Shown one piece after another: positions 1 to 40,097 of a stretch of 40,097 nucleotides of DNA (position 1 is its first letter; the number at the start of each line of letters is the position of its first letter). This DNA comes from Pilasporangium apinafurcum (Eukaryota; Oomycota; Peronosporomycetes; Pythiales; Pythiaceae), in contig BCKE01000016.1 in assembly GCA_001600495.1 (NCBI GenBank), positions 264,474-304,570 on the forward strand, in the 5' to 3' direction. The notes beneath the pieces are model-generated. The model was not told where the DNA came from and ran no database searches. It saw only the letters and a program-made list of their open reading frames with translations. Made by a program: the position numbers and the translations under genes.

Positions 1-399
1 TCTACTGCTCAACGAACTGCAAACAAGTTTGACAACACCAAGGAGTCATTAAATCCAAACGCGGACAACCGTTCGTATACGGAAATGGCCAAAGATAAGG
101 TAGGTGCAAAGACACAGGAGTTGTCGGACAATGTTCGAGATACGTATGACTCAGGCGCACAACGTGCTACGAATAATGTCGAAGATTTGAAGCCCAAGAA
201 GCACAAACATAAGCACAAGCATAAGCATAAACATCACCACGACCCATCTCTATCAGAGACTCGAGATCGCTCTGAAAGTCGTGAACCTGAGCGTCCGGAC
301 GATTCTCTCGTGCAGAAAATGGGAGGCAATCTGGAGGGTTTCGACAAAAGAAGCTCTAGTAATACGGAAGAGCCCCAATACGCGCTTGAACACCCGTAA
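1..399 (+). CDS. LEA-like repeat protein, 5' truncated by window edge
   Basis: The reading frame is open from the first base to a TAA stop, giving 132 residues of a protein whose start lies left of the window. Its first residues (STAQRTANKFDNTKESLNPN) match the 42-residue repeat of the genes at 5124, 6601 and 8036, so it is another member of that family. A lysine/histidine alternation follows at 190-243 (KHKHKH type, ending HHHD), then an acidic Ser/Arg/Glu-rich tail. The C-terminus EEPQYALEHP is one version of the terminal E-P-x-Y...P motif shared across this region. The His/Lys tract could bind metal ions or nucleic acid; that is inference. The stop context CCG TAA GTG also resembles a splice donor, so a further exon cannot be excluded. 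Confidence 0.8.
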   Translation, partial: STAQRTANKFDNTKESLNPNADNRSYTEMAKDKVGAKTQELSDNVRDTYDSGAQRATNNVEDLKPKKHKHKHKHKHKHHHDPSLSETRDRSESREPERPDDSLVQKMGGNLEGFDKRSSSNTEEPQYALEHP

Positions 400-1189
400 G
401 TGTAATGGATATACTGACCAGCAAACATGCATTTTTACTCTGAGTAGTTAACTACATATTAAACACAAATATACGTTTTATTGATTGATCTCGTTGAATG
501 TATCCTTCGAGTGTCTTGAACGTTATGATGAGGTTGTTTACTATAGCTGCTGTGATGGACATTATATACCATATCTACAATATATGGTGGACTTTCCGTC
601 CACATTACGAGTCTATACTAGTTTTCATATTTCAACCAATCAGAGGTCATCTTTCAACCTACAAAAATTATCAACGCTGAATCTCGGATTAAGTAGCGCT
701 TTGCTTGGTATAGAAGAAAGACCATAATACAATTCGTGGAAATGACTCGTATGATTGTGGAACCCTCCTAAATCTTACAGTCATCACACATGTGTACTGC
801 CGAGTTGTCGCAGCTGAGACATCATGGAACTGTAAAAGTTTGTCGCTCGTATTTAAAGGCACGTCCATTATTTTTGATAGTGCTTCACGCATATATGCTT
901 TACAAAATCAGCTACTAAATTTAATATTGCAACATATATTCGCGGGTTGGTGGCTACCGACTATACCAGTAACGGGTATGTTCTTGACAGCAGCGTCGCA
1001 AGCAAATTCACTGGACGACTGTCCGCATCTTAATTTGATGGCTGGTAGTTCTGTACCCAAATCCTAACTGCCTGATCGACTTCAATGTGAACGGAAATGC
1101 CTGTTCTGACTCGCACGATTATTGGCTTTGACTTAAGTATTCATGATCATTTTCGATTCGGATCAATAACACTAAAGTCAATATCAAGC
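400..1189. other. intergenic, no supported gene
   Basis: Only short ORFs occur on either strand. The minus ORF at 689-892 begins with a stretch (MREALSKIMDVPLNTSDKL) that looks protein-like, but it is short and unsupported. Bases 1097-1189 are in frame with the gene starting at 1190 and could be an N-terminal extension, which I consider unlikely. Confidence 0.5.
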
Positions 1190-2668
1190 ATGCAAGTCGC
1201 TCGTCGTCTCGTTTCCCTCCAGCGCCAAGCAAGAACCCCGGCAATTAATGCGCTAGAACGCATGAAACCCTCGGCGGTATGTGAATCTTCTAACTACTCA
1301 ACTTCTACTACCAGCCACACCAGCAATGATGCTGGTCAATCTCCAGGGCTTCACTCGATCATGGAAAAAGCTAACCTGGAGGAAAAAGCTCACCGACTCA
1401 AGGCTGAAGCTGAAGATTTGCGCGCCAAAGCTGCTCGATTAAATGCAAAGGCGGACAAGATGGAATACATAGCTACACACAACGATGCATCGATGGCGGA
1501 AGCTCTGAAGGATAAAGCAAGTGATCTCTTCACCGGCGAAGGTCTCGGTGAGAAGGCGGCGGAAAAGGCTAATACGATGAAGAACAAAGTTAGCGATGTA
1601 GCAGACTCAACTCAACAGAAGATGGCAGACAAGGCAAACGAGTGGAAGGAGAAAGGTAGCGACTTTTACGAAATTGCCACTGATCAGGCCACGTTAGGAT
1701 CTATGGAAGACAAAGCGAACAATCTGTTCGGCAACAGCCAATCTGCTTCACAAAAGATGTCGGAAGAAGCAAATCGTTTGAAAGCGAAAGCTGGCAACAT
1801 GTACGATAATGTGACCCAAAAATCAACCATGGATACCATTAAGGACAAAGCAAATGATCTGTTCGGCACCAACCAATCAACCACGCAGAGAATGTCTGAT
1901 AAGGCGGAGGATTTGAAGGCCAAGGGTCGAAATATGTATGATAATGCCACGGAAAAGTCGACACTAGAAACGCTTAAGGATAAGGCGAGCAACTTGTTTC
2001 ATACTGAGTCGCCTGCCGAAGAGATGGGACACAAGGTCGATGAGTGGAAGACCAAAAGGAATCAGATGTATAATTCCGTAAATGAAAAGTCAACTGTCGA
2101 GAAAATCAAGGACAAGGCAAGCGAAATAATTCATGGTAACCAATCGAGTGCACAAAAGATGGCCGACCAAGCGGATCGGTGGAAGGATAAGACCAGTAAA
2201 ATGTACGACGTTGCTACGGAGAAATCGACGTTAGAAACTATGAAGGACAAAGTCAGTGATCTTTTTAGCAGCAACGAATCCAATGCACAGAAGATGGCCA
2301 ACAAAGCGGATCAGTTGAAAGACAAGGGTAGTAGAATGTACGACGTTGCAACCGAGAAATCGACCATGGAGAGTATCAAAGATAAGGTGAGTGACCTCTT
2401 CACCAGCGATCAGTCAAACGCTCAAAAGATAGCGGATAAGGCAGATGAACTCAAAGCCAAGGCAAAGAAGATCGCTGATATCGCAGCAGAAAAATCGACC
2501 GTGGAGACGGTTAAAGAGAAGGCAAGCAACTTGTTTAGTAGTAACAAATCTAATGCGCAGAAGATGGCCGATGAAGCCGACCGATTGAAGGATAAGGCAC
2601 AAAGAATGGCAAACATCGCCACTGACAAGTCGACGACGGACAAGATGAAAGATCGAATGAATTTCTAG
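1190..2668 (+). CDS. mitochondrially targeted LEA-like repeat protein (492 aa)
   Basis: I chose the ATG at 1190 over an in-frame ATG at 1097 because it gives MQVARRLVSLQRQARTPA, closely matching MQAARRIAMISRQVRAPA of the next gene. This is a classic Arg-rich, acid-free mitochondrial presequence, and both proteins have an aromatic-Ser-Thr segment (NYSTSTT / AFSTSTQ) about 40 residues in, where processing would be expected. A coiled, Ala/Lys/Glu-rich region follows, then eight 45-residue repeats (seven full, the last truncated) of the form QKMADKADxLKxK...MYDxATEKSTxExxKDKxSDLFxSNxSNA. Such 11-mer-type repeats are typical of group 3 LEA proteins, which are disordered in water and become helical on drying. 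Matrix location and membrane or enzyme protection are inferred. It ends in MNF and lacks the terminal proline motif. Confidence 0.85.
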   Translation: MQVARRLVSLQRQARTPAINALERMKPSAVCESSNYSTSTTSHTSNDAGQSPGLHSIMEKANLEEKAHRLKAEAEDLRAKAARLNAKADKMEYIATHNDASMAEALKDKASDLFTGEGLGEKAAEKANTMKNKVSDVADSTQQKMADKANEWKEKGSDFYEIATDQATLGSMEDKANNLFGNSQSASQKMSEEANRLKAKAGNMYDNVTQKSTMDTIKDKANDLFGTNQSTTQRMSDKAEDLKAKGRNMYDNATEKSTLETLKDKASNLFHTESPAEEMGHKVDEWKTKRNQMYNSVNEKSTVEKIKDKASEIIHGNQSSAQKMADQADRWKDKTSKMYDVATEKSTLETMKDKVSDLFSSNESNAQKMANKADQLKDKGSRMYDVATEKSTMESIKDKVSDLFTSDQSNAQKIADKADELKAKAKKIADIAAEKSTVETVKEKASNLFSSNKSNAQKMADEADRLKDKAQRMANIATDKSTTDKMKDRMNF

Positions 2669-3238
2669 AAAACGAGGCCGCTTTTGACCAAAAAGATGAT
2701 TTAGACTAAAGCACCCCAAAGCTGTCGATGCACGTGATAGCAGAATAACTTTAAATGTTTTATAACTAACATGAGCATTGCGTTTTCATTTTAGGAACGA
2801 GGAAGAAATTCCATCCGTACCATTTATTATTTGCACATGTTCTTCTGCATTGATATGCAACTTTAGAGTGCATTTACGAGTATGGATGCACAATGAGTCT
2901 AGCAGGTTTTCTCAATATGATAACAGCTTCATCAAACTTCCATTGCTGATAATGCTTATTGACAAAATTTGTGACTTTATGGTGAACCCATTTCGGCGTT
3001 AAGCCGCGTCGCATTTATGTCACAGTTGGGAGGCGTGAGTCTAAGCACATTAAGGAGGCAGAACATGTTAATGGCTGCCACGCTGGTGGGTGCTTAACCG
3101 TAGGCTACTTTGAGACAAAGTAGTTCGATCTGCGACGTGTGAATCAAGATAACCACATCATCGCGAAATCACTGCACAAGTTTTGGTCCACCCATAGGTT
3201 TATTTTCAATTTTTCCAACTTCAGGAAAGGTGTTCACA
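2669..3238. other. intergenic between the two mitochondrial LEA-like genes
   Basis: No supported gene. Short plus ORFs at 2778-3002 and 3139-3372 have non-coding composition; the second overlaps the next gene in another frame. The sequence tttATTTTCAATTTTTCC near 3200 is a weak match to the core promoter seen upstream of other array genes. Confidence 0.5.
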
Positions 3239-4369
3239 ATGCAAGCCGCTCGCCGTATTGCGATGATCTCTCGCCAAGTGAGGGCGCCCGCGAGAGATCA
3301 CATGAAGACTCGTGTTATTGGCCAAGAGTCTGGAGCGTTCTCAACATCGACACAGAACCATTCCAGGACTGATCAATCTGCCAACTCTACTATCCATTCG
3401 ATGATGGACAAGACTGAAAAAAAAGCAAAAGAAGGCTTAGAAAATGCTTCATCCGAAGCCAAGTCGACTAAAGAAGCGGCCAACTCCACTTTCCAAACCA
3501 TCAAAGACAAGGCAAATGAAATTTATGAAAAAGTGACACCAGATGAGTCCACAATACAAGAAATGAAAGGAAAAGCGCGCGAGATGGCGACCAAAGCGGA
3601 TGATACGGTTAAAAAAGTAGTTGGTACCGCACCATCTGAAGCTGTTTCAAAGAGCAGCACTGTTCAAGCCGTGAAAAACAAGGCAAACGAGATGCAAGAG
3701 AACGTTGCTGCTCGTAGTGAGGCTATTAAAGAAGAAATGAAAACCAAGGCGAACGAGATGCGTGAAAATGCTGCTGTTGGCGGAGAGGCAGTCAAGAAAT
3801 CAATGAAGAATAAGGCGAACGAGATGCGTGAGAACGTTGCAGTCCGTAGTGAATCAGTGAAGGATGACTTGAAGAACAAGGCAAAGGACGTGCGGGAGAA
3901 CGCAAATGCTGGCGGTGAGGCTATAAAGGAAGGAATCAAAGACAAGGCGAACGAGATGCGAGAGAACGTTGCCGCTCGTGGTGAGTCGATGAAGGAAAAC
4001 ATAAAGCACAAGACTCGCAGTGTGGTTGACAAGTCGCGCAGCAAAGCAAAGGAAGCATTGGATTTAACGTTTTCCAACCAGAGCGCAAAGAGCTCCACGG
4101 TGCATTCGTTGAAGGATAAAGACGTTTTCGGTACACCATTGTCTGAGGCTGCTTCGAATGATCCATCTATCCACTCGATGAAGGAAAAAGCAAACGAAAC
4201 GTTTGGCAACAATGACACATTCAAAGCAGATCATGGATCGATTATTGAAACAATGAAGGAGAAGGCGCGAGAACTGTTTAATAACACTAGCGCACCTACG
4301 GCGCAGAAACTTGCCGATGAAGCGCAGGCTATGAAAGCGAAGCAAGACAAGAAGGAAAAGAATGAATGA
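3239..4369 (+). CDS. mitochondrially targeted LEA-like protein with 22-residue repeats (376 aa)
   Basis: The ATG at 3239 gives MQAARRIAMISRQVRAPA, a presequence homologous to that of the preceding gene. A further in-frame codon upstream is GTG and is not used here. After the AFSTSTQ segment come helical Lys/Glu/Ala blocks, each opening with a [ST]xIHSM or SxxQxxK segment. The centre holds five 22-residue repeats (two 11-mers each) of the type KANEMRENVAVRSExxKxxxKN. Alternate copies carry R-x-E and G-G-E (VAARSE, AVGGE, VAVRSE, NAGGE, VAARGE), so the duplicated unit was probably 44 residues. The tail contains NETFGNNDT and ARELFNNTSA, versions of the shared KDKAN...FG module. Length, composition and 11-mer periodicity fit LEA_4/group 3 LEA. 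The tandem placement suggests an old duplication followed by repeat divergence. Confidence 0.85.
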   Translation: MQAARRIAMISRQVRAPARDHMKTRVIGQESGAFSTSTQNHSRTDQSANSTIHSMMDKTEKKAKEGLENASSEAKSTKEAANSTFQTIKDKANEIYEKVTPDESTIQEMKGKAREMATKADDTVKKVVGTAPSEAVSKSSTVQAVKNKANEMQENVAARSEAIKEEMKTKANEMRENAAVGGEAVKKSMKNKANEMRENVAVRSESVKDDLKNKAKDVRENANAGGEAIKEGIKDKANEMRENVAARGESMKENIKHKTRSVVDKSRSKAKEALDLTFSNQSAKSSTVHSLKDKDVFGTPLSEAASNDPSIHSMKEKANETFGNNDTFKADHGSIIETMKEKARELFNNTSAPTAQKLADEAQAMKAKQDKKEKNE

Positions 4370-5123
4370 GCATTAGGTAGAGTTTGTCTAACTTGAATAT
4401 ATATATATGCGTATCTGTATACGAGGATAAACTTGCATCGATAAATAAGCCTTCTAAAACTCACAACCTTTGCATCGTTGAATCAACTTACTACCTCTAA
4501 AAGAGAAAGATTTATTCTACTACAGTGATAGGGTCATAGACAAACATTGGAATGCTATTGTCATGTATCACAGGATATACATATATAATAGAACAAATAC
4601 TTGCTGTTCGTTGGTGTTCTACGAATCCTTCGAACGATTCTGCGTGTGTCTGGTCATTCAAGACACTTTTGTATCCAAGTCGACTATGTAACCACCCCAC
4701 ACCTTTAATAAGTTATATAATATATGATAGGGTGATAATGGCTTCAACTTGGGCTGTCACTGGCGTGCTTGATCATTGTGTGTCACTCTTCTGTTTACTA
4801 GTCAGATCACTTGGAAAGATGGTTGTTCTATAAGATGAGGGATGCCACGGTTGAGATCATCAACGGTCTTATCAATTGGTCCAGCAGATCAATAGTGTCG
4901 TTGTGTTGGTCCTGTACATTTAACTTGATGGCTTACATTCAATTGAGACTAACGGTCACATCACCCATTATCTATAACGAAGAGTAAAAAGAGACTGAGA
5001 GTGCATGCATTCTGTTTCGAGCTCTCTGCTTCGCCATTTCTCTGGTTGTCATTTTCAAATTTGACATCGACAAGCAACAAGTATCAACAAGTGAACGAAC
5101 AAAANCAAACAACCTCAAGAACA
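4370..5123. other. intergenic and 5' leader of the gene at 5124
   Basis: No supported gene. It contains an AT-rich stretch (4395-4445), the initiator-type promoter at 5049-5063 and a 60-nt leader. One ambiguous base (n) lies at 5105, inside the leader that is duplicated at 6582. Confidence 0.5.
5049..5063 (+). promoter_or_regulatory. oomycete-type core promoter (initiator + flanking element)
   Basis: TCATTTTCAAATTTG lies 61 nt before the ATG at 5124. It matches the published oomycete consensus GCTCATTYYNCAWTTT with one internal mismatch. The left edge of the 596-bp duplication coincides with its first base. Confidence 0.7.
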
Positions 5124-5644
5124 ATGGCGTCTAACAACGATAAATCCATGCTCGACTCCATGAAGGACAAGGTGAACGATTTGCTCGGGAACAACGAAAC
5201 CACGGCTCAGAAGACAGCGAACAAGTTTGACCATGCGAAGGACAAGGCAGACCCGAACAAGGATACGCGATCGATCACCGATAAAGTGAAGGATAAGGCC
5301 AATGAGATGTTCGGAACTGAAGAGAGCACAGCCCAGAAGACGGCAAACAAGGTTGATCATGCAAAGGATCGTGCGAATCCAAATAAGGATACGCGCTCGA
5401 ACACGGAAGTGGTAAAGGATAAGGCCAATGATATTTTTGGCACGGAAGAGTCAACGGCTCAAAAGACGGCCCACAAGGTTGATCATGCAAAGGATCGTGC
5501 GAATCCCAACAAGGATACGCGCTCGAACACGGAAGTGGTAAAGGATAAGGCAAATGATTTGGCAAACCGTGCGGATCGCAAGACGCAGGAAATGTTTGGT
5601 ACCGATCAGGCTCACAATCGTCACCCAGAGTATGTTGAACGACC
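5049..5644 (+). repeat. 596-bp direct duplication, copy A
   Basis: Identical by eye to 6526-7121 except for the ambiguous base at 5105. It runs from the first base of the initiator motif through the last sense codon's second base. Sequence on both sides is unrelated between the copies. Recent duplication, gene conversion or an assembly duplication would each explain it. Confidence 0.9.
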
Positions 5645-5648
5645 ATAG
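5124..5648 (+). CDS. LEA-like 42-residue repeat protein, copy A (174 aa)
   Basis: The start is MASNNDKSMLDSMKDKV; the frame is open upstream to 5001, but that part is leader and contains the n. Three 42-residue repeats and a truncated fourth follow the plan TExVKDKANxMFGTEESTAQKTANKVDHAKDRANPNKDTRS. The second and third units are nearly identical at DNA level, showing recent unit duplication. No signal peptide, membrane segment or Cys is visible, so a cytosolic or nuclear disordered protein is likely. The C-terminus HPEYVERP is a version of the shared terminal P-x-Y...P motif. The protein is identical to that at 6601, but here the stop is TAG after a CCA proline codon, while the other copy has CCG TAA. 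Family: LEA-like by repeat character; I cannot name a specific orthologue. Confidence 0.88.
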   Translation: MASNNDKSMLDSMKDKVNDLLGNNETTAQKTANKFDHAKDKADPNKDTRSITDKVKDKANEMFGTEESTAQKTANKVDHAKDRANPNKDTRSNTEVVKDKANDIFGTEESTAQKTAHKVDHAKDRANPNKDTRSNTEVVKDKANDLANRADRKTQEMFGTDQAHNRHPEYVERP

Positions 5649-5834
5649 GTGAAGAACGAATTTTACCGACCAATTCGACGCATTGGGCGTTGGACTTGGT
5701 AGTGTCGTAGCTAGGTATGTTGCTGCTGTAGTGCATTTCGGTTTAGCTACTGCATAAACGTTATATAAACTTTGATGTACTTGCTTTTCTTGATTTTTTA
5801 TTATTTTTTCGTCAAAATTTAAAACTTTAAAATC

Positions 5835-6167
5835 ATGTTTGTATTCTGCGAAGATGCGCATACTCCTTTCATAGTCAATGAATGTGACACTATTCGGATT
5901 AGTGCGACGTTACAAAGGTGTGTTGTACAAACAGTAGGAGCAATTGCGAGAACTTGCGCTAACGCTTCGCGCGTTTCACTGCTCGAAATCCTGACTTTGT
6001 TATGTACTCGAAGTGGTAGGCTAAATTTCAAACTATTGTCTATGAGGTTAAACTTGCCCAGCGCCACCTTTGGATTCAAGGAAACAGCTGGATCTATGTG
6101 GTGTGTTACAAAGATCGAACGGCATGTGAAAGAAATGGATGTGAGGTTGGAACATTGGAGAACATAA
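5835..6167 (+). CDS. hypothetical small ORF, possibly a gene relic
   Basis: An ATG-started frame of 110 residues between the duplicated LEA-like genes. It contains SATLQRCVVQTVGAIA, which resembles SATINRAFSLLNVATS in the minus ORF ending at 9097 and QQAVIHVVGAIS in the minus frame at 21096-21386. This recurring helical segment is the only reason to list it. Cys-rich composition, an overlapping minus-strand ORF of similar length and no clear promoter argue against a functional gene. It may be a fragment of a dispersed family. Confidence 0.25.
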   Translation: MFVFCEDAHTPFIVNECDTIRISATLQRCVVQTVGAIARTCANASRVSLLEILTLLCTRSGRLNFKLLSMRLNLPSATFGFKETAGSMWCVTKIERHVKEMDVRLEHWRT

Positions 6168-6525
6168 AACCAACGGTACATTTCGACTCTTGCGAAGCCA
6201 CAGGAAGAGGCAATGCAAATACGATGGGTGCTTTTTTAATATATTTTTCCTTTTCTTCCTTTTATTGACCCGTCACTTGCTTTCGTGGACGAACATGCAA
6301 CCGTTATCGGTTATTGTAGGGTGCCATTGAATCAAAGATGGCTTCTATCACCTTAGACAAAGTCAAACATCCGTCAACACCACAAATCGAAATTTTTGAG
6401 ACACAGGAGTCAGAATTAATAGCTGCATTTTAGACCGTATTAGGGTTCTAATTCGTCGGAATCTTTGTTCATGTTGAAGTGCGGATAATATCTTTCAGCA
6501 CATTTCATGGTCTTCCCAAGCTTCC

Positions 6526-6540
6526 TCATTTTCAAATTTG
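6526..6540 (+). promoter_or_regulatory. oomycete-type core promoter, second copy
   Basis: TCATTTTCAAATTTG, identical to 5049-5063, 61 nt before the ATG at 6601. Bases further upstream differ from the first copy, so the two genes may differ in regulation. Confidence 0.7.
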
Positions 6541-7121
6541 ACATCGACAAGCAACAAGTATCAACAAGTGAACGAACAAAAACAAACAACCTCAAGAACA
6601 ATGGCGTCTAACAACGATAAATCCATGCTCGACTCCATGAAGGACAAGGTGAACGATTTGCTCGGGAACAACGAAACCACGGCTCAGAAGACAGCGAACA
6701 AGTTTGACCATGCGAAGGACAAGGCAGACCCGAACAAGGATACGCGATCGATCACCGATAAAGTGAAGGATAAGGCCAATGAGATGTTCGGAACTGAAGA
6801 GAGCACAGCCCAGAAGACGGCAAACAAGGTTGATCATGCAAAGGATCGTGCGAATCCAAATAAGGATACGCGCTCGAACACGGAAGTGGTAAAGGATAAG
6901 GCCAATGATATTTTTGGCACGGAAGAGTCAACGGCTCAAAAGACGGCCCACAAGGTTGATCATGCAAAGGATCGTGCGAATCCCAACAAGGATACGCGCT
7001 CGAACACGGAAGTGGTAAAGGATAAGGCAAATGATTTGGCAAACCGTGCGGATCGCAAGACGCAGGAAATGTTTGGTACCGATCAGGCTCACAATCGTCA
7101 CCCAGAGTATGTTGAACGACC
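6526..7121 (+). repeat. 596-bp direct duplication, copy B
   Basis: Counterpart of 5049-5644, offset 1477 bp. Divergence resumes exactly inside the codon before the stop (CCG TAA here, CCA TAG in copy A). Confidence 0.9.
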
Positions 7122-7125
7122 GTAA
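6601..7125 (+). CDS. LEA-like 42-residue repeat protein, copy B (174 aa)
   Basis: Encodes the same 174 residues as the gene at 5124: start MASNNDKSML, three full 42-residue repeats plus a partial one, and the C-terminus HPEYVERP. Its 3' flank CCGTAAGTGTA resembles the end of the first gene in the window (CCGTAAGTGTAATGG), so copy B keeps a family-like 3' end while copy A has a different one. That asymmetry suggests copy B is nearer to the ancestral arrangement, or that copy A received the coding part by conversion. Expected role as for copy A: a disordered, highly charged protectant-type protein. No targeting sequence is seen. Confidence 0.88.
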   Translation: MASNNDKSMLDSMKDKVNDLLGNNETTAQKTANKFDHAKDKADPNKDTRSITDKVKDKANEMFGTEESTAQKTANKVDHAKDRANPNKDTRSNTEVVKDKANDIFGTEESTAQKTAHKVDHAKDRANPNKDTRSNTEVVKDKANDLANRADRKTQEMFGTDQAHNRHPEYVERP

Positions 7126-8035
7126 GTGTATGCTCAAGTATGCTGACTCTGTTTACGTCTACATAGTTTAGACTAGCCAATTGAAGGGTAGATCATTTTC
7201 TGCATACAGATGGATACCATCAAAATTGAATCTTGCGTTTTATATCGTTGCTTTCAATTTTTATCGGTGAATCACCGACATCGTTGCTCTATGAACCCGC
7301 CAAGGTAGTGGTACTGTAGAAAAATAGAGTACTATGCATTGTTTGGTTGTTCTATGGTAGTTTGAAGCCAATTGTTGTTTTCATTTGTCGCGTGCACTCT
7401 ACTGTAATCACACTAATAATTAAACGGCCACAATCTGCTTCTTTATTTCGCAGACAAAACAACATAATATTTGTATCTGAATCATGACGTCGCTGACATA
7501 CTAGTTTTGCATATGTAAAGAAACGATCGTGTACAAGTACGGTCTTTTGCGTGTGTATATACTGCATGTAAGCTTTTCTCAATTTATACCGTGGCTGTGA
7601 GCAATGTGGGTATGTTACTATCTGAGGATGTGCACTTGATCAGTTCCTCGTTCTTTGAAAAACAAACACTGCTGTTTCAGTGTATCAACATTACAAAGCC
7701 ATCACATTAACCCATTTCTTCATTCCATTTTGACTTGCCTATGTTTTGCATTAAGTGTTGATGGCTGGCTACAAGTATACCGAGTCTAACTGTCGTGAGA
7801 CCCGGCAAGTTGAAGTTGGTTTGATGGATTCCAGTGTTAGTTGATTCAAGTTCCAACTGTCAGAATACACCAGTTACGCTGAATCGCATATGCAACTGAC
7901 CCTGAGAAAAGCAACAACCTTCAAGTTCAACTTGACCGACGGCTGGTTTGGGTCGCCCATACGCTCATTTTCCATTTTGATCACCAAATCAGCGATATTA
8001 CTTTTCCGACGCTAACCACAGACAAAGAAGCAGCC
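7126..8035. other. intergenic, no supported gene
   Basis: AT-rich 3' flank, then unstructured sequence up to the strong core promoter at 7963. The minus ORF at 7352-7582 has no recognisable protein features. Confidence 0.5.
7963..7979 (+). promoter_or_regulatory. oomycete-type core promoter, perfect consensus match
   Basis: GCTCATTTTCCATTTTG matches GCTCATTYYNCAWTTT at every position and sits 57 nt before the ATG at 8036. This is the best promoter match in the window. Confidence 0.8.
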
Positions 8036-8869
8036 ATGTCCGACAACAGCAACAACAACAATACCTCGATCATCGACAATATCAAGGATAAGGTGAACAA
8101 TATGTTTGGTACAAATGAATCCACGGCACAACAATCGGCACACAAATTTGATCGGGCCAAGGACGAAGCCAACCCCAACAAAGACACGCGTTCCACCGTC
8201 GAGGTCATCAAGGACAAAGTGAACAACATGCTCGGCACCAACGAAAGCACGGAACAAAAAACTAGCAACAAGGTTGATCATGCAAAAGATCAAATCAATC
8301 ATAACAAGGACACCCGTCCGACTGTCGAAGTGATTAAGGACAAGGTGAGCAATATGTTTGGTACCAATGACAGCTCCGCGCAAAAGGCAGCCAACAAAGT
8401 CGACCATACCAAGGATGAAATGAACCCGAACAAGGACACCCGATCGACGGGTGATAAGGTCAAGGATAAAGCCAACAGCGTTTTTGGTACTGAAGAGTCA
8501 ACAGCTCAGGTGGCTGCGAATAAGTTTGATCACGCGAAAGACCAGATGAACCCAAAGAAGGACACGCGATCGAATACTGAAGTATTGAAGGACAAGACCG
8601 ACGACTTTGGTAATAAAGTCCATGACAAGTCTAAAGACGTATTCGGGGCTGATTCTTCCAATAGTGAACACCGCTCCTCCACGCGTGAGCCAGAGCACTC
8701 TCATGGTAACCCGTGGGAAGAGGTTGCTTTAGCTGGAGATACTGCTGCAAAGAAGTTGTTTGGAGAAGAAACAGTCGAGAAAAATCGTCATATCCCAACG
8801 CACAGCAATGACAAGCATGTTGCTTTCGACTCAAGCCAGGAACCTCATTACGGTGAAGCCAGACCTTAA
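8036..8869 (+). CDS. LEA-like 42-residue repeat protein (277 aa)
   Basis: Starts MSDNSNNNNTSIIDNIKDKV. Four 42-residue repeats of the form TVEVIKDKVNNMFGTNESTAQ...NPNKDTRS are homologous to those of 5124/6601 but more diverged from each other. A fifth, degenerate unit (VLKDKTDDFGNKVHDKSKD VFG) leads to a unique tail. The tail carries one more module copy (AAKKLFGEETVEKN) and ends SSQEPHYGEARP, a clear version of the shared E-P-x-Y...P terminus. No signal or membrane segment is present. It is hydrophilic, rich in Lys, Asp, Asn and Thr, with the helix-forming periodicity of LEA proteins. Placed next to the 5124/6601 pair it looks like an older paralogue. Precise biochemical role unknown; protein or membrane stabilisation under water loss is inferred. 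Confidence 0.88.
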   Translation: MSDNSNNNNTSIIDNIKDKVNNMFGTNESTAQQSAHKFDRAKDEANPNKDTRSTVEVIKDKVNNMLGTNESTEQKTSNKVDHAKDQINHNKDTRPTVEVIKDKVSNMFGTNDSSAQKAANKVDHTKDEMNPNKDTRSTGDKVKDKANSVFGTEESTAQVAANKFDHAKDQMNPKKDTRSNTEVLKDKTDDFGNKVHDKSKDVFGADSSNSEHRSSTREPEHSHGNPWEEVALAGDTAAKKLFGEETVEKNRHIPTHSNDKHVAFDSSQEPHYGEARP

Positions 8870-9571
8870 CGTCATACGCTTTCACATTTTCTTTTAATTG
8901 GTCAAGTAAGCTCATCGATTACGCAGTAATGCCTTTGCTTATGCAAGATAGAGCATTATATAATACAAAATACAGTAACATTCTTGTCAAATACAGCATG
9001 ATTTTCATGTAGTCTTCTTGTATAAGATTGCCATCGTTCGTTCTCTTGGGCTCTATCACCATTTTTGTGGCATGCCAAACATTTATCAAGTCTCCGTTAG
9101 CTGTGCAAAGTGTCGTGAGTAGTTTGTAAAAAAATGTTATAATCACCTTGCGGGTTTTGCAGAAAATGAAGCCATTCATGTCTTACTGATGTTGCCACAT
9201 TCAGTAAGCTGAAGGCTCGATTGATCGTGGCGCTTTCACGGGATGATGGGTTCGGGATGATTAGTCGAAGCAGAAATGAACCCATTACTAGCGTTTCAAG
9301 AATGTCCACCGCCGTCAGAAGCATACCTGATCTCATCAATGGCGTCTATCGCGATTAGTTGACGTTGAAGCTACGCCTCAATGTGTGTTTAAAGGTGTTT
9401 ACTTGATTGGATTATGCAAATATAAATATCCTGAAAACTACGATATATGCACACTCCTGCCCCTTATGTTCCGAGAACACGGAAGGCTGTGAAGCAAAAA
9501 CTACGCAGAAAGGGTTTGCCTGACCAAAGTCAACACGCAAAGGTGCCAGCAATATAAAAAAGTGAGGCAAG
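8870..9571. other. intergenic with possible minus-strand relic
   Basis: Apart from the doubtful minus ORF at 9097-9336 no gene is supported. The two minus ORFs here could be joined by a GTAAGA...CACAG intron of 86 nt, but the reading frame does not continue across it. Confidence 0.45.
9097..9336 (-). CDS. hypothetical small ORF, possibly a gene relic
   Basis: The ATG at 9336 opens a 79-residue frame with an amphipathic start (MRSGMLLTAVDILETLVMG) and the segment SATINRAFSLLNVATS, similar to SATLQRCVVQTVGAIA at 5835-6167 on the other strand. Beyond that, nothing identifies it. It may be a remnant of a dispersed family or simply an open frame. Confidence is low because there is no promoter match and the length is modest. 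Confidence 0.25.
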   Translation of the reverse strand: MRSGMLLTAVDILETLVMGSFLLRLIIPNPSSRESATINRAFSLLNVATSVRHEWLHFLQNPQGDYNIFLQTTHDTLHS

Positions 9572-10012
9572 TTAGACAAAACGCGGTGATTGTGAAGGCA
9601 CCCACGGTGTTAATTCGGAATCAGAGTTGTCCCATTTCCCAAACATCTTGTTCGCCGCATTTTTCGCTTTGAACTTCATTCTTTGAATGGCTGTGCTACT
9701 TGTGTCTTCGTCCTCACGTTCGCGAACTGACGCCGCGTAGCCTGGGTGCTGGAGATTCACCATTGTATCCTTGACAACAACAGGTAGTGGTGGAGACACA
9801 GTGTCTTCAAATCGCACAGTTTTCTCACAACTTTGCCTCCTACTAGTCCTGATGGACGAGGAGTCTGATGTTTCACCGCTCATTTGTGTAGAACGATCGG
9901 CTATGTCGCTGTTAGCTCTATAAAACATAGGATTATTATCAGTCATTATTTGATCCAAGGTAAACGGATTTGAGCTACTTGCGTACTTTGTCTGTTGGAT
10001 GTATCCTGTCAT
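9572..10012 (-). CDS. small array protein with LEA-like module (146 aa)
   Basis: The ATG at 10012 lies 44 nt downstream (on the minus strand) of a good core promoter. The protein is Ser/Asp/Thr-rich and probably disordered. Near its C-terminus (about residues 113-130) it has FKAKNAANKMFGKWDNSD, one copy of the module found repeatedly in the neighbouring LEA-like proteins. Upstream of this lies QHPGYAASVRERED, a version of the P-x-Y motif. The segment CEKTVRFEDTVSP contains K-T-V-R-F, which fits the protein phosphatase 1 docking pattern [RK]-x-V-x-F. Docking is only a hypothesis, since such short motifs arise by chance. An NPF tripeptide lies near residue 15. No named family is recognised. The terminal proline is absent (it ends SPRFV). 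Confidence 0.75.
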   Translation of the reverse strand: MTGYIQQTKYASSSNPFTLDQIMTDNNPMFYRANSDIADRSTQMSGETSDSSSIRTSRRQSCEKTVRFEDTVSPPLPVVVKDTMVNLQHPGYAASVREREDEDTSSTAIQRMKFKAKNAANKMFGKWDNSDSELTPWVPSQSPRFV

Positions 10013-10626
10013 CTTTACTGTTTGGTGGTGGGTTTGATTTGTCGGGTGATTTGCTCAAATTGAAAAGTGGAGGCACGCCACGAGTTTTGAACTACCCAAT
10101 CCTTGAACTGGCTTAAAAAATTCACTATAATGCAAAGAAAACGTCGATCAGATACATGTCGCGCAGCGAAAAACGCAAGCTAGCTCATCATACCAACTCA
10201 GTTGTTACATACAAGCACACGTCGCTGATTCGCGAGAAAATGCTTGATGAGAGAGAGCAAAAACATTGAGGACAATGAAGTCAGTCTCTTAGGTGGTTTA
10301 ACATGTCCATTAGTCAAACAAGAGTACCACACATGGTAGTTTATCTGCAATACTATTTCCGTTAGGATCAACATCGACTTCAACATGATCTGTCTCTAGT
10401 GACTAGGTATCACTATGTGACACTTGTTCGTGTCACAACCACATGGCCCTATCGACCTCGAAAATGGTGGCTGCCAATGTTGACGTGACAGCTCCCAATA
10501 ATCTCAACAACTGCTGGTTTCTGGGAAACCGCGAGTACTTTTGATTAGTGACGATCTATAGGTACTAGTTTTTTCGTTCATTATTGAACTTTTACTTCAA
10601 GTCAAAAGCAAAAGCGCAAAGTCTCA
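10013..10626. other. divergent intergenic region
   Basis: Separates the minus gene ending its 5' side at 10012 and the plus gene at 10627. It holds the core promoter at 10056-10070 for the left gene and a weak match (GTTCATTATTGAACTTTT, about 10577) for the right one. Short minus ORF 10198-10386 not supported. Confidence 0.5.
10056..10070 (-). promoter_or_regulatory. oomycete-type core promoter for the gene at 10012
   Basis: On the minus strand it reads CCACTTTTCAATTTG, with upstream bases GTGCCT. It is nearly the same as the promoter at 23860-23874, whose minus strand reads TCACTTTTCAATTTG after CGTCC. Confidence 0.7.
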
Positions 10627-11175
10627 ATGTCGGGAAAAAAGGAAGAATCAACTCCAATCACTCCGCTCGAGGATGAGATGTCTAATTCCAACCCACAGGC
10701 CGATAATGAGTCGATCATCTTGATGGATTGCTCCAATCCGGATCCAGGCAACTCATTGGATGCACGAGCGGTCCCACCCGATGACCCAGCGACGCGAGAG
10801 GAAGAGCCATCTCTTATCCAGTCGATTGTGAGTAAGGTGGATGAAGTGGTCAGTAATGCATTCGGCAGTGAGCGCTCAACTACTAAGGAAGACAACGAAA
10901 GGGGAGACTACATTGCGGGGGATGTAGATGAGGTCGAGACGACTGAGAAGCAAAGTCCATTAACAGACTACATGGACAATAATGATACCTCTGAAGAGGA
11001 ATTGGATGTGGATAAAAGTGATGAATTACGGGACAAGGAAGAAGAATTGTCTGGCCGCTTCAATTCTCCAATTGATGAGACTGATATAAACGTGAAGCCC
11101 TCTTCATATCATTCGAGCTACGATCCGCACTATACAGTCGTGAACTCTGAAGAGTATGAGTACCTTCACCCGTAA
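10627..11175 (+). CDS. acidic array protein with single LEA-like module (182 aa)
   Basis: Starts MSGKKEESTPITPLEDEM. The protein is strongly acidic (Glu/Asp/Ser-rich) and lacks long repeats. Residues about 62-85 (SLIQSIVSKVDEVVSNAFG followed by SERST) match the plan of the repeat in the 8036 gene (SIIDNIKDKVNNMFGTNEST), so this is one divergent copy of the array module. The end SSYDPHYTVVNSEEYEYLHP combines the internal D-P-x-Y motif with the terminal Tyr...Pro. A probably disordered protein; no signal peptide or membrane helix. Its function is unknown. It is a useful intermediate between the repeat-rich and repeat-poor members of the array. Confidence 0.8.
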   Translation: MSGKKEESTPITPLEDEMSNSNPQADNESIILMDCSNPDPGNSLDARAVPPDDPATREEEPSLIQSIVSKVDEVVSNAFGSERSTTKEDNERGDYIAGDVDEVETTEKQSPLTDYMDNNDTSEEELDVDKSDELRDKEEELSGRFNSPIDETDINVKPSSYHSSYDPHYTVVNSEEYEYLHP

Positions 11176-12369
11176 TAGACAGAAAAGAGCGATAAGTACG
11201 TTAACGCATAGCTAAGAAGTTAAAAGCGGTGTTGGTGTGGTAATAAGATGGTAAGTTATAGTACGGATATAGACTAGGAGTATTGCATTGGAGACAAGCG
11301 TTATGAATTTCTTGAATGTAGTCGACGTACAGCAATACAAAAAGACGAAAAATTTCGCGACACGAAAGGGCAAGCAAAGCACATAGCGTGGTAAATACTG
11401 TTCAAAATGAACTGCAGTTGATGCGTTAATGTAAGATTACTTTGCATGTTCTTCACGATAAAGATATTGGTGTAGTCACCGCCACACACACACATTTTTG
11501 CCAAAGTTCCTCATTATACATCACCATCGCCCGCCAGTGGCGTCTGTGCATCTAGAAATTATCCCCGCTACTCTATGCAAAGCATCATAAAAAATTTTCA
11601 CTACGGAAATAAGCGTTAGTTTCAACTTTGGATCTTTCAATTGGTCGCTTGTGTAGTCATGAGATTGTGTCAATGCACGTAATAGAGACGCAGCTCCAAC
11701 GAGTTTCGGCCACATCCAACAAATGTAATGCGTTTTGTTTTTGCTGGTAGGATGCATCTTCTTGACTCAAGACGAACCACGGCAAAATCCCCCAGGTACA
11801 GAAGACACTACGTGAAAGTTTGCATCACGCGATAATATTGATGTGAGCGACGACGGCCACCAGCTAAATGGCTTGTAGAATTGTCTTATAAAGTGTCCCT
11901 GTGCAGTCATACCGCGACAACATTACGTCCAAGTTACCAGCGCGATTCTCCTGTATCCGGAGGCATGACGTCCAGGTTCTTACTGAAAGCATATCTTGGC
12001 CAGAAGGCCCATTTGTTCCACGTGTGGTACAGAATACATGGGCTAAAGATTAAAAAATGTGTTTGGAAAGAAAAGCACGATTTCAGTCAATCAAATTTAT
12101 ACTTTTATTAATTATTAAAGGTTATTTATTGATTATAAGCACAAATCCAATATTTAATTAGTAATATTGAAATAATTCCAAGCAATTGCACTCGCTCACT
12201 GATTATTGAAAATACAATGAAATTATTGTAACAATATTGTAGAAATAGTACAATAATTGCGCAACTATTCAAGTATTATTGCATGGTACAGGGTTCAAGA
12301 TGGGTATCCGATAACTGCGCATTTCTTAGGTTTCGATCTCTTCTTGGTTCTATTAAAGCGGTGAATTAA
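11176..12369. other. intergenic, AT-rich with a hairpin
   Basis: No supported gene. Bases about 12045-12300 are very AT-rich. AATTATTGTA at 12221-12230 pairs with TACAATAATT at 12249-12258, and the loop contains the palindrome ACAATATTGT. The minus ORF at 11521-11757 (LISVVKIFYDALHRVAGI) is weakly like other helical ORF relics in the array. Confidence 0.5.
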
Positions 12370-12663
12370 CTAATGGTTACTAGACAAAGCAGAAGTGGAT
12401 GAACTCGAGGTATTAGCGCCATTCCTCAGCAAAATCGATGGAATCTTGGGATTTTTTTGGCCTTCGTAATTGTCCATACTTGGTGTCATCGAGTACGCGG
12501 GATCGTCACTTGATGGATAGTCAGTTTTGATTGGACTCGTTTGGATGTCATGGATGGTTGGTTTGCATGTATCAAGGCTGCTTTTGAAAATATCTTGGTC
12601 AGCATCATGACTACCAGTCGAACCATTGTAGTTTCTTATCTCCTCTTGTTTTGACGGCTTCAT
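12370..12663 (-). CDS. small array protein with D-P-x-Y motif (97 aa)
   Basis: I start at the ATG at 12663 (MKPSKQEEIRNYNG). The frame is open further upstream, but that part is hydrophobic and Cys-containing, unlike the rest. The core SSDDPAYSMTPSMDNYEGQ aligns with SSHDPGFTATPSTDDYVDQ of the minus gene at 15367, and after it both end in short Ser-rich tails (ILLRNGANTSSSS; TLLDSDAEKESAS). The two are therefore paralogues flanking the kinase. Low complexity; no signal peptide in the chosen form. If the longer start were used, the N-terminus would contain a hydrophobic stretch. Function unknown. Confidence 0.65.
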   Translation of the reverse strand: MKPSKQEEIRNYNGSTGSHDADQDIFKSSLDTCKPTIHDIQTSPIKTDYPSSDDPAYSMTPSMDNYEGQKNPKIPSILLRNGANTSSSSTSALSSNH

Positions 12664-13321
12664 TTCAGACGTGGTGCATACTAGAGCACAATTCACTGTC
12701 CCTACTATCGTTACACTTGAAACTATTCTTGCCAACGTGAGCGTTTCTTCGCGTCTTCGCAATTGAAGAGATATATTGGACATATGAAGCACAAAGATTG
12801 GAACCAGTACAGCTTTGCACACAGGCTGCCACTGACTTTACTGATGCAGTGTGCATGTATGCGACATTTTTGTGCATGCCTCACTTGCACATATCTTCTA
12901 CATTCTTCTGCATTTCTCTGTGGTTAAACTTTCATGCATGATAGTGAATAGCTATCGATTGAATCTTCGTACGGTATTGACAGCAAAATAATCGGTGTGT
13001 CCAAGCACCAAGAACAATTGATTATGTCCTTTCTGTAGTAATATCGCATCAAACTGAGCATGGAAGCCACAACATAAATTTGTTCCGGCGCTCGTACCAT
13101 CGTCAAAATTCTGTAGGAAAAAAATAACAATAATTAGTATATAAAATAATAATGGGCGCCGAGCACATCACACGCAGTAATGGCTTCTAAATATTTTTCT
13201 ATGTTTTTCTTCAGAAGTGAATCAAGTGCAGCTTCATTTTTTGCAGTGAAACGTTATAAGGTCCCACACTCTTGAATTTGGCTTCAAACCCACAGTCGCC
13301 AGTTTCATATACAAAGAGAAC
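12664..13321. other. intergenic upstream of the kinase
   Basis: No supported gene. Minus ORFs 12665-12877 and 12924-13130 are Cys/Met-rich and unconvincing. A weak initiator-like GCTTCATTTTTTGCAGTG lies near 13230, about 90 nt before the kinase start. Confidence 0.45.
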
Positions 13322-14758
13322 ATGTTGGACAAGATTGATCATTTGAAAAACAAATTACTTGGGCGACACAAGCACACGAATTCGTCGCCTGCGGGCAGAA
13401 CCGACAGTCACGAGTCTGATGACCTCCCGAACAACAGTTCAGACACTCGGTTAGCCAGTCCTGTGCAATCAAGCCATATTAAAGACGATTCTTCTCCAGA
13501 AAAATCGCCTTCCCCACCTGGTTCACCTGACGAGGGGATTCGAATCATTGCTCAACCAGTAAAAGACTCTAATGGCAATGCAGTACCGAATGAGTGCAAA
13601 ATCACCGTGACTACGCGGGGGCAGCCTCAGTTATTCGAAGCCATCACTAGTGCGTTGAAAGATATGCATGTGAATATCCACAGTTCAACTGAGGATACTA
13701 CACCCGACGGCATCTCTACGTATTACTTCATCGTCAATGAAATGCTTTTGACCAAAGAACACCACCACGCATTGCAATTAAGAATAGCTCAGAACCTCGT
13801 TCAATCCAACCCAAAAGCTGGCGAACAAGTAGACGCAGCACAATCGAAGGTAGAGACTTTACCACAGGATAACAATGCTTCAAACACAAACGGAAATGTT
13901 CCCGAATGGTTGGTTAACATGAACGAAATCAGTTTGGGAGCTGCGATTGGCGATGGACGGTCAGACAATACTTATCGCGCATATTGGCGAGGCACGCAGG
14001 TCGCAGTCAAAGTTTTAGACGCCGACAACCACAGCACCCTAGGGAGAGCAGGCAGCGAGAACTTTTACCGAGAAGTGGCGGTTGTCAGCAATTTGAGGCA
14101 TCCCAATATCGTACTCTTCCTCGGCGCGGCGATCGACCCATCTCGGTTCTACCTCGTATTTGAATTCCTGGAAAATGGCACACTGACCGATCTGATTCGT
14201 TCGCTCAGCAATGGTCCCTCGACCAAGCTCGATTTCTTTCGGTTCGCCACGGAAATCGCCCAGGGGATGAACTATTTGCATGAACACTCGGTCATCCATC
14301 GCGACTTAAAATCGGAGAATCTTCTGCTCGACAGCAATAACACCGTGAAAATCTCTGACTTTGGGCTAAGTTGCGTTGTTGAGATGGGCAAATCGGAGGA
14401 TCTGACAGCTGAAACAGGCACGTACCGGTGGATGGCTCCTGAAGTTATTCGCCATGAGCCGTACTCCAGTAAAGCCGATATCTATAGTTATGGTGTAGTG
14501 TTGTGGGAACTAATTAAGAGACAACAGCCATTCCATGGTATGACACCCATGCAGGCAGCATTGGCGGTCGCTAATGACGACGCACGCCCAGCGTTACCCG
14601 ATTCGACCCCAGTAAAGCTAGCACAGTTGATCGAGCATTGTTGGCATCAGGATCCAACCAAACGACCAGATTTCTCAGGGATTTTGGAGGCGTTACTTGT
14701 GGTACAAAAGTCGTTGACAACGGCTGACTTTGAATGTTTGGGATTTGTACAGCCGTAA
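13322..14758 (+). CDS. ACT-domain TKL protein kinase with array modules (478 aa)
   Basis: A complete TKL-type Ser/Thr/Tyr kinase. The first residues, MLDKIDHLKNKLLGRHKHTN, match the array module (EKIHQLKNKMLHKEH in the 23803 gene; KIKHLKNKVLHKHDTD in the 26490 gene). A disordered Ser/Pro region follows, then an ACT-like domain (about 92-160, KITVTTRGQPQLFEAI...), an arrangement known from plant STY8/17/46 kinases. The kinase domain spans about 202-465: glycine loop 210-215 (G-D-G-R-S-D, third Gly replaced by Asp), VAVK Lys230, helix-C Glu251, HRDLK with catalytic Asp328, DFG 346-348 and GTYRWMAPE (366-374). All catalytic residues are present, so it should be active. The C-terminus FECLGFVQP ends in proline like neighbouring LEA-like proteins. 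ACT domains often bind small ligands; the ligand is unknown. A link to the array products is inferred. Confidence 0.93.
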   Translation: MLDKIDHLKNKLLGRHKHTNSSPAGRTDSHESDDLPNNSSDTRLASPVQSSHIKDDSSPEKSPSPPGSPDEGIRIIAQPVKDSNGNAVPNECKITVTTRGQPQLFEAITSALKDMHVNIHSSTEDTTPDGISTYYFIVNEMLLTKEHHHALQLRIAQNLVQSNPKAGEQVDAAQSKVETLPQDNNASNTNGNVPEWLVNMNEISLGAAIGDGRSDNTYRAYWRGTQVAVKVLDADNHSTLGRAGSENFYREVAVVSNLRHPNIVLFLGAAIDPSRFYLVFEFLENGTLTDLIRSLSNGPSTKLDFFRFATEIAQGMNYLHEHSVIHRDLKSENLLLDSNNTVKISDFGLSCVVEMGKSEDLTAETGTYRWMAPEVIRHEPYSSKADIYSYGVVLWELIKRQQPFHGMTPMQAALAVANDDARPALPDSTPVKLAQLIEHCWHQDPTKRPDFSGILEALLVVQKSLTTADFECLGFVQP

Positions 14759-14989
14759 ACAAGAGACGAGATCAAAGATAATGCATCTCCTTATTGTTTG
14801 ATTTCACAGAGCTTTAATAAAAGACAATGTTTGTATCATGGCATCCAATGCTATTATCCATACATTCGTGCACTCCAGTAGCAATTTTTTGTTCAGGCTG
14901 TTGCTCCCTTCCGGGCAAATGCTGAGTCCATGTGTCTGCTCTATGCAGTTTCTTTTTTTTGTCACACATTTTTCGCTACTTTAAACTGT

Positions 14990-15367
14990 CTAATACCCCG
15001 ATGCGCTTGCGCTCTCTTTTTCGGCATCGGAGTCAAGCAAAGTGGATTTGGACGGTAACTCTGGAGCACGTTTAGAGTCGCTGGAAGCATTCCTTAAACT
15101 GTTTTGGTCAACATAGTCATCGGTACTTGGTGTGGCGGTAAATCCTGGATCGTGGCTGGATTGATAGAAACCAGACGTAGAATCTTTCCTGCTCAGTGGC
15201 TCCGTATGGGTGGCTTCCGGTGGTTTGCTGAGATCGGTGCCTGCTTTGACAGCAGTGTAGTGATCCGGATCGTGACTCGATGGACTGGCAGAGCTACCAA
15301 TGTTTGCATGACTGGGAGGCTTGTGGTGTTCAGCATCGAAGGTCTCGCGATATTCGTGGGTCCACAT
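14990..15367 (-). CDS. small array protein with two D-P-x-[YF] motifs (125 aa)
   Basis: The ATG at 15367 gives MWTHEYRETFDAEHHKPP. Two related motifs occur: SSHDPDHYTAVKAGTD (about residues 30-46) and SSHDPGFTATPSTDDYVDQ (about 70-88). The second is closely similar to the core of the minus gene at 12663. The protein is hydrophilic, rich in Ser, His, Asp and Thr, and probably disordered. It starts with Met-Trp, as do the genes at 23803 (MWHYTD) and 26490 (MWQKVD). It ends SASASGY without a terminal proline and has no KDKAN..FG module. The motif pair suggests internal duplication. Function unknown. Together with the 12663 gene it brackets the kinase. Confidence 0.75.
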   Translation of the reverse strand: MWTHEYRETFDAEHHKPPSHANIGSSASPSSHDPDHYTAVKAGTDLSKPPEATHTEPLSRKDSTSGFYQSSHDPGFTATPSTDDYVDQNSLRNASSDSKRAPELPSKSTLLDSDAEKESASASGY

Positions 15368-15716
15368 GCTTTTACTACTTGCTGATATTGACTTCTTACT
15401 GTTGGATTTATGAACGAATTATAGACACGTTAGAATGTTAATGTGACATGTCTCCTCTCCTTAATCCAGTGGCTGCTTTCTCGCATATCAAGTCACGATT
15501 TGCTGTGGAGAAAATGTTTCAAGCACATTCTCCCAATAAATTTAATTTTCCTTAACTGCGCATCTCTACGTGGCCAGTCGCACATTCAAACTTCAACGCT
15601 ACCCAACGACCACATCTTTTCTTAAGCCAAACACTGAGCAGACGTCTCACACCTTAAACCACCACAGAAAAAATAGCAAGGGAAGAATCGTTCATCAACA
15701 AACACATACAGACACC
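15368..15716. other. divergent intergenic region
   Basis: Lies between the minus gene at 15367 and the plus gene at 15717. The frame of the latter is open upstream to 15570, but without an ATG. GTCGCACATTCAAACTTC near 15577 is a weak initiator-like match. Confidence 0.45.
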
Positions 15717-16013
15717 ATGTGCGATGCCTACGTCGAGAAAGAGGACTCCACACAGCACCAGAACCCAGTCGACGACCCCGATTTTTACACATATGGTAGC
15801 TCCGATCCTTTAAAAGCAGCCGCAGACGCTACCAACTACACCGATGAAACGCAAAACGCTAAGACCAGCAACACGTCCACTGACTATTGTCATGCTAACC
15901 TGGAGAAACACACCAACACACACTCAACTGTTGGCAGCGGTGACCCATTGAAGGCTGCAGCGGACGCTTATGAACGAAAAATAAGCGAAAGCAAGCTACA
16001 GTCAGGAAAATGA
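15717..16013 (+). CDS. small array protein with duplicated DPLKAAADA motif (98 aa)
   Basis: The ATG at 15717 (MCDAYVEKEDSTQHQNPV) is preferred; the upstream extension begins with a non-ATG codon. The protein has VDDPDFYTYG, a version of the D-P-x-[YF] motif of its neighbours. It also has two copies of a second motif, GSSDPLKAAADATNY and GSGDPLKAAADAYER, separated by a Thr/His/Asn-rich stretch. It ends SKLQSGK. It is hydrophilic and probably disordered, with no signal peptide. I do not recognise a named family. Its position beside the kinase and the shared motif place it in the array; its function is unknown. Confidence 0.7.
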   Translation: MCDAYVEKEDSTQHQNPVDDPDFYTYGSSDPLKAAADATNYTDETQNAKTSNTSTDYCHANLEKHTNTHSTVGSGDPLKAAADAYERKISESKLQSGK

Positions 16014-16539
16014 TGCCATTATATGATCAGGTTAATCCTTCCTTGCCCTTGATGCATATGCCTTTGTTGTCATCTAGATCTCTATCTGATGCGAGAGAAA
16101 CTTCAATAGCACCAAATCCATATTTTAACCAATCACAGACAGTATACAATATTACAGCCAATAAAAGTCTTGCGTAATCTATTTTTCTTAGATCTCAACT
16201 AGCTTCTTTATCTGCCATCATGCTTACAGTGCTTAGACATGGCCCTAGAATCGTGGGTGTATGCGATGGTGCCGTGGGTCGAGCATCTTCGCGGTTGATT
16301 GGCGTTGTTGCATGTGAATGACTTTCTGAATCATTCATTGATGGATCAATACTGGGCAACCGTGATATTGCCGCAGCGTGATTCGACACGTATCAAGTAC
16401 AAGCAGATTTTTCGTGCGCTGTAGGTGATCAGTGTCGTCGCGTCGATCGGCATCGATTAGTGGCGATCACTGTTGATCACGGAACGGTTCCTTGTGAATC
16501 TGCATGATGCAAGATAGACGCTGTATCTTTGTCTACCGA
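16014..16539. other. intergenic, no supported gene
   Basis: A Ser/Thr/Pro/His-rich minus frame at 16195-16389 starts with GTG and is weak. The rest has no visible structure. Confidence 0.45.
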
Positions 16540-18479
16540 TGTATGTCCTCACAACGAATGGCGAAAACTCCATGTTGTGGCATCCAGATGAAGAAGCGGC
16601 GAGATTCGCGTGGCTAGTTGATTTGAACATATTTTTACCTCAGTCATCTATGAACACGAGGAGGGAGCTAGTGACACTGAATTCAGAAACTTGACTAGAA
16701 CGTTAGTGCCACTGGCTGGAAAATCGATTTACGATCGAGAGATCCCGCTGATCTTGCAGCTCCATCCCAAATGGCTTCAGCCAGACAACATGGGAATGTG
16801 CCGTGAAGATGCTACCAAACCGGTAGATAAGTAACTTGACCATGCTAACAATTTGACAGATGTTCTTTGAACTCTCTCACACAATGGGAATCTGAATTTT
16901 GTGCTGAGAAGTGTATTCGTCAATATTATGCGCACAGAAACAACAAGGCGCGCGGTGAAGTTATTGGATGAAGTGTTGACTATGAAAGACGTGTCTGTGG
17001 ACCAGTTGAATATGAACTTTGAGGGTGTTGATTCCTGCTTCGAAAATGGAGAAGAGATGATGGATGATGGCTTTACTGCGCAGCTTGGCCCATTCATGAT
17101 CACAGTCTGTGGAACACCGTGCGTCACGGATGGAGCTGAGACGATGATTTCAGCGCTATTGGCCCAGAGGAAGACCCATGCAAAGCGGATTCATTTTCAG
17201 AGGCCCGAGGTAGGTTTGATCTACATAGCAACATTTTGCTCAGCTCTTGTATATTCGCGAGGGCACTACACCATCGACTTGGAGAACATGCTTAGTAGTT
17301 ACGGAGTAATTGACGACATCCAGAAATGGAAATGGCTAGCATATGTACTATTTAGTCGCAACGGAGAACCCACAATCCAGTATCGATCCATCTCGGAAAC
17401 GTATGGTACTCACCAACCCCATATTGACGCAGTAGCCAACATTGTAAATGCAAAAAATCCTAGTCCGGAATTAATTCGAGCCAATCTTGATGGTGATATA
17501 GACGACTGAGAAGCTGTGACAGTATTTTTGAAGAAAGATATATCGATTGAGATGGTATGGTTCCAAGTTGACAACCTGGGAAGAATTGTTTCAGGTCTCT
17601 ATTTGCATGAGGATGGATATTATCCACTCGCACTAGATGATGCTCATTCAAGTCACGTGCTCGTCGTGGTTGGTGGTTGGGGGATTTGCCGTGTTAAACG
17701 AAGATGCATTGCTACGAGAGAAATAGTGGATCCTCTGATGAATTATAGTGGTCATCATGTCAGAGATCTGCGCGTTACCATAAAAAACGGGTGAGGATGA
17801 TACCATCTCAGAACTTGTAGACCTCGTAAGATTTTTCGGCTGCGGTTTGAAGGCTCTGAAAATGTACTTATGTCAAATGTGTTTACAGCAGATACATGTG
17901 GAGGAATTGCTGCAATGTTGTCCAGATTTGACGACCTTGGTCATTGACACTGTCGCTCAATTTGAATCGTTCAATAATCTGATTCGTATTGGTGAATCTA
18001 TGACAGGCGGCATTTCTTCACTGACATTCCGTGCACTAGAATGTAACTCAGCTTGCGCCATTACTTTTGCCGGCATTCTCGCAGATCCTACCCGTACATT
18101 TACACGTTTTCTGAAAGCTTTATCGTTTCGAATATCAAATCAGCATGAGCACGGACTGAACGCGGACGCACTTAGGGCTTTCCTCAATGTACTCAAAATC
18201 AATAAAATGCTTGCTCGCTTTGAAATGTACGCGTCATGCTCGCTTGTGGAAGAGTTTTAGGGAGAATTTGCTGAGTTTAACTATGATCTACTGATTGTAT
18301 TGGAAGAAAAATTTCCGTCGACCACCCGATGGGCATTTCTCAGCTCTATATGAGAACAATGCAAATCGATCGATGGCGATGATGTCGTGTATTTGGTTGA
18401 TCGCCATGCATGCGAACTCATATTTGAGTTTGCCGCTACTGGGAAAGAACGGGTTGTCAAATTTGCGAGTGACTCCTGA
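16540..18479 (+). pseudogene. decayed copy of leucine-rich family protein (plus strand)
   Basis: Three frame segments read in order align along the intact minus gene at 32565-34763. REIPLILQLHPKWLQPDN matches its REIPILLDCTPALTIDYHN; KWKWLAYVLFSRNGEPTI matches KWKWLAHALFSRNPTSVI; GCGLKALKMYL matches GPGLQALDLYL; and CELIFEFAATGKERVVKF matches its last 20 residues. Disabling changes are in-frame stops at 17507 (TGA), 18258 (TAG) and 18351 (TGA), a frameshift near 17790, and further decay upstream of 16900. The first roughly 130 residues are unrecognisable, so the left edge is approximate. The copy ends at a TGA at 18477-18479 in the position expected from the intact protein. Its neighbour at 18673 is a second dead copy in the opposite direction. 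Confidence 0.85.
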
Positions 18480-18672
18480 TCGGGAAATTCAATGAAATGC
18501 TGCTCCAACTTAGCAAACCGCAATTTGCTCACTGTATGAAAATGATGATCTAGTGTGAAAAATGTAGGGTATGACCAGCGTTCTAATATATAGCAATCCA
18601 CCTCTATTGCTCTTATTACGTACGTGTAATACTGCAATCAAAGTATACACACATGAAACAGCAGCATCTTGA

Positions 18673-20980
18673 TCACCTACATCGTTTGAAAATTTCTGTT
18701 CGTGGCTGCCGAATGGCAGCAAAATCAAAAATGAGCCGACAAACATGACTATCGAGGTCATAGTCTAGTGATGTATGAACCGTTTTCATTGATGTTTGCT
18801 CCAAAATTGACTGATTGCGATGGCATATGCTCAAAAATGCCAATCTCGTGGTCAGAGGGATGGCATTGACCCCGAATGACGAACCTTCATTTAATTCCTG
18901 AAAAACGACCGCAAACTTTTTGTGCAATTTGGTGCTGACCTACAGCTCAAAATGAGCGAGCGTGTGGTTCGTTTCCAGCATCCTCACGAAAGACAACAGC
19001 ACTTCTTTGTTCATTTCCTAAACACCCGCATCGTGACTACCCAAGGTTATGTTAGTCATGGACTTCGACAGTGGACATGTCGAATCTACGAGTGCTTTTG
19101 CGAAGCACATGAGCCCCTTTGGTTTGCAATTTAGATTAAAGATTTCAAGTGGTGTCAGGGTGATGTTGCTGCCAGTAAATACATCAAACAAGTCAACATC
19201 TGGTTTTGTAAGCCTTAAATTCGTCATGTTTAGACACGATCGCAAGAGTTCTTCTAGATGTGATTGCTGAGCAATCATCTTATTCGTTTGGATATCCATT
19301 GATGAGATGCGCCGACAAATTAATCTACTGAATAACGCCATTGCAGGCAGATGCTTCTCCTTCATGTATTCCAGATCGAGTATCAGGTTCATTGTGCATG
19401 ATGAAGATGAACCAACCAGGCAATTTATCGGTTCGCTTGACCAAACGACCTCTTTAGATCCGCGACAAATAGCATATCCTGGTACTACAATGTGAAGAAA
19501 TGGCATCCGAGGATTGTCGTGCACTAACGGAAATCGTCCATTATGTGATAGAGAAATTGCTGAAAAATATTTTAGTTCATCTTGAGCGTTAACGACAAGA
19601 AGATAAACCGGTGTACTGGTACGTAGAACCACCAATTCATCTCTGTCTTCAATCTCCATTCCAACATCATTGAAGTCAAGTAGATTTGTTGCTAGATGTG
19701 AAGCATGGATCACACTCAACATCACATCGACTATATCTGAAGACATCTCTGAAATTGATATTATCAAACAACTAATCATTAATTTTGGATTGCAGCTACT
19801 AAGTGCATATGCCAACCATTTTTACTTGAGCTTTCGGGGCAGAGGAGAACCACATAGCATCCCGGTATGTAGTTCCAACTGGAAACTCCCCTGAGTGTGC
19901 GCAAATTGCGAGCAAAACATCGCGAAATGATTCACGTCCGATTGATAACCCTCTAGAAAGATCGATCGGAAGTTTTTGAATGATCTACACCAAACCACCT
20001 GAGTTATCTGAGCGATTGGATAATCAATCGTCTTTATCAGCTATGGCGCCGCCACATGAAGTGCGCGCTTGTCATCTGCTTGCTCAGTCTACAGCACGTC
20101 ATTATCTACTTTTTCATCGACTAGGATCGTACTCTCTATCACATAATTTATCTGTTTGGACTGCAAGTTCAAGGTCAGTTCCCTCATTGGTACATTCTTA
20201 ATCACCATGACTTGGGCCAGAAATGTAGCAATCTGTGCTGTCAAAGGTGTAAAACCAGGATCGACAATCATGCCATGCAACACAAAGCCAGGATACAAAG
20301 GCTGCCGAGGTTCTATCATTTAGGAAAAGACTCGTGCTTGCTCAATGACATCCTGTAAATAGCGAGTCAGTAGCTTGTCATTGCCTGTCGTGAAGTAAAT
20401 ATCTTCACGTGGTTGGAGAAGTAGCAGAGTGGAAATCTCATTTGATGCAACATCATTTATACATTCCACTAATGGGAGTGACACGTGCATCGTGCGCGTA
20501 AATTCCGAATCATCAGTCTCCATATCCTCTAGCCAACTCTTCGTCAGTGATGACAGCACTTCCGCAACCCAATCTCTTGATGGAGAGCGAATCGTATTGC
20601 CGTTATCTTCGAAAATACAATCGAAATCGAACGAGGTGTATTCTTCGCTCAAAGCAAAAACAAACCGCGGAAAGATATGGTCTAGTGCATCACAGTCGTG
20701 TATCTCATGGGCACAGCATCTCTCCCGCAAAAGCTGCCGCCATAGACTCTGATCGATCAGTGCCGCTGTGCTCAACACTTGCAGCGCCTGGACAATTGTT
20801 GAGAAGTTCTCGTCCGACGCGGTTGTTTTCCACTCGTAGTCACCAGCGATCGTGTGATAGCATGTACAATGGTATTGTGGATCTGTACGAAGGCATCGCC
20901 GGATTGTATAGAGTCAGGTTGTAGCATAAATGTTTGCACCATGGCAGTACGTGGCTGATCCATTCCGGCAGATCAGGCAT
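18673..20980 (-). pseudogene. decayed copy of leucine-rich family protein (minus strand)
   Basis: The copy starts at an ATG at 20980 (MPDLPEWISHVLPWCKHL, matching LELVETLARPWCVHL of the intact protein). It shifts frame near 20850, continues through LSTAALIDQSLWRQLLRERC (intact: LSIIAWIDDYTWRLLLRKEC), and hits an in-frame TAA at 20320-20322. Decayed sequence follows from 20089 to 19815 (DVNHFAMFCSQFAHTQG, then a stop before KWLAYALSSCNPK). A 265-residue open block (19018-19815) holds LHIVVPGYAICRGSKEVV and LEELLRSCLNMTNLRLTKP, and the copy ends with LTTRLAFLSICHR and FDFAAIRQPRTEIFKRCR at 18673. It covers nearly the full length of the family, so it was a complete gene. It is more diverged from the intact gene than a recent copy would be. 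Confidence 0.85.
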
Positions 20981-21634
20981 CGTATTTTACTTGAAATTGC
21001 TTTAGGTGACAGTTCGAAGAGGTCAAAACAACCTATAGCAATCAGCGGCTATTATTTTGACCAATCGAAAATGTAGTAATATTAATTATAACCAATCAAT
21101 GACCGTTTTTTACTGCATGGGTACACTTGTTATGTGTTCGCTTGCCGCTTTTAGACTGTCTTGAACAAATCAAGATATGATTCCAAGCGCAGCTATGCTT
21201 ATTCCTTATCATCAAGGTAACAATGTCAGATATGGCACCGACCACGTGTATTACTGCTTGCTGGTCTTCTTGGGTAAAGAAATCTCCATTGATTTCCGTC
21301 ATTTCAGTAGAAATGCGATTGTATACATTCATCACATTGATCGAAAAGGACAGTATGAATATACTAAGCAATGTATCATCAGTCACTTAAATCGAAAGAA
21401 ATCAATGCGGTATATCTCTCAAAAAGTTAAACCTAATGCTAATTCGCTCCATTTACACCGAGTTTCTGTTGATCACGCACTTTTTCACACTCCATTCAAA
21501 TGCAAGAGCATACTTATAGGCACGCTCGACACTACGATGGCCGGTACTGTTACGAACGCAGCAGACACGGCAATTAAGATCACGGTCGTGGATGGTACGA
21601 CCAAGACCGGCACGGTGGAAGAAGATCTTGCCAT
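20981..21634. other. intergenic, AT-rich, with a possible relic frame
   Basis: A minus frame at 21096-21386 (GTG start) includes EDQQAVIHVVGAISDIV, similar to helical segments in the small ORFs at 5835 and 9097. The plus frame 21177-21737 is the antisense of the small gene at 21635-21841 for part of its length and is not supported. Confidence 0.45.
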
Positions 21635-21841
21635 TTATAGTTGGGCAAGCATTCCGTGCGCGTACTGTCCTTGGTTCACTGGCGGTCGTCTGTTCATCCT
21701 ACCCGGGCGATTATTCGTCGCAGCTCCAGTGGGCTGATCTGATCCGCGGCTGGAGTAGTACGTGGGATTATTCGGATTCAGTTGGTTTGCACGGTTGTCT
21801 TGTGCAGCTTTTTCGCTTGCAGATTCACCTTTGCCCGACAT
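21635..21841 (-). CDS. small conserved-looking protein with DNRANQLNPN motif (68 aa)
   Basis: The ATG at 21841 gives MSGKGESASEKAAQDNRANQ; the next residues LNPNNPTYYSSRGSDQPTG are distinctive. From memory, short eukaryotic proteins with a DNRxNQxNPNxxxYxxSRG signature are widespread and uncharacterised; I cannot check this here. The C-terminal half is Pro/Arg/Asn-rich (NNRPGRMNRRPPVNQGQY) and ends GMLAQL. The protein is hydrophilic, without a signal peptide, membrane helix or the array modules, so it may be an ordinary small gene inside the array. It sits between the dead leucine-rich copy and the large Ser-rich minus gene. No promoter match was found. Confidence 0.65.
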   Translation of the reverse strand: MSGKGESASEKAAQDNRANQLNPNNPTYYSSRGSDQPTGAATNNRPGRMNRRPPVNQGQYAHGMLAQL

Positions 21842-22513
21842 CTTGTTTTCTTCGTATCACCTGCTATACCACTTTCGGCGAAAATTGCTTTATGCGCTGG
21901 AGAGAAAGATCTCTTAGTGTCTTGCTCGGTTGAAGCGTTGAAAACGAGAGTGTGACTCCCTAACGGTGCTATTGAAGAAGTAGTAGACGTGCGTGTAGAC
22001 GATGCATGCAACGTTCTTCATGATCCACTGACGTGCGATGAACATGGATGGTCGCCCACTGCCGTGCAACAAACAAATGAGCCAATTTCTGTAATGAAAC
22101 ACTAAATTATCGGATATTGAATAGAGGAGCGAACTGAACAATCAGGTGGCAATATTTCTAATCTTAGGAATCTGCTGATCGTCAGAAGAAATGGTTTTGT
22201 TGCTAACAAGTTCTGATGGTAGATGCCACTATGCCTATTTTATCTTCTATTGCTCATTATTCCCACCGGTGAGATTTTGCCGCATTCAATAAAGGATAAG
22301 AGTGACAAATTTTTAGCTACATCCACTTCAATACAGAGACAATAGTTTATCACCAGTCACAAGTTCAATATGTATATATTGCTGTGATGTTGGCTACGAC
22401 GAAGTTGTTAACATCTACGAAATGCATATCACCGCCAGCTAGAAATTCTGGAACGAGAAGCCTGCGACTTGATAGTTTAGTGAATGGAATACTGATTCTC
22501 TTCCTGAAACGAC
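21842..22513. other. intergenic, no supported gene
   Basis: 3' flank of the 23803 minus gene and 5' flank of the small gene at 21841. Minus frames in this stretch are Ser/Thr-rich but lack any supported homology. Confidence 0.45.
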
Positions 22514-23803
22514 TTACGGGGCGTGTGGATACAACATGTTTTGGTTCTCAACGTCCAGCGGATCACGATGAGGGTCATATGCATCCTTTTTCGCGTTCTG
22601 CTGTTGAGTATAGTCTTGAGCTTGGACATGATACGCGTCGGTAGTAGGAATAGAGGTAGCATTGGTTGTATGACCTGTCGTGGGGTAATTATGGTTCGTC
22701 GTGGGGCGATTATGGTTCGTTGTGGGATAATTATGGCTTTCCTGGTTGCTTGAGAACTTGGATTCATCCGAGTGTTCTTTGTGCAGCATCTTGTTTTTCA
22801 GCTGGTGAATCTTCTCACTCAACTTCTTCACCTTGGAGTCCTTGCGATCATGAGCCGCATTCGTCGAATTTGTATGAGTGTCTGCATTCAGGGCTCCCGA
22901 GTGGTTTGGTTCTGTTGAATGGTAGTGCTCACGATGGAATGGATTGTTTTCGTGGCCAGAGGTAGTTGGTTTGTGTGTCGTATCATTGGGGCGGTTAAAA
23001 CCAAGCGCTTTGTCAGTCACGTTGTGAGACTGGTGATGATGAGGCTGAGTATCGTGAGTCAGGCCACTGACATTGCCGATACTCACGGGTGATTGCTTCT
23101 TCTGATCAGCCGAGTCCGCTAACGAGTGAAGCGTTGCACTTGGGGTCTCATTCGACTTATGGGTTGAAGTGCTAGAGCTACCTGGATTTTTGTACGAGTA
23201 CTCACAGTCTTTTAACTTTGATAGATCCGAAGAAGTCGCAGTGCTACCTGGAATCTCGGCAAAGGCATTAGCATCATTGTTTTTGGTACTAGTCGTCGTA
23301 TTAAGACCCTTCGAAGTGTCACTGGTTTCCTCTCTGCCCAGCACCTTGTTGATCATATTTCCAGCCGTATCTGTGATGGTCTGGAGCGTGGATTTTGGTG
23401 CCTCATCTGCACTTGACGACGATGACGATGACGATGAGCTAGCATTGCTGGCGGTAGACAAGTTATGTCGTTCATTACCTTCGACAAGGCCCGAGCTGGT
23501 TGTGGACTGAACTGGCCCAACGCTTGGTTCATTTGTAGTGTCTTCGTCCGAACCCAACACCATCTTCTTCAGTTGTGTCGCCATATCACTGACAGTTTGG
23601 AGTGTCGATTTCGGTGGCTCTTCCTGTCGAGTCTCATTTTCTTCTCCAGCCAGCGTCGGATCACCTGTAGACTTGTACACGTAGTCACCTGGATCAGAAA
23701 GCGAGTCTAACTTCTGATTTGATCCCGTGCTCGTACTGCTAGTCACGGCCGACTCGTTTTTCGCTGGCACCACAGGTTTCGCTTGATCGGTGTAATGCCA
23801 CAT
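22514..23803 (-). CDS. array protein with three modules and LKNK segment (429 aa)
   Basis: The ATG at 23803 lies 56 nt downstream of a clear core promoter. Order of parts: MWHYTD start; SLSDPGDYVYKSTGDP (D-P-x-Y type); module copies APKSTLQTITDTAGNMINKV followed by LG, and PPKSTLQTVSDMATQLKKMV followed by LG; a Ser run; a third, shortened copy (TPSATLHSLADSADQKK); LKDCEYSYKNPG; a His/Thr/Asn-rich stretch; EKIHQLKNKMLHKEHSDES (about residue 330), which matches the kinase N-terminus and the end of the 26490 protein; a short NYPTTNHNRPTTNHNYPTT repeat; and the terminus NQNMLYPHAP. No signal peptide or membrane segment. A probably disordered protein that combines nearly all array motifs. Function unknown. 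The stop context CCG TAA GTC is like that of the window's first gene and of the 6601 gene. Confidence 0.85.
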   Translation of the reverse strand: MWHYTDQAKPVVPAKNESAVTSSTSTGSNQKLDSLSDPGDYVYKSTGDPTLAGEENETRQEEPPKSTLQTVSDMATQLKKMVLGSDEDTTNEPSVGPVQSTTSSGLVEGNERHNLSTASNASSSSSSSSSSADEAPKSTLQTITDTAGNMINKVLGREETSDTSKGLNTTTSTKNNDANAFAEIPGSTATSSDLSKLKDCEYSYKNPGSSSTSTHKSNETPSATLHSLADSADQKKQSPVSIGNVSGLTHDTQPHHHQSHNVTDKALGFNRPNDTTHKPTTSGHENNPFHREHYHSTEPNHSGALNADTHTNSTNAAHDRKDSKVKKLSEKIHQLKNKMLHKEHSDESKFSSNQESHNYPTTNHNRPTTNHNYPTTGHTTNATSIPTTDAYHVQAQDYTQQQNAKKDAYDPHRDPLDVENQNMLYPHAP

Positions 23804-24400
23804 CTCTGTTGTTGGTTGATTAGTTACTACTTGGTTGTTTTGTTTTGTGTTGTGGTTGTCAAATTGAAAAGTGAGGACGTGCCAGCAGAGGACATCGCGT
23901 ACTCAGTCAGTCAACGCAGGAGTTGGAAGGCCAAAAGGTCATGCGTGTCTCTGACCTCAAGTTAAAACGTCGGGTACGTTACTTTTACATCGAAAGAAGC
24001 CAATAAGGTTATGTGACGTTGAATGCAGACACATATGTACTCATTAGTTGAATTCTTCTTTGGTATACTAATAAAAAAACATTTCGTGCGACCAATTTAA
24101 GAATCAGAATGTCTCGCAATCATGCTAACGGTTCAACATGAAATGCCTTTCATTTTCTGAGTCAGTGTTACCACCCATTTAATTATCACAATCATATATT
24201 GAAGAAGTGTCTCTTGCTTCAATGTGAGCCGAGCACTTTTGTGTCACATGTAACAACAAAATAATGGCTTCCAGGGGTGTTGGCAATGAAATATGTGACA
24301 TCCAATGATCTGGGATTGATAGGGATACGACCCGATTGCTTGGTCATGCGTATGCATTCTTGTATTTGAGCATCATATCCATTGTAGATCAAGTAATACG
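23804..24400. other. divergent intergenic region
   Basis: Contains the minus core promoter at 23860-23874 and the upstream region of the plus gene at 24401. A weak ATCATATCCATTG initiator-like stretch lies at about 24370. No other feature seen. Confidence 0.5.
23860..23874 (-). promoter_or_regulatory. oomycete-type core promoter for the gene at 23803
   Basis: The minus strand reads TCACTTTTCAATTTG, an initiator plus flanking element, 57 nt upstream of the ATG. Nearly the same as the promoter at 10056-10070. Confidence 0.75.
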
Positions 24401-24931
24401 ATGTCTGAAGCAGCTGAGCACCCGGAAAAGCCCAATAGCGAACCTCATTTCAATGAGGCGACTATTAGAGGCGCTGACTCAATCGACGTGAATCCCATTG
24501 CATCAGCGATCCAAACAATCGCAGAGACGGCAGATTCAGTGGCCAAAACCATAATCAACACCATTACCTCCAATGGTGCAAATGATGATGAGGAAGAACA
24601 AAATGAGAACCAGAGCTGCGATACAGCTGCACAAGACTCGACTAATGATAACATTCAAACTGAAAAAGCAGATGCCTCGCTCTCGAAGCAGATGCTAAGT
24701 CCCGACTCGCTCATTGCTCCTGCAAATAAACGTGCCGAATTGAGGAGACGAAACACGAGTGACCCAAAGATCCAAGCCATGACGGAGAAAGCTGATGCAT
24801 TGGCCAAGAAGATGCTGGGTCACGACACTCCAGATTCGCCAAATGACCCTGTCGACGAGCGAAGTAACGCCTATAGTCACAACATGAGGAGCCGTTATGC
24901 TGCTTGTGAGTACGATGAGTACGTTCCTTAA
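24401..24931 (+). CDS. acidic array protein with two modules (176 aa)
   Basis: Starts MSEAAEHPEKPNSEPHF. Residues about 31-56 (NPIASAIQTIAETADSVAKT) and about 123-142 (DPKIQAMTEKADALAKKMLG followed by HDTPD) are two divergent copies of the array module. They share the [ST]xIQxxxEKAD...MLG layout with the 23803 and 8036 proteins. Between them lies an acidic Asn/Glu/Asp tract and a basic RRRNTSD patch. The end YAACEYDEYVP keeps the terminal Tyr...Pro pattern. It is hydrophilic and probably disordered, with no targeting sequence. It resembles the 10627 product in size and charge. Function unknown. Confidence 0.8.
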   Translation: MSEAAEHPEKPNSEPHFNEATIRGADSIDVNPIASAIQTIAETADSVAKTIINTITSNGANDDEEEQNENQSCDTAAQDSTNDNIQTEKADASLSKQMLSPDSLIAPANKRAELRRRNTSDPKIQAMTEKADALAKKMLGHDTPDSPNDPVDERSNAYSHNMRSRYAACEYDEYVP

Positions 24932-25084
24932 CTTTCCAGACCACAGCGTGCGTGTGTATATACTATAAAAGCCAAGAAACAATGCTACAAATTCATATAC
25001 AGAAAACTTGGGATTTTATCTTTTTCTCATGTCATTCATTGACTTCACTTACTGTTCACATTTCCGCCATATAGCACCATCAAC

Positions 25085-25411
25085 CTATTTGGAGTTTCTA
25101 TTCCCGTGATTTTGATGCTCCCTCATACGATCGACCGTATCTGCTATTGATTCGAGTGTAGAGCTGGGTGTGGTCTCTGAACGACTAAACTTATGTGGAG
25201 AATTGTTGGTTCCAAACATTTCTTTTGCCATTTCTTCAGCTTCTTCCGCCATCTTGTCAATTTCTTCGCTGCTCGGGTTATCGAGGTTATACTGATGAGG
25301 CTCCTTTTTCCGTTTGCTTGTTTTTAATAAATCGTGGGTCGCTTGGTTGCTGTCTTTCATCTCGGCTTGTTCTTCGTTGAAGACCAGTACCTTGCTTTTC
25401 ACATCCTTCAT
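25085..25411 (-). CDS. small LEA-like array protein (108 aa)
   Basis: The ATG at 25411 gives MKDVKSKVLVFNEEQAEMKD; a TTG further upstream is not needed. Residues about 53-75 (SSEEIDKMAEEAEEMAKEMF followed by GTNNS) form a heptad-like helix ending in the array's MFGTNxS signature. Then TTPSSTLESIADTVDRMREH repeats the opening of the module found in the 23803 protein (KSTLQTITDTAG). The protein is highly charged and short, ends HGNRNSK, and lacks the terminal proline motif. It is convergent with the 24401 gene, whose stop is about 150 bp away. Probably a helical or disordered protectant-type protein; function not established. Confidence 0.75.
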   Translation of the reverse strand: MKDVKSKVLVFNEEQAEMKDSNQATHDLLKTSKRKKEPHQYNLDNPSSEEIDKMAEEAEEMAKEMFGTNNSPHKFSRSETTPSSTLESIADTVDRMREHQNHGNRNSK

Positions 25412-25473
25412 TTTTTCCAATTAAATCGATTGTGCGCTGTAATGAGTAAATCACAAAGTGCGTGAAACGAACT

Positions 25474-25800
25474 TTAACGGCATTGAATACTTTTTCTCAA
25501 TATTATTCTCGAACGTGGAAGCCAACAAAATAGGTGCACATGTACAAAATGAGTAATTATGTAAGCCATCGCATTCAAAAAGTATGAGCTGTTCCTCTCT
25601 TTTTCAAAGACTCGATCAATCAGCTGTTTCTCAATTTCCTTCATGAATTTTGGTGCGGCCAGCACTACGAGATCTTGTCTGGCCGATATAGATCGATGTT
25701 GTAGCTGCCTGCAGATCCGAGTAGTCGATTTACTTGAATCATAGGCAAATACATCTTTCTGGTTTCCACTGAATTTGATAGCTGCCGTCGCTGGTTTCAT
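25474..25800 (-). CDS. hypothetical ORF (108 aa)
   Basis: An ATG at 25800 opens a frame with plausible protein character in its first 80 residues (ATAAIKFSGNQKDVFAYDSS, then FMKEIEKQLIDRVFEKER). It then turns into a hydrophobic, Cys/Trp-containing tail that looks like read-through into non-coding DNA or an unrecognised intron. I do not recognise the family. It carries neither of the array modules and has no nearby promoter match. It could be an exon of a small gene or a relic. Confidence 0.3.
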   Translation of the reverse strand: MKPATAAIKFSGNQKDVFAYDSSKSTTRICRQLQHRSISARQDLVVLAAPKFMKEIEKQLIDRVFEKERNSSYFLNAMAYIITHFVHVHLFCWLPRSRIILRKSIQCR

Positions 25801-26423
25801 CTAACGTGACAGTATCATCGTACCACCTGTAGGCAATGATGTTCACTTGTCTGGAATAATTGTCAGCACTCGAGTGTTAGATGCTGGCGAATGCACGAAA
25901 TGGCGCATCGAAAGTGCTGCTATTACTACACTCAGCGTTCTTGATCGCCATTTTCTTATGATTTTTTGGCTTCATACGTTCAAGGAAAATTAGCATATAC
26001 CTTCAGGTCAAGAGGAGATGAACGGAATGAGACACAACTGCACCATCTCGAAGAGCTTTCGAAGAGGTGCGTCCCGATAAAGTCGTGGCAGTTGGAGAGA
26101 CTAGGACACCCATGTTCCCATGAGACGTTGAATCGATGTTTCTCACCCGAGTGCGAAATGAAAATGATTAATGATGTAATTTATTAAGGATTTTATCCTA
26201 TTTCTCTAGATAATTTGCGAAATTATAGAAAATGCGTGCTGTAAACGAAGAAAATAACCCATTAACAGTGTCAATGCACGCTGGCAGCGTCTCTTGAAAA
26301 CCATGGCTTGTTGAACCCACTTTGTTTTAACTGTGGCCATAATGGCTTCCAAGTACCAGACAACGGCAAGATCCGGAACGAGTGTCAAGCACTTGATTTT
26401 GTCGACAAGCCATCGTTTGTCTC

Positions 26424-26441
26424 GCCTCATTCTACAATTTG
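26424..26441 (+). promoter_or_regulatory. oomycete-type core promoter for the giant array gene
   Basis: GCCTCATTCTACAATTTG fits CTCATTYYNCAWTTT at each position from its third base and lies 48 nt before the ATG at 26490. Confidence 0.78.
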
Positions 26442-26489
26442 ATTCATACACAAGAACCCGAACAAAAATAAAAATACTCGACAAACAGA

Positions 26490-29400
26490 ATGTGGCAGAA
26501 GGTCGATCAACTCACAAAATCTGTCCTTGGGACAGAACCGCCAAATGCGAGCAAGGAGACCACTACTCGACCGACCGAGCGCTTAGACAACCAGACAGAC
26601 CATGCTTACCCGTCGAACCAGATGACGTCTCATAAAACCGATTATCTCAAAGGTAGCAACAATCAAGACTCCCATCCTGAGCAATCGATGACTTCAACGG
26701 TATTTGAGAAAATTGGACACCTGAAAGACGCCGTCGTAGGCTCGTCTGATGATGGAAATCCCAACAGCAGTATGGCGATCGACAACCAAGGCGAACACGA
26801 TCGTCCTATTCCGATTAACTCCGTCAAAAAAAGTACCGGTGGAGTGTCATGGTCGGTGCCAGTGAGTGCCGTAGAAGGCGACAGTCATACATTACCTGAA
26901 TACTCAAACCAGACTGAGGAGATGCCGACCAGGACCAAGGCAAAAAAGAAGGCTACTCATTTGAAAAATGAAGTGAAAAGGTCAGCCGACAGCGTTAATA
27001 CTGGTAGCAGGCGTGGTGAGAAATCTTTGACTTCCAAAGCGAAGGAAAAAGCAAGCCAATTAAAAGACGCAGTAACTAAGAAGACATCTGGCACGACTTC
27101 ACCTGATAACCAACAAGACGATATCGCTCGTTCTACGGGCCGCGTCGGATTTTCAAACCAGGAACCATTAGAAGCAGACAGTGACGACAAGCAATACTCA
27201 GACGCGCAGCGTTCTCTGAACCAGCGACGCCCTGGTGATTCTCCTGTGAATTCAATTAAGATGACCGTTTTAGGCAAAGGTGAGGAGCTAGAAAACACTT
27301 CACCAGGCGATCGAGAAAGTAGTTCCTCAAGTAGTTCCTCGGAGAGTTCTTCCGATACCTCCTCTGAGGATGAGAACAGTTCGCGATTGCTTGGTGACCA
27401 GCAGCACGATACTAGCAATGTTTCTTTCCAGAATCAGGATAACTCGATGGGCTCGGCTATAAGAGAGAAGGCCAGCCAACTGAAGAATGCCGTGGTTGGC
27501 CCATCAAACGATACTGATGTGTCAGATGAAAGACTAAACGCTATGGAACGCGCTTCTGATGATTCAAGAGCTCGGGATGCTCAATATAACGATGCGCCAA
27601 GCAAAAATCCGGAGACGCCCATATCGTCGCTGGTGTGGGAAAAAGCTGGTCAACTCAAGGATGCGGTGGTTGGAAAAACAAATAATGCAGTTGAAAATGT
27701 TGACAATCAAAGTTCTGTATATAACAATGCTTCTGCAGACAATTCAAACCAATACGCAGGGAAGCCGATGACCGCGACACTACGAGACAAGGCCAATCAG
27801 GTAAAGAACACCGTTGTGGGTGCATCCGACAATGTTGATGACAATGCCTCCGATAGCTCTTCCTATAGCTCCTCTGATAGCTCCTCTGATACCTCCTCCC
27901 ATGATTCGGCCAAGGACAATCTCGAGCGCTATCAACAGAGTACTGTCGGCAGCGATGCCAACCAAAATTCGGGAAAGTCGATTGGTGCGAGTGTGCTGGA
28001 TAACGCTACACGTTTGAAGGAAGCGGTAGTCGGTAAAGCAAACGATATGACGGGGACACAAAATGTTGAAACTCAACGTGACTTGTCGAACCCAAACCAA
28101 GAGAAATCACTGCAAGATAAGCTTCGAGACAAGACTGGTCAGCTCATGGGTGCAGTTATCGGTGCTCCGGACAGACTTGAAGACCGTTCTTCTTCTGGTA
28201 GTTCGTCCGATGACGAATCTGATTCTGAAAGACGCACCGACCATGAAGAGAATTTCGTACGTGGTGAACCGATGCAAAAGCAACCGACGGACATGAGTTC
28301 GAATATGCAAGAAAAAATTCAACGGTGGAAGGATGCCAGCGCAAGCAAAGTAAACGAGGATACTACAACTGGTAGCGACGGCAATCAGGGGCATTTGGAA
28401 TATGGAGAACGAGGTTCTGCATATCCCACAGGCGCCGAAACGATCCGCGAGAAGGTACCTAAGAAGGCACGTCAATTAAAGGAAGCCGTCGTGGGTTCTC
28501 AGGAGAACGTGTATAGCAGCTCTTCATCATCCTATAGCTCTTCTGACAGCTCTTCCGATAGCTCTTCCGATGACGAACAAGAGAGGGTTTCTAGTGAAGG
28601 CTTAAATCAAACTCCGGGCAAATCTACCAGCACGGCGATAGGGGATTGGGCTCGTCATCAAAAGGATGCGATGGTTGGTAAGGTCACCGATGCTACATCG
28701 ACCGAAAACCCTGATAGCCGAAGCACTTTAGCATCAGGGAAGCCGATCAGCGAGAAGATGTCCGAGAAAACTGGTCAACTGAAAGACACCGTGATGGGTT
28801 CACGTGAAAGCCTTTCTTCTAGTAGTTCCTCAAGTAGCTCCTCAAGTAGCTCCTCAAGTAGCTCTTCCGAGGGCGAGGATACCTCTACATTACTCGCCGA
28901 CCAGCAAGAGATTACGGAAAATTACAATCCGAGCCAAAGCACCGAAAAGCCACTAAGCACGAAGGCGCTGGAGAAAGCAACCCAACTCAAGGATGCGATG
29001 GTAAGCAAAATCGCTGAAACTACTGCAGTAGCACATCAGAGTAATTCAGCGCCAGGCGACAGCAACGTTGCATACTCGTCAGGAAAACCGTTGAGCGAAA
29101 AGCTTCAGGACCAGGCTGGAAAGCTGAAAGCTGCAGTAGTTGGTTCGCGCGACACCATTGATGATAGCTCGTCTGACAGCTCGTCTGACAGCTCATCTGA
29201 TAACGAACGACAACAGAGCACAATCGGAGGAGATTTGAACCAAAACTCAGAGAAATCGCTTGGCACAAAGGCTTTAGAGAGAGCAGGTGAGCTCAAGGAT
29301 GCCGTTGCAAGAAAACTTGCAGGTACACCTGGAACCGGTACAGTAGACGATCAGGATCAATTGATATCCAACGAACGAAGTTCTGCTCATCCCACAACGT

Positions 29401-31541
29401 TAAACACATCTTCTAGCGGTCAACCGAGTCACTCTCAGGACAGATCAACTGGCGGAAAACTATTGGAGAGGGCAGGTCAATTGATGGCTGCAGTGGTCGG
29501 TAGTACCGAGGTCGCCGATGTCAGTTCCTCCTCTAGCTCATCCGACGACGAGTCAACTTCTAAATTGCGTGATCTCGAAGAACAAAGTATGATGACTAAT
29601 GATTCAAGCCAGAGTCCAAACAAATCCATCGGCACGACAGTGTTGGAGAAGGCCGGTGCACTGAAAAATGCACTAGTAAATAAAGTTTCTGGTACTTCTA
29701 CAACCGAAGGCGTCGACACTCAGCGTCCTTTGATGGCTGGCGAACAGGATTCTGCTTATCCCACAACCTTTGATTCGATTACGAGCAATGAACAAACCGC
29801 GAATTCCAGAAAGTCTGTCACTGAGACGCTACGAGAGAAGGCTGTTCAATTGAAGGATGCAGTCGTAGGTTCTCATGGCACTGTTAACGATAGATCCTCT
29901 GACAGCTCGAGTTCTAGTGATGAAGAAGGTGAACATCAAGATAAGTCCATCACTGAGACACTCCGCGAGAAAGTCGGTCAGGTGGTGACTGCTGTGGTCG
30001 GAACACCGGACTCTAATAAAGCACAATATGTAGCAAGCCCGTCGACGGAAATTACGACACCTGTGATGCCAAACCAGCATCAAGAGAAGTCAATCGGTGA
30101 AACTGTGCGAGAAAAAGTCGACCAATTGAAGAACGCAGTGGTTGGAACATCGGATCATGCGTACACTGCCGGCAGTAACAACAACCAGCAACAAGTGGAC
30201 TCTGCTATTCACACAACCTCCCCCATCGGGAATGTGCTAAAGACGGCTGAATTCTATTGCTGCGCGGCGAATGATGATAACTCTGGAAAGGACGGATCGA
30301 ATCAGTTAGCTGCGTATCCAGAGGAGGAAACTCCAAGTTCGACAATGCACAAGTTAGCAAAGAATGCCGAGACATTTTCTGGTGGTGCCGCGGTCCAACA
30401 GCCTTCTCGCAAGTCAAGCAGCTCAAGCAGCTCAAGCAGCTCAAGTAGTGATTCGAGTGAGCATGACGCAGAGTCGCGCACAGAACAAACGAGCAACAAG
30501 TGGGATAATATCGCAACCAAGATGGCTCATAATCAGCAACCAACCCAATTGAAGAACGTGGGCAAGGCGCATTCGGACTCGCAAACTATCAAGCAGCCGA
30601 AGAACAGGTTTCATCAATACTCAAGAGTTCATGATCAAACGGTCGCTCCTAATCTGCGTAACTTTAGTGGAGATAATTCAACTGCTCAAAGATCTATAGA
30701 AACTCCAGAGCTGATGGAAACGAAAATGCAGCATCCATCGTCAGGTGAAACTCAAGTTCCATCCCATCTAAATCCAAAGCCTGACCATCAGCATATCCAA
30801 ACGAACGCACCATTCGCCTCGGATCACTCCACACCTGACCCAGGCGATTCGACGATGAAGGTTATCACAGAAAAAGCTGACGACGTGGCTAAGAAATTGA
30901 ATGACAACCAGCAGTCCGTTCTTACATCTCCTCATCAGTTGAAATCTATTCCGGCAGCACATCCTTCTCATGATCACCCGAACCAACAGCATGATATGAG
31001 AGGACATGCGTACCAATATCTTAACGACCCAATGATCCAGAAACCCACGGAAGACGAGCAGAAGATGGCGACGCCAATGGGAGCTAGTCATTATGCCACT
31101 GCAGACACTCGAACATTGCCAAAACAAGAGGAACGTCCGAGAGCGCGCAGTCATGGTAGCCGATCGTCCAGTAGCTCCAGCAGCTCCAGTGACTCGGATA
31201 ATTGGAAACATGAGCATGTGCCGAAAGACGAGATGGCGATGGCAGAAGAGCGAAAGCGAGCACACTCGGAAAGACCACCGTTCAAACAACGTCAGCCACA
31301 TCGCCGACATTCGACAGAAGCCCATCCAAATAGTCAAACCGATCGCCACTCAATGCCTGATTCAGGAGTTCAACGCCGTTCATCAAAGAGAGAACGACTA
31401 AAGCAGAAGATTAAGCACTTGAAAAACAAGGTTCTGCACAAGCATGACACTGACCCAACCGATGAACAGCAGCATTATAACGACAATAACTACGGCAAGA
31501 GTTCTTCTCATCGTGAAGCTGTATATGCGGAGCACCCGTAA
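26490..31541 (+). CDS. giant repeat protein: LEA-like modules alternating with acidic-serine tracts (1683 aa)
   Basis: One uninterrupted frame starting MWQKVDQLTKSVLGTEPP. I count about 24 module copies of the form T-x-L-R-E-K-A-x-Q-L-K-D-A-V-V-G. From about 27010 to 29930 they alternate between two kinds. Type A is followed by an acidic-serine tract (for example SSSDSSSDSSSDNE), type B by a short neutral linker (GKVTDATST, SKIAETTAV, NKVSGTSTT). The serine tracts resemble Nopp140/SRP40 repeats and are ideal casein kinase 2 sites. A His/Gln/Pro-rich region and a basic end (RSSKRERLKQKIKHLKNKVL) follow, the latter like the kinase N-terminus. The terminus is AVYAEHP. No signal peptide or membrane helix. 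Unlike Nopp140, there is no recognisable SRP40 C-terminal domain. A large disordered phosphoprotein or scaffold is likely; its function is unknown. Confidence 0.88.
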   Translation: MWQKVDQLTKSVLGTEPPNASKETTTRPTERLDNQTDHAYPSNQMTSHKTDYLKGSNNQDSHPEQSMTSTVFEKIGHLKDAVVGSSDDGNPNSSMAIDNQGEHDRPIPINSVKKSTGGVSWSVPVSAVEGDSHTLPEYSNQTEEMPTRTKAKKKATHLKNEVKRSADSVNTGSRRGEKSLTSKAKEKASQLKDAVTKKTSGTTSPDNQQDDIARSTGRVGFSNQEPLEADSDDKQYSDAQRSLNQRRPGDSPVNSIKMTVLGKGEELENTSPGDRESSSSSSSSESSSDTSSEDENSSRLLGDQQHDTSNVSFQNQDNSMGSAIREKASQLKNAVVGPSNDTDVSDERLNAMERASDDSRARDAQYNDAPSKNPETPISSLVWEKAGQLKDAVVGKTNNAVENVDNQSSVYNNASADNSNQYAGKPMTATLRDKANQVKNTVVGASDNVDDNASDSSSYSSSDSSSDTSSHDSAKDNLERYQQSTVGSDANQNSGKSIGASVLDNATRLKEAVVGKANDMTGTQNVETQRDLSNPNQEKSLQDKLRDKTGQLMGAVIGAPDRLEDRSSSGSSSDDESDSERRTDHEENFVRGEPMQKQPTDMSSNMQEKIQRWKDASASKVNEDTTTGSDGNQGHLEYGERGSAYPTGAETIREKVPKKARQLKEAVVGSQENVYSSSSSSYSSSDSSSDSSSDDEQERVSSEGLNQTPGKSTSTAIGDWARHQKDAMVGKVTDATSTENPDSRSTLASGKPISEKMSEKTGQLKDTVMGSRESLSSSSSSSSSSSSSSSSSSEGEDTSTLLADQQEITENYNPSQSTEKPLSTKALEKATQLKDAMVSKIAETTAVAHQSNSAPGDSNVAYSSGKPLSEKLQDQAGKLKAAVVGSRDTIDDSSSDSSSDSSSDNERQQSTIGGDLNQNSEKSLGTKALERAGELKDAVARKLAGTPGTGTVDDQDQLISNERSSAHPTTLNTSSSGQPSHSQDRSTGGKLLERAGQLMAAVVGSTEVADVSSSSSSSDDESTSKLRDLEEQSMMTNDSSQSPNKSIGTTVLEKAGALKNALVNKVSGTSTTEGVDTQRPLMAGEQDSAYPTTFDSITSNEQTANSRKSVTETLREKAVQLKDAVVGSHGTVNDRSSDSSSSSDEEGEHQDKSITETLREKVGQVVTAVVGTPDSNKAQYVASPSTEITTPVMPNQHQEKSIGETVREKVDQLKNAVVGTSDHAYTAGSNNNQQQVDSAIHTTSPIGNVLKTAEFYCCAANDDNSGKDGSNQLAAYPEEETPSSTMHKLAKNAETFSGGAAVQQPSRKSSSSSSSSSSSSDSSEHDAESRTEQTSNKWDNIATKMAHNQQPTQLKNVGKAHSDSQTIKQPKNRFHQYSRVHDQTVAPNLRNFSGDNSTAQRSIETPELMETKMQHPSSGETQVPSHLNPKPDHQHIQTNAPFASDHSTPDPGDSTMKVITEKADDVAKKLNDNQQSVLTSPHQLKSIPAAHPSHDHPNQQHDMRGHAYQYLNDPMIQKPTEDEQKMATPMGASHYATADTRTLPKQEERPRARSHGSRSSSSSSSSSDSDNWKHEHVPKDEMAMAEERKRAHSERPPFKQRQPHRRHSTEAHPNSQTDRHSMPDSGVQRRSSKRERLKQKIKHLKNKVLHKHDTDPTDEQQHYNDNNYGKSSSHREAVYAEHP
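28821..28868 (+). repeat. 12-bp tandem repeat in coding sequence
   Basis: Four units of AGTAGCTCCTCA, the first and last with one or two changes, encode a Ser run in the giant protein. A similar 9-bp repeat (TCAAGCAGC, three units and a partial one) lies at 30414-30448. Confidence 0.85.
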
Positions 31542-31759
31542 AAACGCACCATTAGCGGGAAGTAGATCTGAAAGTGTTGTCATGGCTTTATACAGATGCA
31601 TGTTTAAAATTACAAATTCATTGATGTTTTCACAGCGTTAATATGGGAAGCATTTGGTTGCATGCATGGGGTACATTCACTTATTACCAAGGGTATCGAG
31701 AATGTCACCCATCGCGAAGGTTGGTTAATATCTTGTAATTGCTTGGCTGAAATTACTCA

Positions 31760-32480
31760 ACACTTTTATAAATCCAACCAGACTCTTTTATCTGCAAAAA
31801 TACTTCCTGAAGTTCTAGTGATGACAGCTGAAGGTGACTGTTTTCAACTGTATACGTGAAGAAGTCAAGCTATATGTGAGAGAGAATTTGATGCGTTGCA
31901 TTTGGTTATGTCGACAGTAGCTTACACACAACAGACCCGTGAAGCAGCTAATCAGCCGAAAGCCCTAAACTCTAAAGCTTGTAGCCTGAGTGACTTGACC
32001 TCAGACTCTGACCAAATAGTTTGATCAACAACGGCATAAAACATATCATCCGCAACAAGGTGAGTGGATATATTTGTTTGTTGATGAATAGCTTCGCGTC
32101 TAGTGGCTGCGTAGCTTTTGTACCCGCAATCTGTTGTTTACCTACTCAACAAATGCCGTATTTTGGAATTAATACGAAGACAAATGGAGACTCCATACCA
32201 TTGTCATGTAGCAAATTGAATTTGCCGCCCATTGACAGAAGCATGGAACGGCCCACTTCAATTTGATGGGCATCATTCACGAAAAGGTATTTCAACCGGA
32301 GCGTTTTTCCTCAGTATAGCCCGTTGGTCCTGTCTCATCATCACGCTCTCCATCTTAATTGGAGGCACTTCTAATGGAGGGTATTCAGAGTCAATAGCGT
32401 TCGCCATCGCCTTCACATCTTCCATTTGGATATTGCTCTCTGTTATACATGAGTGGAACTTGCCCAGCCGTTGATATGAT
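31760..32480 (-). pseudogene. truncated relic of leucine-rich family protein
   Basis: The minus strand reads ITESNIQMEDVKAMANAID near 32450 and FNLLHDNGMESPFVFVLIP then KYGIC and a stop near 32190. These match ISESNFTMEDINAMASIYR and the IVVPGYGQC region of the intact gene just upstream, and the VHDNPRMPFLHIVVPGYAIC block of the 18673 copy. Further on, MPLLIKLFGQSL and SHLQLSSLELQEVF fit its later leucine-rich part loosely. Several stops and frame changes are present. It lacks the N-terminal half, and its right edge is within about 85 bp of the intact gene's stop, so it looks like a partial tandem copy. The left limit is uncertain. Confidence 0.65.
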
Positions 32481-32564
32481 TAAAATGTAAGCATAACGCA
32501 TCAAATTATGCATTTGCATTGACGCTGACTTACGTGCTGATGATGCCGACACGTGGAAGATCTC

Positions 32565-34763
32565 TTAGCTACTAATTTGCAGCTTTACCGTACGCGTGAC
32601 ACACGTAGCTGCAAACTGGAATATCGTGAGGCACAAGTGCCAATGAAGGCCATACGGATTTGTGGGTGATTTTGTATCGAAATATCTCCGTAAAACACTG
32701 AGAAACGCTAATCGACTTGCTACTGGAAATTTTTCTCTCACGACAGGAAGCGGTGCACCATGAAATTTGTCAAACTGGTCGCTAAACTGTAATTGAAGCA
32801 GCTCTGATACATATAATTCCAGGTGAACGAGCGTTCGATTAGTCTTTAACATTTCCAGGAAAGCGAGCAGACTTTTCGCTGTCATTGGGGTTCTTTCGTC
32901 GTCAAAATCGTCTGGACTCTCACCAAGAGTAAGGTGAGTTAACGCCTTGGAAAAGGCCCGGGTGGGATCAGCCAGAACCGTTGCAAACGCAGCGACTTCA
33001 TCACTACTGCAGCTGATTTCTTGGATGTCCAATAAAGTTAGCGGGGTTTTCTTGGTTTCACTGTAGTCAACAAACACATTGAAGGAATCCATGCGCACGA
33101 TTGTGAGAGTTAACTTGGATAATTTCGGGCAAAAGGACAGAATTTCTTCCAAAACCAGCTCGTGCAAAGAGAGGTACAAGTCCAATGCCTGCAAGCCCGG
33201 ACCTAGGAGCCGCAGCAGTGCTGGTAAAGCCCCAGATCTGTCGATGTCATCACCGAACATTGAGATGATAAGTCGCTTGATCCCATGGACACGTTCAGTC
33301 AGGGGTGTTGTCACCAGTTCCACTGAAACAACATCTTCTTTCAGTACACGACATTGGCCGTAACCTGGGACTACAATGTCGACGTATGTGGAGGTTCGCT
33401 CATTTGCTATGAGTTGGTAACGACCTCTCTGAGGAAGAGGGAAGCCAGAAAACTCTTGATCACTTTGGCTTAACCGCACGGGAACCATTTGACATATAGC
33501 ATGCTCGCGCACAACCACAAATTGCACATTGTCTGCACTGAGTTCATCCAATTTAGAATGCATCAGTTCCCTAGACATACTTGTTGAACGATAAATACTA
33601 GCCATAGCATTGATATCCTCCATCGTAAAATTGCTCTCAGAGATAAACAGCCGCTCGATGACAGATGTTGGATTGCGACTGAAGAGTGCGTGTGCCAGCC
33701 ACTTCCACTTCATATGACGAACACTAACCAAGTCATCATCAAGTACTGAATCGAGATACAGATCTTGAATTCCATCCGATTCGGCAATCGATGAACAAAA
33801 TGCAGCGAAATAATCGGAGTCTACTAGCGTCCCATAGAGTGCGAAGGACGTCGCGATCGGTGGCAGCTGCTTCTCTACCGGGGTGGATTTGGATTTACCA
33901 ATAACATCATTTATCAAATCACCAAACGCTCGCAGTAGTGCTCGGTCATCTTGTTCAGTCTGATGTGGGGCCAAATAGAACCCTAGCCACGCTATCCTCA
34001 CTCCATCCATATTCACCAGTTGATGCATCATTGTTAATGCTTTGGTCGCCAGTTTGGCTTGTTGAAGATCTAATCGGATGCTATCCAATACAAAGTTGAC
34101 AATGGAAGTACTCCGTCGTTGTGCTTGAACTGTTTCCACTATGTCAATGACGCATTCCATATACTCTGACAAGAGGTTGTGGTAATCAATAGTCAACGCT
34201 GGTGTACAGTCAAGTAAGATAGGAATCTCCCTCCGAGTCGAAATTTCTGAGGGTGTTTGGCCACTGAAAGAGCTCTCTAGTAGTCTCATCAGCTCTCTTA
34301 TTGTCTCTTCGTATTCTAACTCTGTTTTCTGGTTATCTTCAATCATTAAATTGTCTCTTAATGACGTTAACCACCACATTTGCTCAAATCCATCCAGTTT
34401 TTCTTCTTCTTCTTCCTTCTCGTCTTCGGCATCGTCATGCTTGAGCATAAATAGCGGAGGTAAACACTCAAACTCGAGTAGACGATCATCCGTCACCGCA
34501 CATTCCTTACGCAATAGTAGCCGCCATGTGTAGTCATCAATCCACGCAATAATACTCAGTACTTTAAGCGCCTGGAGACACTTCTTGTAGGAAAATCCGT
34601 CCTGGTTTTGAGCTATGGGGAGTCGCACAACTACACTCCAGCGCTCCATTGGTGCCCGATTCAGTTCTGCGAGGTCCACGCGCTGGAGCCCGAGACAGCC
34701 GCGGAGATGCACGCACCATGGCCGTGCAAGAGTTTCCACCAGTTCCAGCTGATCTGTTGACAT
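32565..34763 (-). CDS. leucine-rich protein of unnamed family, intact copy (732 aa)
   Basis: One intact frame from the ATG at 34763 to TAG at 32565. The N-terminal 100 residues are helical, with ARPWCVHLRGCLGLQRVDL and WIDDYTWRLLLRKEC. An acidic run (about 109-122, DDAEDEKEEEEEKL) and a long helical section follow. The C-terminal half is leucine-rich and repeat-like (LPALLRLLGPGLQALDLYL, LEEILSFCPKLSKLTLTIV, LLAFLEMLKTNRTLVHLELY), resembling ribonuclease-inhibitor/F-box-LRR-type folds, though I see no definite F-box. No signal peptide or membrane segment. Two full-length dead copies and one partial relic elsewhere in the window show a family that expands and decays. If functional, a protein-interaction or substrate-recognition role is possible, but only as inference. 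GCATTGGTCAATTTCC about 50 nt upstream is an imperfect promoter match. Confidence 0.85.
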   Translation of the reverse strand: MSTDQLELVETLARPWCVHLRGCLGLQRVDLAELNRAPMERWSVVVRLPIAQNQDGFSYKKCLQALKVLSIIAWIDDYTWRLLLRKECAVTDDRLLEFECLPPLFMLKHDDAEDEKEEEEEKLDGFEQMWWLTSLRDNLMIEDNQKTELEYEETIRELMRLLESSFSGQTPSEISTRREIPILLDCTPALTIDYHNLLSEYMECVIDIVETVQAQRRSTSIVNFVLDSIRLDLQQAKLATKALTMMHQLVNMDGVRIAWLGFYLAPHQTEQDDRALLRAFGDLINDVIGKSKSTPVEKQLPPIATSFALYGTLVDSDYFAAFCSSIAESDGIQDLYLDSVLDDDLVSVRHMKWKWLAHALFSRNPTSVIERLFISESNFTMEDINAMASIYRSTSMSRELMHSKLDELSADNVQFVVVREHAICQMVPVRLSQSDQEFSGFPLPQRGRYQLIANERTSTYVDIVVPGYGQCRVLKEDVVSVELVTTPLTERVHGIKRLIISMFGDDIDRSGALPALLRLLGPGLQALDLYLSLHELVLEEILSFCPKLSKLTLTIVRMDSFNVFVDYSETKKTPLTLLDIQEISCSSDEVAAFATVLADPTRAFSKALTHLTLGESPDDFDDERTPMTAKSLLAFLEMLKTNRTLVHLELYVSELLQLQFSDQFDKFHGAPLPVVREKFPVASRLAFLSVLRRYFDTKSPTNPYGLHWHLCLTIFQFAATCVTRTVKLQISS

Positions 34764-35000
34764 GCGAGTGGATCAGATATTGAGCAGTCGGAAATTGACC
34801 AATGCGCCAACCATAATTACCAATTAATTCTCTCAAATTTGTATTTTGCCAATCATAAGAAATTCTGCTTATTGTGAGATAATAAATCTGCTATAGATCA
34901 ATCATCAGCATTTGCAATTTTTTGCTTTATCTATATAATCGTATATAATTATTATTTTGCAATATTATTGGCGCGAAATATCTTTCAGATCTCTCATATC
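34764..35000. promoter_or_regulatory. AT-rich divergent promoter region
   Basis: 237 bp between two divergent starts (leucine-rich gene to the left, TBP-type gene to the right). It is strongly AT-rich, with AATATTATTGGCGCG at about 34962-34976. It probably serves both genes, although no strong core promoter is seen on the right side. Confidence 0.5.
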
Positions 35001-36116
35001 ATGAGTGGAGAGAGCTATGAAGACGATACATGGACGATCGAACGACTTGCGGACGATGGCATCAAGCTCCGCATTGTGTACGTCAGATCTTCCACCAATA
35101 TATGGGACGCACAATTACGGACACGAATGACAATCTAATTGCTGATTTGTTTGGATAGGAATATGCTTGGCCATGGTAGTTTACGCTCGCCCATCGACAT
35201 CAAGCAGCTTGCGTTGCTCGTGCGCAATGCTGATTACACGCCGCGCGTAAGGAAAAGACGCATATCTATGCAATATCTCTATAGAATCCCTCGATACTGA
35301 TGATATTTGCTCATTTGGTAGGGTTTCAACGCCTTGATCCTTCGCTTTCAGATACCACGAGCATCAGTGTTAGCATATCGAAGTGGCAAGGTAAGACAAA
35401 GAGAATATACAAGTGGTGCTTGAAAACTGTCCAAGATAACATAGCTGATGAGATGTATATGATCAGTTCTTAGTTGTTGGTACCAAATGTCCGGAAGACG
35501 CGCACTTTGCTGTGGAGAAATTTCGGTCTATCCTGCAGGTTTCACACGGAATCGAATGTTAAGTTGTCTTGAATGGATGTCACGTTGATTTAGGTTATTC
35601 TGTGACTGCTGTAGAAAGTCGGATTTCCTAGCGATCTGTCATCCTTTGTGGTGGCGAATATTGTCGGATCAACGGACGTGCGCTTCAAGATTCGTCTGGA
35701 AGGTTTGGCACGCGAGCATCGACGATTCTGCACCGTGAGTGATCGTCTATTTATTCGCAGAGTGAATAGCGAAAATTGGATGCTGATATGAATTTCTGTG
35801 GTGCTGTGTAGTATGAGCCTGAGTTGTTCCCGGGGCTGATATACCGTATGCTGCAACCGCGGTGTACGCTATTAATCTTTGTCTCAGGAAAAGTCGTTAT
35901 CACCGGCTACAAGGTTAGGTGGAGGTCAACTTAACAAGCTAGGACTGGTCTGTTTTATTGCCCTCTCACGGAGATTATATGTATCGTTTTCTCTAGACTC
36001 CGAGTGAGGGTCACGAAGTTCTTTGCAAAATATTTCCGGTGTTACTACAATTTCGAGTTCGCTCTAATAGTTCCGATGACGACGATGTAAGCGATGATGA
36101 TTATGAAATGGAATGA
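35001..36116 (+). CDS. divergent TATA-box-binding protein relative (215 aa, seven exons)
   Basis: Manual splicing gives exons 35001-35077, 35159-35246, 35322-35390, 35467-35538, 35615-35734, 35812-35913 and 35997-36116. The introns are 75-83 nt, all GT...AG. The product has the two-fold TBP saddle. Repeat 1 holds [20 protein letters not shown] and VLAYRSGK; repeat 2 holds [13 protein letters not shown] and [15 protein letters not shown]. Of the four DNA-intercalating phenylalanines known in TBP, three are kept (F57, F148, F165) and the second is Tyr (Y74). Repeat 1 starts NMLGHGSL instead of the usual NIVSTVNL. The tail is acidic ([14 protein letters not shown]), unusual for TBP. It is therefore a nuclear TBP paralogue or a diverged TBP, probably working in transcription initiation. 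A second, conventional TBP elsewhere in the genome would support the paralogue view. It converges with the Cullin-4 gene, 151 bp between stops. Confidence 0.9.
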
Positions 36117-36267
36117 AATATGTTTATGTAGCATATAGACAGAATGTACCAGAAGCAGCCTATTTAAATTCTCCAATTATCCGCTTGTTGTTTATGTTCT
36201 GTTGTTTATCGCTACTGACCCTCTGATAATTGTCCATAACTCTTCTTCACACGTGGACTCGCTACGT

Positions 36268-38719
36268 CTACGCTAAATAGTTGTACACCTGCGCATTATT
36301 GGGATCGCGTTCAAGATACTCACGGTCGATGAGGCTCTCAATGCGCCGCTTAATATCAGCAGCCTTAGCGGGAAACTTCACTTGTGTGAAAATCTCTGTC
36401 ATTAACAATGCATGAGATAATTTCTTTCGAGCCTTCATAATACGCACGATGGCAGCATCCACTTGATACTGACGATCACGGAACACACGTTCGTGCGTGT
36501 CTTCGTTTTCTTGCTTCGTTTCTTTCATCTGGATTGAGTTGATCTTGATTCGGTATAATTGATTCGTAAATGATGCATTGAACGCAAAGGAATCAGCGTC
36601 TTCTACTTCTTTTCCCTTGGGTATCTTTTGCAGAACTCGAGTCTTGCCACATGCGAGAGATTGCAACGTTCGGCGTAGTTCTCCGTCTTCAATTCGCGTT
36701 TGCTCCTTAATCTCCTTAAAGCTCAACGAGTCGGCATTGTTGAAGCATAACAGCACGACAGTTTGATACAGAGAGACCACTAGCTCCTTTCTTCCACTCG
36801 GGAACGTAGCTTTGACAACGCATTGAGCCAAAGAGTGCTGCCATTGTAACTGGCGTCCTTGGTATTTCGACGAGTAGAAATTGTCAAATATTTCCTTCAA
36901 CGGAACCAGCGAAACCGGAAGATTGATATCTACAGCAGCATATGGTGGCCAAAAGCCTGTTGTCAATACTTGAACGTGCATATCCGCAATGCCTCTTCCC
37001 AAATTATCCAATGCAGCCCTATGATATGACAAACCAAATGTAACATTAATTTGGTGTGAAGTTAAACAAAGTCAGTGTTGAATCTGTACCTGCTGGTGGC
37101 GTGCTGTTGAAACTGCGTCATAACGTTGTGCGATAGATCGATATCCTTAAACATTCCTTCGAGCTAAAACCATAAAAATAACGATATCCTCGTTATAACC
37201 AAATTTTTTTGAGCAAGCAAATGGCTCCACCTCTTACCTTGTTCGTAAACGAGCTACCACATTCGGTCTTCAACTTCGACAACATCAATTTCTCAAGATC
37301 AAAAGATGCGCTCTTGCCGACAAGCAGTCGTTTCGCCAAATCTTTCTTATAAAATGCCTCAAAAACATCTTTCCCCTGGATATAGCGAAAAATAACCATA
37401 ACGCGATCTAGGAGGTTCTCCACCTCCGCCTCAGAACCTCCTTTGTTCCCGGTGCGTAGCTTTGCGTCCACATACTTTGCTACCAATTCAGCAGGCCGAC
37501 TTGCACGAACATTGATCGCGTACTCCATTGCTGACTTCATCGCAAATGCAAAATCTGCGTTTGCTTGGAATGAGTCGCTAAGCACTGTATCTAGCTCCGC
37601 CTTCAGCTGCAGCAGTTTTTCAACTAAATTCTTCTCTTGTTCGACATCCATCACTAATGTCGATACTTTTTTCCGAATGTGACTCGAGAACGCTGTCTTC
37701 AAATCATTGATCGCGTCCACTCTTCCATATAACACATACATTCGCTTCAAGTCCTCAATCCGCCCACCATCCACTAGTGCCTCAAACCCTCGCTCCAATA
37801 GCGTGCTCACATGTGGCTTCAACAATTTATTTTCGATAACATTGATCAGTTGCTTCTTCGTCGATGCGTCCAGGTAGTAAATGATGCGTTCGTTTTCTTC
37901 ATGCAGTCGTGTCTCAACGTGAATGAGAAACTCTGGTACACTCGACGTTTCCGACACAGTGACACCTTCTGCAGTATAAAAGCGTTCAGAGGCCATCAAA
38001 AATGGCGTCTCAAAATCCACATGATAAAGCTGTAGCGCCAACAGCATCTTTAATAGATTATACAGGAAACTACGGTTGATTGCTTCGCCTTTCCGCTCTC
38101 GTTCGATCAGCTCCAGCAAGGCATCGATTAGCTTGGCTTCCAATGATTTGCGTTCTACGATATTCTCGCGTAGTAAATTCAACCCCATGTCCCAAATCGA
38201 AGCGATGTGGGGTGTCTGCATCACATACGTGCGATCCAAATACATAAATATCGTTCGAATCACCAGCATATCTTCGCAATGGTCGCTCCACACGCGATCC
38301 ACAGCTTCAAGAAATACATTCGTGTCACCTTTCGTGTTTTGCAGCAGCTCCACGCGCGTGCAAATAAACGATGCACACGTTACCTCAAGCTTCTTGTACA
38401 AATTCGCTGCCATTTTCCACATACACATATCTTCTACCGATCGATACAACTCCTCACGGCTAAAACTTGTGGTTTGCTTGTTATGTACCGCACGAATTGC
38501 AGCTTCCAATTTCATCCATGTGTCTTCTTCAAATGATGCCGGTAATTTTGGCGTTACCTTGAATGGTTTGATCGTCATTTTCTTCTTTCCGCCTAGTTTC
38601 TTCGCACCAGCAGCACCACCGATCGTCTCCTGTTTCATGAAACCTGTCGTACCTGGGAACGGCGTCGTTGTACGACCATTCGTGTTCGACGCTGCATTGG
38701 GGAGCAGCGGCGTCGTCAT
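36268..38719 (-). CDS. CUL4: Cullin-4, ubiquitin ligase scaffold (768 aa, three exons)
   Basis: Exons on the minus strand: 38719-37238, 37163-37090 and 37018-36268. The introns are 74 nt (GTAAGA...TTTTAG) and 71 nt (GTACAG...TCATAG). The N-terminal tail is Thr/Pro/Gly-rich, then [20 protein letters not shown] opens the cullin repeats. The cullin homology region contains [58 protein letters not shown] and [17 protein letters not shown]. The neddylation domain at the end has [13 protein letters not shown], with K714 as the predicted Nedd8 acceptor, and finishes [20 protein letters not shown]. Length and sequence fit CUL4, the scaffold of CRL4 ligases that uses DDB1 and an RBX RING protein for DNA repair, replication and chromatin substrates. 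It is complete and looks functional; no odd features. Confidence 0.96.
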
Positions 38720-40097
38720 GATCTACTATGTCTTGTAATCACCAAATGCGAGCGTGTGGGAATGCGTGGCTCTACAAATGAACTACAAGAAACGACTATT
38801 AGCACCAGCATATCAAGCAACAAGATGTCCGCAGAGATTTGCGAGCACAGTATGCATACGCAGTGAATGCAGTGAGCGCTATTCACGCGCAAAGATGAGT
38901 GGAAAGGCTGCCCTGATTCCTTCCTGCAGCGCAGTGCAACATCACTTTACCTTCTTCCTCCTTGCTCCTTGTCGTCACGCAAACGCAATCTTGCCTTCCC
39001 CAACCAGATTGCGGATTTGTTTAATACATACACATAGTTTTATTCATTTATAATAGCAAGATGATCTGTATAAAATTCAATAGCAAAAATAGAAAGCATG
39101 ACTATATTTTTTTGCAATAAACCTTCTAAAATCAATAGGATCTATTTTTTGTAACTAAATGTTATAAAAGAAAAAAGTTGGGTGCTATTGCTAAAAGATC
39201 AATCCAACTGCTTCTGAAATATTTTTCGCTTCACGTGAAAAAATACCCTGTTGCTAAGTCACGAATAAATCTTGAATGGATGGAAATTTCAGTCTGATTC
39301 ACAACTTGCTTAAAAGTAGAGCATACAATCTACATCGATATAGTTGAATGGCGACAATAGAGCGCAAAATGAGCACACTATGCTAGTTTTTATGGGCAAA
39401 TTCTACTGCTTCAAACAATTTTTTCCACTACCATCTCAAATTTTGGTGGTATTATACATGAAATCATGGTTCGTCTCAGCTCGCGATGCGGAACATTTTA
39501 CATGTTTAATGTTTAAAAATAATGCTTTCATAAGACGGAATAACGTCAACCGATTTTTTCAAGTTTAAGAGCTTATCAACTTGAAATATCCTTTTTCAGG
39601 ATATATACCCTAATTAGAAAATTTCAAAATTTGTAAACCTCATGTGCTCGTTTTTAACTGAGAAATAAGCTATTTTGCCTAAACTAGCTGAGCGTTACAA
39701 CCAAGATGTTGTATCCACGTCAAATTGCTGAATTTGTTTCGTATACAAAATTGTTATGATACGGAACACTGGATAAATAAGTAGTCCACCATTTAATGTC
39801 AACGTTGCTATTATGATGGAGGAGCCAGCGATGCAATGGCAACTGTTTTATTCGAGCAATTGAATATTTCGCAATGAAAGCAATTCAGCATAACATCATC
39901 TTCACAGTGCTGTTCCGAGATGCATTGTTTCTTGGTCATTTTGTTCAGTCACTGGGCTGGTTTTCCTATCGCTTGATTCTGTGGTGCAAGTAATTGCAGT
40001 TTTTTTTAACAAGCGATCCGTGAGCCAACGGGGCCAAAAATAGCCTAATTCGTAGGTTGGGCAAAATCCAAAAGAGCCGCTATTTGGACTTGACGAG
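38720..40097. other. AT-rich intergenic, no supported gene
   Basis: The 5' flank of Cullin-4 is followed by AT-rich DNA. A plus ORF at 38754-39053 has no protein-like features. A perfect 7-bp inverted repeat ATATCCT/AGGATAT with a 5-bp loop lies at 39586-39604. The last 100 bp are more GC-rich (AACGGGGCCAAAAATAGCC) and may belong to a gene or element beyond the window. Confidence 0.5.

Follow-up and report, generated by a model that had tools for sequence, protein, structure and literature searches.

How does a protein kinase gene come to lie inside an array of genes for repetitive, seemingly disordered proteins, and why does its product begin like its neighbors? We analyzed this question in a window of 40,097 nucleotides from the 36.5 Mb genome of the oomycete Pilasporangium apinafurcum (contig BCKE01000016.1, positions 264,474 to 304,570). 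A sequence-only reading of this stretch had proposed that the kinase shares two marks with the array proteins, the array's own module at its N-terminus and a proline at its C-terminus. The N-terminal module withstood our analysis, and the C-terminal proline did not hold as a link to the array. With moderate confidence, we interpret the window kinase as a chimeric ACT-TKL duplicate with an array-type start, in which the module would confer array-like behavior, together with array-like expression of the copy.

The kinase reading frame begins at its first in-frame ATG, 24 sense codons past an in-frame stop (Table 1). The second in-frame methionine is residue 115, within the ACT domain; therefore position 13322 is the sole ATG start that leaves this domain whole. 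The Pfam match of the ACT-like region is weak (14.7 bits against a cut-off of 27), and 15 of 44 aligned family members match Pfam ACT at E 0.1. Its predicted β-β-α-β-β-α order fits an ACT domain, and the region is homologous to that of relatives. In the predicted model of the whole protein, the ACT-like arrangement and the kinase fold are both confident, the short N-terminal helix is of low confidence (pLDDT 55 in residues 1-10) and disorder extends up to residue 70. Compared as a whole with the PDB, the model is closest in fold to the CTR1 kinase domain (3ppz). The window copy has the complete kinase domain with catalytic residues that characterizes ACT-TKL (STY-type) kinases: Lys230, HRD (326-328), DFG (346-348) and APE (372-374) are all kept. 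In the Gly loop, a different residue replaces the third glycine (GDGRSDN; GSGRSGS in the canonical copy of the same genome). Judged by these residues, the catalytic core is intact. The named closest relatives are oomycete kinases, with those of Globisporangium and Pythium nearest by tree path.

Table 1. Positions in the window of the kinase gene, its parts and the related modules of two array proteins.
Feature	Position	Strand	Basis
ACT-TKL protein kinase of 478 aa without introns, a diverged copy of the canonical oomycete ACT-kinase	13322..14758	+	ORF, Pfam, relatives, tree
Block ACACTCTTGAATTTGG resembling an INR+FPR core promoter, at -56 of the kinase	13266..13281	+	11/13 consensus positions; 11.1 bits with array-derived matrix
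Array-type helical module MLDKIDHLKNKLLGRHK, residues 1-17	13322..13372	+	Profile 22.8 bits; helix 3-13 predicted
Ser/Asp/Pro-rich linker, predicted disordered, residues 18-67	13373..13522	+	pLDDT <50 for residues 12-70
ACT-like regulatory domain, residues 74-162	13541..13807	+	Pfam ACT E 0.028, below cut-off; predicted model
Protein kinase domain, residues 204-458	13931..14695	+	Pfam PF07714 E 1.8e-64; conserved columns
C-terminal FVQP and stop, kinase family ending	14744..14758	+	GFVQP in P0004; GFALP in own canonical copy
Module in the 23803 protein, LSEKIHQLKNKMLHKEH	22772..22822	-	21.5 bits
Second module of the 23803 protein, VSDMATQLKKMVLGSDE	23543..23593	-	18.8 bits
Module at the extreme N-terminus of the 26490 protein, MWQKVDQLTKSVLGTEP	26490..26540	+	10.4 bits leave-one-out; start-to-start comparison
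Module near the C-terminus of the 26490 protein, LKQKIKHLKNKVLHKHD	31398..31448	+	18.1 bits leave-one-out

The two array stretches to which the kinase N-terminus had been aligned were confirmed: EKIHQLKNKMLHKEHSDE is in the protein encoded at 22514-23803 (-) (the 23803 protein), and KIKHLKNKVLHKHDTDPTDE is near the end of the protein encoded at 26490-31541 (+) (the 26490 protein). The latter contains at least 20 module copies together with Ser runs. A profile of 17 columns was made from 21 modules, all from the 26490 protein and with the kinase excluded; these modules were chosen by eye, a selection that can make the profile look better than it is. The kinase scores 22.8 bits at residue 1. This score was reached by none of 20,000 shuffles of its first 20 residues (Met kept first), 10,000 of its first 80 and 2,000 of the whole protein. 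The 23803 protein was left out of the training. Further array proteins score lower with this profile (for example 9.5, 5.5 and 1.1), so the array has several module types, and the kinase is nearest to the 26490/23803 type.

Two array proteins have the module at Met1 in the same register as the kinase (MLDKIDHLKNKLLG): the 26490 protein (MWQKVDQLTKSVLG) and a short protein encoded upstream of the window, L014:1679-1984 (MWQRVEQIKHRFLG). In ungapped start-to-start comparisons of the first 14 kinase residues, 1 of 20,000 shuffles was as good against the 26490 protein and none of 20,000 against the L014:1679 protein, the start of which scores just 4.6 bits with the profile. Judged by the residues, the kinase carries the array's helical module as its start. 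An unusually amphipathic helix was considered as a property of the kinase module and found no support, the hydrophobic moment being equaled by 18% of shuffles of the same composition.

Could the likeness have arisen by convergence, a short Lys/Leu-rich N-terminal helix formed by chance after truncation and merely resembling the array module? The module is short and made of common helix-forming residues, the upstream DNA has no clear similarity to a donor, and the genome has 36 matches to an LKNK-type DNA pattern. Against this, the reversed control of that pattern has 15 matches, and 3 of the 36, the kinase's included, are within 18 kb of the array. The kinase's score stands at residue 1 and falls inside the range of the 21 true modules scored leave-one-out (10.4-44.5 bits). 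Among 10 million random 17-mers it was reached by none with average or 26490 composition and by three with the modules' own composition. None of 96 background ORFs reached it in the first 40 residues, and the highest score anywhere in that set, 16.1 bits, belongs to an array protein; the set (at least 150 aa, 28 loci) was unfiltered and includes the L013 array ORFs and some masked or overlapping ORFs. Position and register match those of two array proteins, and the kinase gene lies inside the array. The N-terminal module of L014:1679 in particular raises our estimate for the chimeric duplicate and lowers that for convergence, which we consider rather unlikely.

The module appears to be peculiar to the window copy. 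Homologues were taken from the 7,982 candidates with most shared words, of which 4,987 passed E 1e-20 and 120 were listed. None of these best 120 of 4,987 carries the module, and the highest score anywhere was 12.1 bits. The canonical ACT-kinase locus of the same genome, on another contig (C14), keeps the long N-terminal region usual for these kinases and likewise lacks the module. The finding that had been named as refuting the link, orthologous kinases outside the array with the same N-terminus, thus did not turn up among these homologues or in the canonical locus. We saw no orthologue of this kinase copy in the set of 120, and its history is therefore drawn from a single genome. Searches of the genome with the kinase N-terminus and with the 26490 and 23803 proteins found only the queries themselves (1, 14 and 4 candidates scored); they missed known array neighbors and are therefore insensitive to the module. 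Derivation of the module from the RGLKDSV segment of the canonical kinase was not supported: this segment scored -23.6 to -28.1 in one register in four proteins, and the highest module score anywhere in the 57 homologues listed for this check was 12.1.

The canonical gene on C14 is multi-exon. Six gaps that look like introns interrupt the part it shares with the window copy, and every one of them has one or more candidate GT..AG pairs, whereas the window copy has no such gap; introns of the parent are thus absent from the copy, as expected of a retrogene, on the basis of predicted introns. The window copy is also without roughly 300 N-terminal residues. Homology to the canonical kinase begins at residue 68, equivalent to approximately residue 297 in Phytophthora ramorum P0010 and residue 394 in P0004, and the linker (residues 18-67) lies outside it. 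A GVQRGLKDSVxNDMCRAVVK region is missing in the window copy; the C14 locus has it with minor differences, as do six of the seven relatives compared. A 5'-truncated retrocopy fits best with the missing introns and the missing N-terminal region, and retroposition is what we infer from these predicted gene structures. Between the two copies dN is 0.34 over 402 codons, synonymous change is saturated (pS 0.80) and identity in the last 250 aligned codons is 68%, signs of constraint on the frame of the window kinase. The window copy has a branch length of 0.73, against 0.09 for the canonical copy. In a tree of the kinase part only (33 rows), the two were joined in 18% of bootstrap trees; the duplication may therefore be old.

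The proline C-terminus has another history. Array proteins end in proline strikingly often, in 11 of 15 cases, compared with none of 41 background ORFs with a length of 200 aa or more. The region concerned is window positions 1-31541 with the upstream loci L013 and L014 (C16:234474-254473). The count of 15 omits 12370-12822 (-), 14990-15367 (-) and 15570-16013 (+), none of which ends in proline, and two L014 proteins that both do, and it includes both members of a nearly identical pair of genes (5124-5648 and 6601-7125); with these five small proteins added it becomes 13 of 20. The same ending is a trait of the kinase family. Among 40 oomycete-type ACT-kinases, hand-picked from the listing and including related species and near-copies, 21 end in proline, one of them with the identical GFVQP, and 29 have proline in the last two residues. 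As a tag shared with the array the ending is therefore rejected; being common in the ACT-kinase family, it was probably inherited. Its likeness to the array is best read, from the sequences compared, as coincidence, at most a pre-adaptation. The link drawn from it is thereby corrected: the kinase shares its ending with its own family.

We also compared the kinase with array genes at the DNA level. Over the first 60 coding bases none of 300 shuffles was as similar to the 26490 gene, a likeness that may follow from that of the proteins, and 35 of 300 were as similar to L014:1679, no clear likeness. The 250 bp upstream of the kinase convincingly matched no array gene compared, the starts of g3242, g5122 and g6607 being off by a few bases in these and the promoter comparisons: 24 of 300 shuffles scored as high for g26490 and 16 of 300 for L014:1679, and for l4738- none of 300 did, yet an unrelated control gave 3 of 300. 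When upstream and coding DNA were combined, g26490 gave a signal with a z of 4.7, in which the two ATGs are out of register. For the linker, 17 comparisons with array proteins gave no clear likeness, 7 and 10 of 200 shuffles scoring as high as the top two.

Upstream of the kinase is a block resembling the INR+FPR core promoter (Table 1). Of 33 controls, eight have at least 11 consensus positions and one scores as high. A strong block of this type is found in 6 of 15 array genes and weaker ones in the remaining nine; the matrix was derived from five training blocks of six array genes, which are high-scoring by construction, and three of the nine genes outside the training reach the kinase's score. 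In P. infestans, a published analysis estimates INR+FPR in 13% of promoters and ties it to higher, developmentally regulated expression (PMC3599244). The kinase block is weak, and as a sign of array-like regulation it is suggestive. It raises the alternative that the module is functionless and arrived only as part of the promoter and start codon that the copy captured, so that the copy would matter through its expression alone. The poor conservation of much of the protein fits with this alternative: identity with the canonical copy is 68% in the last 250 aligned codons and 42% in the rest. It agrees less well with a module that still fits the profile while the linker that follows is not clearly array-like, which suggests constraint on the module. 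We regard a functionless module as unlikely.

The array itself had been called LEA-like, a term that is purely descriptive: short helical repeats in a hydrophilic chain are present, and membership of a LEA family is not borne out by Pfam. All Pfam LEA families stayed below cut-off in the kinase and eight array proteins, the dehydrin profile with E 0.0042. At E 1e-3 no database relatives were found for the 26490 protein among the 7,970 candidates sharing most words, or for one L013 array protein among 3,350 candidates. The array proteins at 1097-2668 and 3230-4369 have, by eye, N-termini like mitochondrial presequences; their matches to YtxH or apolipoprotein profiles are below cut-off. A second recurring motif of DPxxYT or SDPLKAAADA type is visible by eye in small proteins beside the kinase (10627-11175, 12370-12822, 14990-15367 and 15570-16013). 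One gene is repeated in tandem with its promoter (5049-5648 and 6526-7125) at a spacing of about 1.48 kb; in one compared stretch 300 of 300 bases are identical, and the first copy has an N in its leader.

Upstream, across 17.5 kb that separate it from the window, is a second and perhaps discontinuous group of array-type genes: five genes in L013:3116-9854 and two short ones in L014:515-1984. Three of the five have a related module near the C-terminus, and one L014 gene starts with the module. What appears to be one family of unassigned function flanks the array on both sides (32565-34763, L013:640-2946, L016:9078-10000 and L017:62-1264), its members sharing, by eye, a start of ...HLRGRL... 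or similar middle parts. Two opposite genes, L017:3321-5348 (-) and L017:7787-9823 (+), have a long identical N-terminal stretch, again by eye.

In the chimeric duplicate that we favor, a processed mRNA of the canonical kinase would probably have given rise to the intronless, 5'-truncated copy that now sits inside the disordered-protein gene array. An array-type start, consisting of the helical module and the disordered linker and presumably taken from an array gene, would replace the roughly 300 residues lost. Most likely, the module would then give the kinase the behavior of an array protein, such as folding into a helix at a membrane, upon drying or within an assembly. Combined with array-like expression, this would allow an ACT-regulated kinase to act where and when the Ser-rich proteins accumulate. 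The earlier suggestion that the repeats recruit the kinase would have array proteins bind it through its module and hold it as a scaffold does. The kinase and its neighbors do have the same module, the 26490 protein offers its many copies, and its Ser runs are potential substrates; module-module binding would be hypothetical and the hydrophobic moment is ordinary. Such recruitment seems improbable, and shared localization or expression is the likelier meaning of the common module as far as the sequences indicate. Also doubtful in our estimate is that a metabolite-sensing ACT kinase gained the helix of a lineage-specific stress-protein system as an address tag, and co-assembles with and phosphorylates its Ser-rich proteins on drying or at a membrane. 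If the chimeric origin is true, the locus would clearly illustrate how an enzyme can enter a disordered-protein system by acquiring its repeat unit. The kinase module would also be a small, deletable tag for asking what such repeats do in cells.

Several known systems resemble parts of this locus. We found no paper on an oomycete TKL kinase with an ACT domain, and, judged by titles and the beginnings of abstracts, nothing relevant on oomycete LEA, dehydrin or desiccation proteins, oomycete retrogenes or kinase-LEA fusions; the portion of the P. infestans kinome paper available to us has no mention of 'ACT domain' or 'LEA' (PMC3019232). The nearest system is the canonical oomycete TKL ACT-kinase of Phytophthora, Globisporangium and Pythium, annotated as 'TKL protein kinase' or STY17. 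The window copy shares with it an ACT-like region followed by a TKL kinase domain, mostly at 44-54% identity, and the C-terminal stretch, often with proline last or next to last. The two differ in length: 37 of the 40 picked canonical kinases are 669-825 aa (the other three are 452-508 aa), and the window copy is 478 aa. The plant kinases STY8, STY17 and STY46 combine an ACT domain with a kinase domain and are 33-38% identical to the window kinase among the plant matches listed. They have dual specificity and phosphorylate chloroplast precursors, a role that would not be expected for the window kinase. Metabolic regulation through the ACT domain is stated for plant STY-type kinases (PMC7020187), and by analogy with these relatives the window kinase may be regulated in the same way. 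Short paralogues of about 300 aa in Phytophthora and Nothophytophthora are likewise shortened copies of the ACT-kinase. They form a separate clade (99/96 support), several start with MPLF..., none has the module, and by their length they are probably too short for an ACT domain. Finally, LEA and dehydrin-type stress proteins resemble the array proteins in having short helical segments that recur along a hydrophilic chain, which by its sequence seems to be disordered.
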